From positions 434,001-498,000 of the forward strand of contig NZ_PYFT01000001.1 in assembly GCF_003023845.1 (NCBI RefSeq): 64,000 nucleotides of DNA, read 5' to 3'. Made by a program: the position numbers and the translations under genes. Of the stretch, positions 1 to 64,000 are shown piece by piece. How positions within the stretch are numbered: position 1 is the stretch's first letter; every line of letters starts with the position of its first letter. Source of the stretch: Adhaeribacter arboris (GTDB lineage Bacteria > Bacteroidota > Bacteroidia > Cytophagales > Hymenobacteraceae). The notes beneath the pieces are model-generated. The model was given only the letters and a program-made list of their open reading frames with translations. It was not told the origin of the DNA and searched no databases.

Positions 1-196
1 GAATTTAAATTTTAAATTAATTTGTTTTAAATCATATAGTTCATCTATCTTCTGTCTTATTATTTTAACCCCACTTTATTTAATATCTATACTCCTTCTC
101 TTTTCACATACCAAAAAAATACTACTCACCTATTAAGGCGATACTTTTTGATTTCGGCGGTATAAAAAATCTAAGAAAAAATATGGGGAGTAGTAC

Positions 197-233
197 TGTA
201 GATTCCTGCTACATAGTGTAGAAAAATTCCCCA
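197..233 (+). promoter_or_regulatory. Tandem 17-bp palindromes (putative activator sites), copy 1
   Basis: Two sites of form TGTRG-N7-CYMCA: TGTAG-N7-CTACA at 197-213 and TGTAG-N7-CCCCA at 217-233, with centres 20 bp apart. The same pair occurs at 4066-4102 with identical spacing but different loop bases. The second site's centre is 83 bp from the sigma-54-like element in both copies. This geometry suits an enhancer-binding protein. A longer A/T-rich hairpin (176-189 with 228-241) overlaps them, so a terminator for an upstream gene is an alternative reading. Confidence 0.55.
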
Positions 234-307
234 TATTTTTTAGTGTATAATTTAAAAAAGGTTGTGAAGTGTTGATTAAACATTTATAAACCTTTTTGCG
301 ATAAAAT

Positions 308-323
308 TGGCATAAAAATGGCT
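308..323 (+). promoter_or_regulatory. Sigma-54-like promoter, copy 1
   Basis: TGGCATAAAAATGGCT has GG and GC in the -24/-12 spacing of RpoN promoters (consensus TGGCAC-N5-TTGCA). The paralogous leader keeps TGGCATAAAAATAGCT at 4177-4192, while the surrounding sequence has drifted. Transcription from here would give a leader of about 570 bases before the lyase ATG. Confidence 0.55.
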
Positions 324-903
324 AAGCGGTTCGGTTTTGTTTAATTATTAAGACGGTGATTTATTCTTTTTAATAAACCAACCTTAAATTAAATTTAAAA
401 AGTACAATTATTATAAAAATATATAATTAAGCAGCCTAAATTAAAATACAAGTATAATCCAATTATTAATTTTTTTGAAAAATTAAATTTCTATATAATA
501 TTATAATTTATTGATCCATGCGGTTATGAATAAGATAATGATTAAATACGCTTTAAAGGAAATAATGTAGTATTTTTTGTAAAATTATTAATAAATAATA
601 GGATATTTACAATATAATTAAAAAAAATTTGGTAGGTAAGTAAATATATTCTAAGTTTGAGCCATAAATCAAATATTTAAAAAGGTTGCAAGGTATTAGA
701 TTTATTATATTGAATACTTTATAGTCAGTGATATTTTAATTGATTTTTAACTATTATTTTTTGTACTATAGTAAATAATTTAAGTTAAGTTTTTAAACCT
801 TGAAATTAAATATACAATTTAGTCAGTCTATATTTTTGCTTGCTAGCTAGTTGTTAAATTGTAAATTTTTAATTTAAACTATTTTCAACTTTAATCGAAC
901 TTT

Positions 904-2163
904 ATGAAAACTAAACTACTCTTGTCAATTTCCTTACTGTCCTTGTTTACAGCAGCCTGTGAGACGGAAGAATTAGTTCAGCCAGAAACCGTGGCTAAAT
1001 CAGAAGTAGAATTAACCGGTGCCAGCAATGTTACTTCTGTAGACTCTTACAGGAGCAATCTTATGGTAGAACAACGGTTTGAATCTTCTGTCATGAGCCC
1101 TTTTAATAAACAAGTATATACTTCGCATGGCTTTGCCATTTCGGGTGCGACTGCCCGTACAGGCTCTAAATCCGTGCGTTTGGAATTAAGAAAAGCTGAT
1201 AATAAATTACGTTCCGAGATATTATTACCGGCGGAAACATCCAGTAATCGTTGGTATGGCTTTAGTATGAACTTGCCAAGTGGTTATTGGCAAAACAGCA
1301 TGAATTCTGATACTTGGGATATTATTGCCCAGTGGCACGCCATGGAAGACAGAGGAGAACCAGCTCGTTTTCCCCCCATCGCTTTAGTAGTTAGCAAAGG
1401 CCGGTTAAATGTGGTGATGTATTGGGCTACTCGTGCTTCTAATACAAATTCTTCTATCAGCGGCAAGAAAGTATTTGATTTAGGCCCGGTAATTAAAGAT
1501 AAGTGGCTTGATTTTGTGTTCCACATAAATTTTTCTCATCAATCAGATGGGGTAATGGAAGTTTGGTTAAACGGTACTAAAGTGGTTAGCTTCCGGGGCC
1601 CAAATAGTTACAATGATAATGAATATCCGTATTTCAAAACGGGTATTTACAAAAGAGAGTGGGGTAGCATCAGCAAGCGAGCTCTATTTATAGATGATAT
1701 TCGTACGGCAACCGGCAGCGCTTCCTATAAAGATGTTGCTCCTTCCGGTTCTGGCTCCAGTAATCCTAACCCTCCAGTAGAAGAAGAGGAAGATGGCGGT
1801 ACTTCTGGTCAAAAATTAACAAGTTTTACCTTAATTAATGCGGATACGGATCGGGACATCATGACCATTTCAAATGGCGCTACCATTGATTTATCGAACC
1901 TAGGAACCCGTAACCTGAATGTCCGCGCGAATACCTACCCTGCGGCCGTTGGTAGTGTCGGCTTTGCCTTAACTGGAGCACATAGTCTAACAACTGCGCA
2001 AACGGGCAAGCCTTACGCTTTGTTCGGCGACTCAGGAGGAAACTATAATACATGGCAGGCAGTAACGGGTAGCTACACATTAAAGGGAACCCCCTATACC
2101 GGAGCAAACAAGTCAGGTACGGCCGGTACACCATTGTCGGTTAGCTTTAAAATAGTAGAATAA
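904..2163 (+). CDS. Secreted lipoprotein, polysaccharide lyase (heparin-lyase-I-like fold) with C-terminal module
   Basis: This 419-residue lipoprotein has a signal peptide with a lipobox ending at TAAC, about residue 19. Residues ~50-275 resemble the PF14099 polysaccharide lyase family (jelly-roll, PL13/PL20-like), with the conserved DTWDIIAQWH and KTGIYKREWG segments. Such enzymes cleave uronic-acid polysaccharides by beta-elimination; the substrate cannot be read here. A Ser/Pro/Glu-rich linker (~280-302) leads to one copy of a ~115-residue module that is also in the lyase at 4787 and the protease at 53584. No T9SS sorting domain is present. The gene is a paralogue of the downstream lyase, with a closely similar catalytic part. 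Expression is likely from the duplicated sigma-54-like leader. ATG 904 puts the signal peptide at the N-terminus. Confidence 0.85.
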   Translation: MKTKLLLSISLLSLFTAACETEELVQPETVAKSEVELTGASNVTSVDSYRSNLMVEQRFESSVMSPFNKQVYTSHGFAISGATARTGSKSVRLELRKADNKLRSEILLPAETSSNRWYGFSMNLPSGYWQNSMNSDTWDIIAQWHAMEDRGEPARFPPIALVVSKGRLNVVMYWATRASNTNSSISGKKVFDLGPVIKDKWLDFVFHINFSHQSDGVMEVWLNGTKVVSFRGPNSYNDNEYPYFKTGIYKREWGSISKRALFIDDIRTATGSASYKDVAPSGSGSSNPNPPVEEEEDGGTSGQKLTSFTLINADTDRDIMTISNGATIDLSNLGTRNLNVRANTYPAAVGSVGFALTGAHSLTTAQTGKPYALFGDSGGNYNTWQAVTGSYTLKGTPYTGANKSGTAGTPLSVSFKIVE

Positions 2164-2220
2164 TTTCACTCTCCTACATATAAGGTGCGATGGATGAGCA
2201 AGCACCGGATTATTAATGAA

Positions 2221-2259
2221 CAGGCTGCTTAGCAAAATTGCTGGGCGGCCTGCTCTTTT
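2221..2259 (+). terminator. Intrinsic terminator after first lyase
   Basis: A 15-bp stem (2221-2235 with 2238-2252, several G-U pairs) with an AA loop, followed by a T-rich run. The homologous terminator follows the second lyase at 6541, so the duplication includes the 3' end of the transcription unit. Confidence 0.8.
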
Positions 2260-2610
2260 ATATAAGCTTTCTAAGTGCCAGCTAACGCGTAGCTCTTCTA
2301 GGAAGGGTTTCCGGCAAATTTTTGATGCTATGCTTTTGCATTTTATTTTTATCTTTAATCAAAATAAAATTTAGAAGTTTCTTTTCTGCCTGAAGTAAAA
2401 GGAAATTTGTCTGAGCATTACATTTAACTGCGCCAGGTAATTGATATTAATACCATTTCTCCTTTACTACTTGCCATAAGCAATCTTAGTAAGGCCAGCA
2501 AGCCCGCCGGGATTAACCAGATATGTTGTTGAAGCCAGTTTATGCTATTGGGGATAAGTAATTGTATTAAATGCCTCAATCAACTGCGATAAGACAGCGA
2601 ATGAAACTTA
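2260..2610. other. Intergenic, no gene seen
   Basis: AT-rich sequence between the lyase terminator and a MITE-like element. Only short ORFs without codon or motif support were seen. Confidence 0.6.
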
Positions 2611-2886
2611 CTAGGTTTGGAAAACCGGATTGTCCGGAAGGTGGGTTCAGAACAAATAGAATACAATCTTTCCTATTTATGCGAGTCCTCCGGGAAGGAT
2701 CTAACCGGTTTAAAGCGACGACTAGGGCGGAACTCAGGTAGTTATTTTTCATTTCAGGAGGGAAATACTGGTACTACTTCGCTTAGGTTCTTCTTTTCGG
2801 CTGGTTAGATCCTGCCCGGAGGGCGGAAGAGAGGAGAATAAGTTTGATGGGCATAGGTTTCGAACAATCCGGTTTGAAAAACCTAG
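2611..2886. mobile_element. MITE-like element, copy 1
   Basis: About 276 bp with ~26-bp terminal inverted repeats (22 of 26 match). The left end begins CTAGGTTTGGAAAACCGGAT and the right end is its imperfect complement. Internally, CCTCCGGGAAGGATCTAACC (near 2690) pairs with a near-complement near 2805, so the element can fold on itself. A second copy lies at about 8952-9221. It has no transposase; the two short ORFs inside lie entirely within the repeat and are not treated as genes. Confidence 0.65.
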
Positions 2887-3885
2887 CAGGTTGGCTTTCC
2901 TTTGGAATACTTTTTGGAAATTACTATACAAGATTTGGTATTTGTTAAGGCTACCGTAAAGAAAAAAGTAATGTTGGCATTACGTTGCCGGAAAACGCTC
3001 GTTCGTTGATAGTTAGAGTAACAGGAGCAAGGCCAGTACAATAGGTTTTCTTTACCAAGCTATGTACTTTATAGAAAATCGATTGTTTTAAACTAAACGA
3101 TGCTCGTTGAATATAGGTAGTAAACCTTAGGTGCCAGCTAAGCTATAGTACCCGGTTTTTGCCAATCCTTACTAATGAAAAAATCCGGGGCGAGCGCCTG
3201 CGCTAACTAAGCTATAATCAGCAGCTGCTTGGGTATTCATACATCTTTATCTGAATAATGCTTCGGGGAAATTGCTGCACTGATAAAATTACTTTAAGAG
3301 TTCTAGTTAGTAAAGGGAATGAAGCTATATTTTTTATTACTTCGGCATAAAGGTTTTAAGACGTGCGTGGCGTAATACTTATGAGCTTGATTATTCCGGG
3401 TTATACATTCTTCTTTATGCCCTTTAAAATAAACCTGTTTAAGAATGAAAAATAAGAAGGTAAAATGTTTGCCTAACTCCTTTAATGCTGATAGAAAATA
3501 TAAGCTTTACGGCTTCTATCAAAAATGAGGCAAGTATATTTTCTTTAATGCTGTACTTCTTAAAAGAAGTTAAATGAGGAAAAGAGCTACTCGTTGGCTT
3601 ACCAGCTTTAATGCTTTTTCGGTTCTCCTGCTAATTAATGTTTTCAATCTGCTTATCTGGCCCTTTTTAGCCTTAATAGTTGACTTATCGATACCTCCAC
3701 TAAAACAGGAAACAGGTTCTATTTTAATAAAGCGTATTATTGGCAATCAACCGAATACTTGCTGGATAATACAAGGTACTTTAACAAATCAACTCGTCCG
3801 CAGTCTTACTTAAATATATATACTTCTCAATGACAGAGAATTAATAAATTTTTAATGGACTGGTAATTAAGGTTTAAAAATGAAA
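2887..3885. other. Intergenic spacer between duplicated lyase units
   Basis: About 1 kb of AT-rich DNA. A 79-codon ORF at 3574-3813 has no recognisable motif and no supported start. Part of the sequence near 3125 resembles the stretch near 2270 (AGGTGCCAGCTAAGC versus AAGTGCCAGCTAACG). No gene is supported. Confidence 0.5.
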
Positions 3886-4065
3886 CTAATTAGTTTTAAA
3901 TTATACACTTCATCTATCTTCTGTTTAATTATCTTACAGCATATAGTTACGCTATATGTTTTTTTTATTTCTCATCAGACCAAAAAAGTACTACTTCTCC
4001 TATTTATTATTTTTCACACAAGTTATTCATATTAAAAATTAAAGAATAAATGTGGGGAATTATAG

Positions 4066-4102
4066 TGTAGGAGCTTTCTACAAAATGTGGAAAAATTCCA
4101 CA
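4066..4102 (+). promoter_or_regulatory. Tandem 17-bp palindromes (putative activator sites), copy 2
   Basis: TGTAG-N7-CTACA at 4066-4082 and TGTGG-N7-CCACA at 4086-4102, centres 20 bp apart. In the second site a paired change gives a perfect TGTGG/CCACA pair where copy 1 has TGTAG/CCCCA. Spacing to the sigma-54-like promoter (83 bp from the second centre) is the same as in copy 1. Confidence 0.55.
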
Positions 4103-4176
4103 CTAATTTTTTAATGTGTGAAGAGTACACATTCTAAAGGGTTGATTCTACAGTTGCAAAAGGCTTTTTTAAAAAA

Positions 4177-4192
4177 TGGCATAAAAATAGCT
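4177..4192 (+). promoter_or_regulatory. Sigma-54-like promoter, copy 2
   Basis: TGGCATAAAAATAGCT keeps the GG and GC of the -24/-12 elements at correct spacing. Its counterpart is at 308-323. The leader to ATG 4787 would be about 580 bases. Confidence 0.55.
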
Positions 4193-4786
4193 AATCGGCG
4201 AAGTTTTTAGAAAGATACGAAGATAGTGCGGATCTAAACTAGGTGCCTAATCAAATGAATTATATAAGAAAAATTATATTATATTAAATTAGGTTTAACG
4301 TATAAAAAAAATGATTATTAGGAAAAAATGCAACTTAAAAATTTTGCTTTAAGAGTAATTTCCTTAAAATTTTTATAATTTGTTTTAAGTAGTGCTTCTT
4401 TTTTGAACAAACAACTCTTCTTAAATGAGTAAGTTGTTAGAAAAGATAATCGGATTTTATAAGGCTATTTTTATGAAATTTATAAATATTACTTTAAATA
4501 TCTAAATTATTTGGTTGGTTAAAAATTATATTCTATGTTTGGCTTATAAAACACAATAGTTAAAAAGGTTGCATGCTATTAGATTTATTATATTAGTTTT
4601 TTATGAAAGCAAAATGTGTTTTATTGCTTTTAAATTAGGAAGAATATCAAAATTTTAATTGCTTACTTTTAATTTCTGGTTCCTTAAAATTAAATATACA
4701 ATTTAACTGCTTTATGTTATTTCTTGCGAGCAAGTTACCGAATTGTAAAATTTTAATTAAACTATCTTCAACTTTAATTGATCCTT

Positions 4787-6502
4787 ATGAAAATTAAACT
4801 ACTCTTATCCATTTTCTTACTGTCTTTATTTACTACGGCCTGTGAGACGGAAGAATCAGTTCAGCCAGATGCTTTAGCTAAATCAGAAGTTGCATTTTCT
4901 AGCGCGAGTAATGTTACCTCCGTGGATTCGGACCGAAATAATCTTATGGTAGAAGAGCGGTTTGAATCTTCTTTAGGCGATATATTTAATAAACAAGTGT
5001 ATACCTCTCATGGCTTTTCTTTATCCAGCTCGGTAGCGCGCTCCGGCTCCAAAGCAGCCCGTTTTGAATTAAGAAATGCCGATAATAAAGTACGTTCCGA
5101 GATATTATTGCCGGCGGAAACATCCAGCAATCGCTGGTACGGTTACAGTTTGTATTTGCCAAGTAGTTACTGGCAAAACAGTATGAACGCAGATACCTGG
5201 GATATTATTACCCAGTGGCATGCTACCGACGATTCTGGTGAACCTGCCCGTTTTCCGCCCATTGCCTTGGTAGTTAGCAAAGGCCGGTTAAACGTGGTGA
5301 TGTATTGGGCTACCCGCGCGAATAATACTAATTCTACCATTAGCGGTAAAAAAGTATTTGATTTAGGCCCGGTAATTAAAGATAAGTGGCTTGATTTTGT
5401 ATTTCATATAAATTATTCCCATCAGTCAGATGGTATTTTAGATATTTGGATGAATGGTACGAAAGTAATAGACTTTAAAGGTCCTAATACTTACAATGAT
5501 GATTATTATCCTTATTTTAAAATAGGTATTTACAAAAGAGAGTGGGGTAGTATCTCTAAACGGGCTCTTTTTGTAGATGATATTCGTACCGCAACGGGTA
5601 ATGCTACGTACAGCGATGTGGCTCCTGACGGTTCCAGTACCGAAAACCCACCAACCGAGGAACCAGATACCGAACCAGAAACGGATCCGGGATCAGCAAG
5701 CGGTCAGAAAGTAGAAAGCTTTACTCTGATTAATGCTGATAATGACCGGGAAATTAAGACGATTGTTAACGGGGAAACTCTCGATTTAGCTACTTTGCCT
5801 ACCAAAAACCTGAACATTCGGGCTAACACCAATGCCACTGTTGGCAGTATATATTTCAATCTTACGGGCGCTAAAACCTTCAGCAAAGTAGAGGGGGGGG
5901 CTCCTTACTCTTTATTCGGCGATACCAATGGAAATTATGCTCCTTGGCTACCTGCGGTAGGCACCTATTCTTTGCAAGGAACCCCTTACACCGGGGCTAA
6001 ACGCACCGGTGACGCTGGTACCCCTTTAACGGTTAATTTTACGGTAATTTCCGGTTCTGGCTCCGGTAACCCTCCCGTGGAGAATCCGGATACTAAACCC
6101 GACACTGATCCGGACCCAGATCCAGGATCCGGAAGCGAAATAAAGGTTCAAAGCTATACGCTGATTAATGCCGATACTGATCGGGAAATTAAGACACTCG
6201 TTAACGGCGAAACGTTGAGTTTATCTAATTTACCCACCAAAAACCTGAACATCCTGGCAAATACTAGTTCCGGCGTAGTCAGTTTAAAACTAGATTTAAC
6301 CGGCAGATGGACCTTGTCTAAAACAGAATCTGGTCCTTATACTTTATTCGGCGACGAGAAAAACAGTAATGGTACCGTCAACTACGGCGGTGTGGTACTG
6401 CCAGTTGGTAATTATACCTTAAAAGGTACTCCTTACTCCGCGAGCAGGGGGACAGGTGAGGCTGGTAGTGCTTTAACCATTAATTTTACCATAGCTCCAT
6501 AA
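4787..6502 (+). CDS. Secreted lipoprotein, polysaccharide lyase with two C-terminal modules
   Basis: This 571-residue lipoprotein is a paralogue of the gene at 904. The signal peptide ends with lipobox TTAC. Residues ~45-270 form the PF14099-type lyase domain with DTWDIITQWH and KIGIYKREWG. Two copies of the shared ~115-residue module follow (~305-421 and ~451-571), each preceded by an acidic Pro/Asp/Glu linker. The first lyase has only one module, so the copies differ by module gain or loss. ATG 4787 is chosen over an in-frame TTG three codons earlier because it aligns with the paralogue's ATG. Substrate and exact PL family are not determined. Confidence 0.85.
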   Translation: MKIKLLLSIFLLSLFTTACETEESVQPDALAKSEVAFSSASNVTSVDSDRNNLMVEERFESSLGDIFNKQVYTSHGFSLSSSVARSGSKAARFELRNADNKVRSEILLPAETSSNRWYGYSLYLPSSYWQNSMNADTWDIITQWHATDDSGEPARFPPIALVVSKGRLNVVMYWATRANNTNSTISGKKVFDLGPVIKDKWLDFVFHINYSHQSDGILDIWMNGTKVIDFKGPNTYNDDYYPYFKIGIYKREWGSISKRALFVDDIRTATGNATYSDVAPDGSSTENPPTEEPDTEPETDPGSASGQKVESFTLINADNDREIKTIVNGETLDLATLPTKNLNIRANTNATVGSIYFNLTGAKTFSKVEGGAPYSLFGDTNGNYAPWLPAVGTYSLQGTPYTGAKRTGDAGTPLTVNFTVISGSGSGNPPVENPDTKPDTDPDPDPGSGSEIKVQSYTLINADTDREIKTLVNGETLSLSNLPTKNLNILANTSSGVVSLKLDLTGRWTLSKTESGPYTLFGDEKNSNGTVNYGGVVLPVGNYTLKGTPYSASRGTGEAGSALTINFTIAP

Positions 6503-6540
6503 CATTTACTTTACTGTAAAAAGTAGGAACAGCAAACTTG

Positions 6541-6588
6541 AAAAGCCGGCTGCTTAGTAATTTTACTGGGCGGTCGGCTTTTTTGTTT
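6541..6588 (+). terminator. Intrinsic terminator after second lyase
   Basis: A 20-bp stem (6541-6560 with 6563-6582) with a two-base loop and a T run. It is homologous to the terminator at 2221. Confidence 0.85.
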
Positions 6589-6650
6589 ATCTCCTATTTA
6601 AATAGTGAATGTTTTCCGGGAGACCTGTAACTGCCTACTTTAGTTAAATC

Positions 6651-7025
6651 CGGCATTTAAAAGCCAACACCGATGGCAGTGCTCCCAAAGGCAGTTTAGT
6701 GCAAGCCAGCGCCAGAAATTTATACGGACTTGCCAGTAGTGGTGGTGCCAATAACGCCAGCACTATTTCCCGGATTTTCACCGCGGGTTCTTTTAAAGTG
6801 TTACGGCACTTTAATTTAAATACCGATGGCGGTACTCCTCTGGGTAGTTTACTCGTGCATAAAGTTAGTCCTCTACTCGCAAAATACGCCAAAAAGAGAA
6901 CGGAAGAAGTACTACTTTAGGAAAATAAAACTGAATTGAGTATATCGGACTTACAACCTAGTCTGTATCTTTTGCAACTCAACGCGGCCAGCAAACAGGA
7001 ATCTTTCTGGTTTATAAAAGAATAA
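6651..7025 (+). pseudogene. Remnant of a GloVer-repeat protein with T9SS sorting tail
   Basis: One reading frame from 6651 encodes repeats of the TIGR03803 'GloVer' type: NTDGSAPKGSLVQAS, then NLYGLASSGG, then FKVLRHFNLNTDGGTPLGSL. The frame meets TAG at 6918-6920. Past that stop, the same frame (6936-7025) encodes SLYLLQLN...SFWFIKE, which looks like the end of a type A T9SS C-terminal domain. There is no start codon or signal peptide, and most of the gene is missing. I read it as the decayed 3' part of a secreted repeat protein. Confidence 0.65.
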
Positions 7026-7045
7026 AATTAGTGGCTACTTAATTT

Positions 7046-7082
7046 AAAAAAGAGAGGTACTTAGCTGTATCTCTCTTTTTAA
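7046..7082 (+). terminator. Intrinsic terminator
   Basis: Perfect stem AAAAAGAGAGGTAC / GTATCTCTCTTTTT with a six-base loop, directly after the GloVer remnant. Confidence 0.8.
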
Positions 7083-7195
7083 TTTCTGGGGTAAGCATTT
7101 CTACTACTCCAGTATATAAACCTCAGAAAAAGGAGTTTACTTTTTAGAATATCACTTAAGAAATTTTGTAAATAGCAGGTACAACTATACCTTTT

Positions 7196-7780
7196 ATGCC
7201 GGAGGCAATTCTTGAATTAAAAAAGTTAATGCATGCTATCCATCCGCTTACCGAACCAGAGTGGGAGGAATTTGCCGGGTTATGGAAACCTTTTTCGGCA
7301 CGGCGCAAAGAAGTGCTCACGCGGGCCGGCGAAACCGAAAAGTACTTGTATTTTGTAATAGAAGGCGTTCAGCGGGTGTATTACTTCGATGAGCAGAACC
7401 GGGAAGCTACCTTGGTTTTTACCTATGCTCCTTCGTTCGGGGGAGTTCTGGACGCCTTATTGCTGCAACAACCCTCGCGTTATTTTTACGAAACGCTTAC
7501 GCCCTCGGCTTTTCTCCGGGCTCCCATTCACGAATTGCTGCCGGTTATTTCTTCAAAACCTAATTTGGCCTTTATAATCCGGCAAGGTCTGGCGCAAGCG
7601 CTTTCGGGAGTTCTGGAAAGGTTAGTAGAGTTGCAATGCTATTCTTCCGAAGAAAAATTCCGGCAATTATTAAAGCGAAGTCCGCACATCCTACAACTGG
7701 TGCCGCATAAATATTTAGCGAATTATTTGGGTATCGAGGCCACCAACTTCAGTAAACTCATCAACAAAGTACGAATCTGA
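7196..7780 (+). CDS. Crp/Fnr-family transcriptional regulator
   Basis: A 194-residue protein with an N-terminal cyclic-nucleotide-binding-type beta-roll (~25-115, segment LYFVIEGVQRVYY) and a C-terminal helix-turn-helix (~150-194, YLANYLGIEATNFSKLINK). This is the usual size for Bacteroidota Crp-like regulators, which often control adjacent small genes. Downstream are a DUF4345 membrane protein and a DinB protein, plausible targets by position only. A TTTG (7165) -N19- TACCTTTT (7188) promoter-like match ends right at the ATG, so the true start could be Met12 (7229). Confidence 0.85.
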   Translation: MPEAILELKKLMHAIHPLTEPEWEEFAGLWKPFSARRKEVLTRAGETEKYLYFVIEGVQRVYYFDEQNREATLVFTYAPSFGGVLDALLLQQPSRYFYETLTPSAFLRAPIHELLPVISSKPNLAFIIRQGLAQALSGVLERLVELQCYSSEEKFRQLLKRSPHILQLVPHKYLANYLGIEATNFSKLINKVRI

Positions 7781-7854
7781 AAATGTTGGTATTTACCAAG
7801 AATTAGGTTGGAGAGCTGTCCCATATTTGCATCGTACTTAAAATAGCAACAACG

Positions 7855-8274
7855 ATGCAAACGCAAAAAATTTTTAAAATGGCCACTCAGGCTTTTATTG
7901 GCTTATCGGCCGTAAGTCTTTTATCCGTAAGTGTACTGGCTTTTTACAACCCGCAGAGCGTCATGGATTTAGTAGCCGTTAAACTAACCAATAACGATGC
8001 CTTCAGTTCTATCCGGGGGGTGTACGGGGGCGTGGGTTTTACTTTATTTATTAGTTTAATTTACCTGCTACGTACGGATGTAAACAAAGGATTAGCTTTT
8101 TTAGCTTTATTGTGGGGCTTTTATGCTTTCTCCCGCCTGATTACCATTTTTGCCGAAGGTTCTTTAGGCGCCTTCGGAAAGCAATGGCTCGTAACGGAAA
8201 CATTATTTTTTACCCTTGCAATGGTACTTTTATGGAAAAATAAGAATTTGGTTGTACTTAAAACAACGAAATAA
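7855..8274 (+). CDS. DUF4345-type small membrane protein
   Basis: 139 residues with four predicted membrane helices (about 14-32, 58-77, 83-101, 112-128). The helix pattern and the RGVYGG motif after helix 1 fit the DUF4345 family, whose function is unknown. Its stop lies one base before the next ATG, suggesting translational coupling with the DinB gene. The Crp-like regulator is 74 bases upstream. Confidence 0.7.
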   Translation: MQTQKIFKMATQAFIGLSAVSLLSVSVLAFYNPQSVMDLVAVKLTNNDAFSSIRGVYGGVGFTLFISLIYLLRTDVNKGLAFLALLWGFYAFSRLITIFAEGSLGAFGKQWLVTETLFFTLAMVLLWKNKNLVVLKTTK

Positions 8275-8275
8275 A

Positions 8276-8851
8276 ATGGCAGTGGTAAACAAAAATCAGT
8301 TGTTAGATTTTCTGGAAAACCGGGTAGAAGGTCACCTTCAGGAAGCAATAAGAGTTTTTCAGAACGAGCGGGCGGAAATTCTCCTGCAACCGGCTCCTGA
8401 TGGGGGCTGGAGCATAGCGCAATGTTTAGAGCATTTAAATGGCTACGGCAAATTTTACCTGCCCCAAATAAATAAAGGGTTAAACCAGGCAAACCGCTCC
8501 TCGAATTCAGAAATTTTTAAAGGCTCTTGGTTGGGTACTTATTTTACCCGGATGATGGAGCCGACTACGGGCACCAAAAAATACAAAGCTTTTAAAAACC
8601 ACATCCCCGCCCCGGACTTAGATGCGCCCGCCGTAGTAGCCGAATTTATTCACCAGCAAGAAGAATTAATTGTTTACCTGAAACAAGCCCGTCAGGAAAA
8701 TGTAGATGCCATTAAAATTCCGCTTTCTATCTCTAAATGGGTAAAACTAAAGCTAGGCGATGTGTTTCAGTTTTTAATTGCTCATAACGAAAGACACCTA
8801 TTGCAAGCTAAACGAAATTTAAAAAACCTGGAAGTAGCAGATAAATCATGA
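8276..8851 (+). CDS. DinB-family putative metal-dependent protein
   Basis: 191 residues from the ATG one base after the preceding stop; upstream in-frame codons overlap the DUF4345 gene and are unlikely. The DinB_2 four-helix fold is suggested by GWSIAQCLEHLN (first metal His, ~50) and HNERHLLQAKRNL near the end (second and third His). Members include thiol S-transferases and many uncharacterised proteins. Function here is unknown. Confidence 0.75.
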   Translation: MAVVNKNQLLDFLENRVEGHLQEAIRVFQNERAEILLQPAPDGGWSIAQCLEHLNGYGKFYLPQINKGLNQANRSSNSEIFKGSWLGTYFTRMMEPTTGTKKYKAFKNHIPAPDLDAPAVVAEFIHQQEELIVYLKQARQENVDAIKIPLSISKWVKLKLGDVFQFLIAHNERHLLQAKRNLKNLEVADKS

Positions 8852-8951
8852 TTCCGGGGACTCCAGCAAAAATTATTCGTTAAGGACGGAGCAAGAACTC
8901 AAGTGGTATTAGGCTACATAACTTTCATTTTTCGGTGGCAGTTCCGAGGTA

Positions 8952-9221
8952 GTAAATAGGATTGTCCGGAAGGTGGGTTTAAAACAAGTAGAATACTCCC
9001 TTTTCTATTCTTTCGAGTCCTCCTGGAAAGGATCTAACCGGTTTAAAGCGACAACTGGAGCCATAAAGGTTATTTCTTCTTTTCAGGAGGGAATCACTGG
9101 TTCTCCATCTCTTTAGTTCTTTTTTTCTGTTGGTTAGATCTTTCGAGGATAACCGGGAAGAGAAGAATAAGTTTGATGAGCATAGCCGGAACCTGGGTTT
9201 CAGACAATACTGGATAGTAAA
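8952..9221. mobile_element. MITE-like element, copy 2
   Basis: About 270 bp homologous to 2611-2886. It shares AGGATTGTCCGGAAGGTGGG, GGATCTAACCGGTTTAAAGC, the central CAGGAGGGAA stretch, and GAGAAGAATAAGTTTGATG. The ends form a weaker inverted repeat than in copy 1, so this copy is more decayed. It sits just after the DinB gene. Confidence 0.65.
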
Positions 9222-9257
9222 CTTGATTTCAAGGTTCGGAAAAATTAGAATCGATCA

Positions 9258-9302
9258 GAAAATGGCATTGTAGCTGAACTACCGGTTACTACGCCATTTT
9301 CT
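9258..9302. terminator. Hairpin downstream of the YdjC-like gene
   Basis: AGAAAATGGC / GCCATTTTCT perfect 10-bp stem (9258-9267 with 9293-9302) with an inner GTAG/CTAC pair. It could end the minus-strand gene at 9376, but the T tract is weak. Confidence 0.4.
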
Positions 9303-9375
9303 AATTTGTCTTAGATGAATCTTAAATTAAATGGTTTCAGGAGAGCTGCTTCACCATATGGCTATAAACAAATTC

Positions 9376-10233
9376 TTATTTGCTTGTTTTTACCAAGTCT
9401 CGGTAACTAATTAGTTGAATATTTTTTTGTTTAATAAAAGCCTTTACTTCCGGATTGGTAAAAACATCGGTTACGCCTTGCCGGTCAAGGGCAACCTGCT
9501 CGTAGCCAATGTGCGAAACCGCCCGGAGTTCTTCGTTATCTAAGCCCGGATGATCGACAAATAAATACGTTTTTCCGGGTTCCAACTTACGCAGCATGTT
9601 CAGAAAGCTTTGCATCTTTTCCGCCGGAGTTCCTTTAGGTCCCTCGTAACCCACCGGTATTACCTGGTAATCAGCCGGATCAATATTGATTTTGTATTCT
9701 TGCGCTAGTTTTTTGGTGAGTGCCTTGGTTTCTTCGTTTAGAGCGGTACAGCCCATGTGCGAAGAAATATGACTGATTTGGGGTAGTTTTTTCAAAGCCA
9801 ATTCCATCTGCGCCCGAAATTCTTTTTCTATATCGCCTAATTGCCAGGAATTTTCAGTTATCGATTGTCCCGGATAATTTGGGTTCGGAAAAACCATCGG
9901 ATAAAAATAACCATCCGGATCTTTCAGGCTAGTCGCCGTGGTTAAGGGTCGCCATTTTACATTGTCCCACTCACTGGTTAATGCCAGGTGAATGCCTACA
10001 TCTAAAGTAGGGTTTTGCTGCAGCATTTTTACCGCTTCCAGAAACCAGGGCGAGGGTACCAGTACTTCAATGGACGTTTGAATTCCTTCTTTACTAGCTT
10101 TTAGTAAGGCTACGTTTCCGGAATGGGTATAGCCCATATCGTCGCCGCGGACAATTAAGCGCGCACTTTTTTGCTGCGCGTGTAATGTAGTAATTTGGAG
10201 ACAGAATAGCAGAGAGTAAAAAATCTTTTTCAT
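9376..10233 (-). CDS. Secreted YdjC/ChbG-like carbohydrate deacetylase
   Basis: 285 residues from an ATG at 10233; the 17 upstream in-frame codons are hydrophilic and precede a clear signal peptide (MKKIFYSLLFCLQ...HAQ). Family signatures are RGDDMGYTHSGN near the N-terminus (metal-binding Asp pair), VGIHLALTSEW (metal His) and SSHMGC. ChbG-type enzymes remove acetyl groups from N-acetylated sugars such as chitooligosaccharides. A periplasmic version would act on imported or envelope glycans; the substrate is not readable. No partner gene is adjacent. Confidence 0.8.
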   Translation of the reverse strand: MKKIFYSLLFCLQITTLHAQQKSARLIVRGDDMGYTHSGNVALLKASKEGIQTSIEVLVPSPWFLEAVKMLQQNPTLDVGIHLALTSEWDNVKWRPLTTATSLKDPDGYFYPMVFPNPNYPGQSITENSWQLGDIEKEFRAQMELALKKLPQISHISSHMGCTALNEETKALTKKLAQEYKINIDPADYQVIPVGYEGPKGTPAEKMQSFLNMLRKLEPGKTYLFVDHPGLDNEELRAVSHIGYEQVALDRQGVTDVFTNPEVKAFIKQKNIQLISYRDLVKTSK

Positions 10234-10804
10234 GAGGATGATAATAGCAAAATTATTAGAATTAGTATGCGCGGCTACTTCCATAAAAGGCGAATTCAGG
10301 TTTATGAAACGCGTGTGCTATGCATTATAAGCTAGCCGTTTATTTAAACTAAGCGGATTCGCAACTAAACCCTGCGGTTTTTACCATTAATTTTTAAAGA
10401 TACGCGAAATAAAAGCGGGGCAAGGTTATCGGGTAATACTACCTGTTGCTTAGAAGCTTTATACGCAATGAACTAAGTATTTAGACCATAAATGCCTATC
10501 CACTTTTGATTACCTTAAATTTCGCGACTTTTTAAATTTAACTTATTGGTTTTCTGTTGGTTTATACATTTATTCCGCTTAAATTATTGCCTCATAACCC
10601 AGCGCCGGCCTGTTTAGCCATTAAAATATTTAGTTAGGATTCCCTTCTTTTCGGAGGAGGTAACTTTTCAAGTTGCGTTTACATCGAAAGATTCAACTGT
10701 TTAAAAATGTTTATCCGGTTTCTGCTTAGTAGTTAGAAAGCCAAGAGGAGTGAAAGGAGAGACTGTTTCCATTAGAATTATTCACTCTAAATAGTAGTAT
10801 ACGC
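10234..10804. other. Intergenic region
   Basis: About 570 bases between the divergent deacetylase and the original start of the interrupted hydrolase gene. No ORF or strong hairpin was seen. It must hold both promoters. Confidence 0.5.
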
Positions 10805-10818
10805 ATGAAACATTTTTA
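10805..10818 (+). pseudogene. Detached first codons of interrupted hydrolase gene
   Basis: ATG AAA CAT TTT TA at 10805-10818 is the original start of the lipoprotein gene that continues at 11606. The last eight bases, CATTTTTA, are one copy of the IS1 target duplication. Confidence 0.75.
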
Positions 10819-11605
10819 GTTGTGGACTACAAAGTATGATGTTTGGCTTTATGTCTATTGCGATAGTCAAACATCAGGTTTAGACTTGCTAAATGGTTTT
10901 CCTTCTTTTTGGAGAAGCAGGTTGTTTTTCTGACGAACCGTCTGTTTCTGGCTCTGATGCAAGTATTCACGCCTTCTATGTTTTTAGTGTAAGCTTTTCC
11001 TATCGTGTGCTTTGTCGGGGGGATTACCTGAGCAAACGCTTTCCAATGATCAGTACAATATTGTTCTATTTCCACTCCTTTTAGCTTTTTGAGTAGCTGG
11101 CGTACTGTTTTAGCGCTTCGGCCGCCACAACTATAAGCCAGTACTTCATCTGTTTGGGGACAGTAAGCATACAACAACCAGTATTTTCCTTTCTTGCGCT
11201 TTCCGACAAAGCTCCAGACTTCATCGATCTGTACGGATCTATAATGCTTTTGGGTTGGTTGAATCTTAAGGGCATTCCCCTGTCGGCACAAGTTGCTTAG
11301 CACACACTTTCTACTCACTTCCAGCAACTTTTCAATGTCACGAACACCATTATTTCTTTCCAGAAGACGCCGTATCAACCGCTTGGTAGTCGGATCCGCT
11401 CCTCTATAGCGATATATTGGCTGAAATTGCTTCTGGCAATTACGACATAGAAGGTTCTGAGAACCATTCTTTTTCTTGCCATTTTTTACTACCTTGCTGC
11501 TCTGGCAGTGGGGACAGTTTATTTTGATCTGAACTTCGAACATTCCATCATCTTAAACACTTCACTGCCTCTTTTTATCCCATCATACTTTCTTTACCAC
11601 TACCC
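10819..11605 (-). mobile_element. IS1-family insertion sequence
   Basis: About 787 bp, close to the 768 bp of IS1. Imperfect terminal inverted repeats share AAAGTATGATG plus an outer GT.GTGG block (left 10819-10841; right complement 11581-11603). It is flanked by 8-bp direct repeats CATTTTTA at 10811-10818 and 11606-11613. It encodes one intact transposase on the minus strand. The perfect target duplication suggests a recent insertion. The exact right end may vary by two bases. Confidence 0.85.
10827..11543 (-). CDS. IS1-family transposase
   Basis: 238 residues in a single frame, without the InsA/InsB frameshift of classical IS1. The N-terminus has a zinc-ribbon with two CPxC-like pairs (CPHC...CRNC, residues ~10-38), a helix-turn-helix region at ~55-85, and a DDE-type catalytic core with IDEVWSFVG (first Asp), TDHWKAF (second Asp) and KENH near 218 (Glu). 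Full length with no internal stop, so probably active. Confidence 0.9.
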   Translation of the reverse strand: MFEVQIKINCPHCQSSKVVKNGKKKNGSQNLLCRNCQKQFQPIYRYRGADPTTKRLIRRLLERNNGVRDIEKLLEVSRKCVLSNLCRQGNALKIQPTQKHYRSVQIDEVWSFVGKRKKGKYWLLYAYCPQTDEVLAYSCGGRSAKTVRQLLKKLKGVEIEQYCTDHWKAFAQVIPPTKHTIGKAYTKNIEGVNTCIRARNRRFVRKTTCFSKKKENHLASLNLMFDYRNRHKAKHHTL

Positions 11606-12874
11606 CATTTTTATTGGTTCCTCTTATCGTTTATTTTCTTCCTGACTAGCTGCCAAGAAGATTCCGAAGGAATAGCGCCCGCTTTTTCCGCCGCCTCCGT
11701 AACTACGAGCACGCAAAATATTACCACCGTTGACGGCGCTTCTATCCAAGTGCAATGTACCTTAGAAGTTTTACCTGGCGGGGAAATTGTGCAAATGTGC
11801 AAACCGGCTATCTGGAACGGCGGACTTATACTTTACGCCCACGGGTATGTTGCCGAATTTTTACCGCTCAGTTTACCGCAGGAAGCCAGTAGGTACGCCG
11901 CTTTATTTACGAGCCAGGGTTTTGCCTTTGCTACTACCAGTTACACTCAAAACGGGTTAGCTATTCAAACGGGTATTCAGGATATCATCCGGCTTCGGGA
12001 AAAATTTATTAAAGATGTCGGCCAACCTAACCACATTTACTTAACCGGGGCTTCGCAGGGCGGTATTGTTACTACGCTGGCGCTAGAGCGCTACCCGCAG
12101 TTATTTAACGGTGGTTTGTCTTTATGCGGACCGTGCGGTTATTTTCAGGGACAGGTAAATTATTACGCCGATTTCCGGGTTTTATTTGACTACTTTTTCA
12201 AAGGCGTTTTGCCGGGCAATGCCATCACTATCCCGGATGAATTGCTACTTAACTGGCAGACGAAATATGTTCCGGCTATTTTAACGGCAATTCAGCAGAA
12301 CCCGGCTACCACCCTTAAATTGCTCCGAACGGCGCAAGCTCCCTACGATGCGAATGATTTAACTACTATTGGCCAGACCGTAATTAATGTTTTGTGGTAC
12401 GACGTATTTACTACCCGCGATGCTATTCGAAAGTTAGGCGGTCAACCTTTTGAGAACCGGAGAAAAATCTACTTCGGTACGGGTAGCATTTTAGAAGATT
12501 TGCGGCTAAATGCCCGTGTGCAACGTTTCGCGGCCAGCCCGGTAGCTACGGCCACCATTAAAAAGTATTACGAAACCAGTGGTAATCTAAGCAAACCCTT
12601 AGTAATTGGTCATACTACGAAAGATCCCATTCAATTATTCTGGCACTTGCCTCTATACCAGGCAAAAACTATTCTGCGGGGTAAAAGTGGTTATTTTACC
12701 GGTATTCCGGTGCAGCGTTACGGCCATTGCACTTTTGAAGAAACAGAGATTATGGGTGGTTTTGCTCTATTACTGCAAAAGGTTCAAGGTCAGCAAAACA
12801 AAGCGCAGCAACTGTTGGCGAAAACCAGTGATCGAGCCGGTAAAATGGTGCAATCCGTGCGCCAAGTGCAGTAA
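11606..12874 (+). pseudogene. Alpha/beta-hydrolase lipoprotein gene interrupted by IS1 at codon 5
   Basis: The frame open from 11606 encodes HFYWFLLSFIFFLTSC, a lipoprotein signal peptide, followed by a ~400-residue alpha/beta hydrolase. Catalytic candidates are GASQGG (nucleophile Ser), the Asp in TTKDP and the His in YGHCTFEE. Removing the IS and one CATTTTTA copy joins MKHF from 10805 exactly in frame. In the present state the gene has lost its start. The first in-frame start-like codon is GTG 11750, which would give a cytoplasmic protein of 374 residues without signal peptide. Function before disruption was probably a secreted esterase or peptidase-like hydrolase. Confidence 0.8.
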
Positions 12875-12968
12875 GCCAATATTCTTAGGGCTCTTTAAAG
12901 TTTATTCGGTACCGGATAGTTAAAGTTAAGCTGACCGGAATAAGTAATAGGTTTTGGCTTACAACCAC

Positions 12969-12997
12969 AAAAGCGGGCTTAACAGGCCCCGCTTTTT
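12969..12997 (+). terminator. Intrinsic terminator
   Basis: AAAAGCGGGC / GCCCCGCTTTTT stem-loop about 95 bases after the hydrolase stop. Confidence 0.7.
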
Positions 12998-13061
12998 ATC
13001 CAGATATATAATTTTTAACTCAAAATTACTGTTCTTTATTTAGAAACTGTTATAAAACCTT

Positions 13062-13102
13062 ACCCTGGCTTTTCCTCCGGAGTGGGCCAGGGTGCTTTTT
13101 TA
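13062..13102 (+). terminator. Second hairpin terminator
   Basis: ACCCTGGC (13062-13069) pairs with GCCAGGGT (13086-13093), followed by GCTTTTTT. It lies in the otherwise empty 12875-13291 interval. Confidence 0.6.
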
Positions 13103-13291
13103 AATTATTTCTGAAATTTTCAAACGTAGGTCCTGCCATCTATAGATTATTACTAACCTTGCCGGATGGCTTTACTTACCAAAATTCTGTTTTGCGTAGT
13201 CTCATTAACTAGCCGCTGCTATTTGCTACGGTGTTACGCATTTTCAAGTTTACATAAACAATGTCCTTAAATTACGAAGAAGCTGCTTACT

Positions 13292-14143
13292 ATGACCAAA
13301 AAAGGTTACTTGGTTTGCCTCACTCTGTTAAAAATTTCCGCGCAGGTTTTGGGTCAGGATAGTATTTCGGTTGTGGGTTTACGGGCGGATACTTATTTGC
13401 ATCCGGCAAATTCAAATACGGCGTATACGCTGCAAAAAAATGAGTTCTCGCTCAACTTTGCCGCTAGCTCTTTACCGCTACCTACCTGGGCGTGGTGGGG
13501 AATCACGGATAAAATAACCGCCGAGATTGATTTTTTACCTTTAATCGGGGGAGTTTTCGAAAAGCCGCACTTACCGGTGCCCAGTTTTAATTTTCGTTTT
13601 AAACTAACCGATCAAGCGGGAAGTAAACCAGCGCTGGCCTACGAAACCATGTTTCAGCATTTGTATCATAGTTTTGACCAAGCCGATAATCCGTATTTTG
13701 CTACCCGTCGTAAGGGAACCAACTGGTACCATCACCTGAATGCCAGCTGGCGAGTAAGTTCTGCTTTCTATATGCATGCGGCCGCCGGCTTAACCTACGC
13801 GCATTATTTGCAATTGGTAAATAAAGAAACCCTGGTGCAAAAAATCTACTCAGACCACATTACCCCGGACTTTTCACTGGGATTGGACTATCGGTTTACC
13901 TGGATTAGCTTTCACGCTAACGGATCGTATGGCAGTACTTTTAATTACCTCGATAACGTGGCCCGGAAAATAGAAGGCATGTACGGCTGCCGGCTCGCTC
14001 CTTTTTACCGGTCTAGGTTTAAACTTCTAAAGAATTTCCGGGCCGAGTGGACGGGTTTTTACGTGAGCTTTAAAGATATTAACGCCTCGGCCTACGTGCC
14101 GCTATTCATTCCTTACGTGTACTGGCAATTTAAATGGAAATAA
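13292..14143 (+). CDS. Hypothetical outer-membrane beta-barrel-like protein
   Basis: 283 residues with an N-terminal signal-like stretch ending near residue 21. The rest is rich in alternating aromatic/hydrophobic strands (e.g. FSLNFAAS, FRAEWTGFYVSF) and ends in an aromatic segment, IPYVYWQFKWK, typical of outer-membrane barrels. I do not recognise the family. Upstream hairpins suggest a single-gene unit. Start ATG 13292 places the signal peptide correctly. Confidence 0.6.
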   Translation: MTKKGYLVCLTLLKISAQVLGQDSISVVGLRADTYLHPANSNTAYTLQKNEFSLNFAASSLPLPTWAWWGITDKITAEIDFLPLIGGVFEKPHLPVPSFNFRFKLTDQAGSKPALAYETMFQHLYHSFDQADNPYFATRRKGTNWYHHLNASWRVSSAFYMHAAAGLTYAHYLQLVNKETLVQKIYSDHITPDFSLGLDYRFTWISFHANGSYGSTFNYLDNVARKIEGMYGCRLAPFYRSRFKLLKNFRAEWTGFYVSFKDINASAYVPLFIPYVYWQFKWK

Positions 14144-14248
14144 GTAGCTTTAGTTGAATGATTCTTCATCGTGTGATAAAACAATGGGAGGGTCGGGATA
14201 TATCAGCGCCCAACCGCTCCATTGTTTATGCGGGAAATAGAAGCCGGC

Positions 14249-14473
14249 CTACTCGTTGGCGAGAACGTTGGTGATGGTCTGGGCGGCAGAGTGATCTTCC
14301 CAACTCCAGACTAGGTTATTATGAGCGTTGCATTCCAATGAATGCGGACCTATGCCGATGTTGCCATTGCCGGGAACAACGCGGTAGCCCGATAATTTTC
14401 TAAGTCGCGCATTAGGGTGATTGCCCAGGCTGCCCCAGAACTTAACGAAAGCGCCGGTCGAGTTAAGCAGGAG
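14249..14473 (-). pseudogene. Orphan 3' gene fragment, unidentified
   Basis: A 75-codon minus-strand frame with protein-like composition and no start codon, bounded upstream by an in-frame TGA. It includes GAFVKFWGSLGNHPNARL, GNGNIGIGPHSLECNAHNN and LVWSWEDHSAAQTITN. It looks like the C-terminal end of a lost gene. Family not recognised. The rest of 14144-14702 shows nothing. Confidence 0.4.
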
Positions 14474-14702
14474 TCAACAAGTAGCTACAAACGGCAGCGG
14501 CTATTAACGGGTTAAGAAGGCATTTTCACTCTTGTTTAGGCTTAAGCGCAAAAGAACAAAATAAATAAAGTAATTAAGGTAGCTGGCAAAATGAGCGGCA
14601 TTACTTAATCTTGCTATTGCTAAGCCGTAGCATTTCTTACCGAGTTAAATGGGTATCATATAGTAAATGGTAAGCAGCAGCGGTAGTAACTACCGTTGAG
14701 TC

Positions 14703-16040
14703 TTATTCAGAGATTACCATTTGCTTTGAAGCCATTAACTTACCTTCTACCACCAGATTATAGATATAAATACCGGCAGGTAAATTATTGCTACTCATCT
14801 GTACCTGACCCGTACCGGGGGCGGCCAAGGTTTTTACCAGCTTACCCGATGTAGCATTATACACTAAAATCTGGGCCTGTAATCCCGCGGGAATAGTATA
14901 ACGGAAAGTCGTATTTTGATTAGCTGGGTTCGGGCTGTTTTGCTCCAAAGAAACTCCCAGCCGCTCGAGATTATTCAGGTTACTAGTGTACCCCGTATTG
15001 CTAGCGGCTTTTAACTTCATGATTTCCTCTTGCAAAGTAGAAATAGTTTGTTGCTGTTCCTGCAGGCCTTTTATCAATAAAGGAATGAGCTCGGTGTAAT
15101 TAACGGCTTTAATAGTAATGGTTTTTTTAGTCTCTTTTGGTTCTACTACTACCGGAGTAAATTTTCCATCGGCAGCCGGTTCTGTTAAAATGATGGGTTT
15201 GGTAGTACTTACTTCGTGCGACGATTCCTTCACCAGGTTGGGTAGCACTTCTTCCACGTCTTGGGCCAGTAAACCATAATGATTTCCTTTGGGTAATTGC
15301 AGCGAGGCGTATTCGGCATCCTCCCGGAATTGATAGTATTTAGGTTTTAACCGATTTATAATGCTCATGGCATTGCCCACCTCCTGGATGTTCTTTTTAA
15401 TATTTTTATCGCTGCCATAATACGTGCCGGAGCTATACGTGTTCCCGTAAAAAAGAGCGGCGTAAAAGCCATTATAGGTCTTCGCGTACAAAGCCGTACC
15501 ATCATACGATTCAAAGAAACCGCCGTAATTTTGTTCCGCGTATCCATTCACTCCTTTGCCGTTTGCCGTATTACTGTAGCCAAAAACACCCTTCACCGAA
15601 CCATATCCCTGAACTCCTATATTAGGAGAGGTACCTCTTACGCCATAATCCGTACCATTGCTGTAGATTCCACTAGCGGAAGAACTACTGATATATAATT
15701 TATAAGAGGAAGAAGGCGAAGTAGTACCAATCGCTACCGTTCCATATTGGTTTATCCATAATTTCGTGTCCCCGTTTATGGCTACCCGGAAAGGGTCTTG
15801 CCCCGTGGCGCTATTAACGTGCAATTTGGTATTAGGAGAGGTAGTGCCAATACCCCACAATCCACCGTTGGTTATTCTTCCGCGTTCTGAGTTGTTCGTC
15901 TCAAAAAGTAAAGAATAATTAGTATTCGAACCGATTCTTTGGGAGGAGTTGAGATCATTGCCGCCTAATTGCCATTGGGCGAAGAGTTTGGGGGTAAAAA
16001 ACAACACGAAACTGAAGGCAATAAGAGTTAATTTTTTCAT
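14703..16040 (-). CDS. T9SS-exported tail-fibre-like protein with S74 chaperone domain
   Basis: 445 residues. A signal peptide ends at FAQ (~21). Residues ~45-210 hold collagen/tail-fibre-like repeats. At ~210-300 is a Peptidase_S74 intramolecular chaperone domain (GSDKNIKKNIQ, then YGLLAQDVEEVLP), which in phage tail spikes trimerises and self-cleaves. A coiled-coil-like segment (~325-350) precedes a type A T9SS sorting domain (~370-445: NSPNPANQNTTFRY ... GIYIYNLVVEGK). Likely a surface-exposed trimeric protein. Single-gene unit on the minus strand. Confidence 0.85.
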   Translation of the reverse strand: MKKLTLIAFSFVLFFTPKLFAQWQLGGNDLNSSQRIGSNTNYSLLFETNNSERGRITNGGLWGIGTTSPNTKLHVNSATGQDPFRVAINGDTKLWINQYGTVAIGTTSPSSSYKLYISSSSASGIYSNGTDYGVRGTSPNIGVQGYGSVKGVFGYSNTANGKGVNGYAEQNYGGFFESYDGTALYAKTYNGFYAALFYGNTYSSGTYYGSDKNIKKNIQEVGNAMSIINRLKPKYYQFREDAEYASLQLPKGNHYGLLAQDVEEVLPNLVKESSHEVSTTKPIILTEPAADGKFTPVVVEPKETKKTITIKAVNYTELIPLLIKGLQEQQQTISTLQEEIMKLKAASNTGYTSNLNNLERLGVSLEQNSPNPANQNTTFRYTIPAGLQAQILVYNATSGKLVKTLAAPGTGQVQMSSNNLPAGIYIYNLVVEGKLMASKQMVISE

Positions 16041-16224
16041 GATTTAGGAAATAAAGATGAGTAAAAGATTGAACTGATTCGGCTGGCAGGACAGATGAGA
16101 GAGTTCCACAGGTAAGGTTATTTTGGAACCACAGGGGAATAGTATTTCTCGGATGGTAAAAAATCTTCGCGCTTGGCGTTGGTGTTTTCTCACTACTAGA
16201 ACACTTTAAAAATAAGCGTTTAGC

Positions 16225-16648
16225 TGCTTTATAAAATCTACGTGGTTCCAGTTTATTTTAATCTGGTCAACTTTACTTTTATCGTTCAAGTGAAAAATAA
16301 AGCTAGGAGCGCAATTAAACCGCTTGCCCTTATTGGAAGTACCCGCAAAATCTTTGGCCGGAGTACGTTGATAAACACTGAGCAACGAACAGAATCCTCC
16401 TCCGAGACAAAAGCCTCAATAGTATTGTTGAAATTGGGAGAAGCAATTAAGTTACAAACTTCAAAGATTTTTTCCGAATTCTTCGATTTTACCGCGACCA
16501 TTTTCTCCTAAGGAGCGAAATACATTTTACCTTCGGGGTCGCGAAAGCTCAACCTCTGGGATATTTCTTTATTTAAGTAGGAAGACATGAAATAAACGCA
16601 GGCATTTTTCATTTCCATCTTGCGAGTTTGGGTTGGTAATTGTTCCAT
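16225..16648 (-). pseudogene. Frameshifted copy of SnoaL-like gene
   Basis: Homologous to the intact gene at 33611-34048. The start MEQLPTQTRKMEMKNACVYF matches MEQLQVQTRKIEMKNACVHF. A one-base loss near 16510 turns the CCC-TTA-GGA region into CCT-TAG. Later NNTIEAFVSE and VRCSVFI match NNTIDAIVSE and IRCQVLI in another frame, so at least two shifts are present. The 3' end is still recognisable at the nucleotide level. It is a decayed paralogue. Confidence 0.8.
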
Positions 16649-16749
16649 AAAGTAATTTTTTAAGTGATGCGTAAAACTACTTGCGTGAGCTGGCCGGATA
16701 TTGTAAAAATGCGTCAAGCTGAAAAATACTTCTATTCAGCGTCATTTAA

Positions 16750-16820
16750 TTAAGGTATGAGTAAGGTATTACCGTTTAGATACTCGGAAGATGATTGGTT
16801 GGTAAACTCGTAAAATCTTT
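16750..16820 (-). pseudogene. C-terminal remnant of AraC-type regulator
   Basis: The minus-strand frame encodes KRFYEFTNQSSSEYLNGN before a stop, matching KDFTEFTGRSPSEYLNDN at the C-terminus of the AraC regulator at 34138-34950. It sits just upstream of the SnoaL pseudogene, as in the intact pair. The whole two-gene cassette was therefore once present here and has been mostly lost. Confidence 0.75.
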
Positions 16821-16930
16821 TGTTCGCAGGCTCTCAGTAAAGAGAGATTTATAAATGAAGCCTGAGGAATACTTTTTTAATCCACTAAACATTATTAGGA
16901 ATAGCAGCCACTCAAATATTAAAAATATTT

Positions 16931-16973
16931 AGTTCATAAAATTTTGAACTAACAGAACTATTTTCTACCTTTG
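16931..16973 (+). promoter_or_regulatory. Promoter and operator of the efflux operon
   Basis: TTTG at 16943-16946, 19 bases, then TACCTTTG at 16966-16973: an exact match to the Bacteroidota TTTG-N19-TAnnTTTG promoter. The -33 box lies inside the palindrome AGTTCA-N8-TGAACT (16931-16950), and a further AGAACT half-site lies at 16954-16959. A repressor bound here would block transcription. The MarR/GbsR-like protein encoded just downstream is the obvious candidate. Confidence 0.75.
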
Positions 16974-17008
16974 TAGCGTTAAGTAGATGTATTTAACCAA
17001 TAGTAAGC

Positions 17009-17470
17009 ATGGTATTAAGTGAAAAACAGAAGGTGATGGTGGAAAAAGTAGGTATCTCGCACGAAATGGCCGGCATGCAACCAGCGGCCGCCCGCATAAT
17101 GGGCTTACTTTACGTAGCCGATAAACCGGAACTCACTTTTGATGAAATTACGGATTGCCTGCAAATTGCTAAAAGCGCCACGAGCAATGCCTTGAATTTA
17201 CTTTTGCAAGCGGACCACATTGAATACATCACGTACTTAGGCGATCGCAAGCGTTATTTTCGCTTAAAAGTATCGAACTGGCGCGATGGTTTTGCTAAAA
17301 GAATCGAAGGCATGACCAAATTTAACGAAATTTTGCGGCAAGTTTTAGAAGTTCGTCCGCCCGATACGCTGGAGTTTAACAGTAATTTAAAAGAACTTAT
17401 TGATTTTTTAGATTTCGTGAACCAAGAATTACCGCTTTTATTGCAAAAGTGGGAGAATCGAAATAAATAA
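17009..17470 (+). CDS. MarR/GbsR-like repressor of RND efflux operon
   Basis: 153 residues with a winged-helix DNA-binding domain (~25-95; LTFDEITDCLQIAKSATSNALNLL as recognition segment, IEYITYLGDRKRYFRL as wing) and a C-terminal helical dimer region. The family (GbsR/MarR) often represses transporters. It is the first gene of an operon running through TolC-like, membrane-fusion and RND genes. Matching palindromes lie in its own promoter (16931) and after its stop (17486), suggesting autoregulation. Confidence 0.8.
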   Translation: MVLSEKQKVMVEKVGISHEMAGMQPAAARIMGLLYVADKPELTFDEITDCLQIAKSATSNALNLLLQADHIEYITYLGDRKRYFRLKVSNWRDGFAKRIEGMTKFNEILRQVLEVRPPDTLEFNSNLKELIDFLDFVNQELPLLLQKWENRNK

Positions 17471-17485
17471 TTTTTTTGCTTAACA

Positions 17486-17505
17486 AGTTCTTAATTTTCA
17501 GAACT
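17486..17505 (+). promoter_or_regulatory. Second operator palindrome before the outer-membrane gene
   Basis: AGTTCT-N8-AGAACT at 17486-17505 has the same 6-8-6 geometry and consensus as the promoter palindrome at 16931-16950. It lies in the 64-base gap between regulator and TolC-like gene, consistent with a second site for the same repressor. Confidence 0.6.
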
Positions 17506-17534
17506 AACTAATAATTAATTAACTAATAAATACC

Positions 17535-18890
17535 GTGAAAAAACTCATTTACCTAACCGGCCTGTTGCTAGTATTCTTTCAGCCGGGATTTTCGCAACCG
17601 CAACCAGCGGCCGGTTCGAAGCTTTCGTTACCGGCAGCTTTAAAGTTCGCCCTTGCGAATAACGAAACTATTAAGAAAGCCCAACTTGATGAAAAAGGTG
17701 CGGAATATAAGATTAAGGAAACCAAGGGTTCGGGCCTACCGCAAATAAACGGTACCGGAACCGTAACTACTTACCCTGCTTTAGCTACCCAATTATTACC
17801 CGGCGAGTTAGCCGGTCAGCCGGGTACCCTTATTCCGGTGCAATTTGGTACCAAGTATAATACCAGCGGTGGTATTCAATTGCAGCAGTTATTATTTCGC
17901 AAATCTTTCTTCATTGGCCTGGAAGCAGCTCATACCACTCAGGATTTGTACTCTTTGCGCACGCAAATGAGCGAAGAAGAGGTGATTTACAATGTGAGCT
18001 CAGCGTATTTGCAATTGCTGCAAACCAAAGAACAGTTTGCCACCATCAATGCCAACTTTAAACGCCTGGAACAACTGGAAAAAATATTAAAGCTCCAGTA
18101 CCAGAACGATGTAGCTACCAAAGTGCAGTTAAACCGGGTAACCGTTAACAAAACCAACCTGGAAAATAGTCGACAAACCTTAAATGCCGCTTACGATCAG
18201 CAACTGAATGCTCTAAAGTTTTTTATGGGTATGCCGATGGATCAGAATATAGAAGTGGATGACGCGGCAGTGGTGTTAGATATTCCTTTAACAGCCCAAG
18301 ATGATGCCCGTGCTATTCTGGCTGAGAAAGTAAATTTTAAATTGCTGAACACGCAAAAAGACTTGTATAAATTAAACGTGAGAAATATTAGCTCGGGTTA
18401 TACACCGTCCTTATCCGCGGTGGGTAACTACAGCTATAATGCGCAGCGTAACCAATTTAACTTTTTCGATGGCAGCCAACCTTGGTTTAAAGCGGTATCC
18501 ATTGGGGTACAATTAAACGTGCCGATCTTCGACGGCTTTCAGCGGAAAAATCAGATTCGCCAGGCGCAAATTGAAGTGGATAAAGTGGAGCAGGATATCA
18601 GCCAGTTAACCCGCAACACGCAAATGGCCCTGGAAAATGCCCGGACTCAGATCCAAACCAGCTTGTCTTCTATTCAGGCGCAGGAGCGAAACGTGAATTT
18701 GGCGCAGGAAGTGTACCGCAATACCAACGATTTATATAAAGAAGGCTTGGCGCCGCTTACCGACGTACTGGATACTGAAGTAAACCTGCGGGAAGCGCAG
18801 ACCAACCTAAACAACGAACGGTTGAAATATCAACTGGCCCAATTAACTTATTTACAAGCCAAAGGCGAATTAAAAACTTTATTAAAATAG
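17535..18890 (+). CDS. TolC-family outer-membrane efflux protein
   Basis: 451 residues starting at GTG 17535, immediately before the signal peptide (KKLIYLTGLLLVFFQPGFS). Two OEP repeats are visible (~30-230 and ~240-450), rich in heptad-like helices with Gln/Asn/Leu, as in TolC coiled coils. It forms the outer-membrane channel of the tripartite pump encoded with the two following genes. A 14-base gap to the next gene indicates one operon. Confidence 0.9.
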   Translation: MKKLIYLTGLLLVFFQPGFSQPQPAAGSKLSLPAALKFALANNETIKKAQLDEKGAEYKIKETKGSGLPQINGTGTVTTYPALATQLLPGELAGQPGTLIPVQFGTKYNTSGGIQLQQLLFRKSFFIGLEAAHTTQDLYSLRTQMSEEEVIYNVSSAYLQLLQTKEQFATINANFKRLEQLEKILKLQYQNDVATKVQLNRVTVNKTNLENSRQTLNAAYDQQLNALKFFMGMPMDQNIEVDDAAVVLDIPLTAQDDARAILAEKVNFKLLNTQKDLYKLNVRNISSGYTPSLSAVGNYSYNAQRNQFNFFDGSQPWFKAVSIGVQLNVPIFDGFQRKNQIRQAQIEVDKVEQDISQLTRNTQMALENARTQIQTSLSSIQAQERNVNLAQEVYRNTNDLYKEGLAPLTDVLDTEVNLREAQTNLNNERLKYQLAQLTYLQAKGELKTLLK

Positions 18891-18904
18891 AATTACAAAA
18901 TAAA

Positions 18905-19957
18905 ATGAAAAAACTGATTTATATTCTGGTGGCGCTGGTACTCGTAGGAGCGGTAGCGTTTAAATTAATCAAGAATAAAAAAGAAATGGCTAGCGAAGCA
19001 GCGGTAGCCGAAATTAAAAGTGAAGCCATTTCGGTGCAGGTAACCGAACCGAAAGTTGGGAAAATAGATAAATCTTTTACCGCTCAGGGTAATTTCCGGC
19101 CGGTACAAACTCTTTCTTTACTATCCGAAACTACCGGGCAAATTCAGCAGGTACTAAAGCGCAAAGGCGACCGGGTACGTCAGGGGGAATTATTGGTGCA
19201 GGTAGAAGCCAATACGGCCAAAGCGGATTTAGCAACTATTGAAGCCAATTACGTGAAAGCCAAAAGAGACTTAGGCCGTTTCGAAAACTTAGCCTCCGGC
19301 GAAGCTATTACCAAACGTCAATTAGAAGATGCGCGTTTACAGGTGCAAACTACCCAAGCGCAGCTAATTAACGCCCGGCAAAGAGTGGCCAAAACCCGCA
19401 TTAAGGCTCCTATTTCCGGGGAAATTAACGAAATGTACATTGAAGTAGGTTCTTATTTGAATACGGGAACCAAGCTGTACGACATCGTGAATGTAGACCG
19501 CTTAAAACTGAACGTGAAAGTAGACGAATCCCAGGTATTATTAATTCAGAAAGGCGCGAAAGTACAGGTAAAAGCCGATGTAAATGCGGGCCAAACTTTC
19601 CCGGGGGTAGTGACGGCCATTGCGGCTCAAGCCGATAATTCGTTGAAGTACGACGTGGAAATTGAAGTGAAAAATACCAATGCCAATAGCTTACGGGCTG
19701 GTATGTACGGCACGGCCGCTTTCGAAATTGCGGATACCCGCAACGCTTTATTAATTCCGCGTGAAGCCATTGTGGGCAGCCTTCAGGACCCGGCGGTTTA
19801 CGTGGTAGAAAATAATGTTGCCCACTTGCGCAAAGTGAAAACCGGTACCGTTACGCAGGACCAGGTAGAAATTGCGCAAGGCCTGAAAGCAGGGGAGAAG
19901 GTAGTACAAAGCGGCCAGATTAACCTGCGCGAAGGATTAAAAGTGAGTGTTCTTTAA
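18905..19957 (+). CDS. RND efflux periplasmic adaptor (membrane fusion protein)
   Basis: 350 residues. One N-terminal membrane helix (~4-22) anchors it. A lipoyl-like hairpin (GQIQQVLKRKGDRVRQGELLVQV, ~80), a helical hairpin (~100-165), a beta-barrel (~210-275) and a membrane-proximal domain follow in HlyD/AcrA order. It links the RND pump to the TolC-like channel. Confidence 0.9.
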   Translation: MKKLIYILVALVLVGAVAFKLIKNKKEMASEAAVAEIKSEAISVQVTEPKVGKIDKSFTAQGNFRPVQTLSLLSETTGQIQQVLKRKGDRVRQGELLVQVEANTAKADLATIEANYVKAKRDLGRFENLASGEAITKRQLEDARLQVQTTQAQLINARQRVAKTRIKAPISGEINEMYIEVGSYLNTGTKLYDIVNVDRLKLNVKVDESQVLLIQKGAKVQVKADVNAGQTFPGVVTAIAAQADNSLKYDVEIEVKNTNANSLRAGMYGTAAFEIADTRNALLIPREAIVGSLQDPAVYVVENNVAHLRKVKTGTVTQDQVEIAQGLKAGEKVVQSGQINLREGLKVSVL

Positions 19958-19994
19958 TTGGGGAATTGCCCGAAAACGTAAGAAATAAAACAAA

Positions 19995-22900
19995 ATGAAT
20001 ATAACGAAATTATCTATCCAGCGGTCGACCATTGTGGTAGTGGTTTTCACCGTGTTAACCTTGCTGGGGATTGGGGCTTACAAATCGTTGAATTACGAGT
20101 TGTTGCCTAAGTTCAGTCCGCCGGTACTTACCATTACCACCCTTTATCCAGGCGCTTCTCCATCCGAAGTAGAAAACTCGGTAACCAAGGAAATTGAAGA
20201 TGCGATTTCTTCCCTGGAGAACGTAGACAATATTAAAAGTACCTCGCAGGAAAGCTTCTCGATTATTGTTATTAATTTAAAACAAGGTACCAACGTAGAC
20301 TTAAGTTTGCAGGATGCGCAACGGAAAGTAAATGCTATTTTGGCCCGTTTACCCGAAGATGCCGATGCTCCAGCTTTAGGTAAGTTCGACTTCGATGATT
20401 TACCGATTATTAAGATGGGCGCTACGGCCAATATGCCGGCTACCGAATTCTTCGACTTGATCCAAAACCAAATCAAGCCGCAATTATCCCGAGCCCAAGG
20501 GGTGGCGCAAATTAAAGTTTTAGGTGGTCAGGAACGCGAAATTAAAATCAACCTGGATGCCAATAAACTGGAAGCCTACGGCATTTCTCCGCTGCAAGTA
20601 ATGCAAACGGTACGTAGCTCTAACCTGGACTTCCCCACTGGTGAAATTAAAGATGCCAACGGCCAAACCCAGATTCGTTTGGCTGGTAAATTCTCCTCTT
20701 TAAGCCAACTGCAGAATTTAGTGATTCGGCAGGATAACCGCGGCATGGTGCGCTTAAGCGACTTAGCCGAAGTACAGGATTCGCAAAAAGATGTGGACGT
20801 ATTGAACCGGATTAATTCCAAACCATCCGTGGGTATTACCATTCAGAAACAATCGGATGCTAATGCTGTGGAGGTAAGTGAGCAAACACGGGCTACTTTA
20901 ATCCAATTAGAGAAAACCTACGCCAACGTTGGTCTTAAATTTAACATTGCCAACGATAGCTCGCAGTTTACCTTGGAAGCGGCCGATTCGGTAATGCACG
21001 ACTTGTTTCTGGCGGTTATTCTGGTGGCCGTGGTCATGTTGCTGTTCCTGCATAGCTTACGGAACGCGATTATTGTAATGATTTCTATTCCGGCTTCTTT
21101 GGTGGCTACTTTTATTGCGATATACCTGTTCGGCTTCTCGCTTAATTTAATGTCCTTAATGGCGATTTCGCTGGTAGTAGGTATTCTGGTGGATGACGCC
21201 ATTGTGGTTATTGAGAATATTTACCGGCACATGGAAATGGGTAAAAAACCAGCCCAGGCGGCGTACGATGGTATTCGGGAAATTAGCGCTACGGTAACTT
21301 CTATTACTCTGGTAATTGTGGTGGTATTTGTGCCGCTGGCTCTTTCTTCTGGTTTGGTGTCCGACATTCTGCGGCAGTTTGCGGTGGTAGTGGCCGTAGC
21401 TACTTTAATCAGTTTGTTCGTCGCCTTTACTTTAATTCCGTTGTTAGCCAGCCGGTTCTCTAAATTAGAGCACGTATCTAACAAAAACTTGTTTGGTCGG
21501 TTTATTCTGGCTTTTGAGCGTTTCCTGGACCGGGTTATCGAGGTGTTTACCAGTACCCTGAAGTGGGCTTTTAACCACAAAATAGTGGTGTTAGCTTTAA
21601 CCGTAATAGCCTTTATAGGTTCCGTAATGCTTATTCCGGGTGGATTTATCGGTAGCGAATTTATTGGTGCCGGTGACCGGGGTGAAGTTAATTTTCAGTT
21701 AGAATTACCGAAGAATGCCACCGTCGAACAAACCAATGCGGCCACCTCTAAAGTAGAAAATTACCTGCAAAAGTATCCGGAAATTACCCGGGTGTTTACG
21801 ACCGTAGGAGCTACTTCTTCGTCGCAGCAAGGCCAAAGCACCCCTTACGAATCGGAAGTGTTCGTGGCATTAGTGCCCGTAGAAAAACGTAACTTCAGCA
21901 CCGAGAAATTTAGCCGGGTGGTAAAAGCCGAGGTGGAAAGCTTCATTCCGGGAGTAAAAGTAACGCCGGTTCCGGTAGGTTTAGTGGGTAGCTCCCAGGC
22001 TCCCATCCAAATTGTATTATCTGGTCCGAACCTGGATACATTATTGAATTTCTCGCAACGCGTCATGACCGAGGTAGTAAAAGTGCCTGGTACATCCGAC
22101 GTGGAGACTTCGGTGGAAGGGGGTAATCCGGAAATTGAAGTAGTGGTAGACCGGGATAAAATGGCGAGTCTGGGATTAACCCTGGAAAGCGTAGGCGCCG
22201 GTATGCAAGTAGCATTTAGCGGTAACACCGATGCCGAATACCGCGAAGGTACCAACAACTACGACATCAACATTCGTCTGGATGAGTTCGACCGCCGCAA
22301 CGTTACGGATATTGCTAATCTGGCTTTCGTAAATAACGCCGGACAAACCATTCGTTTAGGTCAGTTTGCCGCTATTAAGCAATCTTCTGGCCCATCCAAA
22401 CTGGAACGTACCAACCGAGTAACTTCCGTTAACGTTAACTCGCAGGTAGTGGGTCGCCCGTCTGGTTCGGTGGGGGCGGAAATTCAGCAAAAATTGGCGG
22501 CTCTTCCTATGCCGAAAGGCGTAAGTATTGCTTACGAAGGTAACCTGAAAAATCAATCCGAAGGTTTTGGTACTTTAGGAGTTGCTTTATTGGCTTCCAT
22601 TATCTTCATGTATTTGATTATGGTGGGCTTGTACGACAGTTACGTGTATCCGTTTGTGGTATTGTTCTCTATTCCGTTAGCGATTATCGGAGCTTTACTG
22701 GCCTTGGCCTTGGCTTCAGAAACCCTGAGTATCTTCTCTATTTTGGGTATTATTATGATGATTGGTCTGGTAGCGAAGAACGCGATTATGGTGGTGGACT
22801 TTACGAATAAGCTGAAAGCGGAAGGAACACCGGTGAAGCTTGCCTTATTAGAAGCCGTGCGGATTCGTTTCCGGCCGATTCTGATGACTACCCTGGCGAT

Positions 22901-23162
22901 GGTGATTGGTATGTTACCGATTGCCTTAGCCGGTGGAGCCGTAGCGGCTTCTAAAAACGGTTTAGCTTGGGCCTTGATTGGTGGCTTGAGCAGTTCGATG
23001 TTCTTAACCCTGATTGTGGTACCGATTATTTACTACATCTTCGACCGGATTTTAGCGAAGTTTGGTTTAGATAAAACCACGAAGATTGAGTTGGAAGATA
23101 AAACCCAGGAAGAGCTGGAACAAGAAACCGCTCTAATGGAAGAAAAGTTAATTCACGCTTAA
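19995..23162 (+). CDS. RND multidrug efflux pump (AcrB/HAE1 family)
   Basis: 1055 residues, the usual length. TM1 begins at ~12, two periplasmic loops are at ~35-335 and ~560-865, and twelve membrane helices are expected. GILVDDAIVVIENIYRH (~395) carries the Asp pair of the proton relay in TM4, and GLVAKNAIMVVDF (~927) the TM10 Lys. The HAE1 type exports hydrophobic compounds; the substrate is unknown. It is the last gene of the MarR-controlled operon, 38 bases after the adaptor. Confidence 0.92.
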   Translation: MNITKLSIQRSTIVVVVFTVLTLLGIGAYKSLNYELLPKFSPPVLTITTLYPGASPSEVENSVTKEIEDAISSLENVDNIKSTSQESFSIIVINLKQGTNVDLSLQDAQRKVNAILARLPEDADAPALGKFDFDDLPIIKMGATANMPATEFFDLIQNQIKPQLSRAQGVAQIKVLGGQEREIKINLDANKLEAYGISPLQVMQTVRSSNLDFPTGEIKDANGQTQIRLAGKFSSLSQLQNLVIRQDNRGMVRLSDLAEVQDSQKDVDVLNRINSKPSVGITIQKQSDANAVEVSEQTRATLIQLEKTYANVGLKFNIANDSSQFTLEAADSVMHDLFLAVILVAVVMLLFLHSLRNAIIVMISIPASLVATFIAIYLFGFSLNLMSLMAISLVVGILVDDAIVVIENIYRHMEMGKKPAQAAYDGIREISATVTSITLVIVVVFVPLALSSGLVSDILRQFAVVVAVATLISLFVAFTLIPLLASRFSKLEHVSNKNLFGRFILAFERFLDRVIEVFTSTLKWAFNHKIVVLALTVIAFIGSVMLIPGGFIGSEFIGAGDRGEVNFQLELPKNATVEQTNAATSKVENYLQKYPEITRVFTTVGATSSSQQGQSTPYESEVFVALVPVEKRNFSTEKFSRVVKAEVESFIPGVKVTPVPVGLVGSSQAPIQIVLSGPNLDTLLNFSQRVMTEVVKVPGTSDVETSVEGGNPEIEVVVDRDKMASLGLTLESVGAGMQVAFSGNTDAEYREGTNNYDINIRLDEFDRRNVTDIANLAFVNNAGQTIRLGQFAAIKQSSGPSKLERTNRVTSVNVNSQVVGRPSGSVGAEIQQKLAALPMPKGVSIAYEGNLKNQSEGFGTLGVALLASIIFMYLIMVGLYDSYVYPFVVLFSIPLAIIGALLALALASETLSIFSILGIIMMIGLVAKNAIMVVDFTNKLKAEGTPVKLALLEAVRIRFRPILMTTLAMVIGMLPIALAGGAVAASKNGLAWALIGGLSSSMFLTLIVVPIIYYIFDRILAKFGLDKTTKIELEDKTQEELEQETALMEEKLIHA

Positions 23163-23181
23163 TTTAACATAATTAAGGTTA

Positions 23182-23232
23182 ACGCCTACTTAGCCGTGCT
23201 GTTTTAAAGTACGGTTTAGTAGGCGTAATCTT
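23182..23232 (+). terminator. Hairpin terminator after RND pump
   Basis: ACGCCTACT (23182-23190) pairs with AGTAGGCGT (23218-23226), with inner GCCGT/ACGGT pairing, followed by AATCTTTT. It separates the pump from the TetR gene. Confidence 0.7.
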
Positions 23233-23283
23233 TTGATAGATTTTTGAGTAAGAGAAAACAAGAATTTAAATTTTAAGCAGGCA

Positions 23284-23868
23284 TTGAGAGAAAGAATTTT
23301 GACCCGGACCTTAGAGCTTTTTGTTTTCCGTGGGATTAAAAGCACCTCTATGGACGATATTGCGCAAGACTTAGGTATTTCTAAAAAAACCTTATACAAA
23401 TGGTTCGAAAACAAGGATCATTTGATGGAAGAAATGCTGAAAACCTGCTTATGCTGGCCTCTGGATGCAGAGGTGGAAACAGGGGAAAACGCAGTGGAAG
23501 AATTTTGTAATACCTTACATAATCTTATTCAAAAGTTTATCGCCATACACGCTTCTTTCTTTAACGATCTTCGGAAATACTACCCAAGCGCCCACAACCT
23601 GTGGCAGAGTTATAAAGAAGGAACTATTATTCAACGATTTAGAGCTAATTTTAATCGCGGAATTAAAACCGGACTATATCGTCGGGAACTAGATCCGGAA
23701 GTTTTAACGCAACTGTATATAAGTCAGATAGAAGGTATTTTTTATTCCGACACTTTTCAACCGGAACAATTTAAACGCTTAGAAATTTACCGGTTAAACG
23801 TAAAACTCTTCGCTTCCGGCATTGTGTCCCCCGCCGGCCAGAAATTTTTGCCCGAGCTTACCCCATAA
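23284..23868 (+). CDS. TetR-family regulator
   Basis: 194 residues from TTG 23284. No ATG is in frame between the upstream TGA and the DNA-binding domain. The N-terminal helix-turn-helix is typical (TRTLELFVFRGIKSTSMDDI, then ISKKTLYKWFENKDHLMEE). The C-terminal ligand domain is ~65-190. It lies 121 bases after the RND pump on the same strand but behind a hairpin, so it may be a second regulator of efflux or an independent unit. Confidence 0.85.
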   Translation: MRERILTRTLELFVFRGIKSTSMDDIAQDLGISKKTLYKWFENKDHLMEEMLKTCLCWPLDAEVETGENAVEEFCNTLHNLIQKFIAIHASFFNDLRKYYPSAHNLWQSYKEGTIIQRFRANFNRGIKTGLYRRELDPEVLTQLYISQIEGIFYSDTFQPEQFKRLEIYRLNVKLFASGIVSPAGQKFLPELTP

Positions 23869-23911
23869 GCGGAAACCGTTAGGTAATAATCTAGATATTT
23901 ATAAGATATCT

Positions 23912-24733
23912 TTACTGCCTATTCCCCACCGAAATCCCAAAAGTAAACCGGGTGTCATTCCGTTTACGGGTCGCTTCCACCACACTTTCGTACGAATTTT
24001 CGAAACTGCCTCGCATGCTTACCCAGCGGTTTATGGGCAATTCTAAAGAAATTAAAGTATTCCAGCGTACATTCGAAAGCTTGTTTATGGCTGGTTGGTA
24101 AAAAGTAATGTGCGTCAGTCGCATTCTATCGTTCAAAAAAGAATGTTTGCCTTTTAAACGGGTTGAATTTCGGACGATGGTAGTGGTGGGGCGTTCCTCA
24201 AAATTGGTGGATTCGTAAATAACAGCATCGGTGAGAGAAACAGTATGGCGATCGTTTTGGAATAACCGGAAACCAACTCCCGCTCCGGCCAATTTACGCC
24301 AGTCTATTCCCCGCAAATTGCTTCTTTCAATCGTACCTAGGCCAAACACGTATACTTTTCGTTTTTTAAACACATCGATAAATAAATCCACGTACGTGTC
24401 GCGTTCCGCTAAAATCCGGTTTTGTTTGCCGTACGTAAACCGCGGATTAGTAGAAATATTTATGGCTGGCCCCAGAAGAATAATCTCCGCCCGAAGCACC
24501 AATAAACTGCGGTTCACGTTACCCCGCGAAAAATTACCATCGCCAATAAAGCGATAACTTAAACTATCTAAAATGGCGGCTTTAGGTTTCGGTACACGGT
24601 TAATAGAATCGGCTTGGATAGAATCTTGTATGGTGGGTGTCGTAATTGGTGGCTGCGCATACCCTTGGCTGGTGAAAAAACAACAACTAAAAACCAATAA
24701 AGTGTAACTAAAACGAGAAGAGATACTGTTCAT
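23912..24733 (-). CDS. DUF481-type outer-membrane protein
   Basis: 273 residues with a signal peptide ending at GYAQ (~26). The rest shows repeated beta-strands with the SFLNDRMRLTHITFYQP and LPINRWVSMRGSFENSYES pattern of DUF481 (YdiY-like) barrels. It ends in FTFGISVGNRQ. Function unknown; probably an outer-membrane beta-barrel. Convergent with the TetR gene. Confidence 0.75.
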   Translation of the reverse strand: MNSISSRFSYTLLVFSCCFFTSQGYAQPPITTPTIQDSIQADSINRVPKPKAAILDSLSYRFIGDGNFSRGNVNRSLLVLRAEIILLGPAINISTNPRFTYGKQNRILAERDTYVDLFIDVFKKRKVYVFGLGTIERSNLRGIDWRKLAGAGVGFRLFQNDRHTVSLTDAVIYESTNFEERPTTTIVRNSTRLKGKHSFLNDRMRLTHITFYQPAINKLSNVRWNTLISLELPINRWVSMRGSFENSYESVVEATRKRNDTRFTFGISVGNRQ

Positions 24734-25081
24734 AGAGCCAAATTAAAGCAAAAGCTTGGTTTTGTAAAATGGCTTTCCGGAGGAAATTAATTAAAAAGAA
24801 AAATTACGATAAAAATGCCGGAGTTTATAGGCTACCACTTACGTTGTAATTCTTTGTAAGGGCTAAACGGGTAGAACCTAATTCTACCTTTTTTAAAAGT
24901 GAAACCTACTTTCAGAAATAGGCTTTATAAGAAAGAAAACCTGAACAAGGTGAGCGCAAGAGAACTTACCATTATTCCGGATATTAGGAGCAATACGACG
25001 GATGTCTCCCTCGCAAAACTACGCCTGCGAGGAAAATAAAAAAGCTTTATTCAGGTAAAATCTTTTTTACTAGCCGGCTAT
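24734..25081. other. Intergenic, short hairpin only
   Basis: No gene seen. CCTCGCA-N10-TGCGAGG near 25009-25033 is a small perfect hairpin; it lacks a T run on the minus strand. Confidence 0.5.
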
Positions 25082-25342
25082 TTAAATAGCAATGGCTTTT
25101 AAATAGTTTAAGCCTTTTTGGGTAATTACGTATTTTTCGTAACGGGAACTTCGTTTTTCTATTAAATTGGTTCTAATAAAACGGTGTACCAGTAACTCGC
25201 GAATAAACTTACTGTAATTAGCCGTAGTAGAGGCCACCTGAATATAATCCAGAATTTCTGTCCGACTTTGGGCTTGTAAGCAAAATTCTAAAATTTCTTT
25301 CTTTACATCTTCTAAGGATAAAACTGCTTGGGTTTCAGACAT
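25082..25342 (-). CDS. Small winged-helix DNA-binding protein
   Basis: 86 residues consisting almost only of a winged helix: SRTEILDYIQVASTTANYSKF as helix-turn-helix, then RTNLIEKRSSRYEKYVIT as the wing. It resembles the wHTH tails found in Fic and RecG-like proteins, but is free-standing. Probably a small transcription regulator. No clear target. Confidence 0.6.
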   Translation of the reverse strand: MSETQAVLSLEDVKKEILEFCLQAQSRTEILDYIQVASTTANYSKFIRELLVHRFIRTNLIEKRSSRYEKYVITQKGLNYLKAIAI

Positions 25343-25598
25343 AATACTTTTTTTGAAATACAGATTTGATTTTCGATGGAAAATAATTCTTAAATTCTAC
25401 TTACGGTAAAGCAACTAGTGCGGTCGAACTTACTGGTAGTAGTAACTAAATTTTAAATATTTAAACCGTAAATATTTATTTAAGGCATCTTGGCTGGCAT
25501 AAAATACAGGCTAATCAGGCCGCCGCAACAGTTAAAAATAATCCGACGAATACGAACGGATTACATTTTCCTTTATTCCCTAAAACCGGGAAAGAACC

Positions 25599-26141
25599 TT
25601 ATAGTCCTATACCAAGACCTACATCTTTGGTTTGAAGTTGATCTAACTGGTCTTTTAATTCCAAAATTTTGGCTTGTAAAAGCGTAGTATATGTTTCAAC
25701 ATTCTTATTTTCTTTATTCATTAAGCCGTAAATATCCTTAGTTTTCTGCTGGATGTGAACGGAACGGTCTTGGTGTTCCTGCCTGAGCTGGGTAATTCGA
25801 ATCGCTTCCGCTTCTTCTGCTGTACGGGTAATAGCGATTAATTGATTTAGAATAGCCGCGAAAAAAGGAGGGAAGTCCGGTTGTAAACTGCCCGGTTCAC
25901 TTAATTTAGGTAAATTTGAAAGGCGAATAGCGTTCGTTAAAGCACAGTAGGAAGTATAGCTTACTTCGGTGGCAGCCATTACCGCATCTATTTCTTTTAA
26001 TTCGGCCCTAAAATTTACCATTTGGCCTAAATACTCTTCTTTTTTCTTTTTATAGTTATCGGTTAGCGTAATCAGTTCCTTATTTATTTTATCCAACTCG
26101 TATTTAAGTTGCATAGGACTTTTACATAATTCGGCAGGCAT
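25599..26141 (-). CDS. Hypothetical coiled-coil protein
   Basis: 180 residues, no signal peptide or membrane segment. Two long charged helices (~10-55 and ~110-175, Lys/Glu/Gln-rich heptads) flank a Pro/Leu-rich middle. Family not recognised. Its gene lies between two small hypotheticals on the same strand, 43 bases from the one at 26185. Confidence 0.55.
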   Translation of the reverse strand: MPAELCKSPMQLKYELDKINKELITLTDNYKKKKEEYLGQMVNFRAELKEIDAVMAATEVSYTSYCALTNAIRLSNLPKLSEPGSLQPDFPPFFAAILNQLIAITRTAEEAEAIRITQLRQEHQDRSVHIQQKTKDIYGLMNKENKNVETYTTLLQAKILELKDQLDQLQTKDVGLGIGL

Positions 26142-26184
26142 ATAAAAATTACTTTAGAATTTAATTTTATTAGAATCGAGCGCA

Positions 26185-26409
26185 TTAGCGTAATAAGAAA
26201 TTGGTACCGTTGCGGATCCATTTCTCAAAAAAGGAATTGTCTTTAAATTCGCCGGAAAGCAACTCGAAATTAGCATGATCTTTATTGGGCCGGGAGTTGA
26301 TAAAAGTCGGGAGATGTTTTTGGTTATTATCTACCCAATTCAAGCCTTTTTTTAGAGCAACACATAAATACTCACGGGTAGTAGTATCAACTAAATATTT
26401 TCGGTTCAT
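26185..26409 (-). CDS. Hypothetical small protein
   Basis: 74 residues, basic and aromatic-rich (KKGLNWVDNNQKHLPTF, FFEKWIRNGTNFLLR), no signal peptide. Not recognised. It sits between the coiled-coil gene and the cold-shock gene, same strand; a terminator at 26464 separates it from the latter. Confidence 0.5.
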   Translation of the reverse strand: MNRKYLVDTTTREYLCVALKKGLNWVDNNQKHLPTFINSRPNKDHANFELLSGEFKDNSFFEKWIRNGTNFLLR

Positions 26410-26463
26410 GTTAATAAATTTAGGTTAGCGAAGGTACATGGCATTTTTTAATGCCCGGAAAAT

Positions 26464-26490
26464 AAAAAAGCCTTACCAAGCGTAAGGCTT
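26464..26490 (-). terminator. Terminator of cold-shock gene
   Basis: AAGCCTTAC / GTAAGGCTT stem with a five-base loop; on the minus strand it is followed by TTTTTTATTTT. It lies just after the cold-shock stop. Confidence 0.85.
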
Positions 26491-26515
26491 CTCGAGAACA
26501 AGCTATATGAATCAA

Positions 26516-26707
26516 CTAAACGAGTTTCACATTCACGGCGTTTAGTCCTTTTTTTCCTTCTTGCAGGTCAAAAGTTACTTGGTCATTTTCTCGAATATCT
26601 TGCAATAAGCCCGATACGTGGACAAAGTAATCCTGATCTGAATTTGTTTCTTTAATAAAACCGAATCCTTTTTGGTCATTAAAGAATTTTACTACTCCGT
26701 TAGTCAT
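26516..26707 (-). CDS. Cold-shock protein (CspA family)
   Basis: 63 residues forming a single cold-shock domain. RNP1 is KGFGFIKE and RNP2 DYFVHVSGL. These proteins bind single-stranded RNA and DNA and act as RNA chaperones. The ~235-base upstream gap could hold a structured 5' leader, as is usual for csp genes, but I could not identify one. Confidence 0.93.
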   Translation of the reverse strand: MTNGVVKFFNDQKGFGFIKETNSDQDYFVHVSGLLQDIRENDQVTFDLQEGKKGLNAVNVKLV

Positions 26708-26942
26708 CTTATTTTTTTAAATTATATACTTACGACATATTAATAACCTCTTACGTTCATTAATTTCTTTCTATCCTAAATAAATATTTTACCATCCTGT
26801 ATTTTGAGTTAAAAAAATGCGAATCAACCAACTTCTATGTAATTATAAATTTTATTCATTCTGCTGTCAGGTTTCTTGTTTTTCCATTGCTCACTATTTG
26901 AGTAATAAGAAGAGTTAATTTTGCAGAACTAAATTGTCTGGA

Positions 26943-29900
26943 TTAACTCCGGGTTCTTGGTTTTTTTATTTTAGAGGTTTTTGACTGGCTGGTAGCCAAT
27001 ACTTTATTCTTCGTTAAAGTTTTAGGAGTTGGTTTGATAATCGACTGGTAGACGACTTCCTGAATTTTACCCCTCACATTCATTTCTAATAATTTATTGT
27101 TGACCTTCGGATTAACCCGGTTAGAAAAAAATAGGAATAGCAGGTCATTGGTTGGGTCGGCCCAAACGCCAATACCGGTAAAGCCGGTATGGCCAAAAGT
27201 TGCCGGCGAAGCACTTAAAGCAGGGTAAGGATTTTTGCGGGTGGCATTGTCTTTTTCGGGTTTATCGAAGCCTAATCCCCGGCGGCTGATATCACTGTGG
27301 TAGCCGGTAAAATAATCAATGGTTTCTTTCTTGAATAAGCGAATTCCGTTTAGTTCGCCGCCGTTCAGCAATAATTGATACAACTTGGCTAAGTCGTAAA
27401 TATTGCTGAATAATCCGGCGTGGCCGGCAACTCCTCCCAATAAAGCCGCGCCCGGGTCGTGCACATCGCCCCGGACTAATTGGTTCCGGAAGAAAGGTTC
27501 CTGTTCGGTGGGCGCAATCAAATTTAACGGCAAGTGCTCTCGCGGTTTAAAAGTAGTGCTCCTCATACCTAAAGGCAGATAAAACGTTTTTCGCACGTAT
27601 TCATCTAAGGGCTGACCCGTTATTTGCGCCACCACTTTGCCCAGGTAAATAAAATCGTTATCGCTGTAAACGTAGGTATTGGCTGGCCCAAGCTTGCTCT
27701 GAATAATTCTTTTAGAAATAGTATCGGCCCAGTCGCGGCGTAAATACATATTTTCACCTACCCGTACCGGGTACATGGGGCTGGAGATGGTACTGTAAAT
27801 GCCGGGTTTAGGCTTACCGGTAGCCTCGTCCATGGTTTCTTTGTAAAAAGTAATAAAGGGAACCAGACCCGCCTGGTGCAGCAAAATATTTTTAATGGTA
27901 AGCGGCGCTTTATCGGTGTTGCGTACTTCCGGTAAATAATCGCCTAAAGTTTTTTGTAAATCTAAACGGCCTTCTTCAAATAACTTCATAACGGAGACGG
28001 TAGTCGCCGAAATTTTAGTTACCGAAGCCATGTCATAAACAGTTTCCAGGGTTACCGGTTCTTTACCATCGTATTCCAGGGTGCCATAAGCTTTCTGGAA
28101 AGCAATTTTTCCGTTTTTAGCTACTAATACCACGCAGCCCGGGGTTGCCCCTTGCGCAATTGCATCGGTAGCAATAGAATCTATTTGCTTTAATTTAACA
28201 CTATCTAAACCCACCAACGCAGGCGCTACAACTGGCAGCGCGTAATTTTTATTAATGCCGCTGCCATAAACCAATTCAGGAGTTATCGTTACCGGTAGTT
28301 TCCCCTGCGAGATGATGTTTCCATGCAAAACATTTACCGCTACTTCGTGCATAATGCTGTCATCTTCGTAGGCGGCTATTAGGTTGCGGGCTTCCGTAAA
28401 GTTTTTAAGAGCGTACGGATTACCAAAAGCCAAGCTAATGGTATTGGGTTTTTGCTGAATTTGCTGCAGCAGGCTGAAGGCAGCCGGACTAATACCGAAA
28501 TTTTTAGCGGGGTATCTTTGATATTGATGTAAACCCAGAATAACAACATCGTATTTTTCGGCCTGCAAGGTATTTAATATTGTTTTAGCCTGCGTGGTAT
28601 CCGCCTTATAACCAAAGTAATAGCACGCGGCGCCGTACGACTCTTGCAATTGTTCGGCAAACCGGTTCGGCCTGGTAATGCCAATCCCCACGTAAGCAAC
28701 TTTTTTACCTTTAGCTATGGGCAATACCGTTGAATCAATTTGCCGGACCAAAGTAATGGCTTGCTGGTAGATTTCTTTTTTTAAGGGGTTAACCTTGGCG
28801 TTCAAATCGGCAACTAGGCGGGTAGTGTCGATAGATGGCTTTTGGCTTAAACCCAGGTTGTATTTCACCAGCAATACTTTTTTAACCTTTTCATCTATTT
28901 CGCTCCAGGTAAGTTTATGTTCGCGCCGGGCGTGACGAATGGCTTTAATACTGTTCTCCACATCACCGGGTAAGCAGAGCATGTCGTTGCCGGCAATAAT
29001 GGATTGTACCGCTGCTTCGCCCTGCGGATAAAATTTAGTTACTCCTTTCATTTCCAAAGCATCGGTAAAAGTAAGGCCGTTAAAGCCGAGTTGGCCCCGT
29101 AGCAAGCCATTTACATTTTTGCGGGAAAGAGAAGTAGCCTGGTTGCGGATGGTATCAATAGCCGGAATATACAAGTGCGCCACCATTACACTGCCTACGC
29201 CTTCCTTAATTAACTGCCGGAAAGGATATAATTCCAGGTCTTCCAGTTGCGGCAAAGTTTTATTAATTACCGGCAGGTCCAGGTGCGAATCTACGGCCAC
29301 ATCGCCGTGCCCGGGAAAATGTTTGGCGGTGGCCATCACTCCTTTATCCTGCATGCCTTTCATGATTTGAGTAGCCAATAAACTTACCTTGTATTTATCT
29401 TCGCCCAAAGACCGGAAATTTATTACCGGATTATTTGGATTATTATTAATGTCTACCACCGGCGCATAATCTACCTGAATACCCATTCGCCGGCATTGTT
29501 CCCCGATGGCATTGCCTAACTGGTAAGCAACAGCGGCATCGGGGATAGCGCCTAAAGTTAATTGGTAAGGAAATGGTTTTACATCGGAGAAACGCATACC
29601 CAAGCCGGTTTCGCCGTCTATGGTTACTAAAATTGGGGTTCTTGCCTTTGCCTGCAGGTTATTTAAAATAGCGGCGTGCTGGGTAGCTTTCCCCTGGAAA
29701 AGACACACCGACCCGATGTTATATTTCTGAACAAATTTGCTGACTTCTTTATCGTAAAATACGGCTTCGTTGCCTTTTCTTTCGGAAAGGCGGATTACCA
29801 TTAACTGCGCAATTTTTTCGTTTTTAGATAATTTACGAAAGGTACTATCTACCCACCGCTGCGCTGCCGGCGAGGTTTGTAAAAATTGCTGACCAGAAGC

Positions 29901-29945
29901 CAGGATGGAATACAGCAAAAAAACAGCGGTAAGAAGATGCTTCAT
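26943..29945 (-). CDS. GH3 beta-N-acetylglucosaminidase-like / beta-lactamase-like fusion
   Basis: 1000 residues. A signal peptide (~1-18) is followed by a GH3 N-terminal domain (~25-370) with the NagZ-type motif KHFPGHGDVAVDSHLDLP (His/Asp pair) and FTDALEMKG, and a GH3 C-terminal-like domain (~390-560). A serine beta-lactamase/esterase domain (~585-960) has SVTK (SxxK nucleophile), YSDND (Tyr motif) and HTGFTG. The fusion is known in Bacteroidota and implies linked peptidoglycan-fragment cleavage and peptide or ester hydrolysis in the periplasm. The C-terminus ends in a basic Ser/Lys tail. Confidence 0.88.
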   Translation of the reverse strand: MKHLLTAVFLLYSILASGQQFLQTSPAAQRWVDSTFRKLSKNEKIAQLMVIRLSERKGNEAVFYDKEVSKFVQKYNIGSVCLFQGKATQHAAILNNLQAKARTPILVTIDGETGLGMRFSDVKPFPYQLTLGAIPDAAVAYQLGNAIGEQCRRMGIQVDYAPVVDINNNPNNPVINFRSLGEDKYKVSLLATQIMKGMQDKGVMATAKHFPGHGDVAVDSHLDLPVINKTLPQLEDLELYPFRQLIKEGVGSVMVAHLYIPAIDTIRNQATSLSRKNVNGLLRGQLGFNGLTFTDALEMKGVTKFYPQGEAAVQSIIAGNDMLCLPGDVENSIKAIRHARREHKLTWSEIDEKVKKVLLVKYNLGLSQKPSIDTTRLVADLNAKVNPLKKEIYQQAITLVRQIDSTVLPIAKGKKVAYVGIGITRPNRFAEQLQESYGAACYYFGYKADTTQAKTILNTLQAEKYDVVILGLHQYQRYPAKNFGISPAAFSLLQQIQQKPNTISLAFGNPYALKNFTEARNLIAAYEDDSIMHEVAVNVLHGNIISQGKLPVTITPELVYGSGINKNYALPVVAPALVGLDSVKLKQIDSIATDAIAQGATPGCVVLVAKNGKIAFQKAYGTLEYDGKEPVTLETVYDMASVTKISATTVSVMKLFEEGRLDLQKTLGDYLPEVRNTDKAPLTIKNILLHQAGLVPFITFYKETMDEATGKPKPGIYSTISSPMYPVRVGENMYLRRDWADTISKRIIQSKLGPANTYVYSDNDFIYLGKVVAQITGQPLDEYVRKTFYLPLGMRSTTFKPREHLPLNLIAPTEQEPFFRNQLVRGDVHDPGAALLGGVAGHAGLFSNIYDLAKLYQLLLNGGELNGIRLFKKETIDYFTGYHSDISRRGLGFDKPEKDNATRKNPYPALSASPATFGHTGFTGIGVWADPTNDLLFLFFSNRVNPKVNNKLLEMNVRGKIQEVVYQSIIKPTPKTLTKNKVLATSQSKTSKIKKPRTRS

Positions 29946-30147
29946 AAAATAACCGGCAATGTAAATGAGTAGGGCAAATATGGGATTAGTTTACTTAAAT
30001 TTTAAGAAATATCCCGGTAAAAAATAAAGGCCGCTTGCTTTAATTTTTCAGTATCTGTTCGCAGTTACCAACTAACTAAGGATCATTTACAAAATGGTAA
30101 AATTTTGTATTTACATTTTAAACCCGCATGTAGCTTATTCATAACCG

Positions 30148-30360
30148 TTAATAGCCTCGTTTAGCCTGCGACTTTAAAGCACTTAATTCATGTTTAGCGG
30201 CTTTTAATCGTTGTTTGGCCGCTTTTTCTCTTTGTTTCGCTTCTTTTAGCTCTACTTCCCGTAAATCAACTATTTCGGCCTGAGCCGATACCCGAGGGTC
30301 ATTATATACCCCGCCGCCAAAAATGGAACAACTAACCATAACCGGCAGAAAAAAAAGCAA
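30148..30360 (-). CDS. Small lipoprotein, start region damaged
   Basis: The open frame from TTG 30360 gives 70 residues: hydrophobic stretch LFFLPVMVSC (lipobox), then a Lys/Glu/Ala-rich helix (KEAKQREKAAKQRLKAAKHE). Thirteen codons upstream, ATG at 30397-30399 is in the same frame and would begin a normal signal peptide (MKNLHFI), but codon 8 is TAA. So either the gene is broken by one nonsense change, or it uses the TTG. Function unknown; the helix suggests an envelope-associated coiled coil. Confidence 0.45.
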   Translation of the reverse strand: MLFFLPVMVSCSIFGGGVYNDPRVSAQAEIVDLREVELKEAKQREKAAKQRLKAAKHELSALKSQAKRGY

Positions 30361-30491
30361 AATACTGCTATTGAATTAGATAAAATGTAAATTTTTCATA
30401 AGTAAATGCATAAATAAGGAAGTAGTCTCACCTTTAAGTACTAGATTAAATGTATTTCCCGGCGAAAAATAAAGGTAAGGGAATCTTCCAG

Positions 30492-30554
30492 GTACATTTT
30501 ACTAATTGTACCCCAATTCCGTTTCGCAATTGGGGTACAATTAGTAAAATGTAC
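30492..30554. repeat. Perfect 27-bp inverted repeat
   Basis: Arms 30492-30518 and 30528-30554 are exactly complementary over 27 bases, around a nine-base loop CCGTTTCGC. There is no T run, so it is not a usual terminator. No gene lies within 30400-31049. Confidence 0.85.
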
Positions 30555-31049
30555 GCGTAACTCTATTTATTATTCCATTTCTATTAGCCTGAGAAATGGA
30601 TAAGTTGGATAGGGAAATATAAAATAATTTTAACCTACTTGCCCCAATCATCGTAGATGGGTCATTATGAAACTTTTGAGCATTTTCTATATTCTTTTCA
30701 AAGAAAAATAATCCTAATCCTTACCAAAAGAAGATAAGGGTATTTGCACCTTTCTATTTTTTAATTTTTTCTTAATTCTTCTACCCCTTTTAAAGGTGGC
30801 GGTTAGCTGCTGTTTTACTATTGGGAGGGTATTTGTCTGGCTACATAAGCTAAGTTTCGGCTAGGTTTATAGGGCGCATTTACTCAAGTTCCCAAGAGGA
30901 AAAACTACTGATCCTGCAATTTTTTGGTACAGAGCGCTTAACCTTGCTTGCTCAAAAGGGACTTTTCTTTGATTTTTAGTTATTCATACTGTATCACACA
31001 TCAATAACTCTAGCTAATTAGCATAGAGTTATTCTGGATTTTTAATAAA

Positions 31050-31637
31050 ATGAAAAAACAATATTTTGCTACTTGGTTTCGACTCCATCAAGTAGATAGG
31101 TACCTGATTTGGATTTATAAATTGGATTACATCGAGGATGAACCCGAGGAGATAGTATTAAATGAACGGGGCCGCATTCCTATTTTTAGAAGTGAATCGG
31201 ACTTAGCGAAATACGCTACAGCTAAAAATTTAAGGATAGAAAATGAAGAGCCTATTTTGCACAACTTAGATGCCGTAGAAGCATGGCTGCAAGAACCGGA
31301 TGATCAACCTGATTGTGAGGATTGTTTGACGGCCTGGAATTTATTTACCGATGTAGCGTATTCTTTAAAGTTAACTTTTAACGGGGACAAACTTAGCCGG
31401 CTCCGGAACCGGATTTATGACAAACTTTATTGGGGTAATAATATTTTTGTTGGCGACCCTATTCTAGGACACCCGAGTGGCGAGTTTTATTTCCCGGAAT
31501 GGACTCCGGCGGAAATAAGTAAACTAACAAAAATTTTAAGGCAGGGATTTAAGTTGTTTAAAAGGTATATAGTGGAGGCAAAAATAATTCAAGCTTCCAT
31601 TTTACAAGACTTAATATCCAACATCAATCAAAATTAA
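31050..31637 (+). CDS. Hypothetical protein
   Basis: 195 residues, acidic, no signal peptide or membrane helix. The N-terminal ~90 residues contain strand-rich YLIWIYKLDYI, and the middle has QPDCEDCLTAWNLF with a CxxC pair. Family not recognised; similar soluble proteins appear as single genes in Bacteroidota. A terminator follows at 31764. ATG 31050 is the only good start. Confidence 0.6.
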   Translation: MKKQYFATWFRLHQVDRYLIWIYKLDYIEDEPEEIVLNERGRIPIFRSESDLAKYATAKNLRIENEEPILHNLDAVEAWLQEPDDQPDCEDCLTAWNLFTDVAYSLKLTFNGDKLSRLRNRIYDKLYWGNNIFVGDPILGHPSGEFYFPEWTPAEISKLTKILRQGFKLFKRYIVEAKIIQASILQDLISNINQN

Positions 31638-31763
31638 CGATCTAAAACGTGAGTAAGTTACCTTATGTAACAAATCTTATTTAGGAGAACTTATACATTC
31701 TGGTTCTATTTAGTTAATTAAAGAATAAGTTTAAAGCGCAACTATTCTAAATAAAAACGGTAC

Positions 31764-31794
31764 AAAAAAGCCTGGTATCAAACCAGGCTTTTTT
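31764..31794 (+). terminator. Bidirectional terminator
   Basis: AAAAAAGCCTGGT / ACCAGGCTTTTTT perfect stem with a small loop; it can serve both the plus-strand gene at 31050 and the minus-strand gene at 31877. Confidence 0.85.
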
Positions 31795-31876
31795 ATTGGC
31801 CCACTTATCTTTACAATCCAACTACTTTCAATTTTAGGAAGCCCATGAATTTACGAAGGATAAATTTCCGAATGCA

Positions 31877-32287
31877 TTAACTTTTCTCCATTAGCCACTC
31901 CATGGCTTCGTAATGATGCCCAAAGTTGGCAAATGCCGACATGGAATCGTTTTGTTGTAATACTCTTTGGTACAAATTTGCCATTCTTTCATCGTAACCG
32001 TTAGACCCGGCGCAAACACGGGCTACTTTTTTAACCGCCGGTATAGGAAAGTTCTCCGAAAAGAATTGTTGTACCTGATCTTCATCTACTGTAAATTCCG
32101 GTCTTACCGCAACATGAGTAGCATCTAATAAAACGCATTCTATTTCGTATTTATTAATAACTTCTACCGCCTTCAACCACAATAAAGCTAAATCTTCTAC
32201 CGAAAAGTCACCAATACACCTTACTTCTACCATCTTTATCTCCGGATGGTATTCCAGTTCCATGTTATTTATAGCAAATACGATCAT
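31877..32287 (-). CDS. STAS/SpoIIAA-like small protein
   Basis: 136 residues. The alpha/beta pattern has an initial strand pair, then IECVLLDATHVAVRP (strand-helix), and a C-terminal helix HYEAMEWLMEK, as in SpoIIAA-like proteins of Bacteroidota. It shares its architecture with the protein at 32715. Function unknown. Confidence 0.5.
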   Translation of the reverse strand: MIVFAINNMELEYHPEIKMVEVRCIGDFSVEDLALLWLKAVEVINKYEIECVLLDATHVAVRPEFTVDEDQVQQFFSENFPIPAVKKVARVCAGSNGYDERMANLYQRVLQQNDSMSAFANFGHHYEAMEWLMEKS

Positions 32288-32714
32288 AATCTTACGGTGT
32301 TAGTTGTTCCTTCCAATCCGGGAAGTATATGGCTAATTTAATATTATTTCATTATACCCCTCACTAGCCTGATCTTACGCGCACTTATAAGCGAGATTCT
32401 GAACAACCAAGAGCGACTGTCGTGCCAACCGGAACTCAGTTTAAAATGAATATACGCGATTGAGCGACTATCGAATAATCCTTTAGCCGGAAAATTACTA
32501 TTTGCCTTTGTTTATACTCCCTGAATCAGCAAATCCGTGTTTTAACGGGTATTAGATTACTTTTAATAGAAGAAAATTGAAATTATCGCCTACCTTAGTT
32601 TTTAAATTTATTTTCGTAGGACCGCCACAGTTGAATTAGGGAAAATAGATACGGATATTTACCAATATGCCTGCGAACAGCAAAAAGGGTATACTAAAAT
32701 AAAGGAGTATATAA
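32288..32714. other. Divergent intergenic region
   Basis: Contains the promoters of two divergent STAS-like genes. No other feature was recognised except AAAGGAG at 32701-32706, a Shine-Dalgarno-like site before TTG 32715. Confidence 0.4.
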
Positions 32715-33137
32715 TTGAAATTCCAGCTAAATTTAACCTTGGTCTACGCGAGTGATTTTATTAAAATAGAAGCGGACCAAGAACAAGGATATTTACAAAC
32801 TACCTGGTTGCAACAACCTACGAGCGCTAGTTTTCGGGAGCAGCTTCGGCGGGTAGTGGATTATGCGTTGGCTAATCACATAGATAAAGCATTATTTGAT
32901 ATCCGGGAGCGAGCTTATTTGGAAGTAGGGGACCAAAATTGGCTGATGCGGGAAATAGTACCCTTGTTTAAAGAAAATAATTTACGGTTTGCTTATTTAA
33001 TCAGCCAGACGACTTTAGCCGCCATGGATGTTTTCCGGATTCAATCGGCCGTAGAAACGAATGAGGCGGGTAAAAAGCAAATGGAAATGAAAACCTTTTT
33101 AGATAAAGAAGAAGCCCTAAACTGGTTAATGAATTAA
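32715..33137 (+). CDS. STAS/SpoIIAA-like small protein
   Basis: 140 residues from TTG 32715, which directly follows an in-frame TAA and has an AAGGAG eight bases upstream. Layout resembles the protein at 31877: IDKALFDIRERAYLEV in the middle and DKEEALNWLMN at the end. Possibly a paralogue transcribed divergently. Function unknown. Confidence 0.55.
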   Translation: MKFQLNLTLVYASDFIKIEADQEQGYLQTTWLQQPTSASFREQLRRVVDYALANHIDKALFDIRERAYLEVGDQNWLMREIVPLFKENNLRFAYLISQTTLAAMDVFRIQSAVETNEAGKKQMEMKTFLDKEEALNWLMN

Positions 33138-33237
33138 AGTTCTGGAGAGCCACTCTAATACATGAAATTACCAGTAAACCAGGTTTCCAATCTGAATTAT
33201 TTAATCAAATGCAAGAATTCAGCCGGTACTTTCAAAT

Positions 33238-33264
33238 AAAAGGCCTGGTTTTATCCCAAGCCTT
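33238..33264 (+). terminator. Weak hairpin terminator
   Basis: AAAGGCCTGG / CCAAGCCTTT stem with one mismatch, followed by CTTT. The rest of 33138-33610 shows no feature. Confidence 0.45.
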
Positions 33265-33610
33265 TCTTTGGATGATTCATTTAAATTTTTGATTTGCTTT
33301 ACTGTTCTTACTCAGGCGGGAGTTAATTAACTGCTGAAGAAATTTTCAATTTTACCTACTTTCATCTCCATGGGAGTAAGGAAGCTAGATGGCCGGACGG
33401 TTCCGGCTTAGCAAAGTTGTGTTAAGTTAGCGATAGCTCCGCCATACTAGCCAAGAGGGTCGGCGCTCCTGACTGTAATCTCCTGTGGATAATAAAACGG
33501 GCAAGAAATATCCTATGGTAAAGGAACCAGGGAATAATCCGGATTAAAAGAATTAAAATAGGGGCAGATTCTATTATAAGAACCTTACAAATTTAACAAA
33601 AGCGTACTAT

Positions 33611-34048
33611 CTAATGGCTCAACTGCCTTACAAAATCTTCGTGATTCCATTGTATTTCAATGTTATCTATTTTATTATTTTCATTCAGATGAAAAATAAA
33701 AATATGATCACTGTTAAATTTTTTGCCTTTATTGGGAATACCGGCAAAATCCTGGGCCTGCGTACCGGTAATGAGGACCTGGCACCGGATGTATTCGCCT
33801 TCGGAGACAATGGCATCGATCGTGTTGTTAATATCCGGAAAGCATTCAATTAAGAGGCTCCAAAGATTTTGGCCTAATTCGCCAATTTTACCGCGGCCGG
33901 CTTCTCCTAAGGGTACGAAATAAACTTCGCCGGCGGGGTCGCAGAAGCGCATCATGCGCGATACATCTTTATTTTGGTAAGAGAACATGAAATGAACGCA
34001 CGCATTTTTCATTTCAATTTTTCGGGTTTGTACTTGTAGCTGTTCCAT
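33611..34048 (-). CDS. SnoaL-like (NTF2-fold) protein
   Basis: 145 residues from the ATG at 34048, which aligns with the start of its decayed copy at 16648; ten more in-frame codons lie upstream. The NTF2-like cone fold is suggested by helix NACVHFMFSYQNKDVSRMM, then DPAGEVYFVPLG, and the C-terminal strand NKIDNIEIQWNHEDF. Such proteins are often isomerases, hydrolases or ligand binders of unknown substrate. An AraC regulator lies 89 bases upstream on the same strand and likely controls it. Confidence 0.7.
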   Translation of the reverse strand: MEQLQVQTRKIEMKNACVHFMFSYQNKDVSRMMRFCDPAGEVYFVPLGEAGRGKIGELGQNLWSLLIECFPDINNTIDAIVSEGEYIRCQVLITGTQAQDFAGIPNKGKKFNSDHIFIFHLNENNKIDNIEIQWNHEDFVRQLSH

Positions 34049-34137
34049 ATTTTTATTTTTTATAAGTTTATGAGGCAAAGCTACTTTCTCCGACCAGCCG
34101 GAATATTGTAAAAATGCGACAAGCCAAAAAAATATTA

Positions 34138-34950
34138 TTATTTTAAATAATGAATAAGTTCGGCGTTGTCATTTAAATACTCGGAGGGAGAACGGCCGGT
34201 AAACTCGGTAAAATCCTTGATAAAGTGAGATTGGTCGTAATAGTCTGAATCAAAATATAAATCTTGCCAGTTAACTTCTTTTTTCCCAGCTATCAAGGCG
34301 CAAATTCTGCCTAAACGTCTTAATCGGGCGTAATACTTGGGGCTTAAACCTACTTTCTGTAAAAATTTTCGTTCGAACTGGCGGCGGGAAATAGCGTACT
34401 CGCTGCACAGGTCGTTAATATTTACCTGACCATATTTTTCCACAATTTGGTTCGCGGCCAAATCTATTATATCGGGTTCCGGGCAATTTAATTCATAAAA
34501 ATGTAAAACAAATTGCTCCAGGTATTTTGCTTTAACACAAGCATCGGCTACTCTCTGTATTGCCCGGAAAGTACTTTCTATTACCGAGGATAGTAGCAGC
34601 GCCTTTAAATCCGTTCTCTCTTCGGTAAGCGTATGCATGGAAATGCCGAATATAGAAGCAATGCCGGTGGGCTTAAAAACAATAACGGCCATGCCAATTT
34701 TGCCGGGTAAATGTAAAGTATAACTCCGGGTGAGCTGACCTACCATAAATTGGCGAGGCATTAATTGGAGGGGATTCTGCTTATAGGCCACAAAATAATC
34801 GTCGGCATAGTTAAATACCATCGCGGTAAAAGCGCTGGGAGGCGACTCTACCTGAAAGTTTTCGTTCTCCGCCTCGTAGTTCTCCCATACATAATAACAC
34901 TCCACGTAAGGAAAAAGCGCCGGACAGGGGGAAAACTTCTGATAGAGCAT
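34138..34950 (-). CDS. AraC-family regulator
   Basis: 270 residues. The N-terminal ligand part (~1-150) resembles DUF6597-type sensor regions. The C-terminal AraC double helix-turn-helix (~165-265) has INDLCSEYAISRRQFERKF and YDQSHFIKDFTEFTGRSPSEYL. It is paired with the SnoaL-like gene; the same pair existed in decayed form at 16225-16820. It probably activates the SnoaL gene. Confidence 0.85.
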   Translation of the reverse strand: MLYQKFSPCPALFPYVECYYVWENYEAENENFQVESPPSAFTAMVFNYADDYFVAYKQNPLQLMPRQFMVGQLTRSYTLHLPGKIGMAVIVFKPTGIASIFGISMHTLTEERTDLKALLLSSVIESTFRAIQRVADACVKAKYLEQFVLHFYELNCPEPDIIDLAANQIVEKYGQVNINDLCSEYAISRRQFERKFLQKVGLSPKYYARLRRLGRICALIAGKKEVNWQDLYFDSDYYDQSHFIKDFTEFTGRSPSEYLNDNAELIHYLK

Positions 34951-35260
34951 AAAAAATAGCTAATGGCTTCTAAAATAGCAGCTTAATAGTAAAGAAATCA
35001 AGCAAGTTGTCGCTTTTTTACAATAATAAGCTAGCAAGGCCAAATACCTTTGAGTAAAAATTAGCCGGCCGGGGCAGTTGCTATTCTATGATCAGCTTCA
35101 ATTAAACCAGATTAATCCATACTTACTTCAACAAGACTTTCGCAAAAATATCAAAATGTTCCCCTTCAAAGGGAGTAGGGGGATGATGAGTAGTAAAGGC
35201 ATTCATTTGGCGAAAGGCTGGTTGAAGCTTAAAAAGGTACTTAAATTAATCCTTACATCC

Positions 35261-35902
35261 ATGAAAACCATTCTGAAAATTTTTCTTTCGGTCCTCGCAT
35301 TTAATCTGCTTACTTTCTCCGCCTCGGCGCAGCAAATTGCGCCTTGGTCCGAAGCGGACCGTAAGTATTTGCTGGATAACCTGGCGCGCAGCCGGGACTT
35401 GCTCGTTAAGGAAACTACTAACCTAACACCCGAACAATGGAAGTTTAAAGAATCGCCGGACCGGTGGTCGATTAACGAAGTAGTGGAGCATATTGCCTTA
35501 TGGGAATTACTTTTCGACCGGGAAGTTAGCCAGGCCTTGGCCGCGGGTCCGCAACCGGAACTGGCAAAAGCCGCCAAACCCGATAGTGTTATTTTAAGCT
35601 TTATTAGGGAAGAAAAACCGCACGTTACTACCGAATACACCAAACCTTTCACTTTTTCGGTTCCCACCGGACTGTACGAAGGAAAAGATAACGTAGCCGC
35701 TTTTTTGAAGAGAAGAAACGAATCGATGGCTTATTTAAAAACGGCCCTTGAAGATTTGCGCCAGTATTTTCTGAAACCCGGCCGGCCCAATATTCACCAG
35801 GTATATATCAACGTATTCGGCCACACCGACCGGCATTTACGCCAAATCCGGAAAATTAAACAGCACCTGAATTACCCAAAAAGTAAATTAGTGCGGCGCT
35901 AA
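35261..35902 (+). CDS. Secreted DinB-family protein
   Basis: 213 residues from ATG 35261, chosen because it begins a clear signal peptide (MKTILKIFLSVLAFNLLTFS...AQQ); in-frame codons from 35078 lack codon support. DinB fold: WSINEVVEHIALWE (first metal His) and GHTDRHLRQIRKI (second and third His). A periplasmic DinB protein is less common than the cytoplasmic form at 8276. Single-gene unit. Confidence 0.75.
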   Translation: MKTILKIFLSVLAFNLLTFSASAQQIAPWSEADRKYLLDNLARSRDLLVKETTNLTPEQWKFKESPDRWSINEVVEHIALWELLFDREVSQALAAGPQPELAKAAKPDSVILSFIREEKPHVTTEYTKPFTFSVPTGLYEGKDNVAAFLKRRNESMAYLKTALEDLRQYFLKPGRPNIHQVYINVFGHTDRHLRQIRKIKQHLNYPKSKLVRR

Positions 35903-36257
35903 AAAGCAGCCGGCCACTCTAAACCAAGCAAATTTTCCCTGGTTTAAAGTGGTCAGCTGAATGAAAGACAAATGAAATAAAAGAAGGGTACTATTTTCAG
36001 GTAAACGGAAATGGTGAAACCTGGCTACTGAAAAGTATTTGGTTAATAGCAGCTTAAAGTAAGAATTAGTCCTGCTGGAAGAAACTAACCAGTAGTTAGT
36101 AGCAGCTACTGCGTTAACAGGTAAGCCTTTAAACCTTAAATTTCTCGAAAGCTTTTGGTTACGTTAAATTTAAGGGCTATCGCTTCGTGCCAGTTAAATT
36201 CTTTTTTAAATGGCTCAAAACAGCGGTTGGGTATGGGATATTAATTGGTAATCTATT
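35903..36257. other. Convergent intergenic region
   Basis: No gene. CCACTCTAAACCA near 35912 can pair with TGGTTTAAAGTGG near 35940, a possible transcription end for the DinB gene. Confidence 0.4.
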
Positions 36258-36812
36258 TTATGCTTTTACGGGTTCGGGAGCGTCTGCAAAGTGCTGGTAT
36301 TTTCCTAGCATCCGTCCAACCATATAGGTCAGCGGCATTACGGTTTTCTTAACGAATTTTGGTATTCCATATATATCGTATTCCTGCCCGTAGCGGGTTA
36401 AAAGGTAAGCGCTGTCAAATTTTTCGGGTTCTGCTTTGCCGGATTTGTTTTGCGCCTCGTAAATGGCTGAAAGAAAAAAGACAATGGTATTTGCCGGTTT
36501 TATCCAGCCCTGGCAATTTAAAATATCTTGGCCGGCATTCCAGAAACGGTGCGGTACACCGCGTTTAAATAGTACGGTTTCGCCCTCGTGCGCGTATCGT
36601 TCCTCCTGACCCAAAACGAGATACCCCAGTTTCCCGGAAACTACGGTTAATGCTTCGTCTTGCAGAAAATGGGTATGCATGGCGGGACCGTGTCCGGGCG
36701 TCACAAAGTTTTCGACTAGAACTTTGTCTCCATCGGGATCTTTTTGTACGCCGTGAAAAATTATTTTTTCACCTTCGCTGTTGGTGATGGTGTGCGGATA
36801 AGAAATTTTCAT
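36258..36812 (-). CDS. Cupin-domain protein
   Basis: 184 residues, single cupin barrel (~25-115). The metal motif MHTHFLQDEALTVVSG carries two His and a Glu; VPHRFWN carries the later His. The C-terminal ~60 residues include a helix TYMVGRMLGKY. Role unknown. The next gene upstream on the same strand is a membrane protein, then an AraC regulator, which may control both. Confidence 0.75.
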   Translation of the reverse strand: MKISYPHTITNSEGEKIIFHGVQKDPDGDKVLVENFVTPGHGPAMHTHFLQDEALTVVSGKLGYLVLGQEERYAHEGETVLFKRGVPHRFWNAGQDILNCQGWIKPANTIVFFLSAIYEAQNKSGKAEPEKFDSAYLLTRYGQEYDIYGIPKFVKKTVMPLTYMVGRMLGKYQHFADAPEPVKA

Positions 36813-36920
36813 AGGTTACGTTTTTATAGGATTGGTTTTTTGTTTTTTATCTTTTTAAAAAATTGCTGGTGTATTAAGTAGGCTTAGCTGATTATTCTCA
36901 TTTTGATTAAATGCCGGTGC

Positions 36921-37451
36921 TTAAACTCCTACTTGTTGCGGTGGTGCTACTCTAACTTTCGGATTTATTTGGTTAGTACTCCCTTTAGCGGCCGCTTTGG
37001 TTAAACCTAAAAACAACACTTGCGACAAAACAACCAGGACCACTAATCTAATCTGACTTAAAAGCTCCCAAAGCTGCGCCCGCTTGGTTAAAGCAGCATC
37101 TACGGTTTCGGAAAAGGCGGTACCGGTGATAGCGAGAAGTTCCGGTACAAAGTAGATAGCCGTAATAATCAGGATAATAAAGTAGCCCGATAAGGTTATC
37201 AGCATACTTTTTCTTCTTTCGGTTTTCCAGGAAAGAATAAGGGCAGTAATAAAAAGAAGCAAAGTAATTGGATGAATCAGCTGCCAGAAGGCGCCGGCAT
37301 TCAGGCCGTATTGCCCTTGAAACATGCTCAACGAAGCGGGAGGGGCGGCGCTCCATTGCGGAACTACCGCTAAATGTTCATAAACCGCGGCTCCAATTAC
37401 AACCGCAAAAGAAAGGCAAGCGAACGAGTAGGCAAGGTCTTTCACATTCAT
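36921..37451 (-). CDS. Four-helix membrane protein (DUF1772-like)
   Basis: 176 residues with four membrane helices (about 8-28, 55-75, 82-105, 132-155). The layout, with an extended loop after helix 1, resembles DUF1772/anthrone-oxygenase-like proteins. Function unknown. Upstream of the cupin gene by 108 bases and downstream of the AraC gene. Confidence 0.6.
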   Translation of the reverse strand: MNVKDLAYSFACLSFAVVIGAAVYEHLAVVPQWSAAPPASLSMFQGQYGLNAGAFWQLIHPITLLLFITALILSWKTERRKSMLITLSGYFIILIITAIYFVPELLAITGTAFSETVDAALTKRAQLWELLSQIRLVVLVVLSQVLFLGLTKAAAKGSTNQINPKVRVAPPQQVGV

Positions 37452-37700
37452 AATGAATACTAATTTTAGGTGGATACATTACATTTTTAGTAAAAATACT
37501 ACCGGTATACAGCCCAAAAATTGTATCAAACGGACATCCTGCGGAAAAGAGGATTTTTTTATTAAATAATTGAGGTTTAAAGGAATAGAAGAACTAAAAC
37601 AAAAAGATTTGACTGGCTTTTACCTAAAATTGGCGTGTTCGCAAATTGTTTTCTTCCGCCGAAAAAGCAAAGATAATTTAAGAGGGAAGATGGGTAAACC

Positions 37701-38525
37701 TTACTTTTCGGAGAGGGTAAAAATATGCCCGGGTAGTTCTCCCATTGCTTTTTTGTATTGCCGGGGAGTTAAACCCGTAAATAGTTTAAACGTTCTCGCA
37801 AAGTGAGCCTGGTCGTAAAAGCCGCAATTATAAGTTATTTCGGTAAGCGAGGGGTGCGGTTGGTGTATTTGGTGCAAAGCGGACAAGTATTTTTTATAAA
37901 GCACTAACTCTTCCGTACTCATTCCCAAGTATTCGTTGCACAATCTGCTTAAATGGCGGGGAGTAACATTGTATTTGTCGCTAAGAGCGTGTACGGAAAG
38001 ATTAATAATTTCGGGGTCGGCATGCAGTTTAATAATGCGGTTGTTGGCCGCTAGTTCCGAACCTTCTTTTATTTTACACCTTACCCATTTCAGGATGGCC
38101 GCCACTTGTCCCGGAAAAGAAGGAGCCGCTCGTAGTTCCTCGGCTAAATTATCCAACGATTTACAAACTAAAGAACCGGCCAAAACCTGATCGTTAAATT
38201 CGAGAGTAGGAATATGGAAAATGTATTTCAGGGCAAAAGCATTAAACTGGATTCCCACAAAATACTGTTTGCTCCGGATAGATAAGTTATAAGGGGTAAA
38301 ATTAATGCCGTTAATAAAATAACTGGGTAGGTTAAAAATATCTTTCTCGTTTGACCGGAAACTGGTTATATCCTCCGAAAAATTGAAAATAATTTCCGCC
38401 GTTCCTTTTGGCAGGATTGTTTCGGTGCGCTTAACTAACTGAATGTCCTGAATACGCCAAATATGCCGAATCAATAAATTTTCGGGGCTGGTATTCGGCT
38501 GGAATATATTGGCTATTCGCTCCAT
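37701..38525 (-). CDS. AraC-family regulator
   Basis: 274 residues from the ATG at 38525 (a TTG four codons earlier is less likely). N-terminal DUF6597-like half, then AraC HTH pair: VHALSDKYNVTPRHLSRLCN and GFYDQAHFARTFKLFTGLTPRQY. Likely regulates the membrane protein and cupin downstream. Last gene before the palindrome array. Confidence 0.85.
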   Translation of the reverse strand: MERIANIFQPNTSPENLLIRHIWRIQDIQLVKRTETILPKGTAEIIFNFSEDITSFRSNEKDIFNLPSYFINGINFTPYNLSIRSKQYFVGIQFNAFALKYIFHIPTLEFNDQVLAGSLVCKSLDNLAEELRAAPSFPGQVAAILKWVRCKIKEGSELAANNRIIKLHADPEIINLSVHALSDKYNVTPRHLSRLCNEYLGMSTEELVLYKKYLSALHQIHQPHPSLTEITYNCGFYDQAHFARTFKLFTGLTPRQYKKAMGELPGHIFTLSEK

Positions 38526-38642
38526 GCGTATTTGCAAGTTAGTTAAAATTGCCCTTTGCTGCTAACAAATGCTTGCTGTTTATGGCGGATTACATAGCGG
38601 CTAAGCTTGACTAAAGATATCCTATTTAATAAAATCACCATT

Positions 38643-38731
38643 TCTGAACAGCTTCCGTCAGCCCGAATGAAAGTTGGTAGTAACCTGCAGCCGATGGTAC
38701 AACGTTTGGCCCCACTAACGCCAACCCTGGG
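38643..38731 (-). repeat. Array palindrome 1 (degenerate)
   Basis: TTCCGTCAGCCCG...GGTAGTAACCTGCAGCCG...ACAACGT.TGGCCCCACT aligns with the element at 42528-42729. It begins right at the stop of the Xre gene, as the other elements do with their genes. It is truncated on one side; probably the array's 3' end. Confidence 0.5.
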
Positions 38732-38959
38732 CTAGCGGTTTGTTGTTAGTTTGTCGTTGTTCACGTATTCCAAAATATCACCCGGTTGACAGTTCAGGGC
38801 TTTACAAATGGCGTCTAAGGTGCTAAAACGGATTGCTTTTGCCTTACCTGTCTTCAAGATGGAAAGATTAGATAATGTCAAATCAACTCTTTCGGCAAGT
38901 TCATTCAAAGAAATTTTTCTCTTTGCCATTATCACATCTAAGTTTACAACAATTGGCAT
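38732..38959 (-). CDS. Xre/Cro-type helix-turn-helix regulator
   Basis: 75 residues, a single HTH_26-like domain: ISLNELAERVDLTLSNLSILKTGK, then FSTLDAICKALNCQPGDILEY. Such small Xre proteins are normally encoded just after a DUF2975 membrane protein; here only the last ~42 codons of that partner remain (38963-39091). In the array it is the 3'-most gene. Confidence 0.85.
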   Translation of the reverse strand: MPIVVNLDVIMAKRKISLNELAERVDLTLSNLSILKTGKAKAIRFSTLDAICKALNCQPGDILEYVNNDKLTTNR

Positions 38960-38962
38960 ACC

Positions 38963-39091
38963 TTAAACAGTTAAATCGTTTTTGTGTTGGATTGCAACTC
39001 CTTTTTTAAAGATAGTTGCAATCCCATAAATTACAACTCCCATCCATATAAATGCTTGGCTATCTGCCCAAAACTGGTTTAGGTTGTTCAT
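38963..39091 (-). pseudogene. C-terminal remnant of DUF2975 membrane protein
   Basis: A 42-codon frame: one membrane helix (FIWMGVVIYGIATIF) followed by KKGVAIQHKNDLTV, the usual end of DUF2975 proteins. It stops three bases before the Xre gene. Its 5' end coincides with the palindrome at 39092, so the first ~120 codons are missing. Confidence 0.65.
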
Positions 39092-39370
39092 AACATAGCC
39101 CTTATGCTGCGGTTTTTGGCGGGTTGTCGGGCTACATAGCTTAGTATTTTAATTAAAAAGTGAAGTAACTAATTCGTGTTATTTGCCTTGAGACAACACT
39201 GTTGAATGGGTTTGATAAATCTATAGTGTGCATAAGTATGACAACTACCTAAAATAAGTATGCTTTCAGAAGCGAGATGATCAAGATAACCGGACTTAAG
39301 CCGAACAGCGAACTGCTGCTGATGCTAACAACGTCCAGCCAAACTTGCAGCAAACCCCATGCTGCCGGCC
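39092..39370 (-). repeat. Array palindrome 2
   Basis: Left part 39092-39140 contains CATAGCCC pairing with GGGCTACATAG. Right part 39290-39370 has CGGACTTAAGCCG, GCGAACTGCTGCTGATGCTA, ACAACGTCCAGCC and TTGCAGCAAACCCCATG, shared with elements 5, 6 and 7. It ends eight bases before the stop of the gene at 39379. The middle ~150 bases show nothing. Confidence 0.65.
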
Positions 39371-39378
39371 GTTTTATT

Positions 39379-39945
39379 TCACTCGTATTCGTCATCGTCT
39401 GCAAGAGGGTAGACTGACCAGTCCCAATACTCCAAAATGCTTTCTTCAAACCTGTCGTTGCTTTCATTGTAAGCATGAGCATGTGGAACCGGAAAAGAAA
39501 AATTTTGTTCTTTGAAGCCTTCTTTGTCCAAAAGGGTAATATATTTTTCAGTCTGCCCGTACGCAAAAATTAGGTTGTGTTGGTCATAAATAAATCTTCC
39601 CGAATTGTCAAGTGTACAAATCCAAAGATGGTGTCTGCCGTCCGTTTCAAAATACAGTTTGTATTCAAGCAGAAAATGTTTCAATTCTTCTTTTGTTTCA
39701 ATTAAGGGTGATTGATAACGTCCACGTTCGTTGTCAAGTCGTGATACGACTAAAACATAGAGGATGTAAAATGGCGGGGTTAATGTGTCAACAAGTCTAA
39801 GAATTAATTCAATTTGATTTTTTGAAGCTGCTATTATAAGTCGGCTATGCTCAACTTCATAAATTTTTCCGTAGTCGTGAGTAATCTCATGTCCTTTACT
39901 GTCATAAGAAGTAAATTTTGCTTCGGATAAAAGTTCAGGCTCCAT
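39379..39945 (-). CDS. Hypothetical protein in array
   Basis: 188 residues, acidic, no signal peptide. It has alternating strands and helices, including GRHHLWICTLDNSGRFIYD, and an acidic tail (PLADDDEYE). Family not recognised. Flanked on both sides by array palindromes, same orientation as its neighbours. Confidence 0.6.
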   Translation of the reverse strand: MEPELLSEAKFTSYDSKGHEITHDYGKIYEVEHSRLIIAASKNQIELILRLVDTLTPPFYILYVLVVSRLDNERGRYQSPLIETKEELKHFLLEYKLYFETDGRHHLWICTLDNSGRFIYDQHNLIFAYGQTEKYITLLDKEGFKEQNFSFPVPHAHAYNESNDRFEESILEYWDWSVYPLADDDEYE

Positions 39946-40013
39946 AATTTTTGTTCACTGAAAAGATGTCTCTGTTAAAACTTATTGCTGTCGTTCAAAA
40001 AAATTGCAGGCAA

Positions 40014-40152
40014 CGTTCGAGTATTTGCGAAGGCAGGGAATTCAATGATTGTCCAGCCCGGTACAAATGACCCATTAAAATTATATTCTTGAAGTTATGA
40101 ACCAAAGTTGAAAATTGAACGTCGAGCCCGAACTGCTGCTGATGCCGGCACA
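40014..40152 (-). repeat. Array palindrome 3 (partial)
   Basis: Contains AACGTCGAGCCCGAACTGCTG and CTGATGCCGGCAC, shared with elements 2 and 7, and GCAACGTTCGAG near the left end. It begins about nine bases after the acyltransferase stop. Some core bases are missing compared with element 7. Confidence 0.5.
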
Positions 40153-40161
40153 TAGCTGAAG

Positions 40162-41346
40162 TTACAACTTCCTGCCCTGCTTTTGCAAATACCTTGTTGG
40201 TGGCAGTTTTTTATCTTTCGTGTAAATAAACTGCCTTGCTAACCATTTTCTGATTGGCAAATCATACATTTTCAATGCTGCGTACGCCAGGGCAATTGCT
40301 CCTATTATCAATAAAATACCTATTAGAGCACCTTGTGCTAGTGGCGTTTTATTGTTGGTAATCCAGGCATAATAAACGCAGACAAAAGGAAAATGGGTAA
40401 TGTAAAGCGGGTATGAAATATCGCCCAGAAAAGTGCAGACCTTTTGGCTCCTAACTCCTTTCACTTCCCCAATGGCGCCCAGGTATATTATTAGCGGGAA
40501 AACAAGGACAATGATTAGAGCCTCATACAACCCGTTTAACCAAAGATGCTCGTGACCTCCCACGCGTGGAAAACTTAAAACCAAAACCAATAAAGCACTG
40601 GTTAACAAAAAAGTCCTTTTATTGCTTCCAATCTTCACGGTCCTGCGCAGTAGCATGCCTGCCATGTAAGGAAACAGAAGACGGGTGAAGCCAATTCGTA
40701 ATTGTTCTGGCTCCAATGACCACCCGCCAATCAAATCACCTGATGTTTTGGTTATCGCCAAATGGAACAAAGCAACAGCCGCCATGAATACGAACAGGGA
40801 AAGAACCAGGTTGGGTAATTTTCTTAAAATAAATACATGTAAAATGTTTGCCAGATACTCAAAAAACAGCGACCAGGCCGGTCCGTTAAGCGGATGCATT
40901 TCGTTCCAGCCCCGAATATCCATCGCTGGTGGTATCGGGATCAAAGAATACCCAACACCCGTTATCATAACCAACTGCCAAACCGGTGTACCGGCTATTT
41001 TCGGAAAAACGGCTGACGCTTGTGAATAGAAAAGCAAAGCACCAAAGGTCATTCCCAGGATGATGAGCGGGTGCAACCGTATCAACCTGCGCTTGCAAAA
41101 ATCAACAACAGTCATCTTGTTCCAGCGGTCGTCATAGGCATGTGCCATAACATACCCGGAAAGCATAAAGAAAAAATCAACCGCCAAATAGCCATGGTTG
41201 ATAAACAGTTTGTGGTAGTCGCCTTCGCAAAACAATTCGAAGGTGTGCATTGTAACGACCATGATGGCAGCAAGCCCGCGCAAAGCATCCAGAATGAGCA
41301 GATGCTTCTTTGAGTCAATGAAAGTGGAGTTAGAATTTTGTATCAC
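40162..41346 (-). CDS. Acyltransferase family 3 membrane protein
   Basis: 394 residues from GTG 41346. About ten membrane helices. The N-terminal family motif is LRGLAAIMVVTMHTFEL, with the catalytic-type His, then YLAVDFFFMLSGYVMAH. OafA-like enzymes add acyl groups to surface sugars or peptidoglycan. In the array it is the only large integral enzyme, and codon use looks like its cassette neighbours (more AT-rich than core genes). Confidence 0.85.
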   Translation of the reverse strand: MIQNSNSTFIDSKKHLLILDALRGLAAIMVVTMHTFELFCEGDYHKLFINHGYLAVDFFFMLSGYVMAHAYDDRWNKMTVVDFCKRRLIRLHPLIILGMTFGALLFYSQASAVFPKIAGTPVWQLVMITGVGYSLIPIPPAMDIRGWNEMHPLNGPAWSLFFEYLANILHVFILRKLPNLVLSLFVFMAAVALFHLAITKTSGDLIGGWSLEPEQLRIGFTRLLFPYMAGMLLRRTVKIGSNKRTFLLTSALLVLVLSFPRVGGHEHLWLNGLYEALIIVLVFPLIIYLGAIGEVKGVRSQKVCTFLGDISYPLYITHFPFVCVYYAWITNNKTPLAQGALIGILLIIGAIALAYAALKMYDLPIRKWLARQFIYTKDKKLPPTRYLQKQGRKL

Positions 41347-41380
41347 TTTGTTTTCTAATTATATCAATGCTTTGCCAATT

Positions 41381-41519
41381 GCCACCAACGTTTGCCCGCT
41401 TGCTGAAGTAGCGGCATTGGCAGTTCTGTCGTTGATTTATTTTATGAGGTACACAAAATGTTCGTCGGTTTAATCCCTGTATTTCAACCGCTAATTTAGC
41501 AAGCATTTGTTAGGGGCGC
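41381..41519 (-). repeat. Array palindrome 4 (attC-like shape)
   Basis: Arms: 41381-41414 (CCAACGTTTGCCCGCTTGCT) and 41488-41519 (AGCAAGCATTTGTTAGGGGC). On the minus strand this reads CCTAAC-AAATG-CTTGCTAAATTAGCGG ... CCGCTACTTCAGCAAGCGGG-CAAAC-GTTGG. The imperfect stem with unpaired bases near AAC/GTT ends has the layout of integron attC sites. Arm sequences differ from elements 5-7. Confidence 0.6.
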
Positions 41520-41601
41520 TTTGCCATCTAAAGCATATCAGCCCAAGGCATTTTCTTTTATGCGTGATCTCACCACCTGCGTTTACAATTCGCTTTCAGC
41601 G

Positions 41602-41826
41602 TCAATAGCCCGTTGCCTGGCCGTCTTTGCGAGATTCTGAAGCGCCATAGTATACGCCGCCCTTCAGCATAATGGCTTGATAGCCCCCAAAAATGCCTTT
41701 GCCCATTCGGATAAGGTGTCCTTTGTCCATTAAACTGCTGATAACCTCCGGCTTAAATCCAGACTCAAGATAAGTACTGCCGACACGTTCTATATGACCG
41801 CCGTAATTTGTAGTTCCTTCGTGAAA
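41602..41826 (-). pseudogene. C-terminal remnant of gamma-glutamyltranspeptidase
   Basis: The frame encodes EVISSLMDKGHLIRMGKG, then GGYQAIMLKGGVYYGASE and SRKDGQATGY, which is the C-terminal end of gamma-glutamyltranspeptidase (usual length above 500 residues). The frame runs upstream into palindrome 5 without a start of its own. Only ~70 codons remain. Confidence 0.7.
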
Positions 41827-41911
41827 TCTCGCCCGGACTGAAGGCGAATAGCGAACAAATGCTGGTGCAAACAACTTCCAGCTACACTTGCAGCAAGCCC
41901 CATGTTGTGTG
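41827..41911 (-). repeat. Array palindrome 5 (half element)
   Basis: GCCCGGACTGAAGGCGAATA, CAACTTCCAGC and TTGCAGCAAGCCCCATGTTG match elements 2, 6 and 7. Ends 16 bases before the stop of the cupin gene. The opposite arm is missing; the gamma-glutamyltranspeptidase remnant abuts it there. Confidence 0.65.
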
Positions 41912-41927
41912 AAATTTTTCCTTCCAG

Positions 41928-42494
41928 CTAGTCAATTTTCAAAGGTGGTCCAACAACCTGCATGTCATTATCTGCAAAAATTTTTGCTATTTCCTGCTGA
42001 CTTGGTTCATGGTTTAACGAAGCCATAGTCACAAAGAAATTTTCCAATTTCCCTGCCGGTTGCATTATTACAGTCATTTTTCCTTTTTCTGATACTTGTG
42101 TCCAAGCATGAGCGACTTGTCTTGGCAAAAAGATACTGTCACCAGTTGTTAAATTATATATTTCGTCTCCTACCTTAAACTTATATGCACCTTGTATGAC
42201 ATAAAATATTTCGTCCTGTGCATTGTGAATGTGTAAAGGTGTTCCTTTGCCCTGCGACAGTGAAGTCTGCTCAAAAATTGCAAGTTCGCCATTAGTGTCG
42301 CTTCCAGAAACTTTCACATCAAGAATATTTGAGTTTACTCCTTTCAATTTAATGTGTCCGTGAATTCGCCCTTCGCCTGCTAATATCTTAAACCCTTTTT
42401 TTTGTCTAGGCAATTTGTCCTTCAATTGCGAAAGTGCAAAAAGTGGAGCTGACATTACAGTCAGAATAGATGCAATAAATTTGTTTCTTTTCAT
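41928..42494 (-). CDS. Secreted cupin protein
   Basis: 188 residues with a signal peptide (RNKFIASILTVMSAPLFALS). The cupin domain (~60-165) carries PLHIHNAQDEIFYVIQG (two His and Glu) and LPRQVAHAWTQ (final His). Possibly a periplasmic metal-dependent dioxygenase or sugar-binding protein. Substrate unknown. Flanked by palindromes 5 and 6. Confidence 0.75.
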   Translation of the reverse strand: MKRNKFIASILTVMSAPLFALSQLKDKLPRQKKGFKILAGEGRIHGHIKLKGVNSNILDVKVSGSDTNGELAIFEQTSLSQGKGTPLHIHNAQDEIFYVIQGAYKFKVGDEIYNLTTGDSIFLPRQVAHAWTQVSEKGKMTVIMQPAGKLENFFVTMASLNHEPSQQEIAKIFADNDMQVVGPPLKID

Positions 42495-42527
42495 GTCTGT
42501 AATTATCTAAAAGTTTGTAATAAAGTT

Positions 42528-42729
42528 ACATACAACGAACAGGGCTTGCTGCAGGTGTGGAATTAGTATTCCGTCTGCCCGGAACCGCTGCTGAATAATG
42601 AACTAAAGTACAGTTCAAAAACCAAAAGCCCAATAGCATTCCGTCAAGCCCGGACTGAATCCGAGTAGCGAACTGCTGCCGAAGCTAACAACGTCCAGCC
42701 CCACTTGCACAAAGCTTCATGTTGTGCGT
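42528..42729 (-). repeat. Array palindrome 6
   Basis: 202 bp. Ends ACATACAAC (42528) and GTTGTGCGT (42721-42729). Inner arms GGGCTTGCTGCAGGTGTGG and CCCCACTTGCACAAAGCTT are imperfect complements. Interior CCGTCAAGCCCGGACTGAAT and AACTGCTGCCGAAGCTAACA. The stop of the gene at 42735 lies five bases beyond it. Confidence 0.75.
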
Positions 42730-42734
42730 TCGCC

Positions 42735-43814
42735 TTATCCGAAAGTAACATCGAACCTATTTAGAATATGCTCAATCTCCGCTTTTAACTCTAACGTTGA
42801 AGGCAAATCAATGAATTTTTCCCTAGCTTGTGTTAAGCCGTCTAACAGGTTAGTTAATTTGATATTTTGTCGGAAAAGTTCATTCGATTTCCTCGATGCA
42901 CAGAAATAGAAAATTAAAATAAGTTCTTGAGTACTTAGGTTACTTTTTAAGTAGTCAATAAAAAACTGATTTCCATTATTTTCGATTATGAAGTTTATAA
43001 GGTATGATAAACTTTTGGTGTAGCCATCCGTAAATCCGCTAAATTCACGATAAATATCATCATAGACGGTTATATAGATGTTTTCTCTCTCACTGAAATC
43101 TATTTTGTAAAAATTGACGTGACCTATTGCCCTTAACGCGTTGTTTGCATTTTCATTTTTATTGTCGGTACTTCCAACAACATGTTTGATGTATTCCCAT
43201 CTGTCATTAAAACCTTTTCTCTCTACTATCGATTGTTTTAGTTTCTTTGCGTTATCGGGAGATGGTAAATCATTCAGAGTAGTCGCTTGAAGGATTTTAA
43301 TATAATGAACCAAATCTATTTTTTCAGGCTGTTTGGCCAATAGTTGTCGACCTAATCCAATACATTCAAAGTCAATCTTTTTGAAGAATATGTTGACTAA
43401 GTTATCTAGAGCTTTATAACTTGTGTTTTCGGAGTAAGAAAAATTAATTATTCGTTGGTTGAGATTGTCAACAAGACGAAAAAATAGCTGCTCTTTCAAT
43501 AGATTGGTTTGTTCTTTTTGATTTCTATTGAAGATGTCAACTTGGATTTTGTTTGCTTTTAGTTGCATATAAAAAGCAAGAAATGTAATGAACACTCCAG
43601 CCAAAGCAATAAAGGGGTTCATTAGTCCTCCAATAGTATCACCAATTGGTCCAGTGTCCTTGAAGTTGTATCGTTGATTATTTGATGGACCCGTGAAAAT
43701 AATCGGGGCTAAAAATGAAAATAGGATTAGTATTACTGAAAGAACTATTAATCCGATAATTACATTGTCATTTTTTTCCGACTTATCTACATTGTCTTGA
43801 CTTTCTAATGCCAT
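42735..43814 (-). CDS. Putative phage abortive-infection membrane protein (putAbiC-like)
   Basis: 359 residues. Two N-terminal membrane helices (~18-40 and ~62-84) surround GDTIGGLMNPFIALAGVF, the signature of the putAbiC family (PF16872). The cytoplasmic rest is helical, with FFRLVDNLNQRI after the second helix. Family members are annotated as putative abortive-infection proteins on the basis of relatives in phage-defence settings. Placed between palindromes 6 and 7, it behaves like a single-gene defence cassette. Function is not proven. Confidence 0.7.
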   Translation of the reverse strand: MALESQDNVDKSEKNDNVIIGLIVLSVILILFSFLAPIIFTGPSNNQRYNFKDTGPIGDTIGGLMNPFIALAGVFITFLAFYMQLKANKIQVDIFNRNQKEQTNLLKEQLFFRLVDNLNQRIINFSYSENTSYKALDNLVNIFFKKIDFECIGLGRQLLAKQPEKIDLVHYIKILQATTLNDLPSPDNAKKLKQSIVERKGFNDRWEYIKHVVGSTDNKNENANNALRAIGHVNFYKIDFSERENIYITVYDDIYREFSGFTDGYTKSLSYLINFIIENNGNQFFIDYLKSNLSTQELILIFYFCASRKSNELFRQNIKLTNLLDGLTQAREKFIDLPSTLELKAEIEHILNRFDVTFG

Positions 43815-43863
43815 TTAAGAATTTATTGAGTTAGTTCAAGTTTAAAAGAGGTTACAAAGGGTG

Positions 43864-44063
43864 ACGCACAACGAACAGGTATTGCTGCAGTTTGGGCATT
43901 TGAAACTCGTCACGCCGGGACTGCTGCTGATAACTGTACTGTTGCTGATGTTTTGTTCAAAAGTCAAATTTATAACGTCAAGCCGGAATTAAAGCTGAAT
44001 TTTTAACTGCTGCTGATGCTTACAACGTCCAGCCCAAATTGCAGCAATACCCATGTTGTGCGT
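43864..44063 (-). repeat. Array palindrome 7 (most complete)
   Basis: 200 bp. Terminal arms ACGCACAAC (43864-43872) and GTTGTGCGT (44055-44063) are perfect complements. Inner arms TATTGCTGCAGTTTGGGC and GCCCAAATTGCAGCAATA match at 17 of 18, separated from the ends by unpaired bases. Begins eight bases after the stop of the gene at 44072. Confidence 0.8.
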
Positions 44064-44071
44064 AGTTAAAG

Positions 44072-44779
44072 TCAGGCAACGTTTAATAAGTCAGTCTGAA
44101 TTTTTGTCAAACAAAAAGAAACTTGCGGATAATAGTCATTAAGCCTACTTCTTGCTTCTTGCAGAACTGTCCTTATTTGTTCATCATCTGTGAGTGGCGA
44201 AATAGTTTCTCGTATTACATAAGAAGGTGTGTGAGTATACTTATCAACTCCGTTGTCTTCAAGCAATTTTGAAATCCAACTGTCCAAGTCATTGTCGTCA
44301 AGCATCGGAGTTGTAAAGTCTAAAAAATAATTGAAGAGAGAAACTAAAAAGCGTTTTTCTAAAAGGTTATCAGCTGTTAATAAGATTGCAGCGGATTTAG
44401 AGCGAACCTCAATTCTATTATAGTCATTTTTATTTCTTTCTTTTTCAATAAAGTCCTTGATAAAAATTATGCGCTTATTATAATCATCAATTGTGTTGTC
44501 GGACATAAAGTATATTTTTTGCGGGTCGCTTTTTGTCACACCTTCAATTTCAGGGATGTCAATAGTGCTTTCGTCCTTAAGCGGTAATGCAGCAATACAG
44601 AAGTCAATGATTTTAATGTATTCTGCGTGTATTGTATTGAAGGTTTGATAAACTGGGAGTATTACTTCCTTAAACTTCTTTTCACGCTGCGCTTGCTCAT
44701 ATTCGCCTATTTTGAAAATTATGTCAAAAAAGTCCTTGAAGGCTTTTGCAAGAATTCCGAAGGATGGCAATGATAGCAT
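44072..44779 (-). CDS. Hypothetical helical protein in array
   Basis: 235 residues, mostly helical, no signal peptide or clear membrane segment. Segments KDFFDIIFKIGEYEQAQRE and KIQTDLLNVA suggest coiled coils at both ends. Not recognised. It is the 5'-most gene of the array in transcription order and neighbours the putAbiC-like gene, so a defence role is possible but only by association. Confidence 0.6.
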   Translation of the reverse strand: MLSLPSFGILAKAFKDFFDIIFKIGEYEQAQREKKFKEVILPVYQTFNTIHAEYIKIIDFCIAALPLKDESTIDIPEIEGVTKSDPQKIYFMSDNTIDDYNKRIIFIKDFIEKERNKNDYNRIEVRSKSAAILLTADNLLEKRFLVSLFNYFLDFTTPMLDDNDLDSWISKLLEDNGVDKYTHTPSYVIRETISPLTDDEQIRTVLQEARSRLNDYYPQVSFCLTKIQTDLLNVA

Positions 44780-44948
44780 TTCAATGATTTTGGTTGGTCA
44801 ATTAATTACGCACAACTCTTAAATAGACGCATGTTTTCGCCTATTGTAAACAAATATACAAATACCACCTGTTTTTGCAATTCGTGAAAATGTTTTTTGT
44901 AATTCATCTATATTTCAACAAATTATGTGTATACTAAGCCATTCAGCC

Positions 44949-45036
44949 ATACAAAATGCGTTACGCGTATTTGGTATGGCTGGATGCGGTGCTTTTAAAA
45001 CCCGGCAATACCAAATACGCGTATCGCATTTTGTAT
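44949..45036. repeat. Long inverted repeat at the array edge
   Basis: Arms of 29 bases (44949-44977 and 45008-45036) match with one mismatch, containing TACGCGTATTTGGTAT. The 30-base loop contains GCGGTGC, which recurs as GCACCGC just downstream. Not obviously related to the other array palindromes. The rest of 44780-45207 shows no gene. Confidence 0.7.
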
Positions 45037-45207
45037 TACTAAATAAGTCGATACTATAAAATGCACCGCCTGATTTTTCAAGGTATGTAATTTATTGCTT
45101 TTTCTTGTTTACTGGGTTATTTTTTACTAGTTTGATGTTACTAATCCAGAACAATACTAAGCTCCATTAAAAACTATTGTTTTGAAATTTCTTTTTAAGG
45201 AAAATGT

Positions 45208-45244
45208 AAATTCCATTTACCCTTTAAAGGAGCAAATGGAATTT
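45208..45244 (-). terminator. Hairpin after lipoprotein gene
   Basis: AAATTCCATTT / AAATGGAATTT perfect 11-bp stem located ~60 bases past the stop of the minus-strand lipoprotein gene. T tract is weak. Confidence 0.45.
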
Positions 45245-45304
45245 TACTGCCTGAATGAATGGTTTGAATATTCTTTGTTCGTTCCGGCTCAAGGCAGAAT
45301 TTTA

Positions 45305-45943
45305 TTATTCGCCGTCGTTTACGTCCATGTTTAACTTCTGGAACGTGCCGCCGAAGCTGCCTTTTAGGGTTTTACCGTTTTCCAAAGTTAAGTTATATTC
45401 CGTGGTAATTACCGGTAGAGCACCCGTTACTTTAATGGTGCCGCCGGTAATTTTTACATCGGCTTCTTCTTCCCAGTTTTTGTCGCCGTCGGTGTCCATC
45501 CGCACAATAGATTCGTAAAAGAACGCCTTATTTTTGTATTTGGCTTCTACTTGGGCCGGAGTTAAATTTATATCGGCCGCCATATTGGTATACTCAAAAG
45601 TACCGGGCTTAAAGCTGGCGCCATCCGGCGAAAGCAGCGCTCCTAACAACGCAATTTTACCATCCTGCATTTCGGTAATTTCCCCGTCATTCGAAAATTT
45701 AGGCGTTCCATCAGTCAGGAACAAGAAATCTAAATGATGCGTAGGCGCGTTGCCGAATAATTTTATGCCGTTGCCTAGGGCATAGTAGCCGTTTTTAATC
45801 GTAAACTTTTCGCCGTTGTACTCGGTGTTGCCGCTTGGTTTGGGGTTGTTGTTGTCATTGTCATCATCGGTGGTGCAGGAAGTAGCGAAGAAACCAAAGG
45901 AAAGCAGAATAGCAATTAACTTAAAATTGAATAAGGTTTTCAT
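45305..45943 (-). CDS. Hypothetical lipoprotein
   Basis: 212 residues. Lipobox FFATSC near residue 23, then an Asp/Asn-rich spacer (TTDDDNDNNNPKPS) typical of Bacteroidota surface lipoproteins. The remaining ~175 residues are beta-rich and repeat threonine/glycine strands; family not recognised. Together with the barrel protein upstream it may form a small envelope unit. Confidence 0.7.
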   Translation of the reverse strand: MKTLFNFKLIAILLSFGFFATSCTTDDDNDNNNPKPSGNTEYNGEKFTIKNGYYALGNGIKLFGNAPTHHLDFLFLTDGTPKFSNDGEITEMQDGKIALLGALLSPDGASFKPGTFEYTNMAADINLTPAQVEAKYKNKAFFYESIVRMDTDGDKNWEEEADVKITGGTIKVTGALPVITTEYNLTLENGKTLKGSFGGTFQKLNMDVNDGE

Positions 45944-46028
45944 AGTTGTAAATAGAATGGATTTGAATAAATTGTTTAAGGTTGCGATTAGATAGTTTTA
46001 TTTTGACTAATGGAGGGATGAATTAATT

Positions 46029-46091
46029 TTTAATTGGGTAAATGGTAACTGGTAAATGGTAACTGATTATTGGTAATTGGTAATTGGTAAG
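46029..46091. repeat. Short degenerate tandem repeat
   Basis: Repeats of TAAATGGTAACTGG and TAATTGG type run from the end of one gene's leader to the next gene's stop. Similar GGTTTA-rich repeats follow at about 46660-46720. Probably replication-slippage sequence. Confidence 0.6.
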
Positions 46092-46095
46092 CGTT

Positions 46096-46629
46096 TTAAA
46101 ATTTAGCCGTGATGCCCAGGCGCAGCGCGGAAACGCCGTAGCCTATTTCAGCAAAACCACCTAGTTTTTCCGAGAATAGGTACCGGCTACCGGCGTGTAC
46201 CCCTAAGAAAATACCACCGGAGTAAGGACTTTTGAAATCATTATAATCGGTGTTGTCGTTGTACCAGGCCGTTCTGATTCCGAGCGATACCCCGGCATAC
46301 GGGTCAAATTTGCTGTCGTCCATGTCCAGGTCTTTCAGCAACTCGCCCAAATGGTAAGAGCCGCGAGCCCCGAAATACAGGAAATTGTAGTTCCACTTGT
46401 AGCCGAAAGATTGGTAGCCGTACCGGGCATAGTCGAAAAAGCCACCAATGGAAATATTATTTTTGTAATCTACCTCCAAAGAGGCCCCAATGGGAATACC
46501 ACCGGCGGTATAAGCCGCTAAACCAATGCCGGCGTTTAAATATTTGTTTTTAACAGGCGTTTGGGCTTGCGCTTGAGAAATGGTAAAAAAAGCTACTAAA
46601 CAGAACAGAAATAAGGTAAATTTTTTCAT
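46096..46629 (-). CDS. Outer-membrane beta-barrel protein
   Basis: 177 residues. Signal peptide ends at AQAQ (~22). The rest has eight or so amphipathic strands (e.g. NISIGGFFDYARYGY, NFLYFGARGSYHLGE) and ends in LRLGITAKF with C-terminal Phe. Small OmpW/OmpX-like barrel. Function unknown. Confidence 0.75.
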   Translation of the reverse strand: MKKFTLFLFCLVAFFTISQAQAQTPVKNKYLNAGIGLAAYTAGGIPIGASLEVDYKNNISIGGFFDYARYGYQSFGYKWNYNFLYFGARGSYHLGELLKDLDMDDSKFDPYAGVSLGIRTAWYNDNTDYNDFKSPYSGGIFLGVHAGSRYLFSEKLGGFAEIGYGVSALRLGITAKF

Positions 46630-47196
46630 GAGGTGTAAATTGATTTGTTTGGGTGGATTAATGGTTTAAACTGGTTTTAAAATTTTACTGATTAGTTTAA
46701 ATGGTTTACTGGTTTATTTGCCTTGTTTGATAGAACAAAGGTACTAACTGCTTCTGCCCAGGAGAATAGGCGTTATTACTCATTTATCTAGGTAGTAGTG
46801 CTTATATTAGAAATAATTAAATTATATTTAGATAAAAGGCTAACGAGTTAATTCTGTCTTCTGGCTTTATTTGATTGATTAGTAAACAATTATAATTTTC
46901 AATCAAACGTGCTTCCTTAAACTAAAAATAAATAAAGCCGCGTAACCCAGGTTAACCAAGGAATAATTCATATAAAATTAAATTTAAAAATTATAAATTT
47001 GACTGGAAGAGGTAGCGAAAAAGTAGTCAAAATTTTACCGGCTAATTTCAAGAGTTTTAATTTTTTGAAGCGGCTAAATAGAGAATAGAATGCTTCCGGA
47101 ATTTATAATATTTTTCTACATTCAATAGCGGTTTACCGGTTACTTAAAACTTACGGCTTACTTATATTCTTACCTGTAATTTTATTACCTGCTGTT
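46630..47196. other. Divergent intergenic region
   Basis: Promoter region for the barrel protein and the histidine kinase. AT-rich. No ORF or strong hairpin recognised. Confidence 0.5.
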
Positions 47197-49107
47197 ATGC
47201 GTTTTCATATTCTTTTGTCGGTGTTACTGTTAAGTTTAATACAGTTCGTCTGCGTTTCATCTTCCTGGGCCGCAGCGGAACCGCTCATAACTTTAAAAAG
47301 CAAATTAATTAGTTACGATATTGGCAACCAGGTTTATTTACGCGAAGACCCTACCGGAAAACTAACTTTTGATCAGGTGAAGGCGCAACGTGCCTTATTT
47401 ACCAGAAGCCAGCAGGAAGCGCCGGTGTACGGGCCTTCTTCTTCGGCGGTTTGGGCAGTGTTCCGGGTCCGTAATAACAGCCCGGAAGATAAATGGTACC
47501 TGGAAGTGGGTAGTTCTTTTCTGCACGAAGTAGATTTATACCGCGAGACCACCAACGGCAACTTTGAGAAAATAAAATCCGGGGCGGGACAACCCTACGA
47601 ATCCCGCCCCGTGAAAACAAACCGGTTAATTTTACCGCTTAACCTGCCCGCTGGGGCCGAACATACGTACTATGCGCGTTTCCGGAGCCGCAACATTCTG
47701 CGTTTTCCCCTGCAAATAGCTACCATGCCGGCGCTTTACGAGAAGAACCACACCATTGACCTCTTGAATGGTATTTACTTTGGTTTGCTGTTCGCCCTGA
47801 TGATGTACAATTTATTCGTCTATTTTTCTTTGGGTGATAAAGCGTATTTGTTTTACATTTTATTTATCTTTTCGATTGCGGCCGATACTGCCTGTATCCG
47901 GGGTTACCTGTTGGAATGGCTGCCCGGGCCCCTCGCCTGGATAGTACACATCCGGCTGTTTGCGGGTTTAGCCATTTTGTTTTCGCTGTGGTTTACCAAT
48001 GCTATTTTACAAGTAAAACAGTATTTACCCAAACTTTACCGCTTGCGCTGGATTATTGTGGTATCGGTGGGCATTATCATGCTGTTAAACTTACTGCGCC
48101 TGTATGTCTGGAGTTTTGCCTGGATGTTAATTTCCTTTATTCCGGTTTATTTGTACGTGTACACGGCCGGTATTCTGATTTACCGGCGCGGCTTTAAACC
48201 GGCGCTTTATTATACTTTAGGTTTAGCCGCCTTAGGTATCGGTATTTTAATTTATATCGCTAAAGACAATAATTTAGTACCCGAAACGGCTTTTACCGAA
48301 AGCAGTCTGCAACTCGGTTCGTTCATTGAAGCAGTAGTTTTATCGTACGCGTTGGCCAGCAAGTTTAATTTTTACAAGCTGGAAAAAGAACAAGCGCAAG
48401 CTCAGGCCATGCAGCAGGCCATTGCTTTCTCGCAGGAATTAATTCAGTCGCAGGAAAACGAGCGTAAACGCATTGCCGCCGAACTGCACGACAGTGTGGG
48501 GCAGAGTTTAATTCTGATGAAAAACCGTATTCTTCTGCTGAAAAAACGCTTAGATGACCCCGAAAGATTAGCCCGCCACGCCGACGATTTAACTGAAACT
48601 GTTTCTCATACCATCAGCGAAATCCGGACTATTTCTTACGGGCTGCGTCCTTTTCAGTTAGACATGCTGGGGCTCACGCAATCCATTAACGGCCTGGCCG
48701 ACGAGGTGGCCGAAGGCAGCGGTATTGACATCCGGGTAAAAGCTGATTCGATCGATAACTTATTTCCGAAAGAACAAGAAATTAACGTGTACCGCATTGT
48801 GCAGGAATGTTTAAATAACATTGTAAAACACTCCGGCGCTACCAGTGCCCACGTGAACATTATTCGGGAAAACGGTCAAATACAGCTGAGCGTGGAAGAT
48901 AACGGGAAAGGAATGAACCCGGCAAATACCCAATCGGCGCCTAAAAGCGGGTTTGGTTTACGCGGGATGCAAGAACGACTCAGTATATTAACGGGTAAAT
49001 TACAAATTAAGTCCGCCGAGCCCCAAGGTACTATTATTCAAATTACGCTACCGGTTACAACACTTGCCCCAGTACTAACCCCTGCCACCAGCGAATATGT
49101 TTCTTAA
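47197..49107 (+). CDS. 7TMR-DISM sensor histidine kinase (NarL-type partner)
   Basis: 636 residues. A signal peptide is followed by a 7TMR-DISMED2 extracytoplasmic domain (~40-180), which often binds carbohydrate, and seven membrane helices (~185-390). Then comes a HisKA_3 domain with phospho-acceptor His in ERKRIAAELHDSVGQSL (~430) and a HATPase_c domain with NNIVKHSGATSA, DNGKGM and GFGLRGMQERL. Such kinases pair with LuxR-type response regulators; none is adjacent. Confidence 0.9.
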   Translation: MRFHILLSVLLLSLIQFVCVSSSWAAAEPLITLKSKLISYDIGNQVYLREDPTGKLTFDQVKAQRALFTRSQQEAPVYGPSSSAVWAVFRVRNNSPEDKWYLEVGSSFLHEVDLYRETTNGNFEKIKSGAGQPYESRPVKTNRLILPLNLPAGAEHTYYARFRSRNILRFPLQIATMPALYEKNHTIDLLNGIYFGLLFALMMYNLFVYFSLGDKAYLFYILFIFSIAADTACIRGYLLEWLPGPLAWIVHIRLFAGLAILFSLWFTNAILQVKQYLPKLYRLRWIIVVSVGIIMLLNLLRLYVWSFAWMLISFIPVYLYVYTAGILIYRRGFKPALYYTLGLAALGIGILIYIAKDNNLVPETAFTESSLQLGSFIEAVVLSYALASKFNFYKLEKEQAQAQAMQQAIAFSQELIQSQENERKRIAAELHDSVGQSLILMKNRILLLKKRLDDPERLARHADDLTETVSHTISEIRTISYGLRPFQLDMLGLTQSINGLADEVAEGSGIDIRVKADSIDNLFPKEQEINVYRIVQECLNNIVKHSGATSAHVNIIRENGQIQLSVEDNGKGMNPANTQSAPKSGFGLRGMQERLSILTGKLQIKSAEPQGTIIQITLPVTTLAPVLTPATSEYVS

Positions 49108-49622
49108 ATTTCTTAACGTTATCTATTGCGTACTTTAATTAGGAAAATTCCACTTTTATCCCAACAGTTTGCCGGCTACCATAATTCTGGCAGCCGTATA
49201 TTAGGTTCTATCTTCTTAACTGTAATCCAAATCTGGGAGCTTCCTTTTTTAGGCTTTAAACCATTGGCGAATAAAGCGAAACCTAAGGTCCGGTTTGGCT
49301 CATTTTTAAAACCCTGCCATTTTTCTATTGTGGGCCAATGTTATCTTGCCAAAACTTAACTATAAAAAAAAACAAAGGTTTCGCGGAAAGCCAATGCTGC
49401 TAATCCTATACAGGCAGTGCCGCCTTGGTAAAGCCAATCATGACAGAAGGGGAAGATAATTTTAGAATTTATTTTTGGCTAAGTGGATTTATTTTTAGGT
49501 ATATTTTTAAAATATTAATCTAAATTGTTGCTATATGCTTTCATTTTAAAGTATTTACCCGATAAATTTAGCTGTTACCCGTAAATTATCGTAAATTTTC
49601 ATCTCTATCAAATTACAATGGT
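49108..49622. other. Intergenic region upstream of eut genes
   Basis: No gene supported (an ORF at 49126-49359 has no motif). I looked for a cobalamin riboswitch because EutBC uses adenosylcobalamin; no convincing B12 box was seen. Confidence 0.5.
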
Positions 49623-50999
49623 ATGACTCCAACTCAACCCGAATTAAAAAAGGTTTTAAAGCCGGTTCATCTCTGGGCAATGGGAGTGGGGCTGGTTATT
49701 TCGGGAGAGTATTTTGGTTGGAACTACGGTTGGGGAGTAGCCGGAACACTGGGATTTCTAGTGGCTACCTTACTGGTAACTATTTTCTACCTTACGTTTG
49801 TCTTTAGTTTTACCGAGCTAACTACTTCTATTCCGCACGCCGGCGGCCCTTTTGCTTACGCCTACCGGGCCATGGGACCCCTCGGCGCTTTGATAGCCGG
49901 CTACGCTACTCTGGTAGAATTTGTCTTTGCTGCACCGGCCATTGCTTTTGCCTTAGGAAGTTACGTGCATTTTTTGTATCCTTCGGTTCCCGTATTAGTT
50001 ACGGCTTTAGGTAGTTACGTGGTTTTTACCGGCTTAAATGTATTAGGCGTTAAAGAATCGGCTTTATTTTCGGTGGTGGTAACTACTTTGGCGGTGCTGG
50101 AGTTAGTAGTTTACCTGGGTATTGTGGCGCCAGCGTTTAAACCCGCCAACTTTTTTCATAATCCATTGCCGTTTGGCTGGTGGGGCGTATTTGCGGCCTT
50201 GCCTTTTGCCATTTGGCTGTACGTGTGCATCGAAGGCATAGCCATGGTGGCCGAAGAAGTAAAAGACAGCAAAAAAGCCATTGCGAAAGGGTATATTTCC
50301 AGTATTTTAACTTTACTCGTATTAGCCCTGGCCGTAATGATTATAACCGGCGGAATTACCGATTGGAAAAATCTGGCTACCATTGATTATCCTTTGCCCG
50401 CTGCCATTGGCCTGGTATTAGGTAAAAATAATCCGGTTACCCAGTTATTTGCCGGAATTGGTTTGTTTGGTTTAGTGGCCTCTTTTCACGGTATTATTTT
50501 AACGTATTCGCGGCAGGTATTTGCTTTGGCTCGTAGCCGTTATTTACCGGTTTCGCTATCCCGGATTCATTCTCGTTTTAAAACCCCGCATTGGGCCTTA
50601 TCAGCGGGAGCCGGCTTTGGCATACTCGCTTTGTTTTTCCTGGATACCAGTAAACTGGTTATCTTATCTACGTTCGGGGCAGTGGTCATGTACTTGGTAA
50701 GTATGGTTAGTTTATTTATTTTACGAAAGAAAGAACCTCATTTACCGCGGCCATTTAAAGCTCCTGGTTATCCGTACTTGCCGGCTATTGCTATTTTGCT
50801 GGCCGCCGTTTCCGCTTTGGCTATTTTGTATTACTATACCTGGTTGTGTATCCTGTTCGTAGCTGGTTTATGTATTACTTTTTTAATTTTTTATTTAACC
50901 GGCAGTCATAAAAAGCTGATAAGCCAGGATGTTACTTTAAAATCGGTACCTACGGCCGGAATACCTCTGGTGAACCCGGTCCCTAACTCTTCGGAATAA
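49623..50999 (+). CDS. eat: Ethanolamine permease (APC superfamily)
   Basis: 458 residues with about twelve membrane helices. HLWAMGVGLVISGEYFGWNYGW near the N-terminus and GPFAYAYRAMGPLGALIAGY fit ethanolamine permeases (Eat/EutP type). Imports ethanolamine across the inner membrane. Its stop overlaps the eutB start (TAATG), so the two are translationally coupled. Confidence 0.88.
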   Translation: MTPTQPELKKVLKPVHLWAMGVGLVISGEYFGWNYGWGVAGTLGFLVATLLVTIFYLTFVFSFTELTTSIPHAGGPFAYAYRAMGPLGALIAGYATLVEFVFAAPAIAFALGSYVHFLYPSVPVLVTALGSYVVFTGLNVLGVKESALFSVVVTTLAVLELVVYLGIVAPAFKPANFFHNPLPFGWWGVFAALPFAIWLYVCIEGIAMVAEEVKDSKKAIAKGYISSILTLLVLALAVMIITGGITDWKNLATIDYPLPAAIGLVLGKNNPVTQLFAGIGLFGLVASFHGIILTYSRQVFALARSRYLPVSLSRIHSRFKTPHWALSAGAGFGILALFFLDTSKLVILSTFGAVVMYLVSMVSLFILRKKEPHLPRPFKAPGYPYLPAIAILLAAVSALAILYYYTWLCILFVAGLCITFLIFYLTGSHKKLISQDVTLKSVPTAGIPLVNPVPNSSE

Positions 51000-52375
51000 T
51001 GAGCTATCGCTATACCATCCGTCAGCATACTTACACTTTCCCGGATTTGAAAGTGTTACTGGCCAAAGCTTCGCCGTACCGGTCCGGCGATGTTTTAGCT
51101 GGTTTAGCTGCTCTTACTTACGAAGAAAGAGTGGCCGCGCAACTAACCCTGGCCGACGTACCCCTGCAGATTTTTCTAAACGAAGCCCTGATTCCGTACG
51201 AAGAAGATGAAGTTACCCGCCTTATTATCGATACCCATTCGGCAACGGCTTTTGCCCCGATTCGGCATTTTACGGTAGGTGAATTTCGCGATTGGTTACT
51301 CAGCGATAAGGCGGATACCCTTACTTTGCAGCAATTAGGACCCGGCATAACGCCCGAAATGGCCGCCGCCGTGAGTAAATTAATGCGCAACCAGGACCTG
51401 ATTGGCGTAGCGCAGAAATGCGAAAATATTACGCGGTTCCGCAATACTATTGGTTTAAAAGGCCATTTAGCTACGCGCTTGCAACCCAACCATCCTACGG
51501 ATCATCCGAAAGGAATTGCGGCAGTGGTATTGGATGGTTTATTGAACGGGAGCGGGGATGCGGTAATTGGTATTAATCCGGCCAGCGACCATCCGGCTAC
51601 GGCGGCTCTCTTGCTGGAGATGCTCGATTACGTGCGGCAACAATACTATATTCCAACGCAAAGTTGTATTTTATGCCACGTAACTACTACCCTGGAGTTA
51701 ATAGAACAACATGCTCCCGTGGACTTGGTTTTCCAATCTATTGGCGGTACCGAAAAAGCGAATCAGAGCTTTGGTATTCACTTGGCTTTATTGCAGGAAG
51801 CCTACGAAGCGGCCTTGTCTTTAAAACGGGGCACCATCGGGAACAACGTCATGTATTTTGAAACGGGTCAGGGGAGCGCCTTGTCGGCGAATGCCCACTT
51901 TGATGTAGACCAGCAAACCTGCGAAGCGCGGGCATACGCGGTGGCGCGCCACTTTAAACCGCACCTGGTAAATTCGGTGGTAGGCTTTATTGGGCCGGAA
52001 TACTTATACAACGGCAAGCAGATTATCCGGGCGGCTCTCGAAGACCATTTCTGCGCGAAAATTATGGGCTTGCCCATGGGCGTAGATATTTGCTATACCA
52101 ATCACGCCGATGCCGACCAGGATGATATGGATAATTTGTTGACACTTTTAGGCGTGGCGGGTTGTAACTTTATCATGGGGGTACCGGGCGCCGATGATAT
52201 TATGTTGAATTACCAGTCCACTTCTTTTCACGATGCTTTGTATATCCGGAAAGTGCTGGGCTTGCGACCGGCTCCCGAGTTTGAAGAGTGGTTGTTGCAG
52301 CAAGGAATTATAAACAAATCCGGCCAAATTTTACCCGTTAGCAGCAGTCATCCTTTGCTGCAGCAATTAGCTTAA
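50999..52375 (+). CDS. eutB: Ethanolamine ammonia-lyase large subunit
   Basis: 458 residues, the normal EutB length. TIM-barrel catalytic subunit with adenosylcobalamin; splits ethanolamine to acetaldehyde and ammonia. Conserved segments include MYFETGQGSALSANAHFDVD, HLVNSVVGFIGPEYLYNGKQ, GLPMGVDICYTNHADADQDD and VPGADDIMLNYQSTSFHD. Coupled to the permease and followed by eutC. Confidence 0.95.
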   Translation: MSYRYTIRQHTYTFPDLKVLLAKASPYRSGDVLAGLAALTYEERVAAQLTLADVPLQIFLNEALIPYEEDEVTRLIIDTHSATAFAPIRHFTVGEFRDWLLSDKADTLTLQQLGPGITPEMAAAVSKLMRNQDLIGVAQKCENITRFRNTIGLKGHLATRLQPNHPTDHPKGIAAVVLDGLLNGSGDAVIGINPASDHPATAALLLEMLDYVRQQYYIPTQSCILCHVTTTLELIEQHAPVDLVFQSIGGTEKANQSFGIHLALLQEAYEAALSLKRGTIGNNVMYFETGQGSALSANAHFDVDQQTCEARAYAVARHFKPHLVNSVVGFIGPEYLYNGKQIIRAALEDHFCAKIMGLPMGVDICYTNHADADQDDMDNLLTLLGVAGCNFIMGVPGADDIMLNYQSTSFHDALYIRKVLGLRPAPEFEEWLLQQGIINKSGQILPVSSSHPLLQQLA

Positions 52376-52523
52376 AACTTGATAAAAATTAGTATATTGT
52401 AACAATAGAAAAGCTTAAATCTTCTATTCAAATTACTGTTGCAAAAGCTTATTTTAAAAGGCTCAGTTCGTTAGCCGGTATAAAATTTAAGTTTGCGGCG
52501 CTTACAAAATTCGGGTAAACGGT

Positions 52524-53297
52524 ATGAAGAAAGAATCTTTATCTAATGCTAAGCCGATGGCGGCCGACCCTTGGGAAGCATTACGCGCTTTTACCGCCGC
52601 CCGCATTGCTTTAGGCCGGACCGGGGTATCGGAGCCATTACATTCTTCGCTGCAATTTAAACTAGCCCACGCCCATGCCCGCGACGCCGTTTATTCCGAA
52701 TTAAACACCCCGGAAATTAGTAACGCCATAGAAAAGCAGTTTGCTTTGCCGGTTTACTTATTACAAAGCCAGGTAAGCAACCGGCAGGAATATTTACAAC
52801 GCCCGGATTTAGGCCGGAAATTAAATCCGACTTCGCTGCAACAACTACAACTTTTGGCAGCTCCGGTGGCCGATGTGGCTCTTATTTTGGGGGATGGTTT
52901 GTCCGCGGAGGCAATAAATGCGCATGCTTTACCTCTGTTGCAAATCTTGGTTCCAGCTTTACGCGCGGCTGGTTTCAGTTTAGCGCCGGTAACAGTAGTA
53001 CAACAAGCCCGCGTAGCTATTAGCGACGAAGTAGGTTTGGCCTTAAATGCCAAAATTGCGCTGATTCTGATCGGGGAAAGACCGGGTTTAAGCGCACCGG
53101 ACAGCATGGGCGCTTATTTAACATACCAACCTCGCCCCGGTTTAACCGATGAATCCCGTAATTGCCTTTCTAACATCCGGGTGGGCGGCCTTGCTTATAA
53201 GGTTGCCGCCGGAAAATTACTGTATTTAATAAAAGAATCTTTGCGCTTACAACTATCCGGTGTCCGGCTAAAAGATAACGTGAATCTGCTGTCCTGA
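52524..53297 (+). CDS. eutC: Ethanolamine ammonia-lyase small subunit
   Basis: 257 residues, in the range of short EutC proteins. Signatures: DPWEALRAFTAARIALGRTG at the N-terminus, LILGDGLSAEAINAHA in the middle and ERPGLSAPDSMGAYLTYQP near the end. It completes the cobalamin-binding heterooligomer with EutB. The 148-base gap to eutB is long but no terminator was seen. Confidence 0.93.
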   Translation: MKKESLSNAKPMAADPWEALRAFTAARIALGRTGVSEPLHSSLQFKLAHAHARDAVYSELNTPEISNAIEKQFALPVYLLQSQVSNRQEYLQRPDLGRKLNPTSLQQLQLLAAPVADVALILGDGLSAEAINAHALPLLQILVPALRAAGFSLAPVTVVQQARVAISDEVGLALNAKIALILIGERPGLSAPDSMGAYLTYQPRPGLTDESRNCLSNIRVGGLAYKVAAGKLLYLIKESLRLQLSGVRLKDNVNLLS

Positions 53298-53379
53298 ACT
53301 AAATGCGGTTATATATTTATTAAGAAAATATTATTTCTTTAGATTAAGTTAATTTCCGTTCTTTAATCCGAAACAATTA

Positions 53380-53403
53380 TTAGATAATCTAGTAATTATC
53401 TAA
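53380..53403. promoter_or_regulatory. 24-bp palindrome upstream of the protease
   Basis: TTAGATAAT-CTAGTA-ATTATCTAA: perfect nine-base arms, ~180 bases before the protease start. Could be an operator; no regulator is assigned. Confidence 0.4.
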
Positions 53404-53583
53404 TCACTTCTATAGTATCTGAGCACATTGCCTTTAATACCCGATTTTAATACCTTTTAAGCGTATATTTTTATTTTACTCCTTGGTTGCCCCGGAAAGA
53501 TTAGCTGGTTGTTACCCGTAAAATAGTCTGGTAAGGGGAGAATTTTTGATGTTTTATTCCTTTTTTATTTAACTCAATAGCAA

Positions 53584-56352
53584 ATGGTTTACTTCTTCCA
53601 AAACAAATCTTTTAAGCTTACGCTCTTTTGTTGGTTAGTACTTTTACCCGGTCTGGCCATTCGCTCGCAAGCGCAATCTAAGCCTAATTACAAAATGTCG
53701 GCGGCGCATCCTTTGGCTAAAATTGGCTCGGAACTAGCCGAACTGCAGGCGAACCACAAAGCCGGCACCCATGGCATTCAAAAGCTAGGTACGGGTAAGC
53801 TGTCCAAGAAAAGCCTGTTGCAAATTCAAGGCGATTACGTGGTTATAGAAGCCGTAGCGGAACTTAACCAAACCGCGCAATTGCTCGCCGATCTAAAAGC
53901 AATGGGTATGACCCACGCCGCCGCTTATGGCCGCATGGTATCCGGATTAATGCCCATTAATAAGCTAAGTAAAGTGGCGGCTTTACCCAACTTGCACTTT
54001 GCCCGGCCGGCCTATAAACCCATTAATAAAGTTGGCGAGGTAACCAGCCAGGGCGATGTAGCCATGTACGCCGATTCGGTGCGCGAGTACCAGGTTTTAA
54101 AGGGTAAAGGCAACAAAATCGGGGTATTATCCGATAGCTACAATAGCCGGGGCGGCGCCGAAAAGGGAATTAAATCCGGGGATATACCGGGCAAAGGTAA
54201 TCCGAATGGCTATACTACTCCCGTAGAAGTGCTCGAAGATTATATAAATTTTAATAATATTGATGAAGGGCGGGCCATGATAGAAATTGTGCACGACGTA
54301 GCGCCGGCCGCCAAATTAGCTTTTCACACGGCCTTCCTGGGGCAGGCTAATTTTGCCCAAGGCATTTTGGATTTGCAAAAAGCCGGTTGTAATATCATTA
54401 CCGACGACGTGTACTACCCCACTGAACCTATGTTTCAGGACGGAATAATTGCTCAGGCCGTAGACGAAGTAGCTAAGAAAAATGTAGCTTACTTTAGTTC
54501 GGCGGGTAACAGCGCCCGGCAATCGTACCAGGCCAAATTTAAAAATTCCGGTAAAAACATAGTAGTTGATGGCGTAAATTACGGCGTAGCCCATGACTTC
54601 GGCAATGGCGATATTACCCAAACCATCCGGTTACTGAAGGGGGGCTTACTCAGTGCGCCGCTGCAGTGGGATGATCCTTTTTTCTCGGCGAGTGGTTTAC
54701 CGGGAGCAGAAACCGACTTAGATGTATTGGTTTTTTATCAAGGAGAATTGCTTACTTTTCTTTCTTCCCTGGAGAAAAACGTAGGCAATGATCCCGTGGA
54801 ATACCTGGGAATTACCACCGATACCAGCTCCAGCGCCGACCTGGAAATTGCTATCGTCAAGTACAGCGGTCCGGACCCTAATTACATTAAATGGATAAAT
54901 TTCGGCGATGCCGTACCCCAAGAACACGATACCAAAAGTTCTACCATTGTGGGCCATAGCAATGCCGCCGGAGCAGTTAGTACCGGGGCCGTTTTCTGGG
55001 GCCAAACGCCGGCTTACGGCACCCCCAAACCAATAGCCGAGGATTTTTCTTCGGCGGGCGGCACGCCTATTTTGTTTGATGCGGATGGAAAACGGATAAA
55101 AGAGGTAGTCCGGCGCAAACCGGAAATAATGGCCCCGGATGGCGGAAATACAACTTTCTTCTATCAGCTTTTTCAGGGTAAGTATTATTTTTTCGGTACT
55201 TCGGCGGCGGCGCCGCATGCGGCAGCCGTAGCGGCGCTCATGCAGGAATCAGCCGGCCAGAATCTAAGCCGGGAGAAAATTCTGCAGACCATGCAGGAAA
55301 CCGCCATTGATATGGACAAGCCTGGGTTTGATTATAATACCGGGTATGGTTTCCTGAATGCTTTTGATGCCGTAAATGCGGTAGCCGTTCCCGGTACCCG
55401 CTCTTTTGCCATTTTAAACGCGAGTAACGGCCAGGAGATCCAAACACTGAGCGAAGGCACGGTTATTAACCTGACAAGGTTGGCCACGAATAAAGTACGG
55501 TTCCGGGCTTTAACGGGTCCCATGCAAGTAGGCAGCGTGGTGCTGGAACTAAACGGTAAAAAAATTACGGAGAACAAAGCGCCCTACGATTACCCGAGTT
55601 CTTCCGACAGTTTTGAATTAGCGCCCGGCGATTATACTTTAACCGCCACGCCGTATTCCCAAACGCTGGGAAAAGGCGAGGCCGGCCTGCCCTTAACCGT
55701 TCATTTTAGAGTGCTGGAAGAAAAAATTCTTAGTTTTGAGTTGGTGAACGTGGCCACCGGCAAAATAATCAAAACTTTAGAAAACGGCGATCTTTTGTAT
55801 TTACCCGACTTACCGCAAAAACTTAACATACGAGCCATCACTAGTCCCGGTGAAGTAGGCAGCGTGCAGTTTAACTTAAATGGTATTCTCACCACCGAAA
55901 ACCTGCGGCCCTACGACTTAGCGGGTAATTCCGGGGGCAGCATTAATTTTACTACTGGCTTATACGCCCTTTCGGCCACTACTTACCCCGAAAATTTAGG
56001 TAAGGGCAAAGCGGGGGATACTAAAACTATTTTCTTTGGGGCCGCCAGCGTGCAAGCCGATGTAGCCGCTATCACGGATAAGCTGAACAATAAGGAGACA
56101 TTAACGGTATTTCCGAATCCGGTGGCTCAAAAAGCCAGAATTCAGTTTAAAGCATCTGAAACCAGTACGGCTTCGCTCACCATCTATAACCTGAATGGTA
56201 GTCCGGTAGCTACTTTGTACAAGGGCAGTGTAGAGGCGGGCAAGCAATACGAATTTGAATGGGATGGTGGTAACTTGCCCGGGGGGTTATACGTGAGCCG
56301 TTTGGTGACCAAATCAGGCGTATTGCACCGCACCATTAAACTGCAGAAATAA
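53584..56352 (+). CDS. T9SS-secreted subtilisin-like (S8) protease with two shared modules
   Basis: 922 residues. Signal peptide (~1-31). The S8 domain (~170-600) has IGVLSDSYNSRGG (Asp), AMIEIVHDVAPAAKLAF (His) and FFGTSAAAPHAAAVAALM (Ser). Two copies of the ~110-residue module also found in the lyases at 904 and 4787 follow (~605-712 and ~714-822). A type A T9SS sorting domain ends the protein (~839-922: VFPNPVAQKARIQF ... LPGGLYVSRLVTKSG). Secreted or surface-attached protease. Confidence 0.9.
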   Translation: MVYFFQNKSFKLTLFCWLVLLPGLAIRSQAQSKPNYKMSAAHPLAKIGSELAELQANHKAGTHGIQKLGTGKLSKKSLLQIQGDYVVIEAVAELNQTAQLLADLKAMGMTHAAAYGRMVSGLMPINKLSKVAALPNLHFARPAYKPINKVGEVTSQGDVAMYADSVREYQVLKGKGNKIGVLSDSYNSRGGAEKGIKSGDIPGKGNPNGYTTPVEVLEDYINFNNIDEGRAMIEIVHDVAPAAKLAFHTAFLGQANFAQGILDLQKAGCNIITDDVYYPTEPMFQDGIIAQAVDEVAKKNVAYFSSAGNSARQSYQAKFKNSGKNIVVDGVNYGVAHDFGNGDITQTIRLLKGGLLSAPLQWDDPFFSASGLPGAETDLDVLVFYQGELLTFLSSLEKNVGNDPVEYLGITTDTSSSADLEIAIVKYSGPDPNYIKWINFGDAVPQEHDTKSSTIVGHSNAAGAVSTGAVFWGQTPAYGTPKPIAEDFSSAGGTPILFDADGKRIKEVVRRKPEIMAPDGGNTTFFYQLFQGKYYFFGTSAAAPHAAAVAALMQESAGQNLSREKILQTMQETAIDMDKPGFDYNTGYGFLNAFDAVNAVAVPGTRSFAILNASNGQEIQTLSEGTVINLTRLATNKVRFRALTGPMQVGSVVLELNGKKITENKAPYDYPSSSDSFELAPGDYTLTATPYSQTLGKGEAGLPLTVHFRVLEEKILSFELVNVATGKIIKTLENGDLLYLPDLPQKLNIRAITSPGEVGSVQFNLNGILTTENLRPYDLAGNSGGSINFTTGLYALSATTYPENLGKGKAGDTKTIFFGAASVQADVAAITDKLNNKETLTVFPNPVAQKARIQFKASETSTASLTIYNLNGSPVATLYKGSVEAGKQYEFEWDGGNLPGGLYVSRLVTKSGVLHRTIKLQK

Positions 56353-56389
56353 ACTTCTTTTCTTTAGCTGACAAATTAGAACTTAAAAT

Positions 56390-56427
56390 AAAAAAGAACG
56401 GGATAGAATTTCCCGTTCTTTTTTTTA
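56390..56427 (+). terminator. Terminator between protease and amine oxidase
   Basis: AAAAAAGAACGGGA / TCCCGTTCTTTTTT stem with a long T run; can also serve the converging gene at 56490. Confidence 0.9.
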
Positions 56428-56489
56428 CCCTTATTGCAAAATTTATCTTTCCGAGCAATTATAATAAAGGAAGAGGAGTAAAAGTAACA

Positions 56490-57959
56490 TTAAGCTTGAT
56501 CTATTTCCTTCGCTACGCGGTTAGCGGAGCGAGTGGCGGCTTCCATGCCCCAGTTTAAATTATCGGCGTAGGCACCGGCAAAGTGAATGCGACCGTGCGG
56601 CTCCATGACGTGGGGCCATAATTTTTTAAGGCTACCCATCGGGAAGTTCAGCCGTTCGCAAGTAAAGGCGTATTGTTCCCGCGGCCAGTCTTTTACCAAA
56701 GCTTGTTCAATGGTGTCCTGCTTGCCGGGGTATACTTCCCGGAAAGCGGCTATGGCGCGTTGGGGAGTAGTGCCGCCCGGCCCCATGCCCATTAAAGCCA
56801 CCCGGTGCGTATCTACTTCTTCGGCTACCTGCCAAATGCCGCCAATATCCGGATGGTTCAAATCCATGTTAATGCTCAAATTATCTTTCAGCCAGAATTT
56901 AGAGCTGGCCTGAAATACAAAACGTGCGTACGAATCATACGCAATGTGGTCAAGGACGTACTTTTTTTCGGCGGGCAAAGCAGGTTCTACGGGTATTTTA
57001 CTGAATGCCGGCAGTGGAATGCAATTGGCCAGGTAATCGGCGGTTATTTCTTTTTCTTTACCAAACTCCAGGTATTTAACAGTAACTCCTTTGGGCTGGT
57101 GCCGGATGCTGATAATCGGCGAGTTTAATTTTACCCTTTCCCCTAGTTGTTTAGCAAAAGCATTGGGCAAACTTTGGTTTCCATTTTGGAGCCGGAATAC
57201 TTTTTTCGGGAAAAGCGGTAAACCTCGCATTTGCAGGATAGCCTGGCGCCATAATTCAAATTGAGCCGAGGTTTCCTGGCCCCCTAAAAACTCCAGGGCA
57301 GCCGGGGAGGCGCCTTCCTTCCGGTAAATGTCAGCAATGGGAGTCGTATCTAGGTGGTCGTAGCCCACGCCAAAAGGTTGGTACTCATCTTTAAATTTGC
57401 TTAGATAAGGCTTCGTGTATAATAAATCCAGTTCCGGCCATTCATTCTCGCTTAAATATGTAATCTCCCGGGCATTAAACCCGAATTTTTTCAGTACCGT
57501 TGGGTCCCGCAGCATTTCTTCGGAATAAAACTGACCTTTAATGCGTCGTAAAATATTGTCGCGCTTGGGGTAAGGGAGTACCGTTAAGTTAAATTGTTTG
57601 GCGTAATTCCAGAATAATTCGTAACCGGGTTGGGTAATATTTTCGGCCCCAAAATCGGCGTACAATCCATCTGATAAGCCGTCTCTAACAGTGAGGATAT
57701 GGCCGCCGTGCCGCGGCGAACCTTCTAAAACTGTTACATCATGTCCTCGTTTCATTAATTCGTACCCGCAGCAAAGTCCGGCAATACCCGCTCCAGCCAC
57801 AATAACCTTTTTGCCCGCCGGATTAGCCGCCGGGTTCGTTTCCGGTGCTTGTTTTTCGGGGTGGCTTTGCTTAGGTACTAAATCGGGAGTTATAATAGAA
57901 GAACCCAGACCCGCTATTACCGTGGATTTGAGAAAATCTCTGCGATTAACTTGTTTCAT
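56490..57959 (-). CDS. Tat-exported FAD-dependent amine oxidase
   Basis: 489 residues from ATG 57959, chosen because it starts the twin-arginine signal NRRDFLKSTVIAGLG; 29 upstream in-frame codons are AT-rich and non-conserved. The Rossmann FAD motif VIVAGAGIAGLCCGYEL follows (~50), then GGHILTV. The C-terminus has GRIHFAGAYADNLNWGMEAA, the FAD-binding end of monoamine-oxidase-like enzymes. A periplasmic oxidase. Substrate unknown; the eut genes nearby are suggestive, but ethanolamine is not a known substrate of this family. Confidence 0.85.
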   Translation of the reverse strand: MKQVNRRDFLKSTVIAGLGSSIITPDLVPKQSHPEKQAPETNPAANPAGKKVIVAGAGIAGLCCGYELMKRGHDVTVLEGSPRHGGHILTVRDGLSDGLYADFGAENITQPGYELFWNYAKQFNLTVLPYPKRDNILRRIKGQFYSEEMLRDPTVLKKFGFNAREITYLSENEWPELDLLYTKPYLSKFKDEYQPFGVGYDHLDTTPIADIYRKEGASPAALEFLGGQETSAQFELWRQAILQMRGLPLFPKKVFRLQNGNQSLPNAFAKQLGERVKLNSPIISIRHQPKGVTVKYLEFGKEKEITADYLANCIPLPAFSKIPVEPALPAEKKYVLDHIAYDSYARFVFQASSKFWLKDNLSINMDLNHPDIGGIWQVAEEVDTHRVALMGMGPGGTTPQRAIAAFREVYPGKQDTIEQALVKDWPREQYAFTCERLNFPMGSLKKLWPHVMEPHGRIHFAGAYADNLNWGMEAATRSANRVAKEIDQA

Positions 57960-58705
57960 GCTAAGAATATTTAAAAGATAAACTACTATATAAATGCGGG
58001 TGATTTGTTCCGGGAAGATGCAGTTCAAGAGACAGGTAATATACATTTTAATTTATTCACTCGTATTATTTTAAGACAATTTTTTACCAAAGCCATTTTA
58101 AGCAAAAGAAGGCAGGATTTTATTTAAATGATAAAGTGAATTTTACCGAAAGCAAAATGTAGTTTTTTTCTTTTAAAGAATTTTAAATGGCCTTCGATTC
58201 TATTTAAAACGAAATTTGCGCAAACGGTTGCGCAAGCCAAGAACCGCCTTTTTGCCTTTATTTTCTGGGCTATAAGCAAAAACAGCTTGATTAAAAACTT
58301 AAATAAATGTATATTGAAGCTATAAGGAAAAATTGGCGGTCTTACTAAAGTTAAATTTTTATTAACTGATTGCCCGTTTAGCAAAACGCAGTTTTATTCC
58401 CGCTGACTTAGGTGTACCAGTAAAACTCCGGTCGGCTACAATGAAAGGCGAAATGAACAGTAATTGGTCATTTTACCTAATTAATCTTTCAGTAAGCTCA
58501 ATAGGATATTTATAAACAGCACTATTTCTTTTTTATTTAGCTGGAGAAGTAAATAAAAAAAGAATATTTTTTGAATTATTAAACGGCATTCTCGCTCAAC
58601 TACCCTATAAATTCTAGGCACCTATTAAATTTTTACCCGCTTAGAATAGTAGGCATCAAAACAGTGAACAGAAGATAATTATACCTAACTGATTAACCTT
58701 AAGCT
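57960..58705. other. Divergent intergenic region before susC
   Basis: About 745 bases of AT-rich DNA with promoters for the oxidase and the SusC gene. ORF 58124-58384 is low-complexity and not supported. No anti-sigma or regulator gene is present here. Confidence 0.5.
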
Positions 58706-61700
58706 ATGATAAATTCTACCCTAAAATTAATCTTCAGCTTTCTTTTACTATCGGCATGTATTCCTGTATATGCCCAACAGCGATCCATTAAAGGCAAAGT
58801 CACCGATTCCGACAAAGGGGAGGGTTTACCTGGGGTATCTGTATTGGTAAAAGGAACTACCACCGGTACTTCTACCGATGTAAACGGCAATTTTGAATTA
58901 GCGGTACCCGGCGATAATGCCCGCTTGGTAGTATCATACGTAGGTTTCGTATCGCAGGAAATAGCGGTAAATAATCAGTCTACTTTAAATGTTACTTTAA
59001 AACCTGATGTGAAAGCCTTGGAGGAGGTAGTAGTAGTAGGTTTTGGTACGCAGAAAAAAGCCGATTTAACCGGAGCCGTGGGAGGGTTGCGGGGAGAAGA
59101 TGTGGGGATTACTTCCAAGCCCATTTCCAGCCCCGACCAAATACTGGCCGGCCGGGCCTCCGGGGTAAGTATTGCTAACCGCAGCGGCGATCCGGGTGCG
59201 CCGATAAACGTACGTATCCGGGGTATTGGTTCGCCCGGCGTGAACCAACCGTTATGGGTAATTGATGGCGTACCGATTGTACAAACCGAAAACCTAACGG
59301 TAAATACGGGTTCCAACACCGAATCGAACCCGCTGGCGGGTATTAACCCGAGCGATATCGAATCCATTGACGTTTTAAAAGATGCTTCCGCCGCCGCTAT
59401 TTACGGCGCTCGGGCGGCTAACGGGGTTATTATTGTAACTACTAAAAGGGGCAAAGACGGCAAAGCTAATTTTACGTATGATGGCTACGTGGGCAAGGGT
59501 TCTACGCAAAAAAGGCTGGATGTACTCAACGTAGAGCAGTACATTGATTTGCAGCAAGAGTTAGGTCGTGATTTTAGCCAGTTTCGGGGCCAGCCTTTCG
59601 TGGATTGGCAGGATGCCGTATTCAGAACTTCCACCATTGTTAATCATAATATTGCTGTTTCGGGCGGATCGCCCACCGCTAATTATTTTGTGGGGGCCGG
59701 TTACTACGATCAGGACGGTATTGAGCCGGCGCAAGGCTTTACCCGTTATTCCATTAAAGCCAATTCGGATATAAGTGTCGGTAAAAAACTAAAATTCGGG
59801 GAGTCGCTTTTACTCAGTTCGGTTAACCGCTTAACGCAGTCCGAAAGTGGCTCTTTCGCGGGTATTGGTGCGGCGGATAACGCGCCGTATTTTAAAATTT
59901 ACGATCCGAACGGTCCCTTGGGCTATAACCCCGAAAATACTACCACTATTGGCGAAGGCGGGGATGCTTCCAATATTCTTTTACGCACCGATACGCGCGT
60001 AAATTCTACCCGGATACTTAACCGGAAAGTATTGGCTAGTATATACGGCGAGTGGGAAATTATTTCCGGTTTAAAATACAAAATAACCGGGGGCGTGGAT
60101 TACAACGTCGGCAGCGGCGATTTTTTCCAGGAAGCAATTGCGTTTGATAATATTACGCCTCGCAGTTCTATCTTAGTGCAGGAGCGCCCCATCGAATTAA
60201 CCACTAACTTAAGCCACACCCTTACTTATAATAAAGTATTCGGCGACCACAGCCTTACGGTGCTGGTTGGGGAAGAAGAAACCAACTTCCGGTTCGATAA
60301 AGTACGGCTGCAAGGGAATAACTTGTTTAATTCGCAGATTCAATTTGCTTCTACCGGCTCTTCGGTTTCCGCGGCGAATGAGGCGGACCACTGGGCTTTA
60401 CGGGGTTATTTAGGCCGGGTAAATTACTCGTATAAAGGCCGTTATTTATTTACCGCTAACGTCCGGAACGATAATACTTCCCGCTTTGCCAAAGGTAACC
60501 GTTCGCAAACTTTCCCGTCATTTTCGGTCGGTTGGCGTATTAGTGAAGAAAATTTCTTCCCGAAAGGAAACGTAGTGGATGATTTCAAAATCCGGGGTAG
60601 TTGGGGACAATCCGGTAACCAGTTTACCGGGGCCAATTTTGCCTTTATGTCTACTCTTAAAACCACTATCTTTTACCCCATTGGTACGGGCCAGGTAATT
60701 ACCCGCGGTCCCGCGCCCGTTAATTTTGCCAACGAAAAGCTGCGCTGGGAAACCAGTAATCAGCTGGATATTGGCACCGATATTAGTTTGCTGCGGGGTC
60801 GGATTGAGATAACCGCCGACTATTACCACAAAGTTACCAAAGACGTATTAATTGGCTTGCCCATTCCGTTTACATCCGGTTATTTTCTGCCGGCCGATGC
60901 CAACGTAGGCGAAATTCTGAACCGCGGGTTCGAACTGGCGGTTAATTACCGGAACAAAATTGGCGAAATTGGCTACAGCGTTGGGGGCAACATTACTACC
61001 GTGCATAACGAAGTGTTAGATTTAGGCACCATTCCGGAAATTATAACCGGGGTTAGCGGCGCTTCCACGCACCGCACTACCGTTGGCGAACAATTAGGCT
61101 ATTTCTACGGCTATAAAACCGATGGTATTTATCAGACCCAGGCCGAAGTAGATGCGGCCGTGCCCGATGCTTTCTCTTCCGGCCGGGCTCCCGGTGATAT
61201 CCGGTTCGTGGATGTAAATAATGATGGTAAAGTAGATGCGCAGGACCGAACTAAAATTGGTAATGCTAACCCTACTTATTTTTACGGCATAAACGCTTCT
61301 GCCAGTTACAAAGGTTTTGATCTTTCCCTTTTACTGCAGGGCGTAGGCGGAAATAAAGTTTATAACGAAGCCCGGGCTGGTTTAGAAAGCATGACGGGAA
61401 GTGGTAATTCTTCGTCCCGCGTCCTGGATCGGTGGACCGAAGCGGGTTCGAGTAATTCTATGCCGCGGGCTGTGCAAAACGACCCGAATGGAAATAGCCG
61501 TTATTCTGACCGCTGGATTGAGAATGCCAGCTTTATGCGGATTAAAAATGTGCAGATTGGTTACGCGCTACCCAGTGCTAAACTGCAAGGCTGGACGAAC
61601 CAATTCGTTTCAAAAGTCCGCATCTACGTGGCGGCCCAAAACCTGCATACCTTCACCAAATACTTAGGTTTCGACCCGGAAGTAACCCGGGGCTTTAGTT

Positions 61701-61795
61701 TCCAGAAAGGAGATGTAGTATTAGCTAATGGTCAGGACCCCGGCAATTCGCCGCAGCCTAAAATTTACCAGGTGGGGGTTCAAGTTAGTTTTTAA
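58706..61795 (+). CDS. SusC/RagA-type TonB-dependent transporter
   Basis: 1029 residues. Signal peptide (~1-24), a carboxypeptidase-regulatory-like domain (~28-105: IKGKVTDSDKGEGLPGVSVL), then TonB box-like EEVVVVGFGTQKKADLTGAV, plug domain (~115-235, IDVLKDASAAAIYGARAANG) and a beta-barrel to the C-terminal Phe. Imports oligosaccharides or other large nutrients in partnership with SusD encoded next. Confidence 0.95.
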   Translation: MINSTLKLIFSFLLLSACIPVYAQQRSIKGKVTDSDKGEGLPGVSVLVKGTTTGTSTDVNGNFELAVPGDNARLVVSYVGFVSQEIAVNNQSTLNVTLKPDVKALEEVVVVGFGTQKKADLTGAVGGLRGEDVGITSKPISSPDQILAGRASGVSIANRSGDPGAPINVRIRGIGSPGVNQPLWVIDGVPIVQTENLTVNTGSNTESNPLAGINPSDIESIDVLKDASAAAIYGARAANGVIIVTTKRGKDGKANFTYDGYVGKGSTQKRLDVLNVEQYIDLQQELGRDFSQFRGQPFVDWQDAVFRTSTIVNHNIAVSGGSPTANYFVGAGYYDQDGIEPAQGFTRYSIKANSDISVGKKLKFGESLLLSSVNRLTQSESGSFAGIGAADNAPYFKIYDPNGPLGYNPENTTTIGEGGDASNILLRTDTRVNSTRILNRKVLASIYGEWEIISGLKYKITGGVDYNVGSGDFFQEAIAFDNITPRSSILVQERPIELTTNLSHTLTYNKVFGDHSLTVLVGEEETNFRFDKVRLQGNNLFNSQIQFASTGSSVSAANEADHWALRGYLGRVNYSYKGRYLFTANVRNDNTSRFAKGNRSQTFPSFSVGWRISEENFFPKGNVVDDFKIRGSWGQSGNQFTGANFAFMSTLKTTIFYPIGTGQVITRGPAPVNFANEKLRWETSNQLDIGTDISLLRGRIEITADYYHKVTKDVLIGLPIPFTSGYFLPADANVGEILNRGFELAVNYRNKIGEIGYSVGGNITTVHNEVLDLGTIPEIITGVSGASTHRTTVGEQLGYFYGYKTDGIYQTQAEVDAAVPDAFSSGRAPGDIRFVDVNNDGKVDAQDRTKIGNANPTYFYGINASASYKGFDLSLLLQGVGGNKVYNEARAGLESMTGSGNSSSRVLDRWTEAGSSNSMPRAVQNDPNGNSRYSDRWIENASFMRIKNVQIGYALPSAKLQGWTNQFVSKVRIYVAAQNLHTFTKYLGFDPEVTRGFSFQKGDVVLANGQDPGNSPQPKIYQVGVQVSF

Positions 61796-61837
61796 TCGAA
61801 TAGGTTTATTCCGCTTTTCTTCATAAAGCTACAAATC

Positions 61838-63373
61838 ATGAAAAAAATATCTATTGTCTTTTTGGCGGCCTTTTTAACTCTTAATTCTTGCAATAACCTG
61901 GATCTGGTACCCTTAGATAAGCTTACCTCCGGCGGCTTTTATAAAACGGCGGCCGACTTCGACGGGGCTATCTTTGCTTCTTATTCTTCGATTCAGGATT
62001 TTTGGGGAACCAGTACGGAAACCTTGGGGGAAATGGGCGAATACTGGAAAATTTCCGTAGTAACTTCCGATGATGTAGCCGCCGATGTGGAAGCCGGGAC
62101 GGACGGTATCTCGCGGGATGCCGATAACTTAATTATCCGGTCCAGCGATAAGCCTTTTGCTGCCGTTTATACCCAAATTTACGAAGGTATCTTACGGGCT
62201 AACCTGGTACTGGAAAACCTGAATAATGAAAACCAATTAACCGCCGAGCAAAAAACCAGTTTAGAAGGAGAAGCAAAATTTTTACGCGCTTTCTTTCATT
62301 TCGAAGCCCTGAAGCTCTGGGGAACCCCACCCATTGCCACCGAAGTGCCCAAAAATCTAAATAACTTGGCATTGCCGAATGCTACTCAGGAACAATTATT
62401 TACGCAAATTCTGGCTGATTTTACCGAAGCCTACAATAAGCTACCTGCTACCTGGGACGATGCTAATAAAGGCCGCGCTACTAAATATGCGGCGCAAGCC
62501 TACCTTGGTAAAGTAAACGTCTGGAAAAAAGACTGGCCCGCCGCTATTGCGGCGTTCGAAGATGTTATCGCTGCCGGTCCTTATAGCCTGATTAACACCG
62601 GTAATCCGCAGAAAGACCTGGACGATGTGTTTGCTTTTAATAATGAAAATAACCAGGAATCGATTTTTGAGGTGCAATACGGCGGCCCTTTCTCAGATGA
62701 TAACGTGTGGGTTTTTGACGATACTCACTCCGAAGCCTTTAAAGCCTCGCAGGGTACTACCCGTAGCTGGTACTGGGATGCTGCTAATGGCGCTCCGGGC
62801 GGCAAACTAGGTTGGTGGGCGCCTACCCAGGATCTGGTAAATGCCTACGAAGCCGGCGATGCCCGGTTAGGCGTGTACGTGTACCAAGCGGGGGATATGT
62901 ATTACACCTCCGACTATAAACCGGTAGCTTATAATCCGGCTTGGTCATCAACGGGCTATACCGTGAAAAAATACGTGGGAGCCCGGAATATGGTGCCCGC
63001 CGATAATTCTCCGAACCAACAAGCAAATTTTAACAACGAACGGCTGTATCGTTTTGCCGAATTAAAACTGTTGTACGCCGAAGCCTTAATTGCCCAAGGC
63101 AGAACCGCTGATGCAGCCCAGCAAATTAACGATATCCGGAATAGGGCCGGCCTAGCTAATTTGCCCGCTGGCGCAGATCTGACCCAGGCATTGCGCCGCG
63201 AAAAAAGACTGGAATTGGCTTTTGAACCGCACCGTTGGTTTGATATTGTAAGATGGGGAATTGGTCCGGAAGTGTTTGGTAGCAAATGGCAGGAGCGGTA
63301 CAATGTTTATCCTTTCCCGCAAACCGAAATTGACCGCACCGGCGGAACCTTAAAACAAAATCCAGGCTATTGA
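61838..63373 (+). CDS. SusD/RagB-type nutrient-binding lipoprotein
   Basis: 511 residues. Lipobox LTLNSC at ~18. TPR-like SusD core with EGEAKFLRAFFHFEALKLWG (~150), and a RagB/SusD C-terminal end with RNRAGLANLPAG, REKRLELAFEPHRWFDIVRW and FPQTEIDR. Caps the SusC channel at the cell surface and binds substrate. 42 bases after susC. Confidence 0.95.
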   Translation: MKKISIVFLAAFLTLNSCNNLDLVPLDKLTSGGFYKTAADFDGAIFASYSSIQDFWGTSTETLGEMGEYWKISVVTSDDVAADVEAGTDGISRDADNLIIRSSDKPFAAVYTQIYEGILRANLVLENLNNENQLTAEQKTSLEGEAKFLRAFFHFEALKLWGTPPIATEVPKNLNNLALPNATQEQLFTQILADFTEAYNKLPATWDDANKGRATKYAAQAYLGKVNVWKKDWPAAIAAFEDVIAAGPYSLINTGNPQKDLDDVFAFNNENNQESIFEVQYGGPFSDDNVWVFDDTHSEAFKASQGTTRSWYWDAANGAPGGKLGWWAPTQDLVNAYEAGDARLGVYVYQAGDMYYTSDYKPVAYNPAWSSTGYTVKKYVGARNMVPADNSPNQQANFNNERLYRFAELKLLYAEALIAQGRTADAAQQINDIRNRAGLANLPAGADLTQALRREKRLELAFEPHRWFDIVRWGIGPEVFGSKWQERYNVYPFPQTEIDRTGGTLKQNPGY

Positions 63374-63391
63374 TAATTTGCCAAATTACCA

Positions 63392-63435
63392 CCAACCGAA
63401 AAGGAGGGGCCATCTGGTTCCTTCAGTTCGGTTGG
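63392..63435 (+). terminator. Hairpin between susD and the FG-GAP gene
   Basis: CCAACCGAA (63392-63400) pairs with TTCGGTTGG (63427-63435) with inner AGGA/TCCT pairing. T tract is absent, so it may act as a partial attenuator or 3'-end protector of the susCD mRNA. Confidence 0.4.
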
Positions 63436-63587
63436 AAAATAATAATGGTACCAAGCTATTGTCTGGAACAGTTAAATTTTTATTTGTTTTTAGCTACCAT
63501 ATACAGAAATTTTCGGGCCTAAACTTTAAATATTAATTGCCTCCATACCATACCTATTTTAAGCTGTTAGTTGCCGGTAATCTAATA

Positions 63588-64000
63588 TGAAGAATCAGCT
63601 TTTTCCCAGAAAATTCCTGAAAGTTAGTTTGCCCATTCTATTACTGCTATTGGCTTTTACCTTATGGCAATGGACTAGTCGTACCGAAAAACTTTTTCGC
63701 ACCTTACCGGCTACTTCTACCAACATCCATTTTGCGAATATTATTAACCCGCCCGATTCCCTTACGGTGCTGGATTTTGAATACCTCTATAATGGCGGTG
63801 GGGTAGCTATTGGCGACATTAACAACGATGGTTTACAGGATATTTACTTTACCGGCAATTTGGTTTCGAGTAAATTATACCTGAACCGGGGCAACTTTAC
63901 ATTTGAAGACATAACCATTAAAGCCGGCGTAAGTACGCGTACCTGGGCCAACGGAGTGGTTATGGTCGATATTAATCAGGATGGTTACAAAGATATCTAC
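63588..64000 (+). CDS. FG-GAP/VCBS repeat protein, 5' part (cut by window end)
   Basis: At least 137 residues. An N-terminal membrane or signal segment (LPILLLLLAFTLWQW) is followed by FG-GAP repeats with calcium-type motifs (AIGDINNDGLQDIYFTGN and MVDINQDGYKDIY). CRTAC1/VCBS-type surface proteins commonly follow susCD pairs and may take part in substrate capture. Continues beyond base 64000. Confidence 0.85.

Follow-up and report, generated by a model that had tools for sequence, protein, structure and literature searches.

What kind of recombination system assembled the one-strand run of genes and palindromes found in Adhaeribacter arboris, and which enzyme would have served it? We analyzed a stretch of 64,000 nucleotides of contig NZ_PYFT01000001.1 (hereafter the window), for which a sequence-only reading had proposed an integron-like cassette array of a Bacteroidota-specific type, devoid of integrase and possibly using an integrase elsewhere or another recombinase. 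We assign a probability of roughly 0.85 to the interpretation that the window preserves what remains of an integron-type system, namely its cassette array, attI and promoter, after loss of the integrase gene, and that REC, a tyrosine recombinase other than IntI, is its most likely recombinase. This interpretation draws on the array structure, the attI copy, the matching of cassette ends, the breaks at GTT and the linkage of REC to arrays, all of which are read from sequence.

Cassette genes, attC-like sites and leader of the window array

The array spans positions 38558-44816 on the minus strand and contains seven attC-like palindromes, two of which are truncated. Direct reading of this strand gives six genes and one gamma-glutamyltranspeptidase (GGT) fragment. 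From the head of the array, cassettes 1 to 3 carry orf235 (44779-44072, no family found), orf359 (43814-42735) and a cupin gene (42494-41928; PF07883, 1.4e-13). They are followed by the ORF of the C-terminal GGT remnant (41874-41602; PF01019 at 17.6 bits, under the cut-off of 27), an acyltransferase 3 gene (41346-40162; PF01757, 4.2e-34), orf188 (39945-39379, no family found) and orf75, which codes for a Cro/C1-type HTH protein (38959-38732; PF13443, 8.6e-25). The phage-defence gene suggested earlier corresponds to orf359, whose matches to putAbiC (PF16872, 22.2 bits for a cut-off of 22) and AbiP (E 0.004) go in that direction and are both weak. The genes had also been described as more AT-rich than their surroundings, which holds for five of the six (GC content of 0.325-0.377, versus 0.416 for the whole window) and fails for the acyltransferase gene (0.439); taken over its full length, the array has a GC content (0.391) similar to that of its left flank (0.395). 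Compared with the other loci fetched, and beyond their own copies, the window cassette proteins gave weak matches for orf359 and the cupin only. Separately, PADLOC returned matches for two of ten further cassette proteins.

The attC-like sites were searched with R1, a covariance model trained on 30 sites, among them E3, E6 and E7 as the only ones taken from this stretch. R1 detects each of the seven elements on the minus strand with an E-value no higher than 0.01, such values being rough according to the tool's own note, and its sole additional match in the window is E7 on the opposite strand (32 bits). The three training members score highest: E7 (43864..44063, 200 bp, with R'' ACGCACAAC and R' GTTGTGCGT) reaches 170.3 bits, E6 (42528..42729) 159.6 bits and E3 (40006..40204) 159.2 bits. 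Outside the training set, E1 (38558..38739), the final site of the array, scores 42.1 bits, E2 (39198..39365) 38.9 bits and E5 (41737..41912) 36.8 bits. E4 (41381..41517, of the 137 bp type, with R'' GCCCCTAAC and R' GTTGGTGGC) scores 32.8 bits, and 94.4 bits with a second model, R2, to whose training set it belonged. The seven palindromes previously noted behind genes are all found, with two amendments: E2 and E5 keep their 5' half only, and E3 and E1 start inside the end of a gene, that of the acyltransferase in the case of E3. The 5' half of E5 is clear and covered by repeat family D1, its 3' half having been lost to the GGT fragment, whose ORF overlaps the site.

A scanner for R and L boxes set at R>=3 and L>=11 detects E7, E4 and E3, misses E1, E2, E5 and E6, and finds one match in the rest of the window. 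On 20 dinucleotide shuffles of the 6.5 kb stretch it returned 8 matches in total, none reaching E7 or E4 and the best equaling E3. Rfam gave nothing on the window at gathering thresholds, and a plasmid search with E7 gave no match. Across loci, the sites are palindromes of ~136 or ~200 bp with internal sequence in common. Rather than being scattered without linkage to gene ends, 49 of 60 have a stop codon on their own strand no more than 60 nt away, versus 20.5% for random positions. In 38 of 46 sites the reverse strand is predicted to form a more stable fold than the gene strand, with z < -1 in 41 and z < -2 in 29.

The sequence-only reading had missed an attI and promoter candidate retained at the head of the array. 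This candidate leader (44805..45037, minus strand) ends at the first GTT core and is 85.3% identical over 238 bp to positions 13265-13034 of L060, a second integron-like locus of the same genome, where the matching copy lies directly behind a broken REC gene. Both copies agree up to the putative crossover core GTT at 44814..44816 (minus strand), where cassette 1 starts and where GTTGTGCGTA matches the R'' of cassette 1, and they carry different first cassettes. Within the leader, TTG-N19-TATATTTG (44851..44880, minus strand), the TATATTTG part of which is kept in the L060 copy, is a candidate cassette promoter of what we take to be the Bacteroidota -33/-7 type. With attI and this promoter candidate retained, the array resembles an integron from which the integrase gene has disappeared, and not an off-target cluster. 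The array is flanked by an AraC-type regulator gene (37701..38537) and by orf212 (45305..45943), both on the minus strand; in another species of the genus (G024) these two neighbors adjoin and the whole array is absent, which is the only difference seen at this locus.

IntI homologues and REC recombinases

In agreement with the earlier claim that the array lacks an integrase, no integrase remains in the window (tblastn with 21 RECs, best E 0.024). A true IntI, now decayed or acting in trans, could nevertheless have placed the cassettes as in any ordinary cluster of attC sites lacking integrases (CALIN), REC being an unrelated neighbor. This explanation, which we consider unlikely, would fit the report of integrons from Bacteroidota in PMC8618304, and the R/L layout is common to our sites and to those around IntI genes of the phylum, R2 matching one of six stretches around the latter. 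Moreover, this genome does encode an IntI homologue that passes the TIGR02249 cut-off, as does one of the seven other genomes of the genus searched, that of G024. This homologue is a poor candidate for the integrase that had been proposed as possibly residing elsewhere: in the G024 copy Lys replaces the catalytic Arg, the Lys loop is shortened and Tyr replaces the first His, and the copy of the present genome has the first two changes as well and is interrupted by an in-frame stop within the third motif. We rejected it as an active integrase on the basis of these residues, and R1 finds no site in the surrounding 20 kb in either of the two genomes (loci L027 and L066). IntI is also far scarcer than the sites. 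It exceeds the cut-off in 2 of 395 genomes of the class, in 2 of 200 of the family and in 1 of 27 genomes with the site motif, whereas at least 98 of the 204 genomes of the family have sites. The earlier assignment of the system to Bacteroidota is supported, in that it is centered on this phylum. The core GTTGTGC, once suggested as a possible mark of a distinct class of sites, was rejected as such a mark, since the R' core differs from site to site and a T in fifth position is likewise present in attC-like sites of stretches around true IntI genes of the phylum (for instance GTTATGC). What is distinct is the recombinase.

The second option raised earlier, another recombinase, is supported, REC being the likely candidate. 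The catalytic residues R, K, H-x-L-R-H, GH and Y are invariant in ten RECs, from whose alignment (A5) the IntI-specific insert is absent, positions ~180-239 of the model being unmatched in paired matches. With TIGR02249, whose cut-off is 265 bits, the five RECs scanned obtain 162-201 bits, split over two stretches. Their best NCBIfam model is NF040815 (XerA_Arch), named by NCBI "site-specific tyrosine recombinase/integron integrase", at 185-208 bits for a cut-off of 220, and they reach no NCBIfam cut-off. An extra N-terminal domain shows weak likeness to SMARCAL1-HARP and XPB. The AlphaFold model of full-length REC has a mean pLDDT of 63, being poor outside the N-terminal part, and its PDB matches are IntI4, XerA and other tyrosine recombinases with low TM-scores. 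In a phylogenetic tree, 23 IntI rows group together with support of 100/100 and 27 REC rows form a separate group (97/91), which includes one Ignavibacteriales row labelled Xer and for which the tool warns of long branches.

The position of REC genes argues against REC as a chance neighbor of arrays built by IntI, because REC and sites are adjacent and co-oriented. At 13 of 23 REC loci examined, sites lie within 4 kb downstream on the same strand; the other ten have no directly downstream site, the contig ending within 0.72 kb in five of them. Among the matches listed for the family, 35 of 37 site-REC neighbor pairs within 20 kb have the site downstream, on the same strand and within 6 kb, and sites occur in all 18 genomes with a REC of at least 455 bits versus 80 of the other 186, the site models and the REC alignment having been built partly from genomes counted here. 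Among these same matches, a listed site stands downstream at only 24 of 98 REC places, which is a lower bound, and 43 genomes have sites and no REC at E 1e-60; with at most 12 candidates scored per genome, the REC counts for the family are themselves lower bounds. A REC with intact catalytic residues heads another array of this genome (C1:6676226-6677668), with an attI unlike that of the window and model-found sites only over about the first 12 kb. No sites occur in the twelve stretches examined around further recombinases of this genome.

More improbable still is the explanation that REC is the integrase of a mobile element using the array as its attachment site, with some other, unseen factor (for instance XerCD) having assembled the array. 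Some REC relatives do lack sites (L171, L173, L175) or have them only farther away or past genes on the opposite strand (L172, L189), the family matches of REC are those of generic integrases, and two sites lie at least 1.4 kb beyond a phage-type integrase of 402 aa, on the same strand, in a thirteenth recombinase stretch chosen for its site (L059). Against this explanation, REC is kept before attI between genomes with conserved flanks while the cassettes differ, and sites are absent from the two Xer-type loci examined in this genome (L243, L244).

Cassette ends and cassette differences between genomes

We compared the ends of cassettes over 51 adjacent pairs of sites. The R' core equals the R'' of the next site at 6/6 informative bases in 32 pairs and that of its own site in 5; the match to the next site is better in 34, worse in 4 and tied in 13, an outcome found in 0 of 20,000 permutations, and matching is imperfect in 19 of the 51. 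The same holds in a test of 13 cassettes (0/20,000 permutations), four of which have no matching 5' core (L104_orf308, L106, L109, L110). In the window, the 5' core of the acyltransferase cassette, GTTGGTGGCA, is the reverse complement of its own R''. The overall pattern is that expected if R' is supplied by the next cassette, with a crossover presumably in G^TT.

Comparison of closely related genomes gave breaks at the same position. Two loci of the Hymenobacter group (L104 in G131, from Hymenobacter siberiensis and with its REC at 5406-6485, and L227 in G129), with flanks 99.65% and 98.6% identical, differ by four site-ending units against one, both breaks falling at |GTT, and L105 and L230 show a cassette difference of the same kind with breaks at GTT. 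Cassette differences with breaks at the palindrome core, the lack of which would have spoken against the earlier reading, are seen between genomes of this group. A third pair, L107 and L108, was rejected as a cassette swap; judging by its ORFs and ends, the difference looks like an insertion sequence that replaced part of a gene. Together, the end matching and the GTT breaks point to cassette recombination. Non-autonomous repeats of MITE or REP type that settled behind stop codons, the arrays being chance runs, would account for the palindromy, sizes and common internal sequence of the elements, yet such an origin is very improbable, since a mobile palindrome should match its own ends and the observed ends match better across the gene, since the GTT breaks flank whole gene-plus-site units in near-identical genomes, and since the sites form one-strand arrays behind REC.

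For the integron-type system that we favor, gene-plus-attC units would be inserted in a single orientation at G^TT, either in attI or in an attC, and read from the putative leader promoter. REC, related to IntI and distinct from it, would be the enzyme of insertion; like IntI, it may use a folded single strand as its substrate, and its N-terminal domain may help to recognize the folded site. A point counting against this role is that REC is without the insert that Smyshlyaev et al. 2021 (PMC8138268) call essential for integron function in IntI. We see the chances as evenly balanced that REC systems form a Bacteroidota integron lineage of their own, in which an insert-less cousin of IntI works on folded attC hairpins with a HARP/XPB-DRD-type domain instead. 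If this is true, the IntI insert would be one of two solutions to one problem.

Relation to known integrons and recombinases

IntI integrons (class 1, Vibrio superintegrons and sedentary chromosomal integrons) have in common with REC arrays the one-strand cassettes each with a folding attC-like site, an attI-like start, ends matching across the gene, GTT breaks, a leader promoter candidate and cassette differences. REC arrays differ by a recombinase that is not IntI, has no IntI-specific insert and has an extra N-terminal domain, by a REC gene that precedes attI and points the same way as the cassettes, and by sites of ~136 or 200 bp with spacers of 3 nt and ~4-8 nt. By its two or more attC (according to our own models) and the lack of an integrase gene nearby, the window array resembles a CALIN in the sense of IntegronFinder, from which it differs by having kept attI and a promoter candidate and by having a likely cognate recombinase in the genome.

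Integron searches, as described in PMC8352920 and PMC9668308, look for IntI plus its additional domain. Because REC is not a standard integron integrase, such searches would probably overlook the REC system, and no paper on REC-type integrons was found in the literature searched, which covered neither subscription papers nor preprints. Should REC be an integron integrase, roughly half of the family, and members of several other groups of Bacteroidia, would carry cassette platforms or their cassettes that these searches would miss or call CALIN. This would open a pool of cassettes with possible defence genes and makes it testable whether recombination of folded attC needs the IntI-specific domain. 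REC could be among the insert-less members of the integron-like subgroup of tyrosine recombinases, to which the available text of Smyshlyaev et al. 2021 (PMC8138268) assigns no cassette array. With XerA, XerC and XerD, REC has the catalytic core in common; it is ~60-200 residues longer and falls in its own clade.

The array, its sites and the cassette rule

The sequence-only reading had proposed an integron-like cassette array in the Adhaeribacter arboris window (G000:C1:434001-498000, within a genome of 7.25 Mb), and the sites, array, attI and cassette differences described here bear this out: it is a real integron-type array. It sits on the minus strand between an AraC-type gene (37701-38537) and orf212 (45305-45943) and contains seven attC-like elements, numbered E7 (first after attI) to E1. 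A 30-site covariance model, trained with E3, E6 and E7 and without E1, E2, E4 and E5, detects all seven and has no other match in the window except E7 read backwards. E3, E6 and E7 are full-length sites, and E2 and E5 consist of the 5′ half only. The sites follow the layout 5′-R″(..AAC)-3 nt-L″ ... L′-4 to 8 nt-GTT R′, with AACA and the R′ GTT present without exception in the alignment of 30 sites (A4), and their lengths fall into two classes of ~136 and ~200 bp. Predicted folding, compared with shuffled sequences, gave z < −1 in 41 of 46 sites and z < −2 in 29, the strand opposite the gene having the more stable predicted fold in 38 of 46. The phylum's true IntI genes are surrounded by stretches whose attC-like sites share this layout.

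An integron site takes its R′ from the following cassette; this R′ is thus expected to agree with R″ in the following site, not with R″ in its own. We compared 51 adjacent pairs from 70 hand-picked sites in 19 stretches, counting failing pairs such as those in L107, L110 and L063. R′ perfectly matched the next-site R″ in 32 pairs and the own-site R″ in 5, with the next-site match better in 34, worse in 4 and tied in 13; the sum of matches was 257, whereas 20,000 permutations averaged 154 and never exceeded 190. The clearest case in the window is the acyltransferase cassette, whose 5′ core GTTGGTGGCA is the complement of its own R″, whereas the preceding site has R″ GCCCCTAAC.

Head of the array and cassette differences

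At its head, window 45037-44805 is 85.3% identical over 238 bp to positions 13265-13034 of a second locus of the same genome (L060), where the copy comes after the stop codon of a disrupted recombinase gene. The two heads are alike through TGCGTCTATTTAAGA-GTT and are followed by different cassettes. A promoter candidate of the Bacteroidota −33/−7 type, TTG-N19-TATATTTG, lies at window 44851-44880. As initially claimed, no integrase adjoins the array, and tblastn found no recombinase remnant in the window (best E 0.024). Because attI and candidate promoter are kept without such a remnant, the array looks like an integron that lost its integrase gene; it might have been copied or moved from the L060 locus. 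By eye rather than by any statistic, the attI of several genera share the look GCGTATATTTAWGW before GTT, and Hymenobacter attI have another form, ending in AAT or GAT before GTT. Inverted repeats with TACAAAATGCG/CGCATTTTGTA lie behind the recombinase (REC) gene, which is apparently lost in the window (repeats at 44940-45037) and broken in L060 (repeats at 13164-13265). By eye, repeats also precede attI in several further loci; such repeats may be recombinase binding sites.

Genome comparison, to which the sequence-only reading had looked for exchange of gene-plus-site units at GTT, revealed breaks at this point in the Hymenobacter group. In Hymenobacter siberiensis G131 (L104) and in G129 (L227), a REC-side flank of 2,586 bp (99.65% identical) and an opposite flank of 4,107 bp (98.6% identical) enclose four site-ending units in one genome versus one in the other. 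The left break follows ...atcgtaat, continuing as GTTATAACC versus GTTGTGTGC, and the right break resumes with GTTAGCGACAACAAAATAAAAG in both. L105 and L230 differ in a like manner, with other cassettes. In G024, of the window's genus, the two neighbour genes are adjacent, 522 bp apart, with no array between them; in G003, the left neighbour is kept and the sequence beyond differs.

REC, the candidate integrase

Judged from sequence, the system appears to work like an integron by its sites, array, attI and cassette differences, and it departs from IntI integrons in that its likely recombinase, REC, does not classify as IntI. A TIGR02249 search placed IntI over the cut-off in 1 of 27 genomes holding the site motif, an Ignavibacteriales genome; many of the 27 carry REC, a second family matching only IntI positions ~2-180 and 239-315. 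REC proteins combine Phage_integrase and SAM-like domains (8 scanned), have intact catalytic residues in 10 of 10 aligned, start with a domain of ~75 residues plus a linker, and span ~360 to 510 residues when array-linked. They lack the IntI-specific insert. PMC9668308 and PMC8352920 recognise IntI by its additional domain, and PMC8138268 calls the insert essential but incompletely conserved in the integron-like subgroup. A 66-row tree places IntI in one clade (100/100) and REC in a separate group (97/91) that includes one Ignavibacteriales row labelled Xer, with the other Xer rows elsewhere; because the tree tool flags long branches, a sister relationship between REC and IntI is tentative.

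Position and co-occurrence strongly suggest that REC is the integrase of the system. In 13 of 23 loci, the REC gene is followed by sites on its own strand at a distance of no more than 4 kb (L060, with REC broken, L063, L104, L177, L178, L180, L181, L184-L188 and L190; the contig end truncates the site of L178 and that of L180). In 5 of the 23 the contig stops within 0.72 kb, L171, L173 and L175 have no sites after REC, and in L172 and L189 sites occur only at a greater distance or past genes of the opposite strand. Across 204 Hymenobacteraceae genomes, REC (E 1e-60) occurs in at least 84 and the site in at least 98; among the matches listed, 55 genomes have both, 29 REC alone, 43 the site alone and 77 neither (Fisher 2.5e-5). 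All 18 genomes with REC at ≥455 bits carry sites. Among the listed matches in the family, 35 of 37 site-REC neighbour pairs (≤20 kb) have the site downstream on the same strand within 6 kb; of the two exceptions, one site lies upstream, flanked by two REC pieces, and the other 17 kb away on the opposite strand. These family counts are not fully independent, since the models were built in part from the same genomes.

One REC of the window's genome (L063 5227-6669; L191, G000:C1:6676226 to ~6700901) has 480 aa and its catalytic residues intact; nearly all genes in the ~23 kb that follow are on its strand, and the models match four sites there, all within roughly the first 12 kb. No sites lie near twelve further recombinase loci in this genome. 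At a thirteenth, L059, selected for its site, two sites (8302-8500 and 11022-11169) lie beyond a 402-aa phage-type integrase, far from any REC. They border an 829-aa gene, presumably resembling HSP90-type-ATPase/DUF3883 proteins, and this pair, outside the 51, obeys the cassette rule partly (GTTAGCGGC versus GTTATAGGT).

Distribution and further loci

Within the species-genome collection, 29 stretches contain a 23-base motif of the 200-bp class: by title, 27 belong to the Bacteroidota/Bacteroidetes/Bacteroidia group, one is Ignavibacteriales and one is labelled Williamsia. The motif is also present in 3 viral contigs; E7 had no match in plasmids. The cassette rule holds for the site pairs in IMG/VR contigs L153 and L154, and L155 has one clear site. 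IntI exceeded the cut-off in 106 of 395 phylum genomes versus 2 of 395 Bacteroidia genomes. The second of these two contains L111 (G240:C40), whose contig has no clear attC in its first 15 kb and is possibly a binning error.

A lone IntI homologue (G000:C1:1659408-1660301, minus strand, L027 ~11409-12302; G024, L066 8934-9923, minus strand) has kept the same gene context in both of these species of the genus, and no site matching the 30-site model lies near it in either genome. Its catalytic Arg is replaced by Lys and its Lys loop shortened, G024 also having His to Tyr; the A. arboris copy has one in-frame stop, and a simple count gives dN/dS ~0.12. It is perhaps a domesticated, non-catalytic IntI.

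Among cassette genes, L186 9555-11147 matches PDC-M55C (3.8e-69) and HEC-05 in PADLOC and is a candidate defence gene carried as a cassette.
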